In this document: positions 1 through 64,000 of the stretch, one piece after another | Position numbering within the stretch: the first letter of the stretch is position 1 | Layout: each line of letters opens with the position of its first letter | Origin: Trichobilharzia szidati | Lineage: Eukaryota > Platyhelminthes > Trematoda > Strigeidida > Schistosomatidae | NCBI GenBank assembly: GCA_944472155.2 | Contig: OX235271.1 | Span: 39,792,633-39,856,632 of the forward strand | DNA: 64,000 bases | Direction: 5' to 3' | Position numbers and translations under genes: made by a program | Notes under the pieces: model-generated | What the model saw: only the letters and a program-made list of their open reading frames with translations | The model's database searches: none | What the model was told of the DNA's origin: nothing

Positions 1-104
1 AAGTTGAGTTATGAATTGTTCTACAACAAATTATCAACGGAACATGATGGATTCAAATCTGATTAGAATACACAAACCCGAAGTTAGTATTTAATTCTAC
101 TAAA

Positions 105-248
105 GATTTTCCCATCCTTTGACTGGACCGAAGTAATCGGTCTCAGGTTGACATATCAGCTTCTTGTGCAGATGCTTCGACGATGTCTGAGCATGCAATT
201 AGATGTTAACTGATGAATGGTGACTAGCAGTCGAATCCAGGATGCGCA
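105..248 (-). repeat. Smalpha-type SINE, 3' half
   Basis: Read on the minus strand from 248 this begins with the 3' side of a hammerhead cleavage region (CATCCTGGATT, then ACTGCTAGTCACCA) and runs through the Smalpha body (ACATCGTCGAAGCATCTGCA) to a GGACCGAAG-like segment. The same body recurs near 19.8, 22.4 and 25.3 kb. Smalpha is known as a schistosome SINE-like repeat transcribed by Pol III and carrying a hammerhead ribozyme. The unit abuts a plus-strand 5' half that starts at 249, giving a head-to-head pair. Assignment is by recognition of the family sequence. Confidence 0.75.
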
Positions 249-440
249 ATTTTCTTGGTCCAAGTGATCCAGTGGATAATGCTCTGACGTTTGAAACTAT
301 GGACATTGGGTTCGAGTCACAGTGGGAACATCATCACACTGAGGAATGTAGGTATATCCAGTAACGAGTCCCAAATAGGACGAAATGTGTATCCTGGATT
401 CCACTGCTAGTCACCATCCACCGATTAACTTCTGAGTTAA
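249..440 (+). repeat. Smalpha-type SINE, 5' half with hammerhead
   Basis: The segment holds a Pol III B-box-like site (GGGTTCGAGTC near 308), a hammerhead region (351-405) and the following CTGCTAGTCACCATCCACC block. The same order is seen at 22,490-22,690. It is oriented away from the minus-strand half at 105-248. No complete A box is evident, so it is probably an old, diverged copy. Confidence 0.7.
351..405 (+). ncRNA. Degenerate Smalpha hammerhead ribozyme
   Basis: Stem I strands ATCCAG and CTGGAT are present, stem II (GTCC / GGAC) is perfect, and the GAAA core box follows directly. The other core box, normally CTGATGAG, reads TAACGAG, so the conserved C and two further core positions are changed. 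The fold should form, but self-cleavage is unlikely in this copy. The family function is co-transcriptional self-cleavage of SINE RNA. Confidence 0.65.
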
Positions 441-502
441 TATTGTATGATGGGAACAATATAAACATATTTTTTTATGGTGAACTTGTGATATAATATT
501 TA

Positions 503-594
503 TTCAGCGAAAAAATTTCTTTACAACGACTTCATTTTCAAGCTGTACTGTCGTATTTATATTACAGAAAAGGTTATTAAGTGGCACTAAATAA
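503..594. repeat. Inverted repeat arm around a PLE fragment, left
   Basis: This segment is the near-perfect reverse complement of 1,297-1,389. It contains a PLE tail (TACAGCTTGAAAATGAAGT on the minus strand), so the endonuclease fragment between the arms is flanked by the same tail in opposite orientations. Inverted terminal copies are a common outcome of PLE insertion. Confidence 0.7.
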
Positions 595-859
595 TTGCTC
601 AGTCAATATACATATATAAGTGATAAGAATAACGATAATTAAAATGTTATAAGGGGTAGAGTTGAAGTGGATGAATTACAAAATTATTGAAGATTGTTTT
701 AGAAGTGAATTGATATCAAAAATATATTTTTTAGTGTCAAGCGTTCTCTAAAAGTTTTAAAAATTAAGAGTACGATTACGATATGAATGAAGATGTGAAG
801 TGAAGTGGAAAGAATTCAAGTGGTAAAATAAAATGAAATAAAAACTAGAAAGAACATTA

Positions 860-1290
860 CTATGACCAAGGTAAAGAAAGGGGTTTGACAAAACGTTTTT
901 GAACACATAATTTAGGTTTCTGTTTATGTATAGCTAAAGCTTCAGCTATGCATGAGTGGAGAAAACGTAAACTTTTGGAGCGATTCGATATTGACATGTC
1001 GAGAACTTTGAAAGATGAATCACGTGGGGCTAAATGACCAGACTCTAACAGGTGATCACAAATAGACGACTTTGCAGTTCTACGTTCGCCTTTCATTAAC
1101 CAGACTGGATAGTGTTCAGCTACACGTTTTCGGAGAGTACGCTTACAACGTCCAATATAATCAACTCCACAGGAGCAGGTAAAAGAGTAAATGCAGATAG
1201 ATGTGGACATAAGCGGTAATCTATCCTTGACGCATTGTCTAATCATATTTCGGCTGGTAAAAACTAATTGCAAGTCAGATGCAAAAAGTG
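860..1290 (-). pseudogene. PLE GIY-YIG endonuclease fragment
   Basis: The 137-residue reading frame shows the C-terminal GIY-YIG domain of a Penelope-like retroelement: a Cys pair (TCSCGVDYIG), the YIG motif, the conserved Arg a few residues on (RCKRTLRKRV), an HYP block, and the family-typical ending AEALAIHKQKPKLCVQK. The reverse transcriptase part is absent, so it is a 5'-truncated copy. The PLE nuclease nicks target DNA for retrotransposition; this fragment cannot do so alone. It lies inside the 503-1,389 inverted repeat. Confidence 0.8.
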
Positions 1291-1296
1291 CGTTTA

Positions 1297-1389
1297 ATAT
1301 TTTAGTGCCACTTAATAACCTTTTCTGTAATATAAATACGACTGTACAGCTTGAAAATGAAGTTGTTGAGAAGAAATTTCTTCGCTGAA
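1297..1389. repeat. Inverted repeat arm around a PLE fragment, right
   Basis: Reverse complement of 503-594. It includes GTACAGCTTGAAAATGAAGT, the PLE 3' tail motif seen elsewhere in the window with a hammerhead-like core. Confidence 0.7.
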
Positions 1390-1779
1390 CAAAAAGCTGT
1401 TTTTACTTATGAATAAATGGGTATTTTTCGTGATCTATAACATTTATCCTTATTTGGGACATTATTATTCTGAATAGTGAATATAGAAACAAGCAAAGGC
1501 ATTTGTGCCCCTTTCAGAAAAATTTGTAGTACTGTGAAGAATGGGTTAAAGGATCCATCAGACACTGCATGTTTATTATCTGCAATGTGCTGCAGCATAT
1601 ATGGAAGAAATACAGAGCAGATCAAGGTGCCTAAAAATGTGTTGCATCTAAATTTATAATTCGAGGATGATCCTACTAGTGAAATCGATAAAAACTGGTT
1701 GACAAGATCTTTGAGAATAACAAATAACCAACTCTAATCGTCCACTAATTCACCTTAATGTTAAGGAAATATTACCTGG

Positions 1780-2112
1780 ATTGTCTAATTCCATATGTAC
1801 TTAAATTTGTATCTGTTATTGCGCAGATTGGTACATAGAACGTTCACTGAGAAACATATCCTGCCGCGTTCAACAGCACCTTCCCGCTTGACTGAGTAAT
1901 AGAGAGAGTAAGGCAGTTAATTGAATTATATAGTCAATAATGACCATACAGCATCTGTTGCATCCTTTAACAGTCTACAAAGTCCGACAGACTCTGCCGA
2001 AACCGACACGAGTTCACTTGTTCTGTATAGCGGAAGCTTTGACAATACATAGCATGCAGCCAGAACTTTGTGTACCAAAAGAATTTGCACTATCTTTTTA
2101 GAAATATAGTTG
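1780..2112 (+). pseudogene. Eroded PLE GIY-YIG fragment
   Basis: No long frame remains, but in three frames the remnants of a PLE C-terminus can be read: a DWYIERSLRN stretch corresponding to EYIGRSxRN, a QQHLPA block corresponding to EHHPA, and an ending like LTIHSMQPELCVPKEF. Several stops and frameshifts separate these pieces. The family call rests on the order of motifs matching the better copies at 860, 5,045 and 53,110. Confidence 0.55.
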
Positions 2113-2690
2113 TGTTATCCAGCGTTTATAGAGAAGGTACCTAGACAGTTTTCACTGTCACCGGCCAATAAAGAATGCCTAATGAGACTGTTACAACCGT
2201 GTTCTCTGATAACTAACAATCTCGACTATTTAAAAAGGATCTATTACCCTCATCTTCTGACAGAAGAATGAAACTCAAGGACTGTGATAGAGTTTAATTC
2301 TATAAAAAGATAATTTTACTTAATAAAACAGTGATACACTGTCATGCATCTACTGATGATATAGAAAGTATCATTATCAATAAAATCAAGGGATAAGAAA
2401 TGACAGAGCTATATAAACAATCTCTGGATAGTTCATGTAACCTCCTTGATATTTTTATCTGTGTTCGAAACAATCCTGTATCATTCATTGTGTTGTATCA
2501 AATAAAATTATTCTGTCACGGAACGCACACCGGTAACATGAGACTTTTCCCTCTATATTCAAGTGAATTTTTATTATTATTCAATGCAGTTCTGTCGCAC
2601 AAACAGGACTATTATCACAGGTGAGGGAATTGAATCAAGGGTGTGAATACATGAAATAATAATAGTATGAAATGCTATTAAAATATATGT
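2113..2690. other. Intergenic, no recognised content
   Basis: AT-rich sequence. The only frame, 2,400-2,624 plus, is short and has no recognisable motif. I see no RNA gene or repeat family member. Confidence 0.4.
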
Positions 2691-2697
2691 CACTATA

Positions 2698-2785
2698 ACC
2701 ACAGTTAAGTGTCAAGTGGCAAAACAATCATTATCATTTATACCACAGTTAAGTGTCAAGTGGCAAAACAATCATTATCATTTAT
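2698..2785. repeat. Tandem duplication of 44 bp
   Basis: The units 2,698-2,741 and 2,742-2,785 are identical, each beginning ACCACAGTTAAG and ending ATTATCATTTAT. Perfect identity indicates a very recent duplication. Confidence 0.95.
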
Positions 2786-2847
2786 AAAACAATTCATAAG
2801 ATGTAAAGGTGTTGAAAAGGGGTGCATAATTATAGGGTTAGTCGGAT

Positions 2848-2979
2848 AATAAAGTATAATTATATTTCAATAGTTTACATACAATGATAAGTTTTGTTAT
2901 TGGTAATTTTGCTCGAAATATTACCAATAACAAAACTTATCATTGTGTGTAAACTATTGAGATAAAATTATACTTTATT
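2848..2979. repeat. Long hairpin with 60-bp arms
   Basis: Arms 2,848-2,907 and 2,920-2,979 are reverse complements with only a few mismatches, around a 12-nt loop containing GCTCGAAA. The outer part includes AAAGTATAATTATATTTCAAT. The loop text resembles the GCTCGAAACGTC core of the PLE termini, so this may be a foldback derivative of a PLE end. Confidence 0.85.
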
Positions 2980-3276
2980 TGATCTAATCCACAATGCTCA
3001 AACTTTTTACTGATATTAATTAGTCAGATAATGTTAAACGTTACGTAACATGGTGTGAAATTCGGTGAGATAGGATTCAACAGTGTGAAAACATTCATTG
3101 GATTTAGAATGATAAGTGGGACAAGTAGAAACGATTCAAAGTGAATATGGTTATAATATTAATAATAATAGTAATAATGATAATCGTGGTAATGAGGGAA
3201 GGGTATACAGATTAAATAAATAAACAAAATAAATAAATAAATGTCTATCCCTCCATAAACAGTGCAGAAGTAGAGA

Positions 3277-3700
3277 CTAAACATACTCCTTTTGTACACA
3301 AAAGTCTAGATTAAATTCGTGAATGGCCAAAGCCTCTGCTGTCTTTAGAAGTCTATAACGAAGAAAACGCGGCAGGCTAGCATGGATTCGATAGACGATG
3401 ATATTAAAATGATGATTAGGGTTGACAGAATAGAGCTTCGCACACTCTTTCTTTCTCCCTTGCAATACCATGCCGAAATATGTTTTCGTATTCATGTGGA
3501 AAGTGTTGTCTGACTATGGTCAATGTACCTTGTTCCGCAAGAGCAAACTAACTTATAGATGAACATGGAGGCAGTCAGACGAAGGAGCTTATCTTTTAAA
3601 GAGATGGAGGACAACTTAATGCTGGTGAAGTTAAATTGTAATTTTGTAGAAAAGAACGTGTTCCTGACTGATAAAGAGATACAGTTTTGAACATGTATGC
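3277..3700 (-). pseudogene. PLE GIY-YIG fragment
   Basis: On the minus strand the sequence encodes, with frameshifts, a region like FIYKLVCSCGTRYID (Cys pair and degraded YIG) followed by AEALAIHEFNLDFCVQKEY at the C-terminus, which is the family ending. The last 72 residues are open. It represents another 5'-truncated PLE copy. Confidence 0.65.
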
Positions 3701-3954
3701 AGCTTTGAATTTCAAGTTCATGTAAATGGTTTTCTTTTGGACTGAGTCGGTGACCAGTAATGACTGCTTATCATTAGTGTTTCTGTCAATAAATCGGTTT
3801 GAGAAAAGATTTTTCGCGAGTGTGGACTATAGGAAAGCAAGTTCTGAGTATATGGAATCAGAACAACATTAGAAGGCGATATATATAGATATATATGAGT
3901 GTACAGATTGATAATATGTTCGTTGAAAAGAGTCTCTTAGCTGAATATTGTGTT

Positions 3955-4658
3955 CTCCATGGTACAAAAACAAACGTAAGTCAAACCGCTAACCTCCGAA
4001 TCAATCTTGCCTCACGAGATGGTCAACACAGATTTGATTATCTCATACCTTAATATTTTATTGAGTTACTACAGAACATAATTTGTTTTCGTCTCACCTT
4101 CTCTGTGGCTTACAAAATGCCTTGATTACATCACTCGATTATGAGCATTACTATGGTTCTCACGGCTGTTTCTCATCTCTTGAACGAAGATTTGGCGTAG
4201 TGATAGATGTGTCAAACTTGGGTACTGTGGCAGTAAGTAATTCCATATTAATTTGTTTATTAGATTTATTATATATCACAAAAAGTGAAAGAATATTAAT
4301 TACTGGATGACGAGGTTTCGAACACAATTTATTATTTATCATAATCATATCTGTTATGATTGATAATACTGATTGATTTATCACTGTGTGATATATATTT
4401 ATACATAATAAACAAATTAATATGGAATAAGATTAAGCATGTCTAGTCTGGGATTTCACTAATTACAGCTCATCCGTTGAAACCTGCATTTAGTTAATAT
4501 CTGTTCTCACTCGTATTCCTCTTGCTATCCACTTTAATAAGTGAATTGAAATCTATTTACCTGGCAACAATTAAGTAACATTCTTTTATGAGGGGTGAAA
4601 TGAGGAATTATCAGGTCATTCGAATATTTCTTATAAATAAAATAAACATTTAAGTAAT
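3955..4658. repeat. 0.7-kb PLE-terminus module, copy 1
   Basis: The module is a diverged inverted copy of 6,805-7,520 and a direct copy of about 14,905-15,655. It contains a PLE terminal segment (minus orientation, around 4,205-4,380) with the GTGGCAGTAAGTAATTCCATA edge and TGGATGACG..TTTCGAAC core, followed by shared non-coding sequence. It forms the left arm of an inverted repeat whose interior holds other PLE debris. Confidence 0.8.
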
Positions 4659-4847
4659 CACAATTTGAAGTGGCTAGTATAGGTACTTCATCTTTCAGTC
4701 GAGGTAGCACCATCGGTTGTGTAGAGAATAATACGTGTAGTTCACCAGCATTAAAATTTTTTTCAAAAGCTTCGTTTCAGTCGAAATTTAGTGAAGACCC
4801 TCAGCCAAAGATTTAGAGCTTAATGCTCAGAAGAAGTAATTCAAGAT
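4659..4847 (-). repeat. Foldback arm of a PLE endonuclease region, left
   Basis: Reverse complement, with scattered differences, of 4,901-5,099. The two arms are separated by only 53 bp, so the PLE fragment starts with an inverted duplication of its own coding sequence (TTCAGTCGAGGTAGCACCATCG here, complement on the right). Confidence 0.8.
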
Positions 4848-4900
4848 GAATTAAGCATTCTAAATGATACTTTGATCGAAAATAGCTATCCCGAAAAATT

Positions 4901-5455
4901 TATCTTCAATTACTTCTTCTGAGCATAAAGCTATAAATCTGTGGCTGAGGGTGTTCATTAAATTTCTTTTTACTTGATTGGAATGAAGCCGTTGAAAAAA
5001 CTTTTAATGCTGGCGAACTACACATATTATTCTCTACACAAACGATGGTGCTACCTAGACTGAAAGATGGAGTACCTAAACTAGCCACTTCAAATTGTGT
5101 CTACCAATTCAACTGCGCTTGTAGAGATAGTTATATTGGTCGTTGCTCTAGGAACTTGATTTTTCGTGCTCGAGAACATCATCCACTACGACTAAGTAAA
5201 GGTAAAACCATTAACAGTTCAATATTGGACCATCTGATTCAAACCCGCCACAAAGTCAGCGTGGAAGAATCCTTCTCTATAATCTACTGGGTGCCTAATA
5301 AATCGCCAAAATCATCAGCATGCGGACATGCTTCAAACAGCAGAGGCTATTGCAATTCGCTTCAAACAACCAGTGCTTTGTGTTCAAAAGAAGCAGGTCC
5401 AGCCCCTACTACTGCCCGTGCCGTCAGTAGAGACTATAAATTCATGAATTTGTAA
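4901..5455 (+). pseudogene. PLE GIY-YIG endonuclease fragment
   Basis: The plus-strand frame from 5,045 gives 136 residues with VYQFNCACRDSYIGRCSRN (Cys pair, YIG, Arg), HHPLRLSKG and SSILDHLIQTRH. Near 5,318 a frameshift moves the family-typical C-terminus (AEAIAIRFKQPVLCVQKK) into another frame, so the stop at 5,453 is not the original one. The first 200 bp of this interval is also the right arm of the 4,659-5,099 foldback. The 3' tail of the same element follows at 5,590-5,760. Confidence 0.8.
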
Positions 5456-5589
5456 TATTATCTTTCCTAATTTTTCTGACATTCAGCTCATTTTATGTTG
5501 ATGCTACTGAGCTGTAATCTATCAATATTATTGACTCGATGTTTCTTTAAACGACATTAATGTTGTTCATAACACTAATTCATTCATTC

Positions 5590-5760
5590 ATTCACTATAA
5601 TGTATATGTAACTGTAGAACCTGATGATGAAGTTATCGAAAACAGCACTCTTTGTTCAGTATCCATTCTTCTGAAAAATTTTAATGAGCATTTTTATTCA
5701 ATCAATAAATTATTTGTAAATCAATTATACTCCATCAGTTCACTCTGAAAACTCGATAGA
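5590..5760 (+). repeat. PLE 3' tail with hammerhead-like motif
   Basis: GTAGAACCTGATGATGAAGT at 5,613 followed by TATCGAAAACAGC carries both hammerhead core boxes (CTGATGA and GAAA) separated by only about nine bases, so stem II would be minimal. Related tails occur near 520, 1,345, 26,813, 53,800 and 55,530. PLEs of animals are known to carry minimal hammerhead motifs in their terminal repeats. Confidence 0.6.
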
Positions 5761-6804
5761 GTTTTGATCCACTTTCAGAACTAACAACGAAATTACTTTA
5801 TTTTCGCATGAAAGGCTTGCTAAATAGAGCTTACTCAAAAATATAGTTTTTCAGAGACTTCAGAAATTTTATTACTTTTATAGACATTGTGAACAATACC
5901 CAGTGTTCTGAAATATGTCTTAATTACCATTGAATTAGACATGAAAATAAATATGCCAAAGAAGTTCTTAATAACAATAAGTCAAAATTCATCTGTCTTA
6001 TTCTATTACATTAGGCTTGTTAAAATACAATGCCAGATATCTGATTTCCAGATCCAGCCATAAATGTTTGGTGAGACGTCTTACGGAAAAAAGGTGGTAT
6101 CTTCTTAGATAACAATTGCTGAACTTCCGATTGAATTTGTAGTCACACAGCGAATTTGTATTCATTTTTTCCGACTCATATATTCGCGATACATTTTGAT
6201 AAATCAGGTTTTCATAAGACAGACTTGAAAGCCTTGAATCATCTATCTCATTTCTTTATTGCTACAGGTGATGAGGGCATATCTTAATGCAAAGCGCACT
6301 GGATTAAGTTTTGAAAGTGTATGCTATCAGTAGGTTTTGACTATTTCCACAACGTTGGTTACAATCACACTAAAACGACATCGTTTACATTCTCAACTGA
6401 TTATTTGCCAATACCTGGATTGGATTTGGGAAACACAAAAAAATGAAACACTGTTTTACAAACTACTGAATGAAAATGAATCATCAACAGTACACATCTA
6501 TGGTTGCGAAAGAAAACATCTACCTAGAAGCACCAGGTAGTGGAAATATGGATTGAATAATTCTGACGTATATTTCTCAACGTTTTTATAATAAATCATA
6601 AACGAAAATATTCGATAAGTTGAAAACAATGAAAAATGGGCACCTGTTTTACAGAATGATGGTAGCTCTTTATCAAGAAATAAAGGAAATCAAATTTCAT
6701 CCACATATCTCCATTATAATTTTTGGAGTAGAATTAAATGTATTTAATTTTACACATAAAGGAATTATACTTTATCACAGCGCACAAGTCCTATTCGCTT
6801 AAAA
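5761..6804. other. Unassigned interior of the 4-7.5 kb inverted repeat
   Basis: AT-rich. Two short plus-strand frames (6,337-6,540 and 6,620-6,802) have no recognisable domain and no homologue elsewhere in the window. Nothing else is supported. Confidence 0.4.
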
Positions 6805-7520
6805 TGAGTGCTTAATTAAATGTATATTTTATTTATAAGAAATGTTCTAATGACCTGATAATTCCTCATTTCACCTCTCATCTCATAAGAGAATGTTACT
6901 TAATTATTGCCAGGTAAATAGATTTCATTTCATTTATAAAATCGGATAGCAAGAGGAATACGAGTGAGAACAGATATTAACTGAATGAAGGTTTCAATGG
7001 ATGAGCTGTGATTAGTGAAATCCAAGACTAGATATGCTTAATCTTATTCCACATTAATTTGTTTATTATATTTATATATATATATCACACAGTGATATAT
7101 CAGTATTATCAATCATAACTGATATGATTATGATGAATAATAAATTGTGTTCGAAACCTCGTCATCCAGTAATTGATATTGTTTCACTTTGTGTGATATA
7201 TAATACATCTAATAAACAAAACAATATGGAATTACTTACTACCACAGTACCCGAGTTTTACACGTATATCATTACGCAAAATCTTCGTTCGAAAGATGAG
7301 AGACAACCGTAAGAACCATAGTAATACACATAATCGTGTGATGTAATCAAGGCAATTTGAAAGTCACATAGAAGGTCAGACGAGAACAAATTAAGTTCTG
7401 TAGTAACTTGATAAAATATTAAGGTATGAGATAATCAAATCTGTGTTGACCATGCCGTGAGCCAAAGCTGATGCAGAGGCTGCAGTTTTGGTTCGCGTTT
7501 GTTTTACAACCGTATATGAA
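6805..7520. repeat. 0.7-kb PLE-terminus module, copy 2 with empty site beside it
   Basis: Inverted partner of 3,955-4,658. Its PLE terminus lies at about 7,050-7,260 in plus orientation, ending in GGAATTACTTACTACCACAG. Just beyond it, at 7,560-7,600, the sequence matches the two flanks of the PLE at 12,695 joined together, which makes this the uninterrupted version of that locus. Confidence 0.8.
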
Positions 7521-7632
7521 TCAGTGTTTCCCATGCAAATCACTAAGGCCTCGGCACTGCAAATTATACAGAATCATACTTTGTATGAGTGGCTGCTTTA
7601 ACTTTCCAGATAACACCGAACAAATTTTCTTC

Positions 7633-8030
7633 TTATGATGAGTACACGGTGTTGAACATATATTCAGTTACAACATTCTTTATCGATCCACTGTGACATT
7701 TTTGTAGTGAAGTAGGATAATGTTCCTTGATACTTTCAGACGAAACAGACACTGAATCACCTATATCTCTCGCTCCACTGGAAACGATGATTTCATAAAC
7801 ACACATACATGTGGTCAAATGCGGCAGCTTATCTTCAGAGTTATTGGACAACACTGGGTGGCAACAGAATACCAGTCTTAATGTAGAAGCAAAGAATGTT
7901 GTTTTCAGGGATTTTGACATTCCGTTCATTAGAGTATTGGCCACAAGGTTGTCTTTGAACTCCACATTGATGCATAGAATACTCTTCAACATATTGAAGT
8001 GTGGTTTTCTTTATTGCTTTTAGGTTTTAT
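7633..8030 (-). pseudogene. PLE C-terminal fragment (inverted partner at 10.85 kb)
   Basis: The 119-residue frame contains a degraded GIY-YIG entry (VYEIIVSSGARDIG in place of VYEISCSCGARYIG) and a KEHYP block. The segment is repeated in reverse at 10,845-11,215. Together with RT remnants at 8,230-8,470 and 9,953-10,760 it forms one decayed minus-strand PLE. Confidence 0.7.
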
Positions 8031-8224
8031 GTGTTTATCAATGAATTTTGGGGGCACTCATATATTGAATTAGTGTCTTCCTTAAAAGAGTCATATCTCC
8101 ATCTACTAGCTCAGGACTGAAGATTCTTCACATTCTCCTAGTAAGAGACGCTTTCAGATTTTTCTGTTCAGGGTGCATCCAGCTAGTTCTTTTAACCTGG
8201 TGGTCACTATTTAATATTTAGTTT

Positions 8225-8470
8225 GTTGTCTTCCAAGTCTCTTCATTGGAAACAAAGTGGTTCCGTAATCGAGGCATTGATGAAGATTGATTCGACATTG
8301 GGTGAAGTCATGTATTTGTCACCTGCTTCCACTTCTCTAACACAGCCGATGAATTCAAACACATCGCAACGAAAGGAACTTGGTATTACTTCCTTAACAT
8401 ACTGTAAGTGTTCTACTAGCCATTTCTCTATTGCATGACAATGAGATCCGGACATGTCCAAATGAAGCGG
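8225..8470 (-). pseudogene. PLE reverse transcriptase fragment (motif 3)
   Basis: The minus frame reads KWLVEHLQYVKEV then CDVFEFIGCVREVEAG then YMTSPNVESIFINASITEP. These correspond to the PLE RT block WLVE..L, DIFEF and SFDVxSLFTNxPxxE; compare WLVEILRPLKEKLS and MVSLDIVSLFTD near 52.1-52.25 kb. The motif-3 aspartate has become Asn. The catalytic YxDD region that should follow is missing between here and 7,990. Confidence 0.7.
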
Positions 8471-8600
8471 AAGGGCAACCCATATTTATGTGTTTTCAGT
8501 AATCCCCTTAACGGACGTATTATTAGAGTGGTTGGTGACATACTTTCGTAGACATCTCCAAAGATTACTTAATCATCCTTCACCTTTTCAATATTTTAGT

Positions 8601-8615
8601 GAGTTGCATTTCAAT
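8601..8615. repeat. 15-bp target-site duplication, left copy
   Basis: GAGTTGCATTTCAAT occurs here and at 9,938-9,952, bracketing the composite PLE insertion. Deleting the insertion with one copy of the repeat lets the flanking PLE RT frame read through without a shift, which identifies the true junction. Confidence 0.85.
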
Positions 8616-9118
8616 ATATGTGTAAAACATGGGTAATGTGGTAGTGAGTATTTCCATATTAACTCCATAATGGTTAAGATTTTATTTTGATAAATCACAC
8701 GGTGTTGTACAGTTATATTAACTGATGACGTTTCGAGCACAAACTATTGCTCATAATCATATCAAGTTACTCACACAACTTCTTTCCTTCATTTATATAC
8801 ATGTGTGGAATCGATTAGATATTGGAATAAAATTCAATATGAGATAATGTACATTCAGAAATAATAGTACGAATGTTATTAATCTGAATGTACATTATCT
8901 CATATTGAATTTTATTCCAATATCTAATCGATTCCACACATGTATATAAATGAAGGAAAGAAGTTGTGTGAGTAACTTGATATGATTATGAGCAATAGTT
9001 TGTGCTCGAAACGTCATCAGTTAATATAACTGTACAACACTGTGTGATTTATCAAAATAAAATCTCAACCACTATGGGGTTATACTCTACCACAGTGCCC
9101 AAGTTTTATACTTATACT
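8615..9118. repeat. Foldback of two PLE termini
   Basis: Arms of about 240 bp are nearly perfect reverse complements. Each contains the ACTGATGACG..TTTCGAGCAC core and the CATGTGTGGAATCGATTAG segment. The structure would extrude a very stable hairpin. Confidence 0.85.
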
Positions 9119-9937
9119 ATTTCCATATTAGTTTGTTTATTAGATGTATCACACAGTGAAACAGTATTATTTACTGGACATTGACGTTTCGAACAAAATT
9201 TATTGTTCATGATCATATCAATTGTGATCACACGACTTTGACACTTGAGTTTTACAGTTTTCTTTGTTCTGTCCTATTTGTCGTGGGGGTTGTAGAATTT
9301 TCCAGATATCTGAGACAGGTGATGAATCATTCCAATTACATGTATTTACAGTTGATTCGATTAACAAAGCTCCTGTTATCAATCTCTCCCACCACCCTGC
9401 CGTTACATTAGATTTTAAAACCATCATCTTATCCCATCCTATTGCATGGTTGTGTATGACTGCATGTAGTGCTATCTACGGCTGAACTATTCTCTAGATA
9501 TCTTATCTTATCTTGATCAACTAATCTAGATTTTTCTACTAGGATTTTATGCTCGGCTAGTCTGACTGCCCCAGTTCTACTACTTTGACCTATGCATCTG
9601 ACCTGACAATCATCGTAGGCGGACTATTAGATAAACTCAATTGTCTTGTTTAATTGGCTGTTCCACAGGATCCTTTAACCGACAAAGCTTGTTTCTAATT
9701 GAGTTTGTTGGTTTGAATGCAAGCCACTTTTATTCCTGCCTTGTTAAGAATTCTGCATAAGGTTTCCAAGGTTCCTTCCTTGTATGGAATTATTACCGAT
9801 GGTTGCTGGTGTTGTCTTGCGCATATTTGACATGCATGTCGTCATTATTATTGCCACTATTATTATTATCACTATCACGTCATCCAGTAAATAATATTGT
9901 TTCACTGTGTGATACATCTAATAAACAAACTAATATT
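8616..9937 (-). mobile_element. Composite foldback PLE insertion
   Basis: Read from 9,937 leftwards: an inverted terminal segment (9,878-9,937), a 5'-truncated ORF remnant encoding the PLE C-terminus (9,218-9,870; HNHAIGWDKM-like and ETV..CNWNDSSPVSDIW-type blocks as in the 12.7-kb element), a terminal repeat with tail (9,118-9,230), then an inverted pair of terminal repeats (arms 8,883-9,118 and 8,615-8,859 around a 23-bp spacer). The ends match those of the complete PLE at 12,695-14,892. It is inserted in the RT gene of an older PLE and flanked by GAGTTGCATTTCAAT. Confidence 0.8.
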
Positions 9938-9952
9938 GAGTTGCATTTCAAT
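9938..9952. repeat. 15-bp target-site duplication, right copy
   Basis: Same sequence as 8,601-8,615. Confidence 0.85.
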
Positions 9953-10760
9953 TGTTTCTGTTTTATCTTCCTCTTTGTTATATACACCGAACTTGCTGTT
10001 GTCCGGAAGAATTGCCGAAATTTCGTCAGAATGAATCTTTCTATCCATTAAGACTATGTTCAGGTCTTTATCAGAGCTCTTGTTAAGCAACTTTTGATTG
10101 GTTGAGTTGTTCTCCGTGTTCTTTAGTCAAAGAACTATGGCATGAGTCTACAGCTGTCAACATGAAACGTCTGAACTCTTGTCAGAGACTAAGAAACATC
10201 TCTGATTTGATTGACAAAAGTTTTCTAACTTAAAGTGTGTATATAGCTTGCTCATGCTTTGATCTGCATTGCAGAATTTCTACCCAACAGACAAGGCCTC
10301 CAGTTGTAAAAAAGATAGACTTAATGAAAAGCGGTTACACAAAAATTTTGTCGAATCTTCAGGAAGTTTATGTTGTACTGCTGTATCCCTTAGACCTTTT
10401 ATTAGGTTTGAATCGATAGCGTGTTTTCAGTTCTCCGTAATCATGGTTATACGGTCAGTGAATGTTTGGCGTTCAACACATGTCAGCTGACATAACGCAC
10501 AGGATCGTTGTGTTACATTTCTCTTCGATTCTGGGACACGTGAAGGAATGAAATCAATGAGGTTTCAAGAGTGACGTTTAAGAGATTTCGGGTTAAGATG
10601 ACTATGATTGTGACGCAAAGCTTTCCAATACCATTTCAGGTATTCACGATTGTTTGTGGAATCTCTGAGGAAGCCAATATTCGCAATAACTTCAGCAAGC
10701 TTTACAGAAAATCGTTGAAACCCACCGAGTTCCTTCACTGTCAAAGCGTCCTTGACAATT
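9953..10760 (-). pseudogene. PLE N-terminal and RT motif-1 remnant
   Basis: On the minus strand, NIVLMDRKIHSDEISAILPD and FGVYNKEEDKTETIEMQL match the PLE RT motif 1 region (xVVMDRxxY..ML..L.D). The frame continues across the composite insertion into TKILKR at about 8,600. Upstream sequence to 10,760 has many stops and is only tentatively part of the same element. Confidence 0.65.
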
Positions 10761-10844
10761 TTTGATTAAAAAATACCCATAAGTAGTTGAAAAGGTGACT
10801 GTTTTGAGGTAGACACTAAATAAATATTACTGCCCCCAAGATTC

Positions 10845-11215
10845 ATAGATTAAAACATAAAACCTTAAGCCAATAAAGAAAACCACACCTCTATGTTGAA
10901 GAGTATTCTATGCATCAATGTGGAGTTCAAAGACAACCTTGTGGCCAATACTCTAATGAACGGAATGTCAAACTCCCTGAAAACAACATTCTTTGCTTCT
11001 ACATAAAGACTGGTATTCTGTTGCCACCCAGTGTTGTCCAATAACTCTGAAGATAAGCTGCCGCATTTGACCACTTGTATGTGTGTTTACGAAATCCTTG
11101 TTTCCAGTGGAGCGAGAGATATAGGTGATTCAATGTCTGTTTTGTCTGAAAGTATCAGGGAACATTATCTTACTCCACTACTGAAATGTCACATCGCTCC
11201 TGCCAATTCGTGTAG
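10845..11215 (+). pseudogene. PLE C-terminal fragment, inverted copy
   Basis: Inverted copy of 7,633-8,030, with the same residues (MLKSILCINVEFKDNLVAN, SEDKLPHLTTCMCVYEI). One stop differs between the copies. The older PLE at 7.6-10.8 kb is therefore flanked by its own C-terminus in inverted orientation, as in several other PLEs here. Confidence 0.75.
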
Positions 11216-11740
11216 TTTTAGCATTGCATAATAAAATAATCATGCTGCATTGTACAGATAACTCATGAAATGCCACTAGTATGCTCGTTACCTGCTGAAT
11301 TGTTCAATGAGGTATGGCTGATTTTTAGGAATATAAAAGTGGATTTGAGGTATCGATTAGACGAATATCTACTACTCACTCTGAGGTGCTTTTTATCTGG
11401 GAGTTTTAGAAATAGAGATGAATGGTGAATTCCTACTGCCTGTAAAAACTGACCTTACAACTGGATAAGGAATAATAAGGTAGTGAATACACTTTGCAAA
11501 AGGAAACAGCATTAAGAGGATAAAACTATTCAGTGTATATTTTCTCATAGACAAGTATATCAATGATTTTTTTCATGAGGAACAGATGTTCACACTTTTC
11601 TTTCTCTCATTCCTTTGCCTTCCAAAAGGAGCACGGGGCTTCAAATTTTTGTTTTAAAGTTTCAGTAGTAGGTTTCTTCTTTTTTACAACTGTCTAACTC
11701 CCAACTTTCTATGTCTACCCAGCTTAATATAGCTGAACGA
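11216..11740. other. Intergenic, nothing recognised
   Basis: AT-rich, without long frames, repeats of known family or RNA motifs that I can identify. Confidence 0.35.
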
Positions 11741-11744
11741 GTTT

Positions 11745-11816
11745 TAGAAGGGCGTCAGCCTGATATTCAACGGTGGACCGCGTGCATGGTCGGAGAGCGT
11801 TCCATCACTGAGCTAG
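11745..11816 (-). repeat. tRNA-like SINE head or tRNA pseudogene
   Basis: On the minus strand GCGTCA pairs with TGACGC as an acceptor stem. TAGCTCAGTGATGGAACGC is a good A box and CCGACCATGCACGCGGTC resembles the anticodon arm of the tRNA-derived SINE at 12.35 kb. The B-box position (CCGTTGAATATC) is degraded. It is probably a diverged member of the same SINE class rather than a functional tRNA. Confidence 0.55.
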
Positions 11817-12340
11817 TGACGCTATGTTCACATCAGTGTCCTTTTATCTTTCCTACTGCTTTTTGAAGTATAATAATTTTGGTTTTAATGTGTATGACTT
11901 CTTCATAAATCTTTCTGTCACCCACCAACATATAATTCAATATACTGAGACTGAAATATCTTGAGACAAGTCGCATGTCATCTTCGTACGAAGATCAGTT
12001 ACATAAAAGACGTCAGTGTTACAGTTACTGTCACTGTATATCTTTTTCAAATTCACCTATGGCACGAAAGGTTTATTAAATAGTCTCCTTTGACATTTTT
12101 TAGTTAAAATTAAGTTTACAGATATGAAAATATCTGTTCAGTTTGAAGATTGATTTCTTTGCGAAGTGTACTCGGCTGAAAAAATTCCCTGGAAATCAAA
12201 GGATAGCCGAAGACCTGATACTCTCAATAACAAATATCCACGACGGTAGTCAAAAGTCGATCCCACTGTTGACCGGTTAGCGAGCAATGATGTTGCAAAG
12301 CAGTTACTGGGTTATAATCCAAACATTTACGACTTTTCAA
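11817..12340. other. Intergenic, nothing recognised
   Basis: No coding, RNA or repeat assignment could be made for this AT-rich stretch. Confidence 0.35.
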
Positions 12341-12349
12341 CTTCTTTGA

Positions 12350-12535
12350 TTCGGTGGCACAGTGGTTAGGACTCTCGCCGACCATGCACATGGTCCGGGG
12401 TTCGATCCCCTGCCGGCGCACACCCGATATCTATGGTCGGCCTGAATTTGGGCTACCGATATCCATGCTAAAAATTCCACACTCGTTCTGAAAATACGGT
12501 GTGGAATCAAGCTGTAAATCAAAATAAAAAAATAA
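12350..12535 (+). repeat. tRNA-derived SINE
   Basis: The head folds as a tRNA: A box GGTGGCACAGTGGTTAGGA, anticodon arm GACCATGCACATGGTC, T arm with B box GGGGTTCGATCCCC, and 3' acceptor strand CCGGCGCA. The body TATCTATGGTCGGCCTGAAT, ATTCCACAC.., a CTTGATTCCAC-like end (here GTGGAATCAAGCTG) and an A/T-rich tail follow. Better acceptor stems (TGCGTCGG) are seen in the copies at 29.2 and 38.8 kb on the minus strand. Pol III transcription from the internal A and B boxes is expected for the class. Confidence 0.85.
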
Positions 12536-12680
12536 AATAATAGTAAAACAAATGGCCATTTGTCATCATTTCGATATAAAATGACTTAACTGAATATATA
12601 TGTTCAACAACCTCTACTCATCATAAGAAGAAAATTGGTTCAGTGTTATCTGGAAAGTTAAAGGAGCCACTCATAAAAAG

Positions 12681-12694
12681 TATGCTTCTGTATA
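12681..12694. repeat. 14-bp target-site duplication, left copy
   Basis: TATGCTTCTGTATA occurs here and at 14,893-14,906, directly abutting the ends of the PLE. The corresponding empty site near 7,580 has a single copy, with one base different. Confidence 0.9.
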
Positions 12695-12788
12695 CCATAT
12701 TAGTTTGTTTATTAGGTATATCACACAGTGAAACAGTATTATTTACTGGATGACGTTTCGAACAAAATTTATTGTTCATAATCATATC
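12695..12788 (-). repeat. PLE inverted terminus, 5' side
   Basis: Exact reverse complement of 14,762-14,855 by eye. On the minus strand it contains the hairpin GAACA..TGTTC followed by GAAACGTC, the PLE hammerhead-like signature. Confidence 0.9.
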
Positions 12789-14763
12789 TGTAGACAAGCT
12801 GAAACCTGAGGATGTCATCCCTAAAATAGAAGTAGCACTAAGTGGAATAGACAAAACTACGGCTGATGAAGTACGGGCACAATGTGCACTAACATTGAAA
12901 CGACAAAAATGTGGAAAGCCAAACCTGACAAAACAAGAGTTAGAAGCCCTGAAACACCTTAAGAATAACAAGGATATAGTTATCACAAAGTCAGACAAAG
13001 GAAATGCAACGGTAGTATTAGACAAATCAGACTACTTGGACAAGGTAAACACTCACATACGAACAGGACCATATGAGGAAATTAATAAACCAATTGATAC
13101 AGTTATGAATAAAGTTAAGAAATCCACAGCGGATCTTATACGCCGAATGAAGCCGTTTCTAGGTGAGTCTAAGTGGTTTAACTTAATGCCCAAAACTAAT
13201 AACCCCAGTAGGATGTATGGTGTTGTTAAAGTTCATAAGTCAGGATATCCTATTAGGCCTATAGTTGATTTTAGAAATTCACCTACTTATGAATTATCTA
13301 AATAATTAGCCATGGTATTAAATCCCCTAAAAATCCACTCGAAATCTAGACTAACTAATTCTTATGAACTCAAACGTAGATTAGATAATTTAAAATTAGA
13401 TAATGAAGAAAAAATGGTTAGTTTTGACATAGTCAGTTTATACACACGTATACCAATAAATATGGCTATAGAGGCAGTCAGAAACGAACTCATTTCTGAC
13501 CAAGAACTCGAACTTAGGACAAAAGTGCCACTTGAGGACATAATGCTGGGAGTACAGCTATGCCTGACTTCCACAGTATTTAAATTCCAAGGGAAAATAT
13601 ACAAACAAACTGAGGGAGTTGCCATGGGATCACCAATATCCCCAGTGGTAGCAGATATATTCATGGATAAGTGGGAAACCATAGCGATTAAAACGTTCAA
13701 CCCCACCCCAAAAGTATGGTGGAGGTACGTAGACGACACATTCACTGTACTTAGAACACAAGATGTAGATAGATTTTTCGAACATATCAACTCTAAGGTT
13801 GAAGCAATTCAATTCACTTATGAATTGGAAAATCAGGAAGGGGAGCTCCCAATGTTAGATTGTAACGTAATGAGGAAAGAAGATGGGAAGGTAAACACTA
13901 GTGTTTACAGGAAACCCACACACTCCAACAGATATTTAGACTTCCGATCATCCCATCCTATGTCAGTAAAAATAGGATTGGTGAAATGTTTAAATGACAG
14001 AGCACAAAAATTAAGTAGTACCAAAGAAAACCTAAAACAGGAACTAACACACATAAAAGAAGCCTTAAAACTTAATAATTACCCGGATAAATTAGTCAAG
14101 AAATATGTAAAGAAAAGTAAAAATAAAATAAATAATGATAGTAGTGATAGTGATAATAACAATAATATTAATGACGACACCAACAATAAAGAATCTAAAT
14201 CATCAGTAGTAATTCCATACAAGGAAGGAACCTCGGAAGCCCTACGCAGAATTCTTAACAAGGCAGGAATAAAAACGGCATTCAAACCCACAAACTCAAT
14301 TAGAAACAAGCTTTGTCGGTTAAAGGATCCTGTAGAGCCTTTAAAACAAAACAATTTAGTTTATCTAATACCCTGCAATGATTGTCAGGTCAAATACATA
14401 GGTCAAACTAGTAGAACAGGGGCAGTCAGACTAGCTGAACATAAAAACTTAGCAAAATCTAGATTGGTTGACCCGAATAAGATAAGAAATCTAGAGAATA
14501 GTTCAGCTATAGCACTACATGCAGTCACACACAACCATACAATAGGATGGGATAGGATGACAGTTTTAAAATCTAATGTCACAGGGTATAGGGAGAGATT
14601 GATAACAGAAGCTTTGTTTATCGAATCAACTACAAATACATGTAATAGGAATGATTCATCACCTGTCCCCGATATTTGGAAAATTCTACTACCCATACGA
14701 CGAATAGGAGAGAACAAAGAAAACTATAAAACTCAAGTGTCAAAGTCGTGTGATCACAATTGA
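12772..14763 (+). pseudogene. PLE reverse transcriptase / GIY-YIG endonuclease, one stop
   Basis: A single reading frame is broken only by TAA at 13,303-13,305; both sides are in the same frame (177 and 483 residues). RT motifs appear in order: GNATVVLDKSDY (motif 1), YGVVKVHKSGYPIRPIVDF (motif 2), MVSFDIVSLYTRIPI (motif 3), EGVAMGSPISPVVADIFM (motif 4), WWRYVDDTF with the catalytic YVDD (residues about 139-142 of the second part), ELPMLDCNV and VYRKPTHSNRYLDF. After an Asn/Ser-rich linker comes the GIY-YIG nuclease: VYLIPCNDCQVKYIGQTSR, then a conserved Glu in LITEALFIES. The stop falls in LSK*LAMV between motifs 2 and 3. The N-terminal region found in full-length PLEs is absent and the frame opens in the inverted terminus. 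The terminal TGA overlaps the 3' terminus by two bases. All catalytic residues otherwise look intact. Confidence 0.9.
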
Positions 14764-14855
14764 TATGATTATGAACAATAAATTTTGTTCGAAACGTCAT
14801 CCAGTAAATAATACTGTTTCACTGTGTGATATACCTAATAAACAAACTAATATGG
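14762..14855 (+). repeat. PLE terminus, 3' side, hammerhead-like
   Basis: Contains ATGATTAT, stem GAACA / TGTTC, then GAAACGTC and a CAGTA..TACTG hairpin. The order resembles the PLE hammerhead pattern CTGANGA-stem II-GAAAC-GTC, but two invariant core bases differ, so activity is doubtful. Confidence 0.6.
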
Positions 14856-14892
14856 AATTACTTACTACCACAGTGCCCAAGTTTTACACATA

Positions 14893-14906
14893 TATGCTTC
14901 TGTATA
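14893..14906. repeat. 14-bp target-site duplication, right copy
   Basis: Same 14 bases as 12,681-12,694. Confidence 0.9.
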
Positions 14907-15660
14907 ATTTGCAGTGCCGAGGTCTTAGTGATTCGCATGGAAATCACTGATTCATGTACTGTTGCAAAAACAAACGCGAACCAAAACTGCAGCCTCTGCA
15001 TCAGCTTTGGCTCACGGCATGGTCGACACAGATTTGATTATCTCATACGTCAATATTTTATCAAGTTACTCCATAACTTAATTTGTTTTCGTCTGACCTC
15101 CTCTGTGACTTTCGAATTCCCTTGATCACATCACTCGATTATGAGTATTACTATGGTTCTTATGGTTGTTTCTCATCTCTTGAACGAAGGTTCAGCGTAA
15201 TAATAGAGGTTTAGAACTCGGGTACTGTGGTAGTAAGTAATTCCATATTGTTTTGTTTATTAGATTTATTATATATCACACAAAGTGAAACAATATCAAT
15301 TACTGGATGACGAGGTTTCGAACACAATTTATTATTCATCATAATCATATCAGTTATGATTGATAATACTGATATATCACTGTGTCATATATATATATAA
15401 ATATAATAAACAAATTAATGTGGAATAAGATTAAGCATATCTAGTCTTGGATTTCACTAATCACAGCTCATCCATTGAAACCTTCATTCAGTTAATATCT
15501 GTTCTCACTCGTATTCCTCTTGCTATGCACTTTTATAAATGAAATGTAATCTTTTTTACCTTGCAATAATTAAGTAACATTCTCTTACGAGAGGTGAAAT
15601 GAGGCATTATCAGGTCATTAGAACACTGTTTATCATTAATATAAACATTTAAGTAAGCGC
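14907..15660. repeat. 0.7-kb PLE-terminus module, copy 3
   Basis: Direct copy of 3,955-4,658 and inverted copy of 6,805-7,520: same order of CAACACAGATTTGATTATCTC-like, CATCACTCGATTATGAG, terminal PLE segment (15,210-15,370) and TTAGTTAATATCTGTTCTC-like blocks. Its left end adjoins the 14-bp target duplication of the PLE, so the PLE landed inside this duplicated unit. Confidence 0.8.
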
Positions 15661-15964
15661 TGATGATGTCTAGAGGGTTAGTGAAAGCTATCTGATTAAC
15701 CTAATCAACTGAGAGAACATATGTGCATCAAATATATCCACCGGAATTACAGGTCTCTTCCACTACTTTAAAAGCAATTGAAATCTAATATTTATAAACA
15801 ATACAGACTGTTTCAAATAAAATGCGTTGATTCTTTTTATACTCATTTTTACCAAATTCACCAATTCTTCGAGTATTCAATAATCACTTCCTTAAGTGCA
15901 GCAGAATATTTATGTATTATCATTCAGTCATCAGATGACCTTGTAAAATTACTGAAACCCAAAA
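15661..15964. other. Spacer before palindrome 1
   Basis: AT-rich. The short plus frame 15,778-15,972 has no recognisable motif. Nothing else is supported. Confidence 0.35.
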
Positions 15965-16344
15965 TAAGATGACAGTGATTCAAATGCTTTATGTCAATTT
16001 ATAGTCATTCAGAGGAACAAAAGGTACGTGTCTTAGTATTTTCGTCTGCAATGCTTAGTTTAATTAGATATAATAGGTATCTATCTACACTTTGTCACGC
16101 AAAATGACCACAAATTTAGCACAAGTGATAGGTGAATGTATCGACCAAACATGAATCCTATCTTGACAGCAAATCATTCTTCATTGAATGGATATCTACA
16201 GTTAATAGTGATTATTATCTCTATGACGTTAGACTCCCATATAGGCTTCAATTTCGGTCATTTGTCACTTGAATGCGTGAAACGCAGATGCCTGCTTAGC
16301 GTTTTAATACAGGATGACACAGATAACATTTTTACTATTTTTAT

Positions 16345-16535
16345 TCCAGCGTTGGTGGCACAGTGTTACAATGCTCACCAACCCGTCTCATGTGGTTTGG
16401 GATTCGATCCCCACCTGAAACCCTCCTTTAAGCCGCTAAGCCAGCAGTAAGACTGTCAAGCGGAGAAGGTTAAGCATGAGCCAGGCTAGCAACCCCATCC
16501 TGTAAAAATAAACACCAATACTATCGAAACTTCAA
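16345..16535 (+). repeat. tRNA-derived SINE variant
   Basis: GCGTTGGTGGCACAGTG (A-box region) and GGGATTCGATCCCCACC (B box) give a tRNA-like head. The body AAACCCTCCTTTAAGCCGC to GGCTAGCAACCCCATCC differs from the 12.35-kb SINE. An identical copy in reverse is at 27,607-27,797 in the other arm. Confidence 0.75.
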
Positions 16536-17171
16536 ACCTCTAGCTTGAGGTACTCAATGTTCCAGTTGGAAAATAAAGGAATAAAAAAATATATAGAAAG
16601 ACAAGTGTTCATATTAATTTTTGCACCACACTCCCTTATTAACGAGTCAACCTCGGTTAGAAGCTGGAGTCATGAATGTTTGTCTATGCGCCTTATGAAG
16701 AAAGCGTTTAGCGATAACACTCCAGTGGAAACTAACTAAAATATCATGGAATATAATGGAGAACTGGACAATCATTTCTATCTGGCTCACAAATCTCAAG
16801 TTCTTGCAGTAACCGAGTTACAACTCAACAACTACTGTGCAAAAATTAATTACCACTCTCTCTTAATATCTGAAACTATTCATACGGTCATTCAGTGTTT
16901 CATGACGTAATCACTCGAATCGTCATTATCTTTCCAAATAAAATAACACAAAAATAATAGAAAATATAATATTTTTTCTCCAGATTTCTGGCTGATTTAT
17001 TTTCTGTAAAACACTTTAGGATAGTGATGTTATTTTTAGGAAAATGAAACATGATATTCGTCAGTTAACTGACTGTAAGTTAGCTTAACTTGAAGTTATT
17101 GATTACTGAACAAGTTAGCCAAAAAGCAAATCATACGAACTCATGCATTTATCATCAAAATTAAGTAAAAG

Positions 17172-18458
17172 CGAACAAAAAAGTATGAATAAATTAGCAT
17201 TAAATAGTAACTGGCATTCATTGCACAATACGTGGCTGTCATGGCTTTGTAGCCTAGTGAATGTAATTTTTGTGTTTCTGAAATGCTAGGTGCTTAGTTT
17301 GAGTCTCATCGAGGAACGGAACATCATTACTCACTACAATGTAGATACGTCTATGCGACAAGACCCAAATAGGAGGCAACGCACTTCCTGAACTCCGCTG
17401 CCACCCACAATCAGTCAAATAGCACTAGTTTTCTGTATCCTGATAATTACTCTTTATAAAGAAGAAGACTGAGTATTCAGTTGTCAGTAATACTATTATT
17501 ATTTAACTACAGCATTACGTGATTATTAATCCAACTAAATAGGACTTCGCATACTACTGAAATGTAATTGGAGATCACTCACTACTGATCAGTAGATGGA
17601 CAGTATATAGTATTCCATATTGAATCAGAGTGAAAATTATCAGCAATCCATGAACGAAAATGATATGAATCTGTAATGCGTACGATTCGCCAGCCTGTTT
17701 CAATCACTGGTCTGCCTAAATTTTCTTTCTATCAAAATGCATCGTGTTCAATGCATTTACTGTTCTTTTAAGGATCCAGTTGGCATAATGAGCAAGAATT
17801 CATACTCTCGTACTATTTCAAAGGAGTTTCTAAATACCATCAAGAATTTTTCGAAACAGACGGAGAGAGAACATTGTAGAGCATTACTATAACAAGCTGT
17901 GGATAAGACACTATTACTTCAGATGATATATCAGGGTTTGGTATATTACACGAAGATTTTGAACAAGGTTGATGAGTATACATCATCTCATATGTTCGAA
18001 TGAAAATTCATGCTTATTCGGAGATTACAAATAGACGATTTGCAATTCAATACATTCTTGCTACAATGCACAGAAAGCATTTCAATCAGAATTATTACTG
18101 CTCATTTCCCAAGTTGTCTATGGTACAAGTAGAAAGGAATGGAGTGTGGGCGGAATTCAAAAAAGTGAACCAAAAAGTAAGTTGATCAAAATGATAAGAA
18201 GCACCATGCCAACAATTCACAGGGTGGTTTACAGTTACCAACTATTTCACTACGCCAACAGGAAACAAGCTGACAGCTGAATTTATTGCACAGATATGTA
18301 GTGTTACCAATGCAGACTCTGATGAAATTTTCACAAGATGATTAGATACCCACAAGAACGTAACATGAAATTCTGTCAGGGGATAATAATACTTTAAAAT
18401 TAAAATAATCAATTTAAAACAGGTAATTTGAGTTAAAATCCCCGAATAAATAAGAACC
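17172..18458. other. Left-arm-specific block of palindrome 1
   Basis: This 1.29-kb block has no counterpart in the right arm. Besides the Smalpha remnant it contains a 61-residue plus frame at 18,000-18,185 that I do not recognise. The edges are abrupt: the left breakpoint is after ATTAAGTAAAAG and the right before AATTGGATCTCGG. Confidence 0.75.
17225..17420 (+). repeat. Diverged Smalpha copy
   Basis: GTTTGAGTCTCATCGAGGAAC corresponds to the Smalpha B-box stretch. It is followed by AAGACCCAAATAGGAGGC, a decayed stem II, and TTCCTGAACTCCGCTGCCACC. The GAAA core is lost. It lies in the block present only in the left arm. Confidence 0.55.
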
Positions 18459-18499
18459 AATTGGATCTCGGTGTCACACAGAATTTGATTGATCGACTG

Positions 18500-18735
18500 A
18501 TCGATTGATTACGGGATTTCATCATGAACTGACATGCGTTAGAGAACCATTGGGAAACCTAGAAGTGTTGGACAGTTGTTTCGTTCTACACCAACACTCT
18601 TCACCAATAGGCTCCCACCTCCAAGGTTTGAACATTAAACCTCCCTGTTACAAAGTGAAACAACAGGTTGGGTGTAAGGACAAATACTCGCCAGCGATGA
18701 GATTGGCTAGTGTTAGTCTCTCGGTATTGTGAATT
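18500..18735 (-). repeat. Hammerhead SINE (second family)
   Basis: Minus-strand order: tRNA-like head, then the hammerhead-like region (GTGAAGAG core, GAAC then GAAACAACTGTC), then the family tail TTCCCAATGGTTCTCTAAC..GTCAGTTCATGATGAAATCC. Forms a head-to-head pair with the plus copy at 18,755-18,935. Confidence 0.7.
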
Positions 18736-18754
18736 GGCAGAAGTTGGAATTCAC

Positions 18755-18935
18755 GGGTCACTTGATTGAGTAGCAGTGAATTAGTGGTCTACGAGTCCAA
18801 CTTGTAACAGGAAGATCATCGGTTCCAACACCGGTGAGTCAGTACTTTCGAAGAGTCCTGGACTGCTGCAAAACAGTTTTTCAATGGTTCTCTAATCGAT
18901 ATCAGCAAGTGATGAAATCCTCTGACCAATCAAAT
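18755..18935 (+). repeat. Hammerhead SINE (second family), degenerate
   Basis: Head with TTAGTGGTCTACGAGTCCAAC and a B-box-like GGTTCCAACACC, a decayed ribozyme region (GAAGAGTCCTGGAC..AAAACAG) and the tail CAATGGTTCTCTAATCG..GATGAAATCC. Mirrored at 26,100-26,285. Confidence 0.65.
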
Positions 18936-19479
18936 CCCCGAAAACCAACACTTTAATTATGATTTTAGTCAGTATTACAGCAACAGAATAGGCGATTAAT
19001 TTACACAACATCTATTTGGAAGACTTGCAAGAGACAGTATCAAATTATTTAATAAAAACTCAGTAATTTTGCCATTAGTGTAACAGATAACTTGCCTTGA
19101 ATGGTACTAGACTGATCTCCGGCTAATTTGTTTCTTAATCCTGAAGAAGACCAAGTGTAAATGCCTACTAGGAACCATTTTCGACCTAAAATTTGCATAA
19201 AGGAAAATCAATACAACATAAATATAGAAGAATATTAACACTTAAAATGTCTCCGTCATACCACTGATACTGTCATACCGTATCACCACCCTCGAGTATG
19301 CTTACACTTATACTAAATACTGGCGTCTGATTAGGAAACATTATTTACAACATGACATTTGATTGAAATTCAAACGCTGAAGTGCATTGGCAGTGCTCAC
19401 CTGATTGTCTTCAGTCACTCTTAATAAAAACAGAAGTGACTTATGCCAGGCCAAACCAGTTAAACAGCGATCGAGTTGA

Positions 19480-19860
19480 AGCATTTTGATGGATTGTGAC
19501 CATCAGTAGAATCCAGGAAGCGCATTTTGACATGGATGAACCTGAATTCCCATTGAGTAAACGTGTCCCCATTGAGGTCTGAACCCAGTACGCATCGTTC
19601 CCAACATCAAAGCGTTTTCCACCAGACTAATTGGGCCATATCAGCCACCTCTTGTGCAATAGGTACAGTTATCGCGATTATTTTTAATTAAATTCTGATT
19701 TTCTCGTTGACTGACTGGACCGAAACGTTCGACTTATGTTGACATGTCGGATCCGTGTGCGGATGCTTCGACGACGTCTGAAAATCATCTTCCAATAGGT
19801 TGGTGAAATGTGGCTAACAGTGGAGTCGAGGATGCACACTTAGTCCTCTCTGTGACTTAC
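19480..19860 (-). repeat. Tandem Smalpha unit between two ribozyme sites
   Basis: On the minus strand, 19,860-19,700 is the Smalpha 3' half starting at its cleavage region (GCATCCTCGACTCCACTG). 19,680-19,480 is the next 5' half ending in a second ribozyme region (TGCGCTTCCTGGATTCTACTG). A complete monomer therefore lies between two consecutive cleavage positions. Mirrored at 25,180-25,560 plus. Confidence 0.7.
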
Positions 19861-20046
19861 CAGCCAGACATACCTGCATTCCAATGGATTCTAAGTCAGG
19901 TCGACCAAGTGACTATCAAAATTACTATTTTCTGTTCTGTCTACTGTGAATATTAGCTATAAGTGCAGGGGAAATACTGGAATGAACTTAGTTTGGAGAT
20001 GAAAACTTATCTGCAGATCTTGAATTAGAAACATTAAAAGATATAT

Positions 20047-20482
20047 AAATGACTCCAAACAGATCCGAGACAAGTTTCCAAGCTTCTATGAGATTCACTC
20101 CGAAAGCTACCTTTCGTCAGCAGAAAACCTAACTATTGCAAACGAATTTGACTTTCCGGTTGAAATAATCATCAGTAAAATCAAGGTTGCAACAAACCTG
20201 AATGAAACCCCACACTGGTTTTAAGGATTACAATCAACTGGCATCACGTATGAATGATCTTATGGTTTTCAGCTTACCAGTGCATAAAGATTCAGTCGAA
20301 CTGAAGTAAGGAGAGGACAAAACACTACTGGGCAAATATGCTGAAGATATACATGATTTTATGGATATGTCAAAACAAAATATGTCCCTCAAAGCTCAGA
20401 ATCTGCATCAGCTGTCGGACACAACGACAAACAATTTCAAATTCAATAGTAAGCCTAGTGAATGTATCAAAAGCATCTCCTA
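20047..20482 (+). pseudogene. Unidentified protein-coding pseudogene fragment
   Basis: The first frame reads NDSKQIRDKFPSFYEIHSES and continues SYLSSAENLTIANEFDFPVE, IIISKIKVATNLNETPH. At about 20,217 the coding signal passes to the next frame: FKDYNQLASRMNDLMVFSLP, VHKDSVELK, an in-frame TAA, then GEDKTLLGKYAEDIHDFMDM, SKQNMSLKAQNLHQLSDTTT and a final stop after CIKSIS. The composition is that of a soluble protein, not of the mobile elements nearby, and the whole is uninterrupted by introns, which suggests a retrocopy or a single exon. I do not recognise the family. An identical broken copy lies at 24,544-25,005 in the opposite arm. Confidence 0.5.
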
Positions 20483-20539
20483 ATTATAAAGTCTATTGAT
20501 GAGACTTCAGATTAGGCGAAATGGTTTCTTTATTTGAAT

Positions 20540-20758
20540 GGTTGGAGGATTTCATCATGAGCTGACATCAGGTAGAGAACCATCGGAAAACATGCATGGG
20601 TACTGAATAGCTGTTTCACCAGACTAGTTTGAGACTCTTCATCAGTACACACCCACACCACATGGGTTCGAACCCAGGACCTTCTCGTTTAAAGGCTAGC
20701 GAGCTCGCAGATAATTAGGCCACTAGATTACAAACTGATCCACCCTCCAGCCAAAGAA
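20540..20758 (-). repeat. Hammerhead SINE (second family), mirror of 24.3 kb
   Basis: Contains the tail (GGTTGGAGGATTTCATCATG), a ribozyme-like region and a tRNA-like head with GGGTTCGAACCC as B box. The sequence agrees with the mirrored copy at 24,275-24,487. Confidence 0.75.
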
Positions 20759-21000
20759 TTCTAACATCTGTCAATTCATGACATTGCCCTACCAATTCGG
20801 AATGTCTTATTCGGTGAGTTACTGTCTTACCTTCAACCTGCTGCACCCTACTGGCCACGGATTCCCACTAGAAATCCAGGATAACTGCCTGAATAAGGCC
20901 AGTTGCTAGTGAGCATCAGATCTATTTCAAGTGTTCATTTGTAGGCTAATTACGCTTGGTTGGTTGGAGGATTTCAATTTTTTGTGTCTTTATTCTGGTC

Positions 21001-21628
21001 TGCAGTGTTTGTGTAATAGTAGCATTGCATTTTGTGGTGTTTTCGCGCAAGTAGTGTTGGTGTCAGTGTATGTGTAATAGTAGCATTGCATTTTGTGGTG
21101 TTTTCGCGCAAGTAGTGTTGGTGTCAGTGTATGTGTAATAGTAGCATTGCATTTTGTGGTGTTTTCGCGCAAGTAGTGTTGGTGTCAGTGTATGTGTAAT
21201 AGTAGCATTGCATTTTGTGGTGTTTTCGCGCAAGTAGTGTTGGTGTCAGTGTTTGTGGAATAGTAGGATTGCATTTTGTGGTGTTTTCGCGCAAGTAGTG
21301 TTGGTGTCAGTGTATGTGTAATAGTAGGATTGCATTTTGTGGTGTTTTCGCGCAAGTAGTGTTGGTGTCAGTGTATGTGTAATAGTAGCATTGCATTTTG
21401 TGGTGTTTTCGCGCAAGTAGTGTTGGTGTCAGTGTATGTGTAATAGTAGCATTGCATTTTGTGGTGTTTTGGCGCAAGTAGTGTTGGTGTCAGTGTATGT
21501 GTAATAGTAGCATTGCATTTTGTGGTGTTTTGGCGCAAGTAGTGTTGGTGTCAGTGTATGTGTAATAGTAGCATTGCATTTTGTGGTGTTTTCGCGCAAG
21601 TAGTGTTGGTGTCAGTGTATGTGTAATA
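21001..21628. repeat. 61-bp minisatellite, about ten copies
   Basis: The unit GTGTAATAGTAGCATTGCAT.. repeats with a 61-bp period from 21,011, 21,072, 21,133 and so on to 21,621. Variants include GTGGAATAGTAGG at 21,255 and TTGGCGC in place of TTCGCGC near 21,470 and 21,530. It begins exactly where the left palindrome arm ends (CTGCAGT at 21,000-21,006). Frames read through it are not coding, since 61 is not a multiple of three. Confidence 0.97.
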
Positions 21629-22284
21629 CACTGAGTTCGGGAACACTATCTAACCTGTGCGACAAAGAGGGAGCATAGGTGTTTCTATAGCTCGGCAACA
21701 GAATATCTGATGAACTTGGAACATGCAGCTGCGTACAGCAATTATGCTTCTTTGACAAGTGTGTGAAGATGAAACCAAGTGCATCTGAATTACCATTTCA
21801 ACAGGAATTCGACTCTGAGAATCACATTCCTTAAACTGGCTGATGTAAACAATGTATTAGTTTGTTGATAACTTTTAGTAACTATAGTACCGATGTTTGT
21901 GTTTTTAAACAAATAAAATGAGGGTATTTCCCGTGGTATATATCATCATCACCATCATCCATTGATAATATTTCCCATGAATGGGCATTCCCTTCTCATA
22001 TGGTGCCTAGTAGAAATATATAATTTCAGTCTAAGCTTGATAAACACATGGCTACATGAGACAGCATGAAGGTATATGCGTATCTGTCTCACATAAAAAT
22101 TCATCACACAATTGATGATTGTTATCCATCATTGTTATAAAAGAATTTTTATTTCCGAATGAATGAAAAACAAAATGATATAATTTTTTACTGGCGTTTC
22201 GTCAGTTATAATGCTGTTATGGCTTTATCAAAGTAAAAGTAAAGGAGAATTTTTACAAAAGTTCACCTTGTATAATTTAATTGA

Positions 22285-22690
22285 ATTTTTTAGATTTTCC
22301 CGTCGATTGATTGGACCGAAGTGCTCGGTCTCCGGTTGACATTTCGGCTTCTTGTGCAGATGCTTCGACGATGTTTGGGCATTCAATTAGAATTCAGTTG
22401 GTGGATGGTGACTAGCAATGGAATCCAGGATGAGCAATCAATCGACGAGGAAATCTAAAAAGTTCAATTCATTTAACATGATCCGTTGCACAAGAATTGG
22501 CTCTCGTGTCCCAAGTTGTCTGGTAGATAACGCTTTGGTGTTTGAAACTATGGGCACTGGGTTCGAGCCTCGGTGGGAACATCATCACTCACTAGAAGTT
22601 GCAGGTACATCCAGCTTGTGAGTACAATATAGGACGAAAGTCGAATCCTGGACTCCACTGCTAGTCACCATCCACCAATTAATATCAGCT
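22285..22690. repeat. Head-to-head Smalpha pair
   Basis: 22,285-22,440 is the Smalpha 3' half in minus orientation (GGACCGAAGTGCTCGGTCTC, CAGATGCTTCGACGATG). 22,490-22,690 is a plus-strand 5' half with B box GGGTTCGAGCCTCGG. The layout is the same as at 105-440. Confidence 0.7.
22602..22662 (+). ncRNA. Smalpha hammerhead ribozyme, degenerate
   Basis: ATCCAG and CTGGA form stem I, the first core box reads CTTGTGAG instead of CTGATGAG, stem II ends GGAC, and GAAA is intact. The stem II 5' strand is weakened (GTAC). The cleavage region AATCCTGGAC is retained. Confidence 0.6.
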
Positions 22691-22779
22691 TATATGTTTA
22701 TAAACAGTCACTTGTATATAACTATACTCAGAAATTAGGATTTGAGAAATAATCAGTGAAATGTTGTTTGACTTATTTC

Positions 22780-22925
22780 ACGATTTCATCGTGTACTGTC
22801 AGTGGTTAGAGAACCACTGAAAAACCCGGGAGTACTGGACAACTGTTTCGTCTTAGTGTTTGGAACTGTTTATCAGTACCCACCCACCAGGGTTCGAAAC
22901 CAGGGCCTGTCGGATTAATGCTCTA
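22780..22925 (-). repeat. Hammerhead SINE (second family)
   Basis: On the minus strand: GTACTG (stem I), ATAAACAG in place of the core box, stem II ending AAGAC, GAAA, CAGTTGTC at the cleavage site, then CAGTAC closing stem I (22,832-22,879). The tail is TTTTTCAGTGGTTCTCTAACC. Forms a pair with the next copy. Confidence 0.7.
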
Positions 22926-23098
22926 CGAGCTCGCCTTGTAACCGGAAGTTCCTGTGTTCGAACACCGTTGGTGTGTGTGTGCTCACCAAGAGTGTCAATC
23001 TCTAGGATGAAACAGCTCTCCAGTACTCTCAATTTTTCCAGCGTTTCTCTAATCGATGTCAGCTCATGATGAAGTCCTGTAACCAAGCGAATTCCTGA
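22926..23098 (+). repeat. Hammerhead SINE (second family)
   Basis: tRNA-like head (CTACGAGCTCGCCTTGTAAC, B box TGTTCGAACACC), ribozyme-like region with GATGAAACAGCTCTCCAGTAC, and the tail TTTCTCTAATCGATGTCAGC..GATGAAGTCC. Oriented away from the preceding copy. Confidence 0.7.
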
Positions 23099-23616
23099 GT
23101 GGCAATATTGTTATCTCGTTTGTGGTTCAATAATTAAATGGCCGAGAATGGAATTGTTTATTGTTTAGACAAAGAATTGAAGCTTCGGAGATTGTGGGAT
23201 ATGGCTTAAATTTTCAGGTTGTGAAGCGTGCTAAGTGTAAAAGAGGAAAAGTCATCTCAGGAGGAACAAAATGAATTTGGAATTTTGGCAAGGGCTTTAA
23301 AATCTTTTTTTTATCTTGTTTGATTGATGTATACTTCTGCCATATGATTTTATCTAATGAAAAAAATAATTAATTTCATCAAATGAATAATATTCACACA
23401 TCAGATTCTGTCTAGAACAAACGTAACAACTTAATTACTTTGATCAAGTCTCTAGTTTTGAAACTCCTCTCGATTGATTTTCTTGAACCAATGGGTGTTG
23501 AGTTTGAGTCCCTGTCGAATAGCTGTAACTCGGTTGGATACATCTTGGAGTGCCTTGAATTTCACGTCTAGCTGCCAGCATCTATGATTTACAATGTTTA
23601 ATCCTAAACAGTTTCG

Positions 23617-23994
23617 GTGCTATACGCGTGTATTTTTCAGTTCCTTATTCTGCTCAGAACAGTAGTCAGGGACTTCACAAATATTCTTGGAGACATTGAA
23701 TTTATTATCTTTCAAACTTCTTTACCTTCAATTTGTTCTGGTGAGAAGTGTGCATTTTTGGCAGAAATCGATGTTAAATTCACACACACGTTTGCCACAA
23801 TTGTTTATGCATCTACATCTAACCACCTGTTTTCATCGCTGTTCTTTAATGGTGGTAGTGTGCATTGCTTAAAGGAGGACACATCCAAAGGACTTTCAAT
23901 TCCTAGACTGTATCGGTTTCGAAATATCTATGTGAGTTCGGAAAGTAGTGGAGATCAAGGTGTAGTACAGACCAGTCATATGTTCACTAGATAA
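23617..23994 (+). CDS. Unrecognised 125-residue open frame
   Basis: The frame opens at a GTG and has no recognisable motif. On the plus strand a candidate acceptor (TGTATTTTTCAG, to 23,639) and a donor-like GTGAGAAGT near 23,741 bracket about 100 nt of open sequence. On the minus strand the same area encodes a Cys-rich stretch (CRCINNCGKRVCEF and DFCQKCTLL). Neither reading is convincing. Recorded because it is the longest open frame in the palindrome centre and is not a known repeat. Confidence 0.2.
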   Translation: MLYACIFQFLILLRTVVRDFTNILGDIEFIIFQTSLPSICSGEKCAFLAEIDVKFTHTFATIVYASTSNHLFSSLFFNGGSVHCLKEDTSKGLSIPRLYRFRNIYVSSESSGDQGVVQTSHMFTR

Positions 23995-24274
23995 TCACGT
24001 CTATCATAAAGGCTAGAAATACTGCAGACCAGAATAAAGACACAAAAAATTGAAATCCTCCAACCAACCAAGCGTAATTAGCCTACAAATGAACACTTGA
24101 AATAGATCTGATGCTCACTAGCAACTGGCCTTATTCAGGCAGTTATCCTGGATTTCTAGTGGGAATCCGTGGCCAGTAGGGTGCAGCAGGTTGAAGGTAA
24201 GACAGTAACTCACCGAATAAGACATTCCGAATTGGTAGGGCAATGTCATGAATTGACAGATGTTAGAATTCTTT

Positions 24275-24487
24275 GGCTGGAGGGTGGATCAGTTTGTAAT
24301 CTAGTGGCCTAATTATCTGCGAGCTCGCTAGCCTTTAAACGAGAAGGTCCTGGGTTCGAACCCATGTGGTGTGGGTGTGTACTGATGAAGAGTCTCAAAC
24401 TAGTCTGGTGAAACAGCTATTCAGTACCCATGCATGTTTTCCGATGGTTCTCTACCTGATGTCAGCTCATGATGAAATCCTCCAACC
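24275..24487 (+). repeat. Hammerhead SINE (second family), reference copy
   Basis: Head: GTGGCCTAATTATCTGCGAG, GCTCGCTAGCC, B box TGGGTTCGAACCC. Ribozyme-like region 24,379-24,427: GTACTG, ATGAAGAG, stem II starting TCTC, GAAA, CAGCTATT, CAGTAC. Tail: TTTTCCGATGGTTCTCTACC to GATGAAATCCTCCAACC. GTACTG/CAGTAC makes a perfect stem I, and CAGCTG-type sequence after GAAA gives a short self-complementary stem III. The architecture equals that of Smalpha but all stems and the SINE body are different. Confidence 0.75.
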
Positions 24488-24543
24488 ATTCAAATAAAGA
24501 AACCATTTCGCCTAATCTGAAGTCTCATCAATAGACTTTATAA

Positions 24544-25005
24544 TTAGGAGATGCTTTTGATACATTCACTAGGCTTACTATTGAATTTGAAATTGTTTGT
24601 CGTTGTGTCCGACAGCTGATGCAGATTCTGAGCTTTGAGGGACATATTTTGTTTTGACATATCCATAAAATCATGTATATCTTCAGCATATTTGCCCAGT
24701 AGTGTTTTGTCCTCTCCTTACTTCAGTTCGACTGAATCTTTATGCACTGGTAAGCTGAAAACCATAAGATCATTCATACGTGATGCCAGTTGATTGTAAT
24801 CCTTAAAACCAGTGTGGGGTTTCATTCAGGTTTGTTGCAACCTTGATTTTACTGATGATTATTTCAACCGGAAAGTCAAATTCGTTTGCAATAGTTAGGT
24901 TTTCTGCTGACGAAAGGTAGCTTTCGGAGTGAATCTCATAGAAGCTTGGAAACTTGTCTCGGATCTGTTTGGAGTCATTTATATATCTTTTAATGTTTCT
25001 AATTC
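24544..25005 (-). pseudogene. Unidentified pseudogene fragment, mirrored copy
   Basis: Same broken frames as 20,047-20,482 (KQIRDKFPSFYEIHSES.. and EDIHDFMDMSKQNMSLK..), with the same frameshift and stop, so the damage predates the palindrome. Confidence 0.5.
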
Positions 25006-25179
25006 AAGATCTGCAGATAAGTTTTCATCTCCAAACTAAGTTCATTCCAGTATTTCCCCTGCACTTATAGCTAATATTCACAGTAGACAGAACAGAAAAT
25101 AGTAATTTTGATAGTCACTTGGTCGACCTGACTTAGAATCCATTGGAATGCAGGTATGTCTGGCTGGTAAGTCACAGAG

Positions 25180-25560
25180 AGGACTAAGTGTGCATCCTCG
25201 ACTCCACTGTTAGCCACATTTCACCAACCTATTGGAAGATGATTTTCAGACGTCGTCGAAGCATCCGCACACGGATCCGACATGTCAACATGAGTCGAAC
25301 GTTTCGGTCCAGTCAATCAACGAGAAAATCAGAATTTAATTAAAAATAATCGCGATAACTGTACCTATTGCACAAGAGGTGGCTGATATGGCCCAATTAG
25401 TCTGGTGGAAAACGCTTTGATGTTGGGAACGATGCGTACTGTGTTCAGACCTCAATAGGGACACGTTTACTCAATGGGAATTCAGGTTCATCCATGTCAA
25501 AATGCACCTCCTGGATTCTACTGATGGTCACAATCCATCAAAATGCTTCAACTCGATTGC
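25180..25560 (+). repeat. Tandem Smalpha unit, mirrored copy
   Basis: Mirror of 19,480-19,860: 3' half from 25,190, then the 5' half with TTGCACAAGAGGTGGCTGAT, to a second ribozyme region near 25,510. Confidence 0.7.
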
Positions 25561-26099
25561 TGTTTAACTGGTTTGGCCTGGCATAAGTCACTTCTATTTT
25601 TATTAAGAGTGACTGAAGACAATCAGGTGAGCACTGCTAATGCACTTCAGCGTTTTAATTTCAATCAAATGTCATGTTATAAATAATGTTTCCTAATCAG
25701 ACGCCAGTATTTAGTATAAGTGTTAGCATACTTGAGGGTGGTGATACGGTATGACAGTATCAGTGATATGACGGAGACATTTTAAGTGTTAATATTCTTC
25801 TATATATATATGTTGTATTGATTCTCCTTTATGCGAATCTTAGGTAGAAAATGGTTCCTAGTAGGCATTTACACTTGGTCTTCTTCAGGATTAAGAAACA
25901 AATTAGCCGGAGATCAGTCTAGTACCATTCAAGGCAAGTTATCTGTTATACTAATGTCAAAATTACTGAGTTTTTATTAAATAATTTGATACTGTCTATT
26001 GCAAGTTTTCCAAATAGATATAATGTAAATCAGTCGCCTATTCTGTTGCTGTAATACTGACTGAAATCATAATTAAAGTGTTGATTTTCGGGGATTTGA

Positions 26100-26525
26100 T
26101 TGATCAGAGGATTTCATCACTTGCTGATATCGATTAGAGAACCATTGAAAAACTGTTTTGCAGCAGTCCAGGACTCTTTGAAAGTACTGACCCACCGGTG
26201 TTGGAACCGATGATCTTCCTGTTACAAGTTGGACTCGTAGACCACTAATTCACTGCTACTCAATCAAGTGACCCGTGAATTTCAACTTCTGCCAATTCAC
26301 AATACCGAGAGACTAACACTAGCCAATCTCATCGCTGGCGAGTATTTGTCCTTACACCCAACCTGTTGTTTCACTTTGTAACAGGGAGGTTTAATGTTCA
26401 AACCTTGGAGGTGGGAGCCTATTGGTGAAGAGTGTTGGTGTAGAACGAAACAACTGTCCAACACTTCTAGGTTTCCCAATGGTTCTCTAACGCATGTCAG
26501 TTCATGATGAAATCCCGTAATCAAT
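26100..26525. repeat. Head-to-head hammerhead SINE pair, mirrored
   Basis: Mirror of the 18,500-18,935 pair: minus copy 26,100-26,285 and plus copy 26,290-26,525 (GGTGAAGAGTG.., GAACGAAACAACTGTCC, then the CCCAATGGTTCTCTAAC tail). Confidence 0.7.
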
Positions 26526-26639
26526 CGATCAGTCGATCAATCAAATTCTGTGTGACACCGAGATCCAATTTGGAATTTTGACAATGCTTCAAAATCTTTA
26601 TTTTATCTTGTTTGGCTAATTTATAATGAGGATAAAGGC

Positions 26640-26900
26640 GAATGAAGATGATATCAGGAACTTTATTCTGGTGCATGTTTAAGTTGTGGTTATAGTACTT
26701 AATGGACTATCATCTCAACTTACACATCCACCCCAATAAAATTTCTGATATTATTTTCATTTGCCTTTATTGGTTATATGTAATCTATTATTCATGGATT
26801 TATAACTGTAGAGCCTGAAGTAGAAGTTATCGAGAACAGCTGTTCGCTCAAAATCTTGTTTTGATTTCAATATGAGGGTTTTTTTTAAGGTATAATGCTA
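26640..26900 (+). repeat. PLE tail inserted in right arm only
   Basis: GTAGAGCCTGAAGTAGAAGT at 26,810, then TATCGAGAACAGCTG, is the PLE 3' tail motif (CTGANGA-like, then GAGA in place of GAAA). It lies in the block with no counterpart in the left arm. Confidence 0.6.
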
Positions 26901-27606
26901 CAATATGATTATAACTAATGAAAAAAAAATTAATTTCATCAAATGAATAATATTCGCTTTGACTTTTATTTAATTTTGATGATAAATGTATGCGTTCGTG
27001 TGATTTGTTTTTTTGGCTAACTTAATCAGTAATCAATAAATTCAAGTTAGGCTAACTTACAGTCAGTTAACTGACGAATATCATGTTTCATTTTCCTTAA
27101 AATAACATAACCACTATCCTAAAGTGTTTTACAGAAAATAAATCAAGTAGAAATCTGGAGAAAAATATTATGTTTTTTAATATTTTTATGTTATTTTATT
27201 TGGAAAGATAATGACGATTCGAGTGATTACGTCATGAAACACTGAATGACCGTATGAATAGTTTCAGATATTAAGAGAGAGTGGTAATTAATTTTTGCAC
27301 AGTAGTTGTTGAGTTGTAACTCGGTTACTGCAAGAACTTGAGATTTGTGAGCCAGATAGAAATGATTGTCCAGTTCTCCATTATATTCCATGATATTTTA
27401 GTTAGTTTCCACTGGAGTGTTATCGCTAAACGCTTTCTTCATAAGGCGCATAGACAAACATTCATGACTCCAGCTTCTAACCGAGGTTGACTCGTTAATA
27501 AGGGAGTGTGGTGCAAAAATTAATATGAACACTTGTCTTTCTATATATTTTTTTATTCCTTTATTTTCCAACTGGAACATTGAGTACCTCAAGCTAGAGG
27601 TTTGAA

Positions 27607-27797
27607 GTTTCGATAGTATTGGTGTTTATTTTTACAGGATGGGGTTGCTAGCCTGGCTCATGCTTAACCTTCTCCGCTTGACAGTCTTACTGCTGGCTTA
27701 GCGGCTTAAAGGAGGGTTTCAGGTGGGGATCGAATCCCAAACCACATGAGACGGGTTGGTGAGCATTGTAACACTGTGCCACCAACGCTGGAATAAA
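27607..27797 (-). repeat. tRNA-derived SINE variant, mirrored
   Basis: Inverted copy of 16,345-16,535 with the same A and B boxes. Confidence 0.75.
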
Positions 27798-28309
27798 AAT
27801 AGTAAAAATGTTATCTGTGTCATCCTGTATTAAAACGCTAAGCAGGCATCTGCGTTTCACGCATTCAAGTGACAAATGACCGAAATTGAAGCCTATATGG
27901 GAGTCTAACGTCATAGAGATAATAATCACTATTAACTGTAGATATCCATTCAATGAAGAATGATTTGCTATCAAGATAGGATTCATGTTTGGTCGATACA
28001 TTCACCTATCACTTGTGCTAAATTTGTGGTCATTTTGCGTGACAAAGTGTAGATAGATACCTATTATATCTAATTAAACTAAGCATTGCAGACGAAAATA
28101 CTAAGACACGTACCTTTTGTTCCTCTGAATGACTATAAATTGACATAAAGCATTTGAATCAATGTTATCTTACTTCGATTCTCCGATTAAAATACTACAG
28201 CACATCCACATTTTCACGCTTCACGATGTACTAAAGGTTGTTCACAATCAAATGCGAACAACCTTGTATTATGAAGCACAAGTGAATATCTGATAAATAT
28301 ATTTTAATT

Positions 28310-28632
28310 TGTCAAAGGATTTTATCATGTGCCGACATTATTTAGAGAACCATTGGAAAACCCGCAGGGAGTACTGGACAGCTGTTCAACCAGACTTGTT
28401 TGAGGCTTATCAGCAGTACGCACCAACCTTCAGAGTTTGAACTCAGGAGCGTCTGGTTACAAGTCTAGCGAGTTCACAAAACATTAAACCACTGGGACAC
28501 GATTCAATGGTCAGTCGATGAATTCTAACTTCTGCCAAACTAGGCCGATGAAACAGATATCCAGTACTCCCTGCGTGTTTTCCAATGGTTCTCTAATTGA
28601 AGTGAGCTCACAATGAAATCCTCCAACCAATA
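28310..28632. repeat. Hammerhead SINE pair outside palindrome 1
   Basis: Minus copy 28,310-28,510: GTACTG at 28,419-28,414 is followed by CTGATAAG, the copy closest to the canonical CTGATGAG core, with CAGCTGTC then CAGTAC closing stem I at 28,371. The GAAA box has lost one A. Plus copy 28,510-28,632 keeps GATGAAACAGATATCCAGTAC and the tail TTTTCCAATGGTTCTCTAA. Confidence 0.7.
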
Positions 28633-28639
28633 AAACAAA

Positions 28640-29150
28640 TAACGCTACAGAACAAATACTTGAAAATGTATTTTAAGCGAAATTGAACTTTGAAGTATGC
28701 AAAACAAATGCAAGCGTGCGTAACTGAGCAAAGCAAGTCAATAAAACAACCAACAAATCAATGTTCAATCATGCAGTGATAAATATTCGGTAAGCATACG
28801 TAAAATTAGTTCCTGCAAAAGCAAAATATGTGGAAGAAGATGAATTGATTTAATAAGCATTCACATAGAGATAATATAGGGGCACTACAGAAGTACGATG
28901 TGGCAAAATAAAATATGTTCACTTAATATGATGATGAATTTTGTCAAAAACTGAGTCATAAACGGAAATAATTGAAATTTCAGTCATCCAGTTAGTCATT
29001 AGAAGAATTCTGATAACTTCTTAATTGGTTCGTGTGTTTTTTGTTTCTCTCAATTTCAGGAGTTCTGACTCGAATTCGAAGTGAAAATATTAACCGGAAA
29101 ACCAGTATGAGCGATATGTGTATATTTATTTATTATTTTATTTTATTATA
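28640..29150. other. Intergenic, nothing recognised
   Basis: AT-rich with no open frame or family repeat I can identify. Confidence 0.35.
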
Positions 29151-29330
29151 GCTTGATTCCATACATTATTTTGGTTCAATTATGAAATTTTCAGCATTTG
29201 ATATCGGTAGCCCAAATTTAGCAGGTCGACCATAGATATCAGGTGTGCGTTGGCGGGAAATTGAACCTCGGACCATATGCATGGTCGGCGAGGGTCCTAA
29301 CTGCTGTGCCACCGACGCATATATATATAT
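29150..29330 (-). repeat. tRNA-derived SINE
   Basis: Minus strand: TGCGTCGGTGGCACAGCAGT (5' acceptor strand and A box), GACCATGCATATGGTC, B box GAGGTTCAATTTCC, CGCCAACGCACAC. The body and tail match the 12.35-kb copy. A (TA)n run adjoins its head at about 29,320-29,343. Confidence 0.8.
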
Positions 29331-29489
29331 ATATATATATATACTGCTCTCTTGTTCAACAGACAGCAACAATACTTTATGACTGACGTATATATATATA
29401 GTTTCCGATGTAGATGTTAAGGTTTCGAAAGGTTTCAATAAGAAGGAGTGTTTGTGGGTTAAAGAACCCTGTCTGTTGACCCAATATGA

Positions 29490-30115
29490 CAAAATCATAT
29501 AACTTGCAACATGTCTTGCAGCGACTGCGAGTTAGGTCAACTACATAGGTCAAACCAGTAGATGGAGGTAGTGGAATTGTCAAAACATAAGAATTTAGCC
29601 AAGGTTAGATCGGTAATTTAGAAAACAACTCAGCAGTTGCAATGCATGCATGCATTAAGACACAACCACACAATAGGTTGGGAGAGGGTTAAAACTCTAA
29701 AGAGTAATATAGGTAGGTGAAGAGGGAGGTCGACTACTGAATCTTTGTTCACTGAATCCACACCCAACATGTGCACTATGAATGAGTCATCAGCCATATT
29801 AGAAATATGGGAAAAACATTACTACCAATCAAATCAAGAGATCAGAAATAGTGGAATCATATAAATGAAGTTAGAATGTTGTGTGAGTACTTCGATATGA
29901 TTATGAGTAGCAATAAATTGTACTGGAAACGTGGTCATTACAAAGCATTACTGTATAACACTGTGAGACGTTGTTGATATGAGTATAAAACTTGAGCACT
30001 GTGACAGAGTACAAATAAAATCTTTTCCCTAAGGGACAGTGAGACTTATTAAATTTCAAATTAAATTTCATCCCCAATGGAATTATGTTCTACCACAGTG
30101 CACAAGTACTATTCT
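29490..30115 (+). pseudogene. Eroded C-terminus and terminus of a PLE
   Basis: Blocks match the 12.7-kb PLE: CTACATAGGTCAAACCAGTAG (YIGQTS), CATAAGAATTTAGCCAAGG (HKNLAK), ACACAACCACACAATAGG (HNHTIG), and GAATGAGTCATCAGCC. These are followed by the terminal core CAATAAATTGTACTGGAAACG. Frames are broken throughout. The end ACCACAGTGCACAAGTA near 30,095 matches the PLE tail. Confidence 0.7.
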
Positions 30116-30600
30116 TATATCAGTGATACTCATCAACTGTCTTCTTATAGTTATTTGGAATGTTCCTCCTCCTTTTCGATTAGTCCGTTACATTTGTTCA
30201 GTTACATAAAAGTCTCATTTCTCTGGTGTTTCTTGCCAGGAAGTTGTGGAATTTATTGTAATTATTTTACCTTCGAAAACTGAACCTGCGATTATAATCT
30301 TGTTGATTTATAATACCTATAACTAACTGTTTTGTATATTGTGACTGTTCAACTCTAACTAATATCTGTAATTGTATATATTATTGGATTTACACACCCA
30401 AGTCAGTGAGTCCATGGTTTTGATATTACTTTTGTTAGTGATACTACTGTTATGGGCTTTTATGTTATAGTCACTGCCCTTCCTGTTGTGAATTATTTTT
30501 TCCTTTTGCTGGTGTTGTACTGATTGCTTTATTCCTTGTTTTCCTGATTCTAACGGGAGCAACCCAAAAAGTCGCCCTCTGTAGACTATATATTAATGTA
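30116..30600. other. Intergenic, nothing recognised
   Basis: A pyrimidine-rich AT stretch with only short frames and no assignable content. Confidence 0.35.
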
Positions 30601-30619
30601 ACAACCCGCCCAGATTGCA

Positions 30620-31500
30620 AACGAGATGGAAAGATATGCTATTCAAGCACTGGAAATATGCGAAAGCAGACGGAATGGGAGTGGACTCACCAAATTTTCA
30701 ACGGGAGACTCAGTGATCTACACTGGTCACCCAAAAGATAACCACGCGCACACCGAGAGTGTGACTATCATGATGTCACCAATGGCAACGAAGGCCCTGA
30801 TGCAATGGGAGGCGATCTCGCCCAGGATAATGACCACCAGATTCAACTCCAAAGGAAGGAAAGTGTCAGTTATACAATGCTATGCACCGACAAACACCGC
30901 AGACCTCGAAACGAAAGAAGAATTCTACAGACAACTACAGGCAACAATGGACAATACTCCAGTTAGTGACATTAAAATACTGATGGGAGACATGAACGCC
31001 AAACTGGGACCAGACAACACAGGAAGGGAACTCATCATGGATAAAGAAGCTCTCGGAGAGATGAATGAAAATGGAGAACTCTTCGCCGACTTCTGCGGCT
31101 TCAATGAACTAGTGATTGGCGGCAGCGTTTACAAACACAAGAATATCAACAAAGCTACATGGGTGTCACCAGATGGGCGAACCAAAAACCAAATTGAATT
31201 CATCTCAATGCTGCTCAAGGAAGTGGAGACGCAGCTTACTGGACACAAAAGTAAGAAGAGGAGCAGACGTCAGTTCAGACCACTATCTCGTCCAAGGAAC
31301 ACTCCAAATCACATTAAGAACTTTCAAAAGAGCAGGAGCTGCAGATAGACCACAAACCAAGTTCAACACTCAAAAGCTGAAGGACCAGAATGCAAAGAAT
31401 ATATTCACTGCAAGCATAAGGAAAAAGGCGAAGACGAAAATCAACACTAGCGAAGAGACCAACGTCGAAAAGCACTGGAACAGCCTGAAAGCGATGTGAA
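30620..31500 (+). pseudogene. Non-LTR retrotransposon endonuclease domain
   Basis: The frame from 30,626 encodes an apurinic-like endonuclease: VSVIQCYAPTNTADLETKEE, FYRQLQATMDNTP, DIKILMGDMNAKLGPDNTGR, NGELFADFCGFNELVIGGSV, NINKATWVSPDGRTKNQIEF. The GDMNAK Asp/Asn and the NQI(D/E) region are typical catalytic blocks. After about 31,210 the domain continues in the frame 31,116-31,499 with WRRSLLDTKVRRGADVSSDH (the conserved SDH). The domain nicks target DNA in jockey/RTE-type elements. The N-terminus is truncated and at least one frameshift is present. Confidence 0.85.
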
Positions 31501-31511
31501 GTGAAACCTGC

Positions 31512-32760
31512 ATGGCAGTTCTAGGCAGAAAGAAAAGACAGGACAAACAGTGGCTCACAATGGACACATGGAGACCAATAGAAGAGAGAAGGATGGTGAA
31601 ACAAAACACTGTCCAGTGCATCGACGAGCAACAAAAGCAGGAGTTGAATGCAAGCCACAATACACTGAACAAAAGAGTAAAGAAGAGTTCCAGGGAAGAC
31701 AAAAGAAAGCATTATGAAACCATGGCAAGTGAAGCAGAACAAGCTGCAGTGCAGGCAAAGGAGACCTTGCGACACTATCAAACAACTATGTTCCTATCGG
31801 GGATAAGTTCAACACAAATTAAACCGGTGAAGGATGACAATGGGAAGTCAATCACCAAAGAGGTGGAGCAACTGAAACACTGAGCTGAACACTTCAAAAG
31901 ACTTCTAAATCGACCGCCACCTACAACGCGCCCAATAATACTAACAGCGGGAGCAGAACTACCAGTGGACGTCAAACCTCCGACGAAAACAGAAATCCAG
32001 AAGGCAGTAAAGATGCTTAACCTGGTAAAGCATCGGGACCAGATGGAATCCCAGCATAAGCATTGAAAATGGACCCCGAGACATCAGCGAACTTGATGAC
32101 ACCACTACTGGAGAAAGTGTGGAATGAAGGCAAATTACCCGAGGATTGGAAGAAAGGATACTTACTCAAACTAACAAAGAAAGGGGACTTAGGTCAATGC
32201 AAGTACTAGCGCGGCATCATGCTTCTATTCATACCGAGTAAAATACTAAGTCGCATCATCCTGGGGAGAATCGATTAAGCCCTGGATGAAAACATCGACC
32301 GGAACAGGAGGAACAAGTCATGAATCGATAAAATCGCAGCACCACGAATCATCATTTTACAGAGCTTGGAATGGTAGTCAGCTCTCTATCTCAACTTCAT
32401 CGACTTTTAAAAGGCCTTCGATAGTGCAGCATCGATCGAGAGGTGATTTGGAAACTACTTCGCTACTACGGGATGCCACCGACAATTATACATCTCATCC
32501 AACAGTTGTACGACAATGCTGCATGCCAAGTAATCCACAACGGGAAACTTACGGAATCATTCGAAGTGAAGACGAGAGTAAAACAAGCTGGCAGTGTACT
32601 ATCTTCAATGATTTTCCTGATTGTGGTAGACTGGATAATTAGACGGATAGCGGGCCAGGCAACTAGGAAACAGGAGACAGGCATAAAATGGACCTACACG
32701 AAAAACTTGGAGGATGTGGACTTCAACGATGACATATTTATGTCTGATTTGCCATAAACT
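31512..32760 (+). pseudogene. Non-LTR retrotransposon linker and RT domain
   Basis: 31,512-31,883 is the charged linker after the endonuclease. From 31,910 the RT follows in several frames: TKTEIQKAVKMLN, LTKKGDLGQC, EVIWKLLRYYGMPPTIIHLI, QQLYDNAACQVIHNGKLTES, VKTRVKQAGSVLSSMIFLIV, VDWIIRR and EDVDFNDDIFM. The motif normally FADD reads FNDD here. Stops and frameshifts occur near 31,880, 32,040, 32,330 and 32,430, so the element is dead. Confidence 0.85.
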
Positions 32761-32989
32761 GGAAAATATGCAAGTGAAAAGCAACAAGTTGGTAGAGGAA
32801 GCATCCAGAGAAGATAGAACTTCCTTCAGATGAACATGGAGAAACTAGAGGTGATGAAGATTCCAAGCCAGCAGCAACAGCTACAGCAACAACAACAGAA
32901 AACAATCAGCCAGCATAAATTGGAGGAATCTGAAAGAAGCGACATCTTTCACCTACCTACCTAACTAACTAATTACCAACCTACCTGTC

Positions 32990-33595
32990 AAGCATCGTTT
33001 CATCTATAGGCGGACGGAACTGATGGGGATATCAAAGCAAGGATCATCGGGAAAGCAAAGGAATCTCTCATTACCTAAAAGTCTGTGTGGAGGTCAACAG
33101 CACTCAACATGAAATAAATTGGATCCGAATTTTCAACTCCAGTGTGAAATCCGTTCTACTATACGGATCAGACACTTGGCACCACGTCATGAAAGGCGCT
33201 CCGAACAAACTACAGACCTTCATCAATAGCTGTCCTCGCCCATTACTCAAGATCAGATGGCCGAAAAAGATCAACAGCAGGGATCACTGAAAACGAGCCA
33301 ACCAGGAACCAGTTGCACAACAAATATGCAGGAAGAAATAGAGGTGGATTGACCATACTCTGGGAAAACCATCTAGTGACATCACACGCCAGACCATCAC
33401 TCAATTAGAACCCGAACGGGAAGCGACAAGTTTATCGTCAGTTCAAGGGAGATATGGAGGAAGTCAGTGAGGAGGAGATGACAGCATGTGGGCAGACGAG
33501 GAGCCAGGTGAAAACGTTGGCAGAGAACCGAATGCAATGGAGATATGAGGCTGAAGCCCTATGTTCCTCTAGGAACTAAAGAAAATAATAATAAT
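32990..33595 (+). pseudogene. Non-LTR retrotransposon C-terminal region
   Basis: NSSVKSVLLYGSDTWHHVMK, then NKLQTFINSCPRPLLKIRWP, followed in broken frames by a WIDHTLGKPSSDITRQ block and a final region ending LCSSRN. A TAATAATAAT-type 3' tail follows. The same C-terminus recurs at 46.6-47.1 and 60.35-60.64 kb. Confidence 0.8.
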
Positions 33596-33699
33596 CCTCA
33601 AGGATCGAAAAACAACAAATTAGTTGGGTATCTCAACCAACTTTGTGATTATTTTACTCTTTCATCCTAGGCTGTATATAATTTCCCAGATGTTTTCAT

Positions 33700-34262
33700 A
33701 TCATTTGTTAACTTATTCCTAAATATTTTTCCTTGTTCCTTATTGCTCTCTCATTCTGATGCTTCCCTTTGCGGTTGTGTGGTGAAGGTGATAATATGTT
33801 GTTCTTTGACTACGATTTTGTTTGAGTGAGTCAGGGTTGTTCTGGTCTTGAGTAACCTGAGAGAAATGTTTCGTCTGTGGTTCTTGCTGAAAGATTTGAT
33901 TTTACTTTGTTGTGAATATTCTTCGTGATTCTCAGAAATTGATCAATCCCAGAAAACTTCTGAGTTGTGTCAGTGATGTGGTTAGAGGATACTGCTTGAT
34001 GGTATCCATTCCTTTAAGCATCGGTAAGATCCCTGTAGTGTCAATGACCTGCTACGGGAATACCACCGTCTATGCCGCATAAACGCATTTTGGTTTATCA
34101 CCATGCCGTTGTATTCCAGTTTGCATAAGACTGTCTTAATGTGATCCTCACGTGTGCTTATATGCTGGCTGATGACGAATATGTCATCTATGTGCGCTTT
34201 GGCGGTGGAAGTTCACAATGCAAGTCATCCATAAATCCTTGACACGTTTGTGCAACATACTG
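33700..34262 (-). pseudogene. Ty3/gypsy reverse transcriptase scrap
   Basis: On the minus strand FMDDLHCELPPP is followed, one frame away, by HIDDIFVISQHISTREDHIK, TVLCKLEYNGMVINQNAFM. Further on, blocks like YPLTTSLTQLRSF.G and INF appear. The order FMD..YIDDI..H..V...L...G..IN..K and L.QLRSFLG is the gypsy RT palm and thumb. Tyr of YxDD is His here. Several frameshifts. Adjoins the outer end of palindrome 2. Confidence 0.65.
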
Positions 34263-34282
34263 GAGATCAAATGTCATTCGCA

Positions 34283-35060
34283 TTAAACGACAAACTGATT
34301 AAAGAAGCTGCCAGAGGAGACACGACTACAGGTGAATATAGACAAGATGCAGGTTATGAAGGTAACCAACCAACAGCAACAACCAGCACCAATCACACCC
34401 AACAAGGGAAATTCAACGGAGGTTACTCCCTTCAATTATCCAGCCAGGAAGCACGGACTCAACTACAGGTGGACAGCACGGATAAAGACGTCAAAGTCAG
34501 TCAGACTCGGAAGGGCGGGATACATCTTCATCAATCTGAAATCAGTGTGGAAATCTTCTACACTCCATCTCAGCATAAAGAACAAGATTCGGATTTTCAA
34601 CACAAATGTCAAGCCAGTCAGTCACTTATTCCATATGGGTCAGAAACTTGCAAAGTCCTTGACGAAACGCATTTCTCATAAGTTGCAGACAATTGCCAAC
34701 AGCTGCCTCCTTCCCTGGCTCCACACTGAAGATGAGATGTCTTGACAGGAGGAATCATCAACAAGAAACTATGGTGATGAACAAACCAAGAGCCGATCTC
34801 TCAACAAATGTGTAGGAGAGAATGGAGATGGATTGGACACATACCACTGAGGAAACTGCCGAACGACATCACACATCAGACCATCACTCAAGTGGAACTC
34901 GAATGGGAAACGACGAGTGGGTCGTCGGTGTGAGGGTGACATGAATGATATTTTGTGAGTTGGAGGAGGATATGACAGATTGCGAGCGATCGTTGGCTTT
35001 GTTGAGGAGGAGAGAAGAATGTAGAAGAAGGTGAGGTTGTGTTGTTGATACCGTAAACTC
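34283..35060 (+). pseudogene. Non-LTR retrotransposon 3' fragment
   Basis: NYRWTARIKTSKSVRLGRAG, YIFINLKSVWKSSTLHLSIK, NKIRIFNTNVKPVSHLFHMG and SHKLQTIANSCLLPWLHTED are C-terminal blocks of the same family as 30.6-33.6 kb (compare SSVKSVLLYGS..LQTFINSC). Frames shift near 34,745. Mirrored at 58,750-59,610, so it was present before the palindrome formed. Confidence 0.75.
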
Positions 35061-36034
35061 CAATGAAAACTCAAGGAAATGATAAGAGTATTTATTACCG
35101 TCAAGTGTTAATGAAAGATTAATTTGAATGAATGGTCACTGAGAAGTGCAATTCATAAGGATTAATCTACTTTCTATTTACACAATTAATGGTTGTGTAA
35201 TCCAACCGCTTTTAGATTATCAAACCAGACGATTCAAATTCTACAATTCTACAATGTGATCTTTCAAATAGTGGATCTATGAGAATTAGATTGATTTGAA
35301 CGCAGATGTTTTCAACAACCGATTTTAGTTAAAGAACCACTGTAAACCAGTAAACGGTAGATGTCTTTATCGTTCTAGTCTGTGACTTCTCAACTTAAGA
35401 TATTATGGGGCATTTTCATAATTCAGCTGAAGCTGTCGTCAGATCTAGTTTATGTATTCATCAGGAGAAATTCAGCGTTAACTAATTACCTTGGAGGATT
35501 GGAAAGTCAACATCAGCCTCATCAAATTTTGAGCACGTCTTATTATGTCACTTTGAAACCTAAATATAGAACAAATAACTGTTCTCATGAGGATTTATTA
35601 CATCATTATTAATACCAAGTAGCTATTCAGCTAACACTTGATATAAAAATACTCAGCCATAAGATCAATAGAATACCTATGAAAAGAATGATGAACTATT
35701 CGAATGACATCAAAAAATATTCCCCCAAAAATATAGAGAATGACTACATGTTCTCAAAATATCTGAAAATTCCATACGAATGAAAAGCACACCAGGGTAT
35801 CTTCTTTTGAACAATAGCTATCGCCGACAAAATCGAATCTTTTATTTAAGCCAACAATCCATTCTCCGAAAAAAAAATATCCCGATACTGAGCTATCCAT
35901 TAAATGTACAATTTTTTCTTCATGAGCGTGTTTCACTTCATTTTTCGATGATACTACATTATCTCAATCGGCCTAAAAAGATTCATTTGCGTGTTACTAT
36001 TTATGTGTAATAACATGTGAAAAATTTGTTGGAT

Positions 36035-36365
36035 TTATTCATGAAAAAACATCAAATGGAGAATTATTGAAGGCTAGAACTGAACAGCCGTTTCATCCTA
36101 CTTTGAGACTATTCAATTGTGAGCAGACATAACGACATTAAGGATCCGACTTGAGATCTTCAGGTTACGCAGCCCAGCTCGTTAACTCATCCAGTCATTT
36201 GGATCAGAATTCAGTTACTCATGAATTCGTGATACAATACTATCGTCATCAGTCAGTAAATCTCCATTAGAGTGATTCAGTGGTCAGTGAGCTCAGCCTT
36301 GTAATATGCAGGTACTGGAACCGATCCCTGGTGTGACTGCGTGGGCGACTTGCGAAAGAGCCCCA
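36035..36365. repeat. Hammerhead SINE (second family) pair
   Basis: Minus copy 36,035-36,240: on that strand AATAGTCTCAAAGTAGGAT then GAAACGGCTGTTCAG. A plus-strand head follows at 36,275-36,360 (AGTGATTCAGTGGTCAGTG, GGAACCGATCCC). Mirrored near 57,500-57,835. Confidence 0.55.
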
Positions 36366-37210
36366 AAATAGAATGTTACGTTTGACTAGTTTATGACAGA
36401 AAGACTGTTTGAACAATCTTTTCACAGTATCAAAATCTATTTGGACGTTCCAATTAAATCTGTAAGAATTATTCTCTACTCTCAGAGGCTGTATTTCATC
36501 ATTTTGACATTTGCATATCACATGTTGACTTAATCCTAATTCCTTGTCTCTGTGCCTGCTTTATCTCTAATTTTATAATGCGTCTCTTTTCGGTTGTGTG
36601 TACATTGATCATGTGTTGAGTGACGTAATTTTGTTTGACTGAATGAAGGTCATTCCTCACCTATGACTGCCCACACCAATGGTCAGTATGTGATTGTTGT
36701 GGACAAAGTTTTCCATCCCAGCTTTGTGTGAATATTCTACTTGATTCTGAGCACTCGTTTTGCACTTAGACTGGACTGTAAAGCTGCCCAACGGCATTGC
36801 TCAGGTCATTTCGAGTTGTTAACGTTGTCACAGTTTAAAAAAACCGTAGAACTATTCAAAGACAACCTTCTTTTTCTTATTTTCTCGAGTGGTTCGTGAT
36901 TGTGCGTGTCTTAAGGAAGTTCTGCCAGCCGTACAGTAGGAGACATGGAACGCTTTCCTGTGTCTAGATCATAACGAGCCGGTTTAGTCTGCGTATAGTT
37001 CCCCTGATTTTCAATTACTTTTGTAAGTGATATTAGTTCGTGACAAATGCGAACAACCTAACAACTGAAATAAATCCAAATCCCCACAATTCTCATAATC
37101 GAATTAAGTCAAAGGACAACACAAAGCAGTTACATATTTTAAGTCAAGAACAGATTTCGATGAACGATGGTATATAAGACTGAGTAACTGCTATGAAATG
37201 TTGAATATTA

Positions 37211-37780
37211 CCTTGGTGAGAGCTGGCTGCTAACCAAATCGGTAGACAGTAATTTACGTCAACGTTTACGTGCTCAATATTCGTCATGAGAAAAGAACAG
37301 TAACAAAGGCTGACTCAACAAACAATCACAGCACACTTGGTTCGCGTAGGCGGATACAATTAGCAGTTATCAGATGATCTGACCTTGAAGAAACAGCCAC
37401 AAAGGAATGAAACATTAACTAACGTTCAGTGAGAAACAACCACCAATCAGAAGACTGTGTTTGTCTGCTAACAGTAATCTATATTAACGTACATTAAAAT
37501 CTATAAATATGTGTTGATTTTCCTTAATAAACGATCTGTCGCCTGGCCCTTGTCTTCTGTTGTTACATTTGGTGTCGCTGCCTACCGACAAATGGAAAGC
37601 CTATGCCCTGCAGTTTTTGATGGAGACACAAGGATCTTCGGGCAGGACTTTGAGTCTTCTTTGCAATTGAATGGTGTTGAAGATCTGCCAGCGATGAGGC
37701 TGCTACTTGGGACGCTGCTGGGAGGTCGGAAGAAAGCAGCATATGAAAGTGTCAGGCGAAATGCCTATGAATGTGCGACA
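37211..37780 (+). mobile_element. LTR with start of internal region, truncated
   Basis: 37,211-37,567 is a diverged LTR of the family of the solo LTR at 39,465-39,747 (GAGCTGGCTGCTAACCAAAT.., ..CGCCTGGCCCTTGTCTTCTG then TTGTTACA). A TGGTGTCGCTGCC sequence follows at 37,571 in the primer-binding position. The open frame from 37,590 (MESLCPAVFDGDTRIFGQDF, ESSLQLNGVEDLPAMRLLLG, TLLGGRKKAAYESVRRNAYE) may be the start of a gag-like protein. It is cut off at about 37,780, where palindrome-arm sequence resumes. Confidence 0.55.
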
Positions 37781-38694
37781 GGGTCAGGCAAACAGTTTCG
37801 ACTGCAAAACTCACTGGATGATTCTATTTAGAATCTCAGAAAGAGGGATATGATTACCTTCGAAACTGCAGATACGCCTTGCTGACAGGTTAGTGTCAAC
37901 TAACATAAATCCTGGGTGAAGCAAGGCTTCCGGTGGCCGATCGCCTCCAACCATCTAAAACCATGTTTACTGCAAATAATTCGTATTCTAACATTATCAG
38001 TTAAAACTAGTGTAATAATGATAGTCCTCTGAATAGGAGCTGACCGAAATCCCTCACTGTCGTTTTCTTTTCATACTAAAATATGCAAATTTCTAATGTT
38101 GTCCGTCTAGGAGTAACTAATCCCAAGTGTTTCGTAATCAAATTCTATTCAGTTGTTTGTTTACATTTCACGTTTAAGACAAAATAAAGTATCGAATTGT
38201 TATGATGAAAGATAATCCTACTAAAATTAGGTTACACAATACTTCAATTCGATTTCTGTCATAATTACGCATAACATAGATTAAAAGTGAATACAATTTT
38301 CATTAATACAATGAATGACAATCCATTCAAAGGATAAGAATTATGAGCTGTATCTGAAACACTCTCTCATTATATCGTCATAAATAGAAATAAGCAAAAA
38401 ACAATATCGTTTTCAATTAGAACTTCTTCAGGCTGTACTCTCATGTAAATAACTTCTTTATCAATGGAAATTTTTAACCAATGACAGTGAGTTTGTGGAT
38501 CAAAAACAATGTCTTCAATATTGTTAACGTGTCAGTAACAATGATCATCATGATAATATCAAAAATACTCATGATAAGGACAATGATAACAAAAGTGCAA
38601 GTGTGGTGGTGGGATACAGACAATGACGTCCAACGGAATATTATTATTTTCACAGTAAGAATCATTGAATTTGTGTTGGTGGTAACGTCTATTT

Positions 38695-38892
38695 ATTTAT
38701 TTTATTTTATTTATTTTAATTTACAGCTTGATTCCATACCGTATTTTCAGTACAAATGTGGAATTTTCAGCATAGATATCGGTAGCCCAAATTCAGGCCG
38801 ACCATAGATATCAGGTGTGCGCCGGCAGGGGATCGAACCTCGGACCATGTGCATGGTCGGCGAGAGTCCTAACCACTGTGCCACCGACGCAC
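38695..38892 (-). repeat. tRNA-derived SINE, left arm only
   Basis: Complete head on the minus strand: TGCGTCGGTGGCACAGTGG, GACCATGCACATGGTC, B box GAGGTTCGATCCCC, CCGGCGCA. The 7-bp acceptor stem GCGTCGG/CCGGCGC is intact. The corresponding position in the right arm (about 55,260-55,285) lacks it. Confidence 0.85.
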
Positions 38893-39460
38893 AATACTGC
38901 ATTAGCAACAGAATACTATGTGTGTATTTGAACATTCTATTTCATGTCGTTTACTGTTAACCAAAATCACAAGCTCAGTGACTGGTTAAAGAACACGAAC
39001 TGTGTAGATGTAAATAGCCGTTTGATCACTTGAAAATAAACCTTCTGCTTCCGTGTCTCGCCCTCTGCTGTTACACATGTAGCTGATGCTGGTGACAATA
39101 AGAATAATGAAGGTAGTGTGATAACGGTAAACAATTCAGTAACAAAAAAATAAGACCAAATTCTGATAAACTTAAAAGTTTCGCATTACTAACGACCAGT
39201 GAATGACAATCAGGGTGTTAATAAATAACACAGAATTATGAAAGAAATAAAGGATAAAAGTTGGCGGGATGATTTAATGAGATTTACCTAGGCTAAGGGA
39301 GAGACAGAGGTAGAGCAAGCTCATTTTTGCATATAGAGACTGGTGTTGTACTCTGGAATTCCCATACTTCTGCTTTGTGTAGAAGCCGGGTTCAAATGTC
39401 GTTCGAATTGTTCGATGTTGTGTGTGATAAATAACACTAAGGCCACTTCTTCTGTCCATT

Positions 39461-39464
39461 TTGT
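39461..39464. repeat. 4-bp target-site duplication of solo LTR
   Basis: TTGT here and at 39,748-39,751. The uninterrupted sequence, with a single copy, is in the right arm near 54,685. Confidence 0.75.
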
Positions 39465-39747
39465 TGTAACAACAGAAGACAAGGGCCAGGCAACAGAACG
39501 TTTATTACGGGAAATCAACACATATTTATAGATTTTGATGTACATTATTGTAGGTTAATGTTAGTAGAAAATACAGTCTGTTGATTGGTTGTTTCTCACA
39601 CAAAGTTAACCTTGCATCTCTTGTGGCTGTGTCAGTTCATCTATATGTTAAGTGTATCCGCCTGTCCATCTTGACCTTGTTTTCACATGACTAACATTGA
39701 CCTCAATTACTGTCAACCAATTTGGCTAGCAGCCATCTCTCACCACA
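39465..39747 (-). mobile_element. Solo LTR
   Basis: 283 bp, in sense TGTGGTGAGAGATGGCTGC.. to ..CTTCTGTTGTTACA, with TG..CA ends and 4-bp duplicated flanks. There is no internal region, so it is the product of LTR-LTR recombination. Same family as the LTR at 37,211. Inserted after palindrome 2 formed, since the right arm has the empty site. Confidence 0.85.
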
Positions 39748-40023
39748 TTGTGACTGCCGTCAATCAAACAAGACAAAATAGAGCTTCTTATGGATACTGT
39801 CTGGTGGTCATTTCCAAACAATGAAAGAAAATATATAAAAATTACATTCGTGAAATATGAAAATAAACTGAAATAAATAATCTAAACGTTTCATTCGGTG
39901 GGCTGACCCGAATTTCTTCCGGGAGGGTCATTCATGGTAATGGATAACGGAATATGATAAATTTATGTATGCGAAATACAATCAATAATATCTGTGAGCG
40001 GGATAACAATTATATACCACTTG

Positions 40024-40533
40024 TCAGCTTTTCCGTAAGAATATATGCATAAGCGGGAAAAATAGATTCAGCCTGAAAACACATGAAAGAAGATGTTCAG
40101 TAAGGAGTTTGTTGATCTGAATAGTTGTTCGCCCTACATAACCTTCTACACAGGAGCAGCTAAACTTGTGAATGCACACAGAGCTGGCACAGTCAGGTGG
40201 TAGATCTTTCGCTGAATCAATGATAATTGGTCGGCTGGGACGTGATAAACAAAGAGTGACTGTATCATAAATCCGTTTTGTGACTGTGGATGATTTTAGA
40301 TATAGGGCTTCACTGACCGCCTTCTCATTGAATTGCGGCTCCAGGAACAACTGGTGCGTATTTGATCCACAACCCATCATCATCATCGATTGAATTTTTA
40401 TACAGAGTAATGTCTGAAGAAGATCTAAGTGAAAACCATATTGTTCGCCTATATGTTTCGTTTTAATCTTAACAACTGGAACATCTAGTGATAAAGTAAC
40501 AAATATACTCTGCAACTCAGACAATCTCATCAA
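40024..40533 (-). pseudogene. PLE GIY-YIG fragment (left arm)
   Basis: The 169-residue frame contains VPVVKIKTKHIGEQYGFHLD, LEPQFNEKAVSEALYLKSST, CIHKFSCSCVEGYVGRTTIQ (Cys pair, YVG in place of YIG, Arg) and LLTEHLLSC. Mirrored at 53,935-54,416. C-terminal family ending is not present. Confidence 0.7.
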
Positions 40534-41029
40534 GGATAAATCACTTGTGGTGTAAATATAGCTCTAATTTACAATTACACAGTAAAGTTTTAAAAAGGCG
40601 ATTGCAGTGAAGAAAACTTTCCTTTCGACGAAGTCATCAACTAGGCTGTACATTCATGTATTTATTATACTAAATGTGTGAGAAAGTTTCAGTATTATTT
40701 CCGGTCAAAGGTTAAATTAATAAAACTACAATGTGTAATAATCAGAAACGTCGATTAGAAAAGACATAATGAGATCATAATTATCGGAAAACTTGACTGT
40801 TTGTACAAATTACGGATTAAGGACGTAGTAATAAGAAAATAGGCAGGAAATTCGGACATATTAAAAACGGCGAGCAAATCCAGTAATCTAGATAGGAATT
40901 GACAACTCAGAAAGAACAGAAATAAACGGGAAGGTTTCACAACAAAGGCAATAGAGTAATCATTATTGGTGACATTGACATTTCATGATGTCCATGCTAG
41001 GGACAACGGTTCAACAGATTTCTTTCAAA

Positions 41030-41640
41030 TAGCGTGTACTTGAGTTTTGGATCGTCAATGCCTCAGCTTTTCCTAGATGCCTAGATTTCACTCGATTTGA
41101 AAAGTCTGACCGGATCTTGTATATGACTTTGAAGGACTATTCGAATGTAGCTGAATATCCTGAATTCACCAGATCACCTGTTGCCGAACTGTATACACCC
41201 TTCCGTTCTGCCTCTGCTAACCATGCTGCAAAGTGTTCCCTATGCTTCTTACGAGTGCACGCATGGTACGACCAATGTACTCGGCTCCACACGAGCATGC
41301 GAACTGGTATATGCACGATAAAGGAACCAAATTCACCATCTTGTGTTTCACGCGTTGGCTGAATAGTTTCTTGCAGAGAAATGTTACTCGTTAGCTGGTG
41401 GAAGAGTATGCTTTACTGAGAGACTTCGAAAGCCATCCATGGAGAATTTCTGCTTCGATATCACTTTCAAATTCGAGGTTAAGTATCAGCATCATTTTGG
41501 TGGCGACGTGAACATTTCCAGTCGCTTTAACTTTGGTTTTACATTCGTGTCTGTGAATCTGTGTGGGAGTCCATTTCCTATCAAGATGCCTCAGAGAATG
41601 CACAATTCGTTGGCTATTCAATCCTCAATGAAAATCCTAT
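41030..41640 (-). pseudogene. PLE GIY-YIG fragment (left arm)
   Basis: Minus-strand text reads, in broken frames, an AFSTSLR..F block, a CSCG-type entry around 41,290, and a GVYSSATGDLVNSGYSA stretch corresponding to the right-arm copy at 52,827-53,400. Stops interrupt each piece. Confidence 0.65.
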
Positions 41641-42659
41641 CGCCTTAACGACACTAAGACGAAACAAAACTCACGAAATGAGCCGGATGTCATATCATTT
41701 GACTTTGATGTTTCTCGCCAACTGCAAACAACCTAGGACAGTTTCCATGCGAATATACAAAAAGTTTACGTACTTTGATTGATCACCTCAAAGATGGCAG
41801 TCATTGCTTTTATGTAGGTGAACATTCGAAGAGTTGAAAGAACAAAACCACAGGTATTCATGAGATTATTGGTATACAGAGGAAAGCCACAAGAATACTG
41901 TAGAGCCAGAGGTCGAGGTTGGATATTAGAGGTAATTAAAAAAACAACAGTAAGTCGAGCAGAAGTCAAACATTCAGCTGAGGAGTATTTGTAAATTAAA
42001 TTGACGAATATAAATAAACTAACTGGTCAAAGTTTGTGAATATTGTATATACTCATCCCGAAATTGTTTTAGGTTGTATTCAGTTGACAAGAACCGGCGA
42101 AATACAACACTTCAGTACTCTTATTCGCTAAGCTTCCGAGTCGAATATAGCCTTTCTACACCACATCTACACTTCATCTTGCTCTCCGCTATCCACTTCA
42201 GGTGGCTCCGCAACTGTCCGAAAGATCTCCACGCATCCTCAACTGATATCCTTCATTTTATCCTCGAGTACACGACCAACTCGTATCCCTTTCGAATTCA
42301 TGTCTATTTATGACTTGACGCATCCTCTCACACATCGGTCTCCTCAGAATGTGTCCTATCTATCTCCACTGCCTTCAGCAAATTTGGTAGGCAACAAGTC
42401 GTTGGTTGATTTGCTGCTAGCTAGAGTTCATTAGGTTGCTAATCCTTTCTTACCAGTCATCTGATCTTCAGTATTGAGCCAGTGAAAGGCAACCATTGAT
42501 AAACGTCTGTATTCTGTTCGAAACGCTCCTGATGATACACCAATTTCCTGAATCATATAGAAGAACCAACTCTTATTAGCCTGCTGAATTTTATGTTCTT
42601 ACCGTTTTCACCTTTGTTAAGAGAAAACATCCCATGAAGTTAATGACAGACTTCATTTG

Positions 42660-43417
42660 GTTGGATTTCCAACAAGTTGCAGACAATCATCAACAGCTGC
42701 TTCCCCTCGTCACTGAAGATCAAATGGTCAGAGATAGTCAACAACAGGAAAATCTATCGGAAAACTGACGAAGAGCCGACTGCTGAATAAACAAGTTGGA
42801 AAAAGTGGAGATGGATGGCGTATACGTTTCTGTCATGTGATCCACAACGGAAAACTCCGTGAAGCATGTTTTGAAGTGAATAGAAAGGTAACATAATCCT
42901 GTCGGCCTACTATCACCGACAGTATTCCTAACTGTTGTAGACTGGATTATGTGACACACCAAATCTGAGGAGCGCACAGAAAAGAAAACGGTGCACCAAT
43001 CAGAAGATGAGAAAATATGTATTCCGTCTGTGGGTGGTTCACGTTTATTGACACATAAACTTGAAGACTCGCAGGCGGAAACCAACAAACAAGCTGAAGA
43101 AGCTACCAGTGAAGAAACGACTACAGGTGAATATAGACAAGAAGCAGGTGATAAAGATAACCAACCAACAGCAACAACAACGACAGCAACAACCAGCACC
43201 AATCACCCTCAACAAGGAAAATTCAACAGAGGTTAATTCCTTCAATTATCCAGCCAGGGGGCACGGTCTCTACAACAGATGGACAGCACGGATGAAGACG
43301 AAAAAGTCAGTCAGACTCGGAAGGGCGGAATACACCTTCATCAATCTGAAATCAGTGTGGAAATCTTCTACTCTCCATCTCAGTATAAAGATCAAGAGTC
43401 GGATTTTCAACACAAAT
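42660..43417 (+). pseudogene. Non-LTR retrotransposon fragment, upstream of nested PLE
   Basis: 42,840-42,960 retains the RT block VIHNGKLREACFEV. 43,061-43,417 gives RRRKPTNKLKKLPVKKRLQV, a Gln-rich linker, RWTARMKTKKSVRLGRAEYT, FINLKSVWKSSTLHLSIKIK and RIFNTNVK. The element resumes at 46,238 after the PLE insertion. Confidence 0.75.
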
Positions 43418-43424
43418 GTCAAAC
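43418..43424. repeat. 7-bp target-site duplication, left copy
   Basis: GTCAAAC here and at 46,231-46,237, at the outer edges of the nested PLE. The uninterrupted paralogue at about 34,607 reads ATGTCAAGCCAGTCAG. Confidence 0.75.
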
Positions 43425-43697
43425 GAAAATGCAATTAACAAACACGTTAATATAGATGAAATATACCAACTTATAAAATGTAAATCAGGTGACCAGAAAG
43501 TTTACAATCCAAGTCAATAGAAAATGGTCAATACATATGTAAAGATGGTTATCAGGAGACGCAATTATATCACTCGTGAAGAAATTGAAATGATTTCACT
43601 TTATGCTAACTAAATATTGCGCTGAAGATGTTGTCCAGAAGGACGACGAAAGCTCCGCAACTAAACCAACCAGCTAAGAGAACATTATTACTTGCAA
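43425..43697 (+). repeat. PLE pseudo-LTR, 5' copy
   Basis: Nearly identical to 45,958-46,230, starting AAATGCAATTAACAAACACG and ending CTTGCAA. Differences are few (for example GAAAAT/GGAAAT at the start, CCAACCAGCTAAG/CCAATCAGCTCAG near the end). Confidence 0.9.
43622..43660 (+). ncRNA. Hammerhead-like motif in PLE pseudo-LTR
   Basis: CTGAAGA fits the core consensus CTGANGA. It is followed by one extra T, a 7-bp stem II (GTTGTCC / GGACGAC), then GAAA. GC..GC could give a minimal stem III, but the expected T before the cleavage base is A. PLE ribozymes with minimal stem III are known and may act as dimers. The copy at 46,155-46,193 is the same. Confidence 0.55.
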
Positions 43698-43769
43698 ATC
43701 ATCCACCTGAGCTATAAATCTCCTCTATTATTTCAAAATCCTACGAGCGTGATACGCTCCTGTGGTGTC

Positions 43770-46053
43770 GAAAATGTGAGACTTTTCTAAAAGGCAAGTT
43801 TCTACAGAACAACAATTCTTTCTGCATGAATGTCTCCGCCAACAGATCCTACCAACTAGTGTCAAATATAAACCACCAATTAACTGCCCTCTAGGCTGGA
43901 AATTATCCAAACAACATGGAAAGCAAATAGTGAAATTAATGATCATGGATGCACACAATTGGATTAAAAAATACCAGCACATGATTAGATTCCATAAAGA
44001 AAAGGTTGAACAGACTCTTAAGCCAGAACATCTGTCAACATTGAATACTGCCACTAAAATATTAAGCAAACGACACAAGGAACGAAGACGAGTCGTCCTC
44101 AAAGGAAAACTAGCTAAGATATCCAAACAACTATCTGGAGAAACTCTAAATGATTGTGTAGTAAATCTATCAAAACAACCATTATCAAAAGCAGAAGAAC
44201 AACGTCTTCAGAAAGGACTCAACTACAATACTGGTGACGCTTCAGTAACAGATTTCTGTGCTTCCTTAGAATCATCACTCAAACTATCAAAATTAAATGA
44301 CGAAGTACAAAAAGAAATTCGTCAATGTATCATGCCTATACTCAAACAGAAAAGACATCATTCCCAACTTCGCACAATGAGCAAAAGCATTGAGGAAAAT
44401 GAAGAATAGAAAAGATATAGTTATTCTACCGGCTGATAAAGGAAGAACAAAAGTAATCCTGGGCACAGAAGACTACATAAAGGAAGCAGAGGATTTACTC
44501 AAAGATAATAATGTATATCAACAGTTGACAAAAAACCCTATACAAACATTAGATAACAAAATCAGAAAAACATTAAATAAACTAACGAAATCAGGACAAA
44601 TTACAGAACAAGATCAATGGCGAATGAAATCTAACGGACCTATTTTACCTCGATTCTATGATAGACCGAAACTACACAAACCAAACATTCCCTTACGACC
44701 AAAAGTTTCGCTTCCAGGAACACCAACATGTAATCTATCTAAAGAACTTTTTAGGAAATTAAATTACCTAACAGAATCATGCGACCAGTCTATCAATTCG
44801 TCAATCCAATTTTTAGAGAAAATCTAAAAAGCATTCAAGTAGAAGACAATGAAATAATGGTGTCCTTTGATGTCACAGCATTATATACTTCAATTAGTTC
44901 AAAACTAGCAACAGAAACTATGCAACAATTACTCTTTAGTGATGAAAACGTAAACCGCAGTTATCAACTTGGATAGAACTCATAAAATTATGCCTTACAA
45001 CATACTTCCAATTCAACACTCAAATATATGAACAAATAAAAGGAACACCGATGGGATCGCCCATATCAGGTTTAATAGCTGAAGCCGTTATGCAAAGATT
45101 AGAATTAATAGCTCTACCTATAATTAAACCGAAAATCTGAGTACGTTACGTTGATGATACATTTGTAATAATTAAGAGAAATGATTTAGAATACGCCCAT
45201 AAATTAATAAACAACATATTTGAAGACATCAAATTCACAAGGAAAGAAGAATTAGATAACGAATTCCCATTTTTAGATGTCTTAATCAGGAGAACCAACA
45301 CAGGAGATTTAGAAACACAAGTATGTAGAAAATCAACGCACACAGATCAAATACTCAACTATACTAGCAATAATCCAATTACTCACAAAAGAAACTGTGT
45401 GCAGACATTGTTCAAAAGAGTTCAAACACGTTGTAGCACTCCAGAGTTGAAAAGAATGGAAGAAAAATCACTACAAACGGTCTTCAAAAAGAATGGTTAT
45501 CCACAAAATTTCATCAAAAGTGTTTGAAGTCAAATCGAAACACCAACAAAGAACCATCATCAAGGACCAGAAGAAAATTCATCCTACCATACATGAGCAA
45601 TATCTCTAAAATAACAGCTAGAATACTGAAACCGTTCGATATAGATATAGCACAAAAGCCAGTCAAATCGCCTAATTCGATATGATGCCAACCGAAATAT
45701 CCAACAGAAAAAAGGAGATAAAATTAATACCATTTACAAAATAAATTGTATGAACTGTAACAAGCATTACATCGGCCAAAGTGGGCGTTACCTTCAAATA
45801 AGAATACAAGAACAAAAATCAGCTGTGAAAAGACACGATATGTATCCTTTAATATCAACGCAATTATGGTCATTAATTTGACTGGGATAATGTCATAATC
45901 TAAGACAGAGGAAACACCAAAAGTGCCAGGGAATTCCTCGAAGCCTGGTACTCAAACGGAAATGCAATTAACAAACACGTTAATATAGATGAAATATACC
46001 AACTTATAAAATGTAAATCAGGTGACCAGAAAGTTTACAATCCAAGTCAATAG
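43770..46053 (+). pseudogene. PLE RT / GIY-YIG polyprotein, frameshifted
   Basis: N-terminus: FFLHECLRQQILPTSVKYKP, WKLSKQHGKQIVKLMIMDAH. RT1: ADKGRTKVILGTEDY at 44,430. RT2: FYDRPKLHKPNIPLRP. RT3: MVSFDVTALYTSI near 44,860. RT4: IKGTPMGSPISGLIAEAVM. RT5: VRYVDDTFVI at 45,142, directly preceded by TGA where PLEs have Trp. RT6: EFPFLDVLIRR. RT7: CRKSTHTDQILNYTS. GIY-YIG: IYKINCMNCNKHYIGQSGR near 45,750. C-terminus: EFLEAWYSNGNAINKHVNID, ending with TAG at 46,051 inside the 3' pseudo-LTR. At least four frameshifts and several stops. Unlike the 12.7-kb element it includes the N-terminal region, so it is close to full length. Confidence 0.85.
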
Positions 46054-46230
46054 AAAATGGTCAATACATATGTAAAGATGGTTATCAGGAGACGCAATTA
46101 TATCACTCGTGAAGAAATTGAAATGATTTCACTTTATGCTAACTAAATATTGCGCTGAAGATGTTGTCCAGAAGGACGACGAAAGCTCCGCAACTAAACC
46201 AATCAGCTCAGAGAACACTATTAATTGCAA
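45958..46230 (+). repeat. PLE pseudo-LTR, 3' copy
   Basis: Direct repeat of 43,425-43,697. Its first 96 bp encode the last residues of the PLE ORF. Hammerhead-like motif at 46,155-46,193. Confidence 0.9.
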
Positions 46231-47210
46231 GTCAAACACTTATTCCATATGGGTCAGAAACTTTCAATGTCCTCGACGAAAAGCATTTCCGATAAGTTGC
46301 AGACAATTATCAACAGCTTCCACCTTTCCTGTCTCCACACTGAAGATGAGATGTCCTGACAACAGGAATCATCAACAAGAAATTATGAGGATGAACAAAC
46401 CACGAGCCGATCTCTCAACAAAAATGTAGGACATAACGCAGATGGATTGGACACATACCACTGATGAGACCGTCGAACGACATCACACATCAGACCATCG
46501 CTCTAGCGGAACTCGAATGGGAAACGACGAGTGTGTTGTCGGTGCGAGAATGACATGAATGATATTGTGTGAGTTGGAGGAGGAGATGAGAGATGTGTGG
46601 GCGATCGTCGGCTTTTCTGAAGAGGAGAGAAGAAAATAGAAATCAGCATTACCATACGGATCAGAGACTTAGCGCAGCGTCATTTAAAGACGCCCTGAAC
46701 AAACTACAGACCTTCATCAATAGCTGTCTTCGCCCATTACTCAAGATCAGATGGCCGAAAACGATCAACAGCAGGGATCTCAGAAAACGAGCCAACCAGG
46801 AACCAGTTGTACAACAAATATGCAGGAAGAAATAGAGGTGGATTGACCATACTCTGGGAAAACCATCTAGTGACATCACACGCCAGACCATCACTCAATT
46901 TGGACCTGAACGGCAAGTGACAAGTTTATCGTCAGTGCGAGGGATATATGGAGGAGGTCAGTGAGGAGGAGATGATAGCATGTGGGCAGACGTGGAGCCA
47001 GGTGAAAACGGTGGCAGAGAACCGAATGCAATGGAGATATGAGGCTGAAGCCCTATGTCCCTCTAGGAACTAAAGAAAATAATAATGATCCTCAAAGATC
47101 GAATAACAACAAATTAGTTGGGTATCTCAACCAACTTTGTGATTATTTTACTCTTTCATCCTAGGCTGTATATAACTGCCCAGATGTTTTCATATCATTT
47201 TTTATGTTGC
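46231..47210 (+). pseudogene. Non-LTR retrotransposon 3' ends (two pieces)
   Basis: 46,231-46,630 continues the host interrupted by the PLE (CTTATTCCATATGGGTCAG, matching 34,625). 46,640-47,210 is a separate 3' end, nearly the same as 33,190-33,690 (FINSCLRPLLKIRWPKTINS) including the downstream TTAGTTGGGTATCTCAACC stretch. Confidence 0.75.
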
Positions 47211-47760
47211 TGAATTCCTATATTCTACTCAGAACCCAAGTGAATAACAAGAATCTTTTCGCTAATATCCGTTCTTCAACGTAGCATTTTATTTTCAATT
47301 ATTTATTTTCAAAAAGCTGAAGAATAATATCAAAATCCTAAAGTGTAATTGTAGACATTTTTATGAATTATCTGTAACTGAGAGATAACTACTTTTTTAA
47401 AATTACACATCGTCCATACACTTAATTGTTTCCGTTCAATATTTTTTTAAGTCTGAAACTGACAACAGTATGAAATAAGCAGAAATCAAAATTATTTCAA
47501 GAGTTTAACTTAAAATCGAAGTCTCAAAAGTATTATTACATTTCAAATCACCGAACTTAACACTTTTTAATGAATGAATTCTCTACCCGCTTTTTTTGAA
47601 AAAATTCTAACAAGTTTCTTATAAAAAAGAATAAATCAAAAATCATGGCTAAAATTGACAAGATAAGCAAGACAAAGAGATTAAATGGCGAAATCAACAC
47701 ATCTGGAAGTTGCATCTTTTAAATTGTAATATTTCACCGGGAAGATAAGAAATAGTGGGA
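47210..47760. other. Intergenic, nothing recognised
   Basis: AT-rich with homopolymer A and T runs. No frame or family repeat identified. Confidence 0.35.
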
Positions 47761-47764
47761 ATAT

Positions 47765-47920
47765 GACTAAATGGCTTGGCCTAGTAACCTGAAGGTTGTG
47801 GTTTCTGCCTTCGGTGGGATCATGGATGCGTACGGGTGAAGAGTTCCAGACTAGGACGAAAGAGCTATCCAACGTTCCTTAGTTTTCATTAGTCATTTAA
47901 CTGATTTCAATGGGTGATCA
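47765..47920 (+). repeat. Hammerhead SINE (second family)
   Basis: ACTAAATGGCTTGGCCTAGT head region, then GGGTGAAGAG core, stem II ending AGGAC, GAAA, GAGCTATCC at the cleavage position. The tail is diverged. Single copy in the palindrome 2 centre. Confidence 0.55.
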
Positions 47921-48079
47921 GACTTATTTTTATCCAATGACAGATAACAACCATTAATATTATAGATATAGAATTTGAGCACTGTGGTGGAATATATTTA
48001 CATAACAGAATAATTTTATTTGATGAACATCCTGCTTTATTAACCTTTATTGCTTGTTTTAAATCTCATGAATACCTGT

Positions 48080-48495
48080 GGTTTTGTTCTTTCAACTCTT
48101 CGAATGTTCACCTACATAAAAGTAATGACTGCCATCTTCGAAGTGATCAATTAAAGTACGTAAGCTTTTTGTATATTCGCATTGAAACTGTCCTAGGTTG
48201 TTTGCAGTTGGCGAGAAACATCAAAGTCAAATGATATCACATACGGCTCATTTCGTGAGTTTTGTTTCGTTTTAGTGTCGTTAAAGCGATATTCATTGGC
48301 AATGCTGAATCGCGATTTCCTGGATGCTTTCATTTATTATTCATTGGAGTCAACTGATAAAATCGCACGATGTTTATTTCACATCTTTTGACAACTGGTT
48401 CAACAGAAGTTAAATAGAAGTAACAGTGCCGAGAAACAGTTGTTTTCTATAAATTTTACTGACAGGACAAGACGTCCCACTCCGTTCAATACTGG
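48080..48495 (+). pseudogene. PLE N-terminal side, upstream of BEL/Pao insertion
   Basis: Plus-strand text from 48,080 is shared with the left arm up to 48,290. The rest leads into the ACTGG target site, beyond which the RT of the same PLE continues at 52,078 (WLVEILRPLKEKLS). Coding content before the insertion is too eroded to read with certainty. Confidence 0.45.
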
Positions 48496-48815
48496 TGTCA
48501 AGGGACTTAGCCCTAAGTTCCTATTGTAATGAAGACGTAGGCGATTGAACCGATAAATACTATGTATTACTTTCAACTTTAAATCCAAAACACCAGTATT
48601 CCTTGAACGAAATTATATTGTTTGGCAATTAAGGTGAAGACAACTACAAAGTCTACAAACAAATGTTAAGTACAAATGAAGTTATAAAGTACTTTTATTC
48701 GTGTTCTTTCCACCTTCTTCCAACTTGCACACGATCGTACTATTCGCGCCTTCGAGTTGCCACCGATGGCTGCCAGTTCCAATAAACAAACGTTCAATGT
48801 TCACGTCCACCGACA
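48496..48815 (-). repeat. BEL/Pao LTR, 3' copy
   Basis: Differs from the other LTR at few positions, for example CACCGACA here against CGTTGACA at the outer end. 320 bp in both. Confidence 0.9.
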
Positions 48816-49249
48816 CTCCCCGGCAAAAATGGTTCCATCCCTTTTTTCCACAGCGGCGGTAACCTTGAACTGAACTGCCTATGCGGGAACCTGGGCCAAT
48901 CGGGACTAGGCTAAAATTGTAAAAGCAAGACATAAAAGCCCAACACACAACAAGCATACCACATCACACCAACACGCTCTCCCCGGCGCATGGGATCTAC
49001 GCTCTCTGATGACAGTACCACCACTGAAATGGTTCACGGAGTATTGGTTGCTCCATTCCACTCTAGCCCAATCCTCTCCCCGGCGTATCCAATCGCGTTC
49101 ACTGACTCTAACACTACTCGATTCGTTCACAAGTTTAGAAGCGAATTCAGAAGTACTTACAAAAACGTTACAAGATGATTCACACAATGCGACAACTATA
49201 AAATTAACCGACAATCAGATGAATCGGAACCCACTGAATTACTCAACAC

Positions 49250-49630
49250 AAACATATGTATAATCAATATATCAAATGTTGTGGATTCTGCCTTGACGAG
49301 CTACCCTTGAAGAACTGTAGGACTTACAGCAGTACGCCTATATTCCTTCTCAGGTTAACGATCCAAGTGGAAGACGTCCGGACACAAACAAAATTAATCA
49401 ACAGATAGAAGAGGGATGATACCAATTCATTATATACAACATGAACATATGTACAAAATAATACACGAAGTACGATTGACTGCTCTTCGACGTACTACCC
49501 TTGAAGAATTGTAGGACTTACAGCAGTACGCCTACAACGCTTCTCAGGTTGACGCCCTCAAGTAGGAAAATCTTCAATGAGTTCATTTGCTGACCTTCTT
49601 TCATCATCTACATCCTCAACTCTGAATGGT
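49250..49630. repeat. Diverged tandem duplication inside BEL/Pao element
   Basis: TACCCTTGAAGAACTGTAGG at 49,302 and TACCCTTGAAGAATTGTAGG at 49,495, followed in both by ACTTACAGCAGTACGCCTA. Period about 193 bp. Confidence 0.75.
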
Positions 49631-49692
49631 AACACACCCATCACACTGTATCGTGGAATATAGATGATTAACAAACATACGACGTATCTGAC

Positions 49693-51549
49693 CTACGAAG
49701 TGAAGGCACAGAGTAATCTACACCAAAGATAATAGCATTCAAATAGTAGTTTGAAACCTGAAATGCCTTTATTCGTGCAAGTCAGTCTAACAGTTACCAC
49801 CTTGTACAAAGTTGGCTTATCGTCATTAAACTGGCCATTGACTTTCGTCTCTTCGAACGGACCGACACTAGCATAATCACTGCATAAGACACGTTGGTTC
49901 ATGGACGGCTCTTTTACTGCATATGACAACACCAACGATGACTGACTGACACCAGTTGAAGAACTTAGCGGTGCATCAGAAGCTGTCGCTGTTTGACCTT
50001 TAGAAGGTTGTATAACCGCAAGATTACCATCACTGCTATCTTTCATTATTAGCAACAGTTCAGCCTTAACTTCTGTCGATAGTTGGGCTACACTCGAATC
50101 ATTTATACTGACGGTTTCACTAGTATCCATACATTCTGCAACCGCATCTGTCTTTAATTCTGCTTCACGTTCAAGTTGTACAGAACCTTTAGTCAACTCA
50201 GTAGTAGTAGGCATTCCGCTAATCTCATTATGATCAGCCACAGACAAATGTTAACTATCATGACTATTGTCACAAATACCCACTTTACCGCCGTCTGTAT
50301 GATCGACTTCATCATTTTCAAACTCTTTAATAACAACCGTAGATGACTTAGGTTCTTCTTCATGAATCCTTAAAGTTTTAATTCCTTTAATCTGACTAGT
50401 AATACCTTGTAAACTTGTGGAATCAGAACTGAACATTGAAGCTGTAACCCTCTTCTTATGCACAAACTGCGGTGTCGTCTGAGACACGCTTTTCAACAAT
50501 GGATTACCAGTTACGACTACAGGCTTCTTCACCGCACCATTATCGACACACGATTCGGAGTCAGAACACGATGACGCTGACTTCACATTCAACTTGCCAC
50601 TAAACTTGCTCGTTGCTTCACAGTTCGCCTTTGTATGCACTTCTTGCAAACGGACGAAGCACAACCGTGTTTGTCTTGCAGCTTGTAACTTATCCGTTGG
50701 GGACGTCTCACCAAAGCTGTCACAATCATTAGGTTTACTATACACCATACAGCTTTCTCGATATCCACTACGCTGAGACCCCTTCGCCATAAATGATTGC
50801 ATTTTACTCTCTGATTTCTCTATTCCAGGGGTGTGATGCAGTATACTAGCAAACTTGCTCAAAGCTTGGTTGACACTGTCTTTCACCAGGCTAACAATGC
50901 CATCCAACCTGGGCTCTAAACCTTCCTCCTCTAGACGTGAACAAACCTTTATAAACTTCCTTTGTAGACGAACAGGTAATCTCTTGGCAACAGTCTCAAG
51001 CACGGAACTTGAGTTCAATTCATCTATGCAGCTAAGAGACATGAGTGTACTTCTATATACCATCAAATTATCCAAGAACTCTGCAAGTTCCTCTGGATTA
51101 TCATTCAAGTGTGATCCGTTACCTTTCACTGTCTCGAAAATACTACGGGATATCATATATGTTTTTCCAAACGTTTGACGTAGTATCTTCATTGCCTCAG
51201 GATATCCTTCGTTCGGGGGCATAAACTTGCAGCACTGTATGGCTCTTGCAGCCACACCAGTGCAATATCTCAACAAATACATTAACTTCATTTCATCATT
51301 TAATACAAAACCACTCAGCATGACCTCAAACTCTTTGATAAACTGTGAGTAGTTGGCTGGATTTCCATCGAAGTATCGCGGTTCAAACTTAGGCAATCTT
51401 AAGCCCTTACTATCACTTAACGGTGAAGCGTGAACATCAAACTCAACATGCTGAGCATCATACATATCATAACAATTAACAGGCAACTCATCGTTACTTA
51501 CTTTTTTGTCTGCTTCCATGGTGCCATGTCCCTTTCTTGACCCAGGCAT
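49693..51549 (-). pseudogene. BEL/Pao gag-like protein with one in-frame stop
   Basis: From ATG at 51,549 a 432-residue frame (MPGSRKGHGTMEADKKVSND..) carries the DUF1759-like gag block LRLPKFEPRYFDGNPANYSQ, FIKEFEVMLSG, MKLMYLLRYCTGVAARAIQC and EGYPEAMKILRQTFGK, as in BEL/Pao elements. A zinc-knuckle remnant reads CFVRLQEVHTKANC, where the second Cys is Arg and the usual Gly is Val, so RNA binding by this knuckle is probably lost. TAA at 50,251-50,253 interrupts the frame. The same frame continues to 49,693 with a Ser/Thr-rich 184-residue part ending in a hydrophobic, Cys-rich stretch. No protease, RT or integrase motif is visible. The stop could be a mutation or, less likely, a readthrough site. 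Confidence 0.8.
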
Positions 51550-51752
51550 TATCCAACGTCACCAAAGAATCCAAACTGCGTTGATAATCCTTGTCCAAAG
51601 AGAAGCTGGCTGCAGATCAAGTAAGTACACCCAAGATAGTCTCAGAAGGCGCTCCAAAAATCGACCAGATGAATGAAAACTGCCCCAGATGGAACTCCAG
51701 AAAACAAAAAGACAAATTAACTGTTCCAGAAGGCGGACAAAAGAATAAAAAC

Positions 51753-52072
51753 TGTCAAGGGACTTAGCCCTAAGTTCCTATTGTAATGAAGACGTAGGCG
51801 ATTGAACCGATAAATACTATGTATTGCTTTCAACTTTAAATCCAAAACACCAGTATTCCTTGAACGAAATTATATTGTTTGGCAATTAAGGTGAAGACAA
51901 CTACAAAGTCTACAAACAAATGTTAAGTACAAATGAAGTTATAAAGTACTTTTATTCGTGTTCTTTCCACCTTCTTCCAACTTGCACACGATCGTACTAT
52001 TCGCGCCTTCGAGTTGCCACCGATGGCTGCCAGTTCCAATAAACAAACGTTCAATGTTCACGTCCGTTGACA
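51753..52072 (-). repeat. BEL/Pao LTR, 5' copy
   Basis: 320 bp, with ends TGTCAACGG and CCTTGACA in sense. Followed downstream in sense by GTTTTTATTCTTTTGTCC; I could not assign a primer tRNA. Confidence 0.9.
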
Positions 52073-52680
52073 ACTGGGTATGATAGATTCCCCATATCAC
52101 TCAATCGCTTAATGGCTGGTGGAAATTCTGAGGCCGTTGAAAGAAAAGCTGTCAAGACACAGTCTCCGGGACACATTCGAATTTTTGACTCAGTTAAGAA
52201 TTTCAGCTTGGTAGACGAGAAAATGGTGTCCCTAGATATCGTTTCTCTCTTCACCGACGTCCAACTGACAGAAAGCATATGCTCTTTTTGTGACTTCATT
52301 TATTTTCAAAAGCATCGATGTTGGTTTACCGATCCATTATCTAAAAGAGCTATTACCACGAAGCACCTTCAATGTCTACTTAAGTTTCAACAACGAAGTA
52401 TACAAGCAAGTAAATGGAGTAGCAATCGGTTCTCCTCTAGGATCACTCTTGGCCGACAGCTTTATGGCTATCCTAGAAAACAAATTATCATTATCTATCG
52501 AATACCTCCATTTCTACAACAGATACATCCATGATAATTTCATTATTTGTCATGAGAATATTTATCTAGAAATCCTACTACAAACATTCGTAAACGGCCA
52601 CCCAGACATCAGTTTCACCTTGAAATGTGAGTTTAACTCAATATTATCTTTCCTTTATGTTCTATTGAGAAAATAGTGAA
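52073..52680 (+). pseudogene. PLE reverse transcriptase, catalytic motif lost
   Basis: Blocks in order: WLVEILRPLKEKLSRHSLRD, MVSLDIVSLFTDVQLTE (motif 3), then after a frameshift FNVYLSFNNEVYKQVNGVAI, GSPLGSLLADSFMAILE (motif 4) and FYNRYIHDNFIICHENIYLE (motif 5). YxDD reads YIHD, so the first catalytic Asp is His. HPDISFTLKCEFN and LSFLYVLLRK follow (motif 6, LPFLDVLI-like). Inactive. Confidence 0.85.
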
Positions 52681-52826
52681 GACTCTCTAAGAAAATCCGT
52701 CTACAAAATGCCCATATGGAACGGATATTTCATCGACTTTCAGAGTTGTATGCCTCTAAGCAGAGAGAGAAGTTTAATATGCTTTCCTTCCTCGAGGATC
52801 CGGAGGATTTTCACTGAGGGGTAAAT

Positions 52827-53400
52827 TGACAAAGAATTATGCATTATCTGAGGCATCTTGATAGGAAATGGACTCTCACCCAGATTCACAGATGCGAATG
52901 TAAAACCAAAGAAAACGCCTGGAAATGTTCACGTCGCCACCAAAATGATGCTGATATTTAACCTCGAATTTAAAAGTGATATCGAAGCAGAAATTCTCCA
53001 TGGATGGCTTTCGTGGTCTCTCCGTAAAGCATACTTTTCCACCAGCCTACGAGTAATATTTTCCTGCAAGAAACTATTCAGCCAACGCGTGAAACACAAG
53101 ATGGCGAATTTGGCCCCTTTATCGTACATATACCAGTTCGCATGCTCGTGTGGAGCCGAGTACATTGGTCGTTCAATGCGTTCACTGGTAAAACGCGTAG
53201 TGAACACCTTTCAGCATGGTTAGCGGAGGCAGAATGCAAGGGTGTATGCAGTTCGGCAACATGATATCTGGTGAATTCGGGACATTCAGCTACATTCGAA
53301 TAGTCCTTCAAAGTCATATACAAGATCCGGTCAGACTTTTCAAATCGAGTGAAATCTAGGCATCTAGGAAAAGCTGAGGCATTGACGATCCAAAACTCAA
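52827..53400 (+). pseudogene. PLE GIY-YIG endonuclease (right arm)
   Basis: The 121-residue frame contains PGNVHVATKMMLIFNLEFKS, VIFSCKKLFSQRVKHKMANL and YIYQFACSCGAEYIGRSMRS, with intact Cys pair, YIG and Arg. The frame breaks after KRVVNTFQHG; the continuation (GVCSSATXYLVNSG) is out of frame. It ends the PLE whose RT is at 52,073. Confidence 0.8.
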
Positions 53401-53784
53401 GTACACGCTATTTGAAAGAAATCTGTTGAACCGTTGTCCCTAGCATGGACATCATGAAATGTCAATGTCACCAATAATGATTACTCTATTGCCTTTGTTG
53501 TGAAACCTTCCCGTTTATTTCTGTTCTTTCTGAGTTGTCAATTCCTATCTAGATTACTGGATTTGCTCGCCGTTTTTAATATGTCCGAATTTCCTGCCTA
53601 TTTTCTTATTACTACGTCCTTAATCCGTAATTTGTACAAACAGTCAAGTTTTCCGATAATTATGATCTCATTATGTCTTTTCTAATCGACGTTTCTGATT
53701 ATTACACATTGTAGTTTTATTAATTTAACCTTTGACCGGAAATAATACTGAAACTTTCTCACACATTTAGTATAATAAATACAT

Positions 53785-53830
53785 GAATGTACAGCCTAGT
53801 TGATGACTTCGTCGAAAGGAAAGTTTTCTT
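53785..53830 (+). repeat. PLE tail with hammerhead-like core
   Basis: GTACAGCCTAGTTGATGACT then TCGTCGAAAGGAAAG: a TTGATGA box and GAAA separated by a GAC/GTC mini-stem. Mirrored in the left arm at about 40,608-40,655. Confidence 0.55.
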
Positions 53831-53934
53831 CCCTGCAATCGCCTTTTTAACATTTGCTGTGTAATTGCGAATTAGAGCTATATTTAAACCACAACTGATT
53901 TATTCCTGGTGAGATCGCCTGAATTGAAGAGTAT

Positions 53935-54416
53935 ATTTATTACTTTATCACTAGATGTTCCAGTTGTTAAGATTAAAAAGAAACATATAGGCGAACAATA
54001 TGGTTTTCACTTAGATCCTCTTCAGACATTACTCTGTATAAAAATTTAATCGATGATGATGATGAGTTTGTGGATCAAATACGCACCAGTTGTTCCTGGA
54101 GCCGCAATTCAATGAGAACGTGGTCAGTGAAACCCTACATCTAAAATCATCCACAGTCACAAGACGGATTTATGCTACAGTCACTCTTTGTTTATCATGT
54201 CCCAGCCGACCAATTGTCATTGATTACGCGGAGGATCTACCACCTAACTGTGCCACCTCCGTGTGCATTTACAAGTTTAGCTGCTCCTGTGTAGAAGAAT
54301 ATGTAGGGGGAACAACTATTCAGGTTAGCGAACTCGTTACTGAGAATCTTAATTCATGTTTTTTCAGGCTGAATCTATTTTTCCCGACTACGCATATATT
54401 CTTACGGAAAAGCTGA
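53935..54416 (+). pseudogene. PLE GIY-YIG fragment (right arm)
   Basis: Inverted copy of 40,024-40,533: LSLDVPVVKIKKKHIGEQYG, then LEPQFNENVVSETLHLKSST and CIYKFSCSCVEEYVGGTTIQ. The Arg after YIG-like YVG is Gly here, a further loss relative to the left arm. Confidence 0.7.
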
Positions 54417-57400
54417 CAACTGGTATATAATTGTTATCCCACGCACATATATTATTGACTGTATTTCGCACACATGAAATTTTTCATATTCCGTTATCCA
54501 TAACCATGTATGTCTCTTCCGGAAGAAATTCGGGCCAGTCCAACGATTAAAACTTTGGGATTATTTATTTCAGTTTATTTTCATATTTCATGAATGTAAT
54601 TTTTATATATTTTCGTTCATGGTTTGGAAAAGACCACCAGACAGAATCCATAAGAAGCTGTATTTTGTCTTGTTTGATTGACAACAGCCACAAAATAGAC
54701 AGAAGAAGTGCCCTTAGAGTTATTTATCGCATAGAACATCGAACAATTCGAACTAAATTTGAACCCGGCTTCTACACAAAGCAGAAGTATGGGAATTCGA
54801 GAGTACAACCCCAGCCTCTATATGTAAAAAGGAGTTTGTTCTACCTCTGTCTCTCCCTTAGCCTAGGTAAATCTCATTAAATCTTCCCGCCAACTTTTAT
54901 CCTCTATTTCTTTCGTAATTCTGTGTTATTTATTAAGACCCTGATTGTCATTCACTGGTCTATAGTGATGCGTAACTTTTGCGTTTATCAGAATTCGGTC
55001 CTACATTTTTTTACTGAATTGTTTACGTTATCATACTGGCTTCATTATTCTTATTGTCACCAGCATCAGCTACTTGTGTAACAGCAGAAGGCGAGACACG
55101 GAAGCAGAAGGTGTATTTTGAAGTGATCAAACAGCTATTAACATCTACACAGTTCATGTTCTTTAACCAGTCACTGAGCTTGTGATTTTCGTTAACAGTA
55201 ACCGACATGAAATAGAATGTTCAAATACACACGTAGTATTCTGTTGCTAATGTAGTATTGAACTGTGGGAATAGTAGTTAGATGTTATCACCAACACAAA
55301 TACAATGATTCTTACTGTGAATATGATAATATTCCGTTGAACGCCTTTGTCTGTATCCCACCACCACACTTGCACTTTTGTTATCATTGTCCTTATTATC
55401 AGTATTTTTGATATTGTCATGATGATCATTGTTACTGACACGTTGACAATATTGAAGACATTGTGTTTGATCCACAAACTCACTGTCATTGGTTAAAAAT
55501 TTCCATTGATAAAGAAGTTATTTACATGAGAGTACAGCCTGAAGAAGTTCTAATTGAAAACGATATTGTTTTATGCTTATTTTCATTTATGACGATATAA
55601 TGAAAGAGTGTTTCATATACAGCACATAATTCTTATCCTTTGAATGGATTGTCATTCATTGTATTAATGAAAATTGTATTCACTTTTAATCTATGTTATG
55701 CGTAATTATGACAGAAATCGAATTGAAGTATTGTGTAACCTAATTCAGTAGGATTATCTTTCATCACAACAATTCGATACTTTATTTTGTATTAAACGTG
55801 AAATGTAAACAAACAACTGAATAGAATTTGATTACGAAACACTTGGGATTAGTTACTCTTAGACGGACAACATTAGAAATTTGCATATTTTAGAATGAAA
55901 AGAAAGCGACAGTGAGGGATTTCGGTTAGCTCCTATTCAGTGGACTATCATTATTACACTAGTTTGAACTAATAATGTTAGAATACGAATAATTTGCAGT
56001 AAACATGGTTTTAGATGGTTGGAGGCAATCGGCCACCGGAAGCCTTGTTTCACCCAGGATTTGTGCTGGTTGGCACTTACCTGTCAGCAAGGGGTATCCG
56101 CAACCTTGAAAGATCTCATGTCACTCCTTCTGAGATTCTAACCCACGTCACCCAGTGAGTATTGCAGTCGAACACGTAATCACTCAGTCATTAAGACTAG
56201 TGACTGGCCGCCTAAAGGACTCTATCGCATACTTTGGTTCGACACTGGCGAGTAACTAATGTCACGACCAGAAACAAGGTGTACTTGTGTGGAAATTTTC
56301 ACACCCTCAGGTTTCATTTAGCCATAGTATTTACTGTCACATAGGCTTTTGCAATATATTTGTCACTGACATGCTTTTACGCTGTTTCCTTAAGCCAAAG
56401 TACCTCCATATATGAAGATGACAAGGGAAGTTTAGATACAGAGTGAAATACAGTGGAGGAGCAGTTCAAAGTCAATTGTTTTTCGGATTCGTTGTTTGTT
56501 GAAATCGATATTTACCCGCTAAGGATTTGTGCATCTTGACTGTTTGGTTTTGTTTTCTATATGTCAAATTTTCAAATGAATGAAACGGCCCCTCGGTGTT
56601 TAGATCACCTGAATAGAATTCCAAGTAGTACTGCTGGTTAACCTCGGTAATATTCAATACCGCATGGCAGTTACTCAGTCGTATACACCATCATGCATCG
56701 AAATCTGTTCTTACTTTAAAATATGTAACTGCTTTGTGTTGTCCTTTGACTTATTTCGATTATGAGAATTAAGGGGATTCGGATTAATTTCAGTTGTTAG
56801 GTTGTTCGAACTTGTCACGAATTAATACCACTTACAAAAGTAGTTGAAAATCAGGAAGAACTATGCGCTGACTAAAACCGATTCATTATTATTTGGATAC
56901 CGGAAAGCGTTCCATGTGTCTCACTGTATGGCTGGCAGAATTTCCTTAAGACACGCATAATCACGAACCAGTCCAGAGAATAGGACAAGACGGTTGTCTT
57001 TGAATAGTTCTATGGTTCTTTCAGCCTATGACAAGGTTAACAACTCGAAATGACCTGAGAAATGCCGTTGGGTGGCTTTACAGTTCAGTCTAGGTGCAAA
57101 ACGAGCACTCAGAATCAAGTAGAATATTCACACAAAGCTGGGATGGAAAACTTTGTCCACAACAATCACATACTGACCATTGCCATTGACTGTCATGAGT
57201 GAGAAATGACCTTCATTCATTCAAACAAAATTATGTCATTCAACACATGATCAATGTACGCACAACCGAAAAGAGATGCATTATAAAATTAGAGATAAAG
57301 CAGGCACAAAGACAAGTAATTAGGATTAAGTCAACATGTGATATGCAAATTTCAAAGCGATGAAATACAGCCTCTGAGAGTAGAGAATAATTCTTACAGA

Positions 57401-57499
57401 TTTAATTGAAACTTCCAAATAGATATGAATACTCTGATTAGATTGTTCAAACTGCCTTTCTGTCGTAAACGGGTCAAATGTAACATTCTATTTTGGGGC

Positions 57500-57835
57500 T
57501 CTTTCGCAAGTCGCACACACAGTCACACCAGGGATAGGATTCAGTACCTGCGTATTACAAAGCTGAGCTCACTGACCACTGAATCACTCTAATGGAGATT
57601 TACTGACTGATGACGATAGTATTGTGTCATGAATTCATGAGTAACTGAATTCTGATGCAAATGACTGGATGAGTTAACGAGCTGGGCTGCGTAACCTGAA
57701 GATCTCAAGTCGGATCCTTGATGTCGTTATATCTGCTCACAATTGAAGAGTCTCGAAGTAGGATGAAACAGCTGTTCAGTTCTAGTCCTCAATAATTCTC
57801 CATTTGATGTTTGTTCATGAATAAATCCAACAAAT
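57500..57835. repeat. Hammerhead SINE pair, mirrored copy
   Basis: Mirror of 36,035-36,365. The plus copy shows TTGAAGAGTCTCGAAGTAGG, ATGAAACAGCTGTTCAG and the tail CCTCAATAATTCTCC. Confidence 0.55.
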
Positions 57836-57922
57836 TTTTCACATGTTACTACACATAAATAGTAACACGCAAATGAATCTTGTAAGGCCAATTGAGATAA
57901 TGTAGTATCATCGAAAAATGAA

Positions 57923-58225
57923 GTGAAACACGTTCATGAAGAAAAAATTGTACATTTAATGGATAGCTCAGTATCGGGATATTTTTTTGGAGAATGGATT
58001 GTTGGCTTAAATAAAAGATTCGATTTTGTAGGCGATAGCTATTGTTCAAAGGAAGATACTCTGGTTTGCTTTTCATTCGTATGGAATTTTCAGATATTTT
58101 GCGAACATGTAATCATTCTCTACATTTATGGGGGAATATTTTTTGATGTCAATCGAATAGTTCATCATTCTTTTCATAGGTATTCTATTGATCTTATGGC
58201 TGAGTATTTTTACATGAAGTGTTAG
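57923..58225 (+). CDS. Unrecognised 100-residue frame kept in both arms
   Basis: MKHVHEEKIVHLMDSSVSGY, FFGEWIVGLNKRFDFVGDSY and CSKEDTLVCFSFVWNFQIF are shared with the left arm (35,754-35,936 minus), where the frame has one extra Phe codon in the T run and ends early at a TGA replacing Cys. No domain recognised. A chance frame in an AT-rich repeat is the default explanation. Confidence 0.2.
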   Translation: MKHVHEEKIVHLMDSSVSGYFFGEWIVGLNKRFDFVGDSYCSKEDTLVCFSFVWNFQIFCEHVIILYIYGGIFFDVNRIVHHSFHRYSIDLMAEYFYMKC

Positions 58226-58749
58226 CTGAATAGCTAATTGGTGTTAATAGTGATGTAACAAATTCTCATGGGAACATTTATTTGTTCTATAATTCAGTTT
58301 TAAAGTGACATAATAGGACGTGCTGATGTTGACTTTCCAATCCTCCAAGGTAATTAGTTAACGCTGAACTTCTCCTCATGAAAACACAAACTAGATCTGA
58401 TGACAGCTTCATCTTAATTATGTAAATGCCCCATAATAACTTAAGTTGAGAAGTCACAAACTAGAACGATAAAGGCAGCTACTGTTTACTGGTTTACAGT
58501 GGTTCCTTTACTAAAATCGGTTGTTGAAATCATCTGTGTTCAAATCAATCTAATTCTCATAGATCCACTATTTGAAAGATCACATTGTAGAATTGTAGAA
58601 TTTAAATCGTCTGGTTCGATAATCTAAAAGACGTTTGATTACACAACCATTAACTGTGTAAATAGAAAGCCGAGTAATCTTCATCAAATGCACTTCTCAG
58701 TGACCATTGGTTCAAAATAATCTCTCATTAACACTTGACGCTGATGAAT

Positions 58750-59610
58750 ACTCTTATCATTTCCTTGAATTCCCATTGCAATCTACGGCATCAACAACAC
58801 AAGCCCACCTTCTTCTATTTTCTTCTCTCCTCTACAGCAAAGCCAACGATCGCCCACAATCTCTCATCTCCTCCTCCAACTCACACAATATCATTCGTGT
58901 CATTCTCGCACCGACGACCCACTCGTCGTTTCTCATTCTAGTTCCACTTGAGCGATGGTCTGATGTGTGATGTCGTTCGGCGGTTTCATTAGTAGGATGT
59001 GTCCAATCCATCTGCATTTTCTCCTACACATTTGTTGAGAGATCGGCTCTTGGTTTGTTCATCACCATAGTTTCTTGTTGATGATTCCTCCTGTCAAGAC
59101 ATCTCATCTTCAGTGTGGAGCCAGGGAAGGTGGCAGCTGTTGATAATTGTATGCAACTTATCGGAAATGCGTTTCGTCAAGGACATTGCAAGTTTCTGAT
59201 CCATATGGAATAAGTGACTGACTGGTTTGACATTTGTTTTGAAAATCCAGATCTTTTTCTTTATGCTGAGATGGAGTGTAGAAGATTTCCACACTGATTT
59301 CAGATTGATGAAGGTGTATCCCGCACATCTGTGTCTGACTGTTTCTGACGTTTCATCCGTGCCGTCCACCTGTAGTTGAGACCATGCTTCCTGGCTGGAT
59401 TAATGAAGGAAGTAACCTCTGTTGAATTTCCCTTGTTGAGGGTGATTTGTGCTCGTTGGTCTTGTTGTTGTTGTTGCTGTTGGTTGGTTGGTTATCTTCA
59501 TCACCTGCATCTGGTCTATATTCACCTGTAGTCGTGTCTTCACTGGCAGCTTCTTCAGCTTGCTTGTTGGTTTTCGCCTCCGAGTGTTCCAGTTTGTGTC
59601 TCGTTAAAAA
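58750..59610 (-). pseudogene. Non-LTR retrotransposon 3' fragment (right arm)
   Basis: Mirror of 34,283-35,060: CAGYTFINLKSVWKSSTLHL, KKIWIFKTNVKPVSHLFHMD, SDKLHTIINSCHLPWLHTED, then in another frame a WRRxxxELEEEMRDCGRSLAL-like end. Gln/Asn-rich linker near 59,450-59,500. Confidence 0.75.
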
Positions 59611-59639
59611 TAAATCATCCACTGGTTAATTCTATATCT

Positions 59640-60350
59640 TCTAGAGTCTTCTCATCGGTTGGCAGTAATTATTCTAATATTAATTCCCAAATATGATAGA
59701 TATGAACTTTTTAATGTCATGTAGTATATCAAAACTTTTGTGCCCAGTAGTGACTAATCATTCAAATTCGTTTTCAATAATCGAAGCGTCATATTTAAAC
59801 TTATACCTTAATCTTTCTGTGGCATACGCTCTTAATGTACCTATCATCACTAGGCAATAAAGCTCGAAAATTGTATTGTTTTTGACTTAAAAGTTGTCAA
59901 AATGTGATTTTTAACGACGTATAAACAAGCTCACAAAAAGAACAGCAGATATGATAAACAATTTTTTGGTCCAGCAAATTGTCATTTGAAGGAGACAGGC
60001 AGTAACAACAACAGTTTTGAGTTTAAAATGAAATAAATACCACTGCACAGCCTCTTGTCAAAGGTAAACTAGTGTTCAGAAGCGTAAATAGGATGAATAA
60101 AGCTCATTTAAGCCCGTATTCTTGAATGCTAACTACGCCTATTTTATGAAGAATCATGACATGTTTTAAGTCTTCGCCAAACGCTAATAGCCTACTCCAG
60201 ATGGCCATACTTCGAATAGAAATATGTGTTAACCTCAACAGATTATGAATTATGATAAAAACTACCTGTATTAAGTGTCAAAAGAATGGCTACAACCTAT
60301 TGAATCCCTTTATATATAAATGAATCATTTATTATTATTTTTACTGTATC
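59640..60350. other. Intergenic, nothing recognised
   Basis: AT-rich, no long frames, no family repeat seen. Confidence 0.35.
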
Positions 60351-60352
60351 AT

Positions 60353-60640
60353 TTAATTCCTACAGGAATATAGGGCTTCAGCCATGCGTCTCCATTGCGT
60401 TCTGTTCTCTGCTAGAGTCTTCACCTGGCTACAAGTCTGCCCACACGTTTTCATCTCCTCTTCACATGACCTCCTCCAAGTCACCCTTGGACGACCAAGT
60501 CGCCGCTTCCCTTTCAGGTTCCACTCAAGGGCTTGTCTAGTGATGTCGCTTGATGGTTTCCTAAGAGTAAGGTCAGTAAATTGCTTGTATAGGTTGTCAA
60601 ACAAGTCCACCGATACTCAGCATAGTGAACGAATCTAATT
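60353..60640 (-). pseudogene. Non-LTR retrotransposon C-terminus
   Basis: The open 85-residue frame reads LRKPSSDITRQALEWNLKGK, RRLGRPRVTWRRSCEEEMKT, CGQTCSQVKTLAENRTQWRR, MAEALYSCRN. It is the best preserved copy of the C-terminal domain of the family at 30.6-33.6 kb. A TAATAATAATAA-type 3' end follows on the minus strand. Heavily 5' truncated. Confidence 0.85.
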
Positions 60641-62150
60641 AGCTTATTGTAACTTATCGACATATTATATCTGATGGTGGCATATATCCTTTGTATAAGT
60701 AGAAGAGTTCATCGGTCCATTTATGTCTCGATTTTAGAAGTTGAAATTTCTGAAATTGAGAACTGACAAAGTCATCAAAAATCGTGTTTGTCAGTGTAAA
60801 ATTATTAGTCGCTCCTTTTGTTTCTGTCAACATATTTTCAACAAATTCTGAGTGTATGAAAACATTTTATTACATTTAAAGATGGTTGCAGGAAGTCGTC
60901 ATGATGCTTTGGACCTAGGTTTCGTGCTTGTTATCATTCTTCAGAAAGGCGTATCTGTAATTTTGAAGGAACTTATACCCCTTAGTGAGATTTGAACTCG
61001 TGTTTACCAGTTCCGTAGTCAGAGACGTTACCGCTGAAAAATTCGATGTCACGATTCACCTTCTATAGGTCTGTAACAGACATTTTGGTTGGATACTAGG
61101 CAGTAAATAATGTCGTTTTCCTAGTTCTTCTTTTAATGCGAACTGAATTCTACCAGTCAAGTTTGAAATGTAGCCAACATGATAGGTGACTCACCGGCAC
61201 GGTACACAATGACTTCGGAATTGGGTGACCCAGTTTCCAACATCAGAAGGGAAATGAATTCATCCAAGACTTCGAATACGCCTTGATGACGAGGGATAAA
61301 GGCACGAGACCTAGGTCTAAGGTTTCCTGACCACAGTCTAGAAAAATATCTAACAGCAATTCAGGATTCTCCATGGTGGTAAGCCATCTATTATGTTGGC
61401 CACATTACAATAGATGACTGACGGAATTCGATCTTTACCAAAAGAAGGATTACACAGTGAACATTAGTTATTGCCTAGTATCCAATTTTTATTATCTTCA
61501 GAATCCCTAATATTACACAAACCCCTACTGATTTACATTGAGTCATTTAGAAAGGACAGTTTCTTGAAAAACTGCATTTATGGAATAATTAGTTTGCTAG
61601 TTTTAGATAACAGATTTAGAAATTTTCAGCGTTATCTTTTGTCACAAAACAGAATTTTGAAAATTAAAAAAAGCTTTAGATTCTACTCTTCTGCGAACGG
61701 ATAAAAAATTCAATTTTTAATTATCATCCTAGAATTTCGTTATAGTAAGTTGTGCTTTGATTTATTTTTCTCAGGGATCCACTGAATTACTTTGTGTCAT
61801 CTTCATAACCTGTTCATGCACGACAAATATAAATAATTCATTCAGTGATACGTTATTCACTGGCGGCTATTATTTTGGTATCTAATCATTCCTGCTGGCA
61901 GCCAACTTGACATTGTGTTTATGAGACTAAGAAACTCTCAATAGAAATGCAGTCTGAAGTGGTTCTAGATTATCTGATTCAGTGGTGTATACCACTTATA
62001 AAAGAAGACCAGTTGTATATCAAACAACATCTTCAGATAAACAATGATAATTTGTGTAAGCGGAAAAGTCAATGAAGAATGGACTTGAGAAGAACGTGAT
62101 CATACTTAGAAGAATCCGAGAAAACAAACGGGCAAGGAAAACATTTATAT
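60641..62150. other. Mostly unassigned; tRNA-like trace at 60.97-61.04 kb
   Basis: On the minus strand near 61,030 TTCAGCGGTAACGTCTCTGA and CACGAGTTCAAATCTC resemble A- and B-box regions of a tRNA-derived SINE. The rest, including the 77-residue frame at 61,471-61,704, is unrecognised. Confidence 0.35.
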
Positions 62151-62420
62151 GCCATTTCCATGCACATTTTGTCACGAAGTAACAACACCTAGAGATCAGA
62201 GGAGACCAGGAAGTACTCAACAATTGTTTCATCTTGGTTGGAGACTCTTCATTACTGCACATACACACCTTCACTAGAGAACAGACCCAGGAAATTCAGG
62301 TTACGATGCTAAGCTAGTTTGTCATTCAGTTACGTGGGCCGGGATTCAGTGTCTCGTGAATTCTAGAGTCGGGAAAACTGTCCAGGGTTCCTTAATTCCC
62401 AGTGATCTTTTCAAGTAATG
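62150..62420. repeat. Hammerhead SINE (second family) pair, degenerate
   Basis: Minus copy: ATGAAGAGTCTCCAACCAAG, ATGAAACAATTGTTGAGTAC. A plus-strand remnant (AGTCGGGAAAACTGTCCAGG, CCTTAATTCCCAGTGATC) follows from about 62,340. Confidence 0.5.
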
Positions 62421-62655
62421 TTGGTTCTTGTAGGAATATAGATTGAAAGTGATTCAAACCCCTACACAAACCCATGATCTAAATTGTTATTATTTGCAAA
62501 TTTCAGGGTCATCAAGGCGTTTATGATTTTCTGGTTTCACATAGTATTTTGTCACAATGAAAATTATTACTCGTCTCACTGCACTTATTAACTGTAAGGC
62601 AATCAAAATTAATCCCCGAATCTAGTAATTGCACTTAGCAAATATCTGTTTTATT

Positions 62656-62838
62656 TTAGGCATATGGTTCTTGGGATATGCTCAGAAAAAATTGCATAAA
62701 ATTCTTTCTTTCTGTCCTTCCAATGTACCTTCTCCCATAAGTGCAAGTAAGCTTATAAACACATGTAAAGGCAACATCAACAGGGTACTTATCTATTTTA
62801 GACCGGCTCACTTTGTCCGTGGTGCTGTCTGGGAGCAT
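62656..62838 (-). pseudogene. PLE GIY-YIG fragment
   Basis: FTCVYKLTCTYGRRYIGRTE: the YIG motif and Arg are intact, the second Cys is Tyr. C-terminal side of the RT fragment at 63,412-63,813. Confidence 0.7.
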
Positions 62839-63159
62839 CTTCTTATTGCCCCTTTCATTCTCTTGTCATTCTTTGGTGATTTTATCTCTCCTTGCAATGC
62901 TAGACAAATAAATAAAATAAATGCTCTTCTTTTCTACACTAAGATGTTTCATTTTCTGATCTTTTTATTGGCCATCGCTTTGGATACTCACTTTCCCTTA
63001 GGCATTTTTCAACACAGCCTTATTATTCCTCCTCCTCCTGGCTGCATCGCACAGTGTCTTTACTGATCCACGTTTATAGCTAGTCGAACAGAAGCTTTTA
63101 TAGTGAAGACATTGTTCCGTACAAACTTCTTTTCTAAAGATAGACATTTCGATGACACC

Positions 63160-63813
63160 ATAGTTTGTTGTTCATACATTAAGATCCAGGAGACTGAACT
63201 CACCATTATGTTCATATGCTACAATGAGTTTAATACTAGGATGTATCTCAATCAGGCAGCCAACTAATGAAAACAACAAACGTATCACCAAAATATCCTC
63301 AACAGTAGGTTATTTCATTGGTAGCAGAACTCACTCGCACCTGTTCCAGATAACCCATTAACACATCGGCCAGAATAGGTCCCAGTTTGTCCATAAAACA
63401 GGATTTTAAATTCAGAATTTAATGTCTTTTGTGCAAAGAAGTAATAGACCCTTCATCTCTGTTTCTGGTAATGATAGTCGATTAGTTTGTTGACAAATAA
63501 TGCCAACTGTTTCCACTGCTGATATATTTTTAAATGAGGCGGTTAAGTAGTATAATACCCTGAGTTTATAAGAAATATTGGCATTATCGACTTCACTGGA
63601 AAACTGATACGGATCTTCCAAGCAATGGATTGCAGATTTACATTGAATGGGCTTCCGAGAATCACTTAATCTCCGAGCTAGCCTGTTGCATGGTAAATTG
63701 ACCACTGACATAATGGGTTTTAAAGGTGCATTGGACTTATGGATTTTGAGTAAGCCGTATGTAGACTGGAGGCATCCACTTTTTAACCTGAGTTCATTAT
63801 TCGTTCGAAGCAT
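63160..63813 (-). pseudogene. PLE reverse transcriptase fragment
   Basis: The frame to 63,412 reads STYGLLKIHKSNAPLKPIMS, VVNLPCNRLARRLSDSRKPI (motif 2) and later a TNVP-like region. Beyond 63,412 in other frames CFMDKLGPILADVLMGYLEQ (motif 4) and GYFGDTFVVF (motif 5; YVDD reads YFGD) can be read. The catalytic Asp pair is damaged. The 5' end lies beyond the window or is missing. Confidence 0.75.
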
Positions 63814-64000
63814 ATCTAAAAACCATGCCTAAAAGGAAGTAGATATTCACAAAATGCAATTACCAAACATTCTGTGGATACGGGTCATTTCATGAACATT
63901 TCAAAATTCTTCAAAATACTAAATATATAAAGGGCCAAAAAATTATTATGACTTACTCAAGCAGTTGCAAATAAACTTTTCAAAACAAACTTATGCACAC

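What the first reader, a model, noticed from the sequence alone, without database searches (positions are those of the whole stretch)
24275..24487. A second SINE-like family carrying a hammerhead-type ribozyme
At least a dozen copies (18.5, 18.8, 20.5, 22.8, 23.0, 24.3, 26.1, 26.4, 28.3, 28.6, 36.1, 47.8, 57.7, 62.2 kb) share a tRNA-like head with a GGTTCGAACCC B box, then a motif with the Smalpha ribozyme layout but different stems: GTACTG, a CTGANGAG-like box (closest CTGATAAG at 28,413-28,406), stem II ending GGAC, GAAA, self-complementary CAGCTG, GTC, CAGTAC. The tail GGTTCTCTAA..GATGAAATCCTCCAACC is unrelated to Smalpha. Stem I is conserved in several copies while the core varies, so the motif looks inherited from an active ancestor. 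I do not recall a named schistosome family with this structure.
Basis: partly seen in the sequence, partly recalled or inferred. Interest (0 to 1): 0.88.

Follow-up and report, generated by a model that had tools for sequence, protein, structure and literature searches.

The report
Hammerhead-ribozyme retroelement family in bird schistosome
A bird blood fluke carries thousands of copies of a small mobile element with a self-cutting RNA, different from the well-known one, and its insertion scars look like those left by Penelope-type retroelements.

Summary
All 14 listed positions carry one repeat family, and its consensus is a type I hammerhead ribozyme. The genome is taken to be Trichobilharzia szidati. 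There the canonical 34-base core occurs at 16,483 places (up to 2 mismatches; reversed-pattern control 0), 3,120 of them exact. It resembles the Smalpha-like family of this genome only in the ribozyme core and around the B box. The unit is 394 to about 412 bp, longer than reported; the window copies are old and broken.

Many insertions are head-to-head inverted units whose two outer ends differ: one is 25-31 nt longer. Young ones are flanked by 10-13 bp target duplications; one is a 64-unit array between a single duplication. This is the published footprint of Penelope-like elements; one such element in this window shows it, and the Smalpha-like family shows the same end pairing. The enzyme itself is not identified. 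A lineage with C3 changed to A, predicted inactive, has 2,463 exact copies, so catalysis may be dispensable for spread.

Schistosoma mansoni has named hammerhead families of similar unit size (W25.2, W26.2, W27.2). This may be an orthologue; sequences could not be compared.

The parts
24051..24503 (+). Reported copy in full: tail repeat (24051-24102) followed by one unit; not an inverted pair
   Evidence: 84% identical to the hand-made consensus unit over 393 columns
24305..24315 (+). A-box-like TGGCCTAATTA
   Evidence: read; compared with TGGCTTAATGG of the 394-bp unit
24353..24363 (+). B box GGTTCGAACCC
24379..24427 (+). Hammerhead remnant: GTACTG, ATGAAGAG (A for C3), disrupted stem II, GAAA, CAGCTATT, CAGTAC
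   Evidence: read; alignment; no Rfam match
20524..20976 (-). Copy of the reported element in the other arm of the inverted duplication
18497..18956 (.). Head-to-head pair: 18497-18657(-) short end, 18661-18956(+) long end
26073..26532 (.). Segmental copy of the pair at 18.5-18.9 kb: 26073-26368(-) long end, 26372-26532(+) short end
22766..23100 (.). Head-to-head pair 22766-22934(-) and 22900-23100(+); both ends scored short
   Evidence: hammerhead remnant 22832-22879(-) 26.8 bits
28300..28667 (.). Head-to-head pair 28300-28542(-) short end and 28530-28667(+) long end; the minus arm holds CTGATAAG
36026..36390 (.). Old head-to-head pair; ends not scorable
47771..47921 (+). Old single copy
57469..57833 (.). 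Old head-to-head pair; ends not scorable
62166..62372 (-). Old single copy
356..399 (+). Smalpha-like hammerhead, for comparison (separate family)
   Evidence: Rfam Hammerhead_1 43.9 bits
12695..14892 (+). Penelope-like insertion used as yardstick: inverted short end at left, ORF with RT match, 37-nt longer end at right, 14-bp duplication TATGCTTCTGTATA at 12681-12694 and 14893-14906

Best explanation
A non-autonomous, non-coding retroelement of the metazoan non-LTR retrozyme kind. The unit of 394 to about 412 bp has the A and B boxes of a polymerase III promoter, a type I hammerhead ribozyme, and an AC-rich tail with two preferred ends. Proposed cycle: units are transcribed; canonical copies self-cleave to unit-length RNA; a host ligase may circularise it; the reverse transcriptase of a Penelope-like element copies the RNA at a staggered target, starting near one of two internal sites about 71 and 96-102 nt downstream of the ribozyme cut. 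One cDNA from each target strand gives a head-to-head insertion with one long and one short end between target duplications. Shown here: the family, canonical cores in number, two preferred ends, their pairing, target duplications at young loci, tandem arrays. Inferred: transcription, cleavage, circles, template form, and which enzyme.
For: Ribozyme: 16,483 cores within 2 mismatches and 3,120 exact, controls 0; Rfam cut-off passed in 17 of 38 older loci and 7 of 7 young loci; covariation. Unit: 30 of 30 array units examined are 394 bp, 26 identical; fold z -2.9, 0 of 100 shuffles as stable. Ends: of 30 head-to-head insertions that I picked, 19 have one long and one short end, 0 two long, 2 two short, 9 not scorable (the array judged by eye); of 21 scored at both ends 19 are mixed against 10.4 expected, P about 1e-4, or 18 of 20, P 1.7e-4, without the segmental copy. 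Flanks: shared words average 8.6 against 5.1 in 1,500 mismatched pairings; 7 or longer in 17 of 26 against 11.8%. The 64-unit array lies between one 13-bp duplication. The Penelope-like insertion of this window has the same layout. Literature: inverted pLTR, 31-bp tail optional at one of the inverted pLTRs, 9-bp duplication (PMC3846280, passages); the Anolis Penelope protein cuts and extends both strands and starts at two internal AC-rich sites that define the tail (PMC11167929).
Against: No RNA data: transcription, cleavage and circles are not shown. No Penelope element sharing sequence with this unit was found: no significant match to seven 3' regions of RT- or YIG-type ORFs of the window, of which only one ORF has a Pfam RT match. 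Not all copies are inverted pairs: 9 of 32 loci (L006, L007, L008, L052, L053, L054, L065, L066, L097) and the reported copy itself were left out as single, tandem or too complex, and L127-L130 were fetched because their cores lay as close inverted pairs. Nine of 30 insertions could not be scored and some ends lie between the two sites. The Anolis study saw no difference in start site between the strands, so one site per strand is my inference. G+C of the unit is about 50%, against <45% stated for metazoan retrozymes. A TTTT lies shortly after the cut and could stop polymerase III early. One shuffle measure (further pair types, 11 against 12.5) does not exceed chance.
Confidence: 0.7

Rival explanations
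1. Penelope-type insertion, but the inverted arm comes from a single cDNA that folds back and primes itself, as suggested for rotifer Penelope elements, not from two reverse transcriptions.
For: Head-to-head arrangement and palindromes at such junctions led the authors of PMC3846280 to propose self-priming (passages). The unit holds CGAGCTCG and GGTTCGAACC palindromes. Arms are identical or nearly so in L098 (183 bp), L128 (132 bp) and L127 (99.3%).
Against: Arms differ by about 6% in L129 and L130, which still have target duplications, so two templates seem to have been used there. Self-priming does not explain why one arm ends at the long and the other at the short site.
Confidence: 0.15
2. 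An ordinary tRNA-derived SINE moved by a LINE; the inverted pairs are later insertions next to each other or twin priming.
For: A and B boxes at tRNA spacing; dispersed copies; Smalpha is called a SINE.
Against: Both outer ends are 3' tails at one of two sites, with one target duplication around the whole pair; twin priming would not repeat the tail at both ends. No poly(A) or microsatellite tail was seen in the printed ends. No LINE sharing the tail was looked for.
Confidence: 0.08
3. Satellite DNA spread mainly by recombination, with the ribozyme a relic; single copies are fragments.
For: 64-unit array with irregularly placed variant units; related W elements of S. mansoni are large satellites (PMC8490949).
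Against: Target duplications around pairs and around the whole array; thousands of dispersed places in both orientations.
Confidence: 0.07
4. A diverged Smalpha subfamily or chance motif rather than a separate family.
For: Same layout and near-identical stem II and loop II.
Against: Similarity only 27 bp of core and 21 bp at the B box; stems I and III differ by compensatory changes; reversed-pattern control 0.
Confidence: 0.03

Closest known systems
W25.2, W26.2 and W27.2 hammerhead W-element families of Schistosoma mansoni (PMC8490949; abstract and passages seen)
   Same: Tandem and dispersed units of 399-428 bp with a type I hammerhead of very short stem III and only weak similarity to the Smalpha hammerhead; candidates chosen from W25.2 and W36.2 cleave in vitro
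   Different: Sequence relation not testable here. Penelope-type ends are not mentioned in the passages I saw; one W25.2 copy is noted with a possible target duplication
Smalpha / Sjalpha hammerhead elements (W36.2, 333-335 bp)
   Same: B box then hammerhead, stem II and loop II nearly identical, self-complementary stem III; the Smalpha-like family of this genome has the same one-long-one-short end pairing
   Different: Other stem I and III sequences, other body and tail; optional tail about 110 nt against 25-31
Metazoan non-LTR retrozymes (PMC7229834; passages seen)
   Same: Small non-autonomous tandem units with type I hammerhead, dimers to large multimers (62-mers in a coral)
   Different: Higher G+C here; polymerase III boxes; an insertion footprint that I did not find described in the passages; circles untested
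Penelope-like elements (PMC3846280 passages; PMC11167929 main text)
   Same: Inverted arm, optional 30-40 bp tail at one end, target duplication, hammerhead upstream of two start sites
   Different: No protein; 0.4 kb; polymerase III boxes; full rather than minimal hammerhead

Membership tests
Type I hammerhead ribozyme | CUGANGA, GAAA, three helices, NUH cut triplet | tested here: met
   3,120 exact canonical cores; 54.1 bits against cut-off 34
Type I hammerhead ribozyme | Compensatory changes in stems | tested here: met
   7 of 14 pairs, score reached by 0 of 500 shuffles; mostly one contrast between two families
Type I hammerhead ribozyme | Self-cleavage | not testable with these tools
   needs in vitro transcription or 5'-OH end data
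Metazoan non-LTR retrozyme | Tandem units of 150-450 bp with type I hammerhead | tested here: met
   64 cores at 394-bp spacing
Metazoan non-LTR retrozyme | Low G+C (<45%) | tested here: not met
   about 50%; a description in PMC7229834, not a strict criterion
Metazoan non-LTR retrozyme | Circular RNA in tissue | not testable with these tools
   no RNA data
tRNA-derived SINE | A and B boxes at tRNA spacing | tested here: met
   starts 44 bp apart
tRNA-derived SINE | Recognisable tRNA | tested here: not met
   none in 56 sources; only weak hits with wrong anticodons at relaxed ARAGORN setting
tRNA-derived SINE | 3' tail shared with a LINE | not tested
   no LINE search was made
Penelope-type insertion | Inverted arm, one end longer by a tail, target duplication | tested here: met
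   not in every copy; tail 25-31 nt against 30-40 bp published
Penelope-like element (as member) | RT and GIY-YIG ORF | tested here: not met
   a 394-bp unit cannot hold one; hence passenger, not member
Smalpha | Similarity over the element | tested here: not met
W25.2, W26.2, W27.2 | Unit length near 400 bp with type I hammerhead | tested here: met
   394 to about 412 bp against 399-428
W25.2, W26.2, W27.2 | Similarity over the unit | not testable with these tools
   no such letters in the held text

The most novel reading that the evidence does not exclude
The hammerhead SINEs and retrozymes of schistosomes, Smalpha included, are passengers of Penelope-like elements. The enzyme copies their RNA at both target strands from two internal start sites, one per strand, and may run many times round a circular template, leaving a 25-kb array of 64 units as one insertion. 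Ribozyme catalysis is not needed for insertion, so a C3-to-A lineage with a predicted dead ribozyme spread almost as widely as the canonical one.
Probability: 0.5. Interest if true: 0.82.

Novelty: new member of a known kind. Interest (0 to 1): 0.66.

Why it matters
Which enzyme moves animal hammerhead retrozymes is open. In the passages I saw, the case for Penelope-like elements rests on co-existence, tandem copies and shared hammerheads (PMC7229834), and no motif is known that points to the partner (PMC7761336). The paired long and short ends give a countable footprint that can be checked in any genome. The A3 lineage is a natural test of whether ribozyme catalysis matters for spread: among otherwise perfect cores there are 3,120 with C3, 2,463 with A3 and only 176 with T3, the transition.

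Tried and rejected
A tRNA-Thr origin of the head was considered from the CTTGTAA loop (recalled); no tRNA model matched, so it was dropped. A loose script scan for hammerheads gave 0 hits in the window and in its controls; it was never checked on a known positive and is not used. A regular expression matched 24 aligned rows for CTGANGA..GAAA, but it reads A3 copies in a shifted register and is not used. The 38 copies nearest to the reported one suggested that A3 is the family norm (A in 28, C in 7 of 38); the genome-wide counts show C3 commoner, so that was a sampling bias of the search. The unit has no significant similarity to Penelope-like 3' regions of the window (best E 0.48). An IMG/VR scan for the core found 0. 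The script's target-duplication search gave only 6 bp for L129; the letters printed show AAACTAGTAATC on both sides, just outside the allowed range; it is not counted in the 17 of 26. A count of exact Smalpha-like cores was asked for once and never answered.

Full report
WHERE. The window lies in a genome of 1.11 Gb in 907 contigs; the loci used lie on eight contigs of 69-217 Mb. The RT ORF of the window has a 96% identical relative (55% of the query covered) annotated in Trichobilharzia szidati on a contig of 100,978,174 bases, exactly the length of contig C6 here. I take the host to be T. szidati, a bird schistosome of the family Schistosomatidae.

THE OBSERVATION. A profile of the reported copy gives 16 hits in the window, including all 14 listed positions. 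The copies at 20.5 and 24.3 kb are identical because they lie in the arms of a 2.55-kb inverted duplication (98.6%), so independent copies are fewer than listed. A whole-genome search listed 41 matches after scoring only 40 of 2,702 candidates; 38 further copies were fetched and aligned.

IS IT A HAMMERHEAD. In the window the only match within the family is 26.8 bits against a cut-off of 34. Among the 38 fetched loci, 33 match Hammerhead_1 at E<=1 and 17 pass the cut-off. The canonical core CTGANGAGTCCCAAACTAGGACGAAACAGCTGTC occurs at 16,483 places with up to two mismatches (8,127 + 8,356; reversed-pattern control 0) and 3,120 exactly (1,539 + 1,581; control 0). These counts include members of tandem arrays. 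Seven young loci (L097, L098, L127-L131) all pass; 12 of their 15 hits score 54.1 bits. In an alignment of 16 distinct hammerheads that I chose from this and the Smalpha-like family, 95.5% of cells pair (shuffles 82.2%), 7 of 14 pairs have changes on both sides (shuffles 5.3; reached in 14 of 500), and sliding the partners drops pairing to 19-42%; the number of further pair types (11) does not exceed the shuffles (12.5). Most double changes come from the one contrast between the two families. Stem III is self-complementary with no proper loop, as in Smalpha; from general knowledge such ribozymes work best as dimers.

NOT SMALPHA. A consensus of 30 Smalpha-like loci of the same genome shares with this unit 27 bp of core (92.6%) and 21 bp at the B box (85.7%), and otherwise words of 8-10 bp.

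THE UNIT. At C1:1661362-1686217 the core recurs 64 times at 394-bp spacing. Of 30 units examined all are 394 bp; 26 are identical and 4, at positions 16, 24, 27 and 30, share one base change. A box TGGCTTAATGG and B box GGTTCGAATCC start 44 bp apart and the core starts 27 bp after the B box starts. No tRNA is recognised. The unit folds better than 100 of 100 shuffles, z = -2.9, and the fold brings the two sides of the cut together. My hand-made consensus of the other subfamily is 412 bp long. The reported interval is the 3' half of the element, whose copy runs from about 24051 to 24503.

HOW IT INSERTS. Many loci show a minus copy followed head-to-head by a plus copy, each with a variable 5' cut-off and its tail outward. 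I picked 30 such insertions: 19 from 18 of the 26 larger loci first fetched (L003-L008, L047-L066), 4 from loci fetched because their cores lay as close inverted pairs (L127-L130), 6 from the window and the array. Left out as single, tandem or too complex were L006, L007, L008, L052, L053, L054, L065, L066 and L097 (9 of 32 loci), and in the window the reported copy with its duplicate and the copies at 47.8 and 62.2 kb. Ends cluster at two places: near CCAATCAAA (short) and near ACTTGAAAAT (long), about 71 and 96-102 nt after the ribozyme cut, 25-31 nt apart. Of the 30, 19 have one long and one short end, none two long, two have two short, nine have at least one end that could not be classed (the array by eye). 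Of 21 scored at both ends 19 are mixed against 10.4 expected from the end frequencies (P about 1e-4; 18 of 20, P 1.7e-4, without the segmental copy). Young loci are clearest: 12 bp in L127, 12 in L128, 10 in L130; 6 by script but 12 by reading in L129. The array, with one inverted arm at its left, begins at a short end (L099), finishes at a long end (L131) and is bounded by AAAGTGAAGATGT on both sides, so it entered as one insertion. Whether 64 units were copied in one run, for example from a circle, or a few units grew later by exchange is open; the irregular spacing of the variant units favours some later exchange. The two arms are identical in L098 and L128, 99.3% in L127, but differ by about 6% in L129 and L130, which suggests two templates there.

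THE PENELOPE YARDSTICK. The insertion at 12695-14892 of this window carries an ORF with an RT match (RVT_1). I call it Penelope-like because relatives of the ORF carry the same domains and in some cases GIY-YIG (PF01541), because of a YIG motif read by eye, and because of its structure; no tree was made. It begins with its own 3' end inverted, ends with the same sequence plus 37 nt, and is flanked by a perfect 14-bp duplication. A related stretch of about 6.9-7.7 kb has the flanking sequence without insert or tail. Published Penelope elements show an inverted pLTR, a 31-bp tail optional at one of the inverted pLTRs, and duplications of 8-10 bp (PMC3846280, passages). In the Anolis element the protein cuts and extends both strands and starts at two internal sites whose interval is the tail; no difference in start site between strands was seen there (PMC11167929, main text), so one site per strand is my inference from the pairing of ends. 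The Smalpha-like family behaves alike: of 30 top-scoring loci, 20 had an outer minus and an outer plus tail; all 18 scored at both ends are one long, one short (16 distinct, since two pairs of loci overlap), 2 had one unclear end; 6 loci had a single hit and 4 other orientations.

IS CATALYSIS NEEDED. Among otherwise perfect cores the base after GTACTG is C in 3,120 places, A in 2,463 and T in 176. A transition usually outnumbers a transversion, so A3 is an amplified lineage rather than decay. PMC11167929 states that C3G and G8C abolish cleavage and that such mutants still insert in vitro. That A3 is equally dead is inferred.

WHAT IS KNOWN. Smalpha and Sjalpha are the textbook cases (PMC2770079, passages). 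Stitz et al. 2021 name further hammerhead families in S. mansoni: W25.2 (415-428 bp), W26.2 (399-402) and W27.2 (403), with 39,648, 25,162 and 55,303 autosomal matches, and show cleavage for candidates from W25.2 and W36.2 (PMC8490949, abstract and passages). The family here may be the orthologue of one of them; their letters were not in the text held. Sixteen hammerhead-like RNA clusters were reported in S. haematobium, seven overlapping SINE/tRNA annotation (PMC5993326, passages). Penelope-like RT sequences were reported in T. szidati in 2015 (PMC4465651, passages). That Penelope elements move retrozymes has been proposed (PMC7229834, passages; PMC11722881, passages). In ten searches and the passages read I saw no report of this two-ended footprint for retrozymes or Smalpha; only open-licence papers are held.

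VERDICT. As a kind it is a retrozyme, probably a relative of named W-element families. New here are the Penelope-type footprint shared with the Smalpha-like family, the 64-unit array between one target duplication, and the spread of a lineage with a predicted dead ribozyme.

Noticed in passing
window 18459-21010 and 24017-26570: 2.55-kb inverted segmental duplication, 98.6% identical, arms about 3 kb apart
   Followed up: partly
window 21003-21628: 10.3 copies of a 61-bp tandem repeat, 98% matches, at the inner edge of one arm of the inverted duplication
   Followed up: no
window 12681-14906 and about 6900-7760: Penelope-like insertion with 14-bp target duplication, and a related stretch with the corresponding site empty
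   Followed up: partly
L067-L096: Smalpha-like family: optional tail of about 110 nt and one-long-one-short head-to-head insertions
   Followed up: yes
G000:C1:1661060-1686217: 25-kb array of 64 hammerhead units bounded by one 13-bp duplication
   Followed up: partly
window 8751-8991: Long palindrome that scores as a microRNA precursor on both strands, below the cut-off; perhaps a fold-back transposon
   Followed up: no
window 50254-51558(-): 435-aa ORF matching DUF1759; from memory typical of BEL/Pao gag
   Followed up: no
window 35262-35393(-) and 58445-58577(+): Weak matches to the tail half of the family (18 and 14 bits), perhaps an older related family
   Followed up: no
394-bp unit, shortly after the ribozyme cut: TTTT in CAGGTTTTCC might stop polymerase III just after the hammerhead
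   Followed up: no
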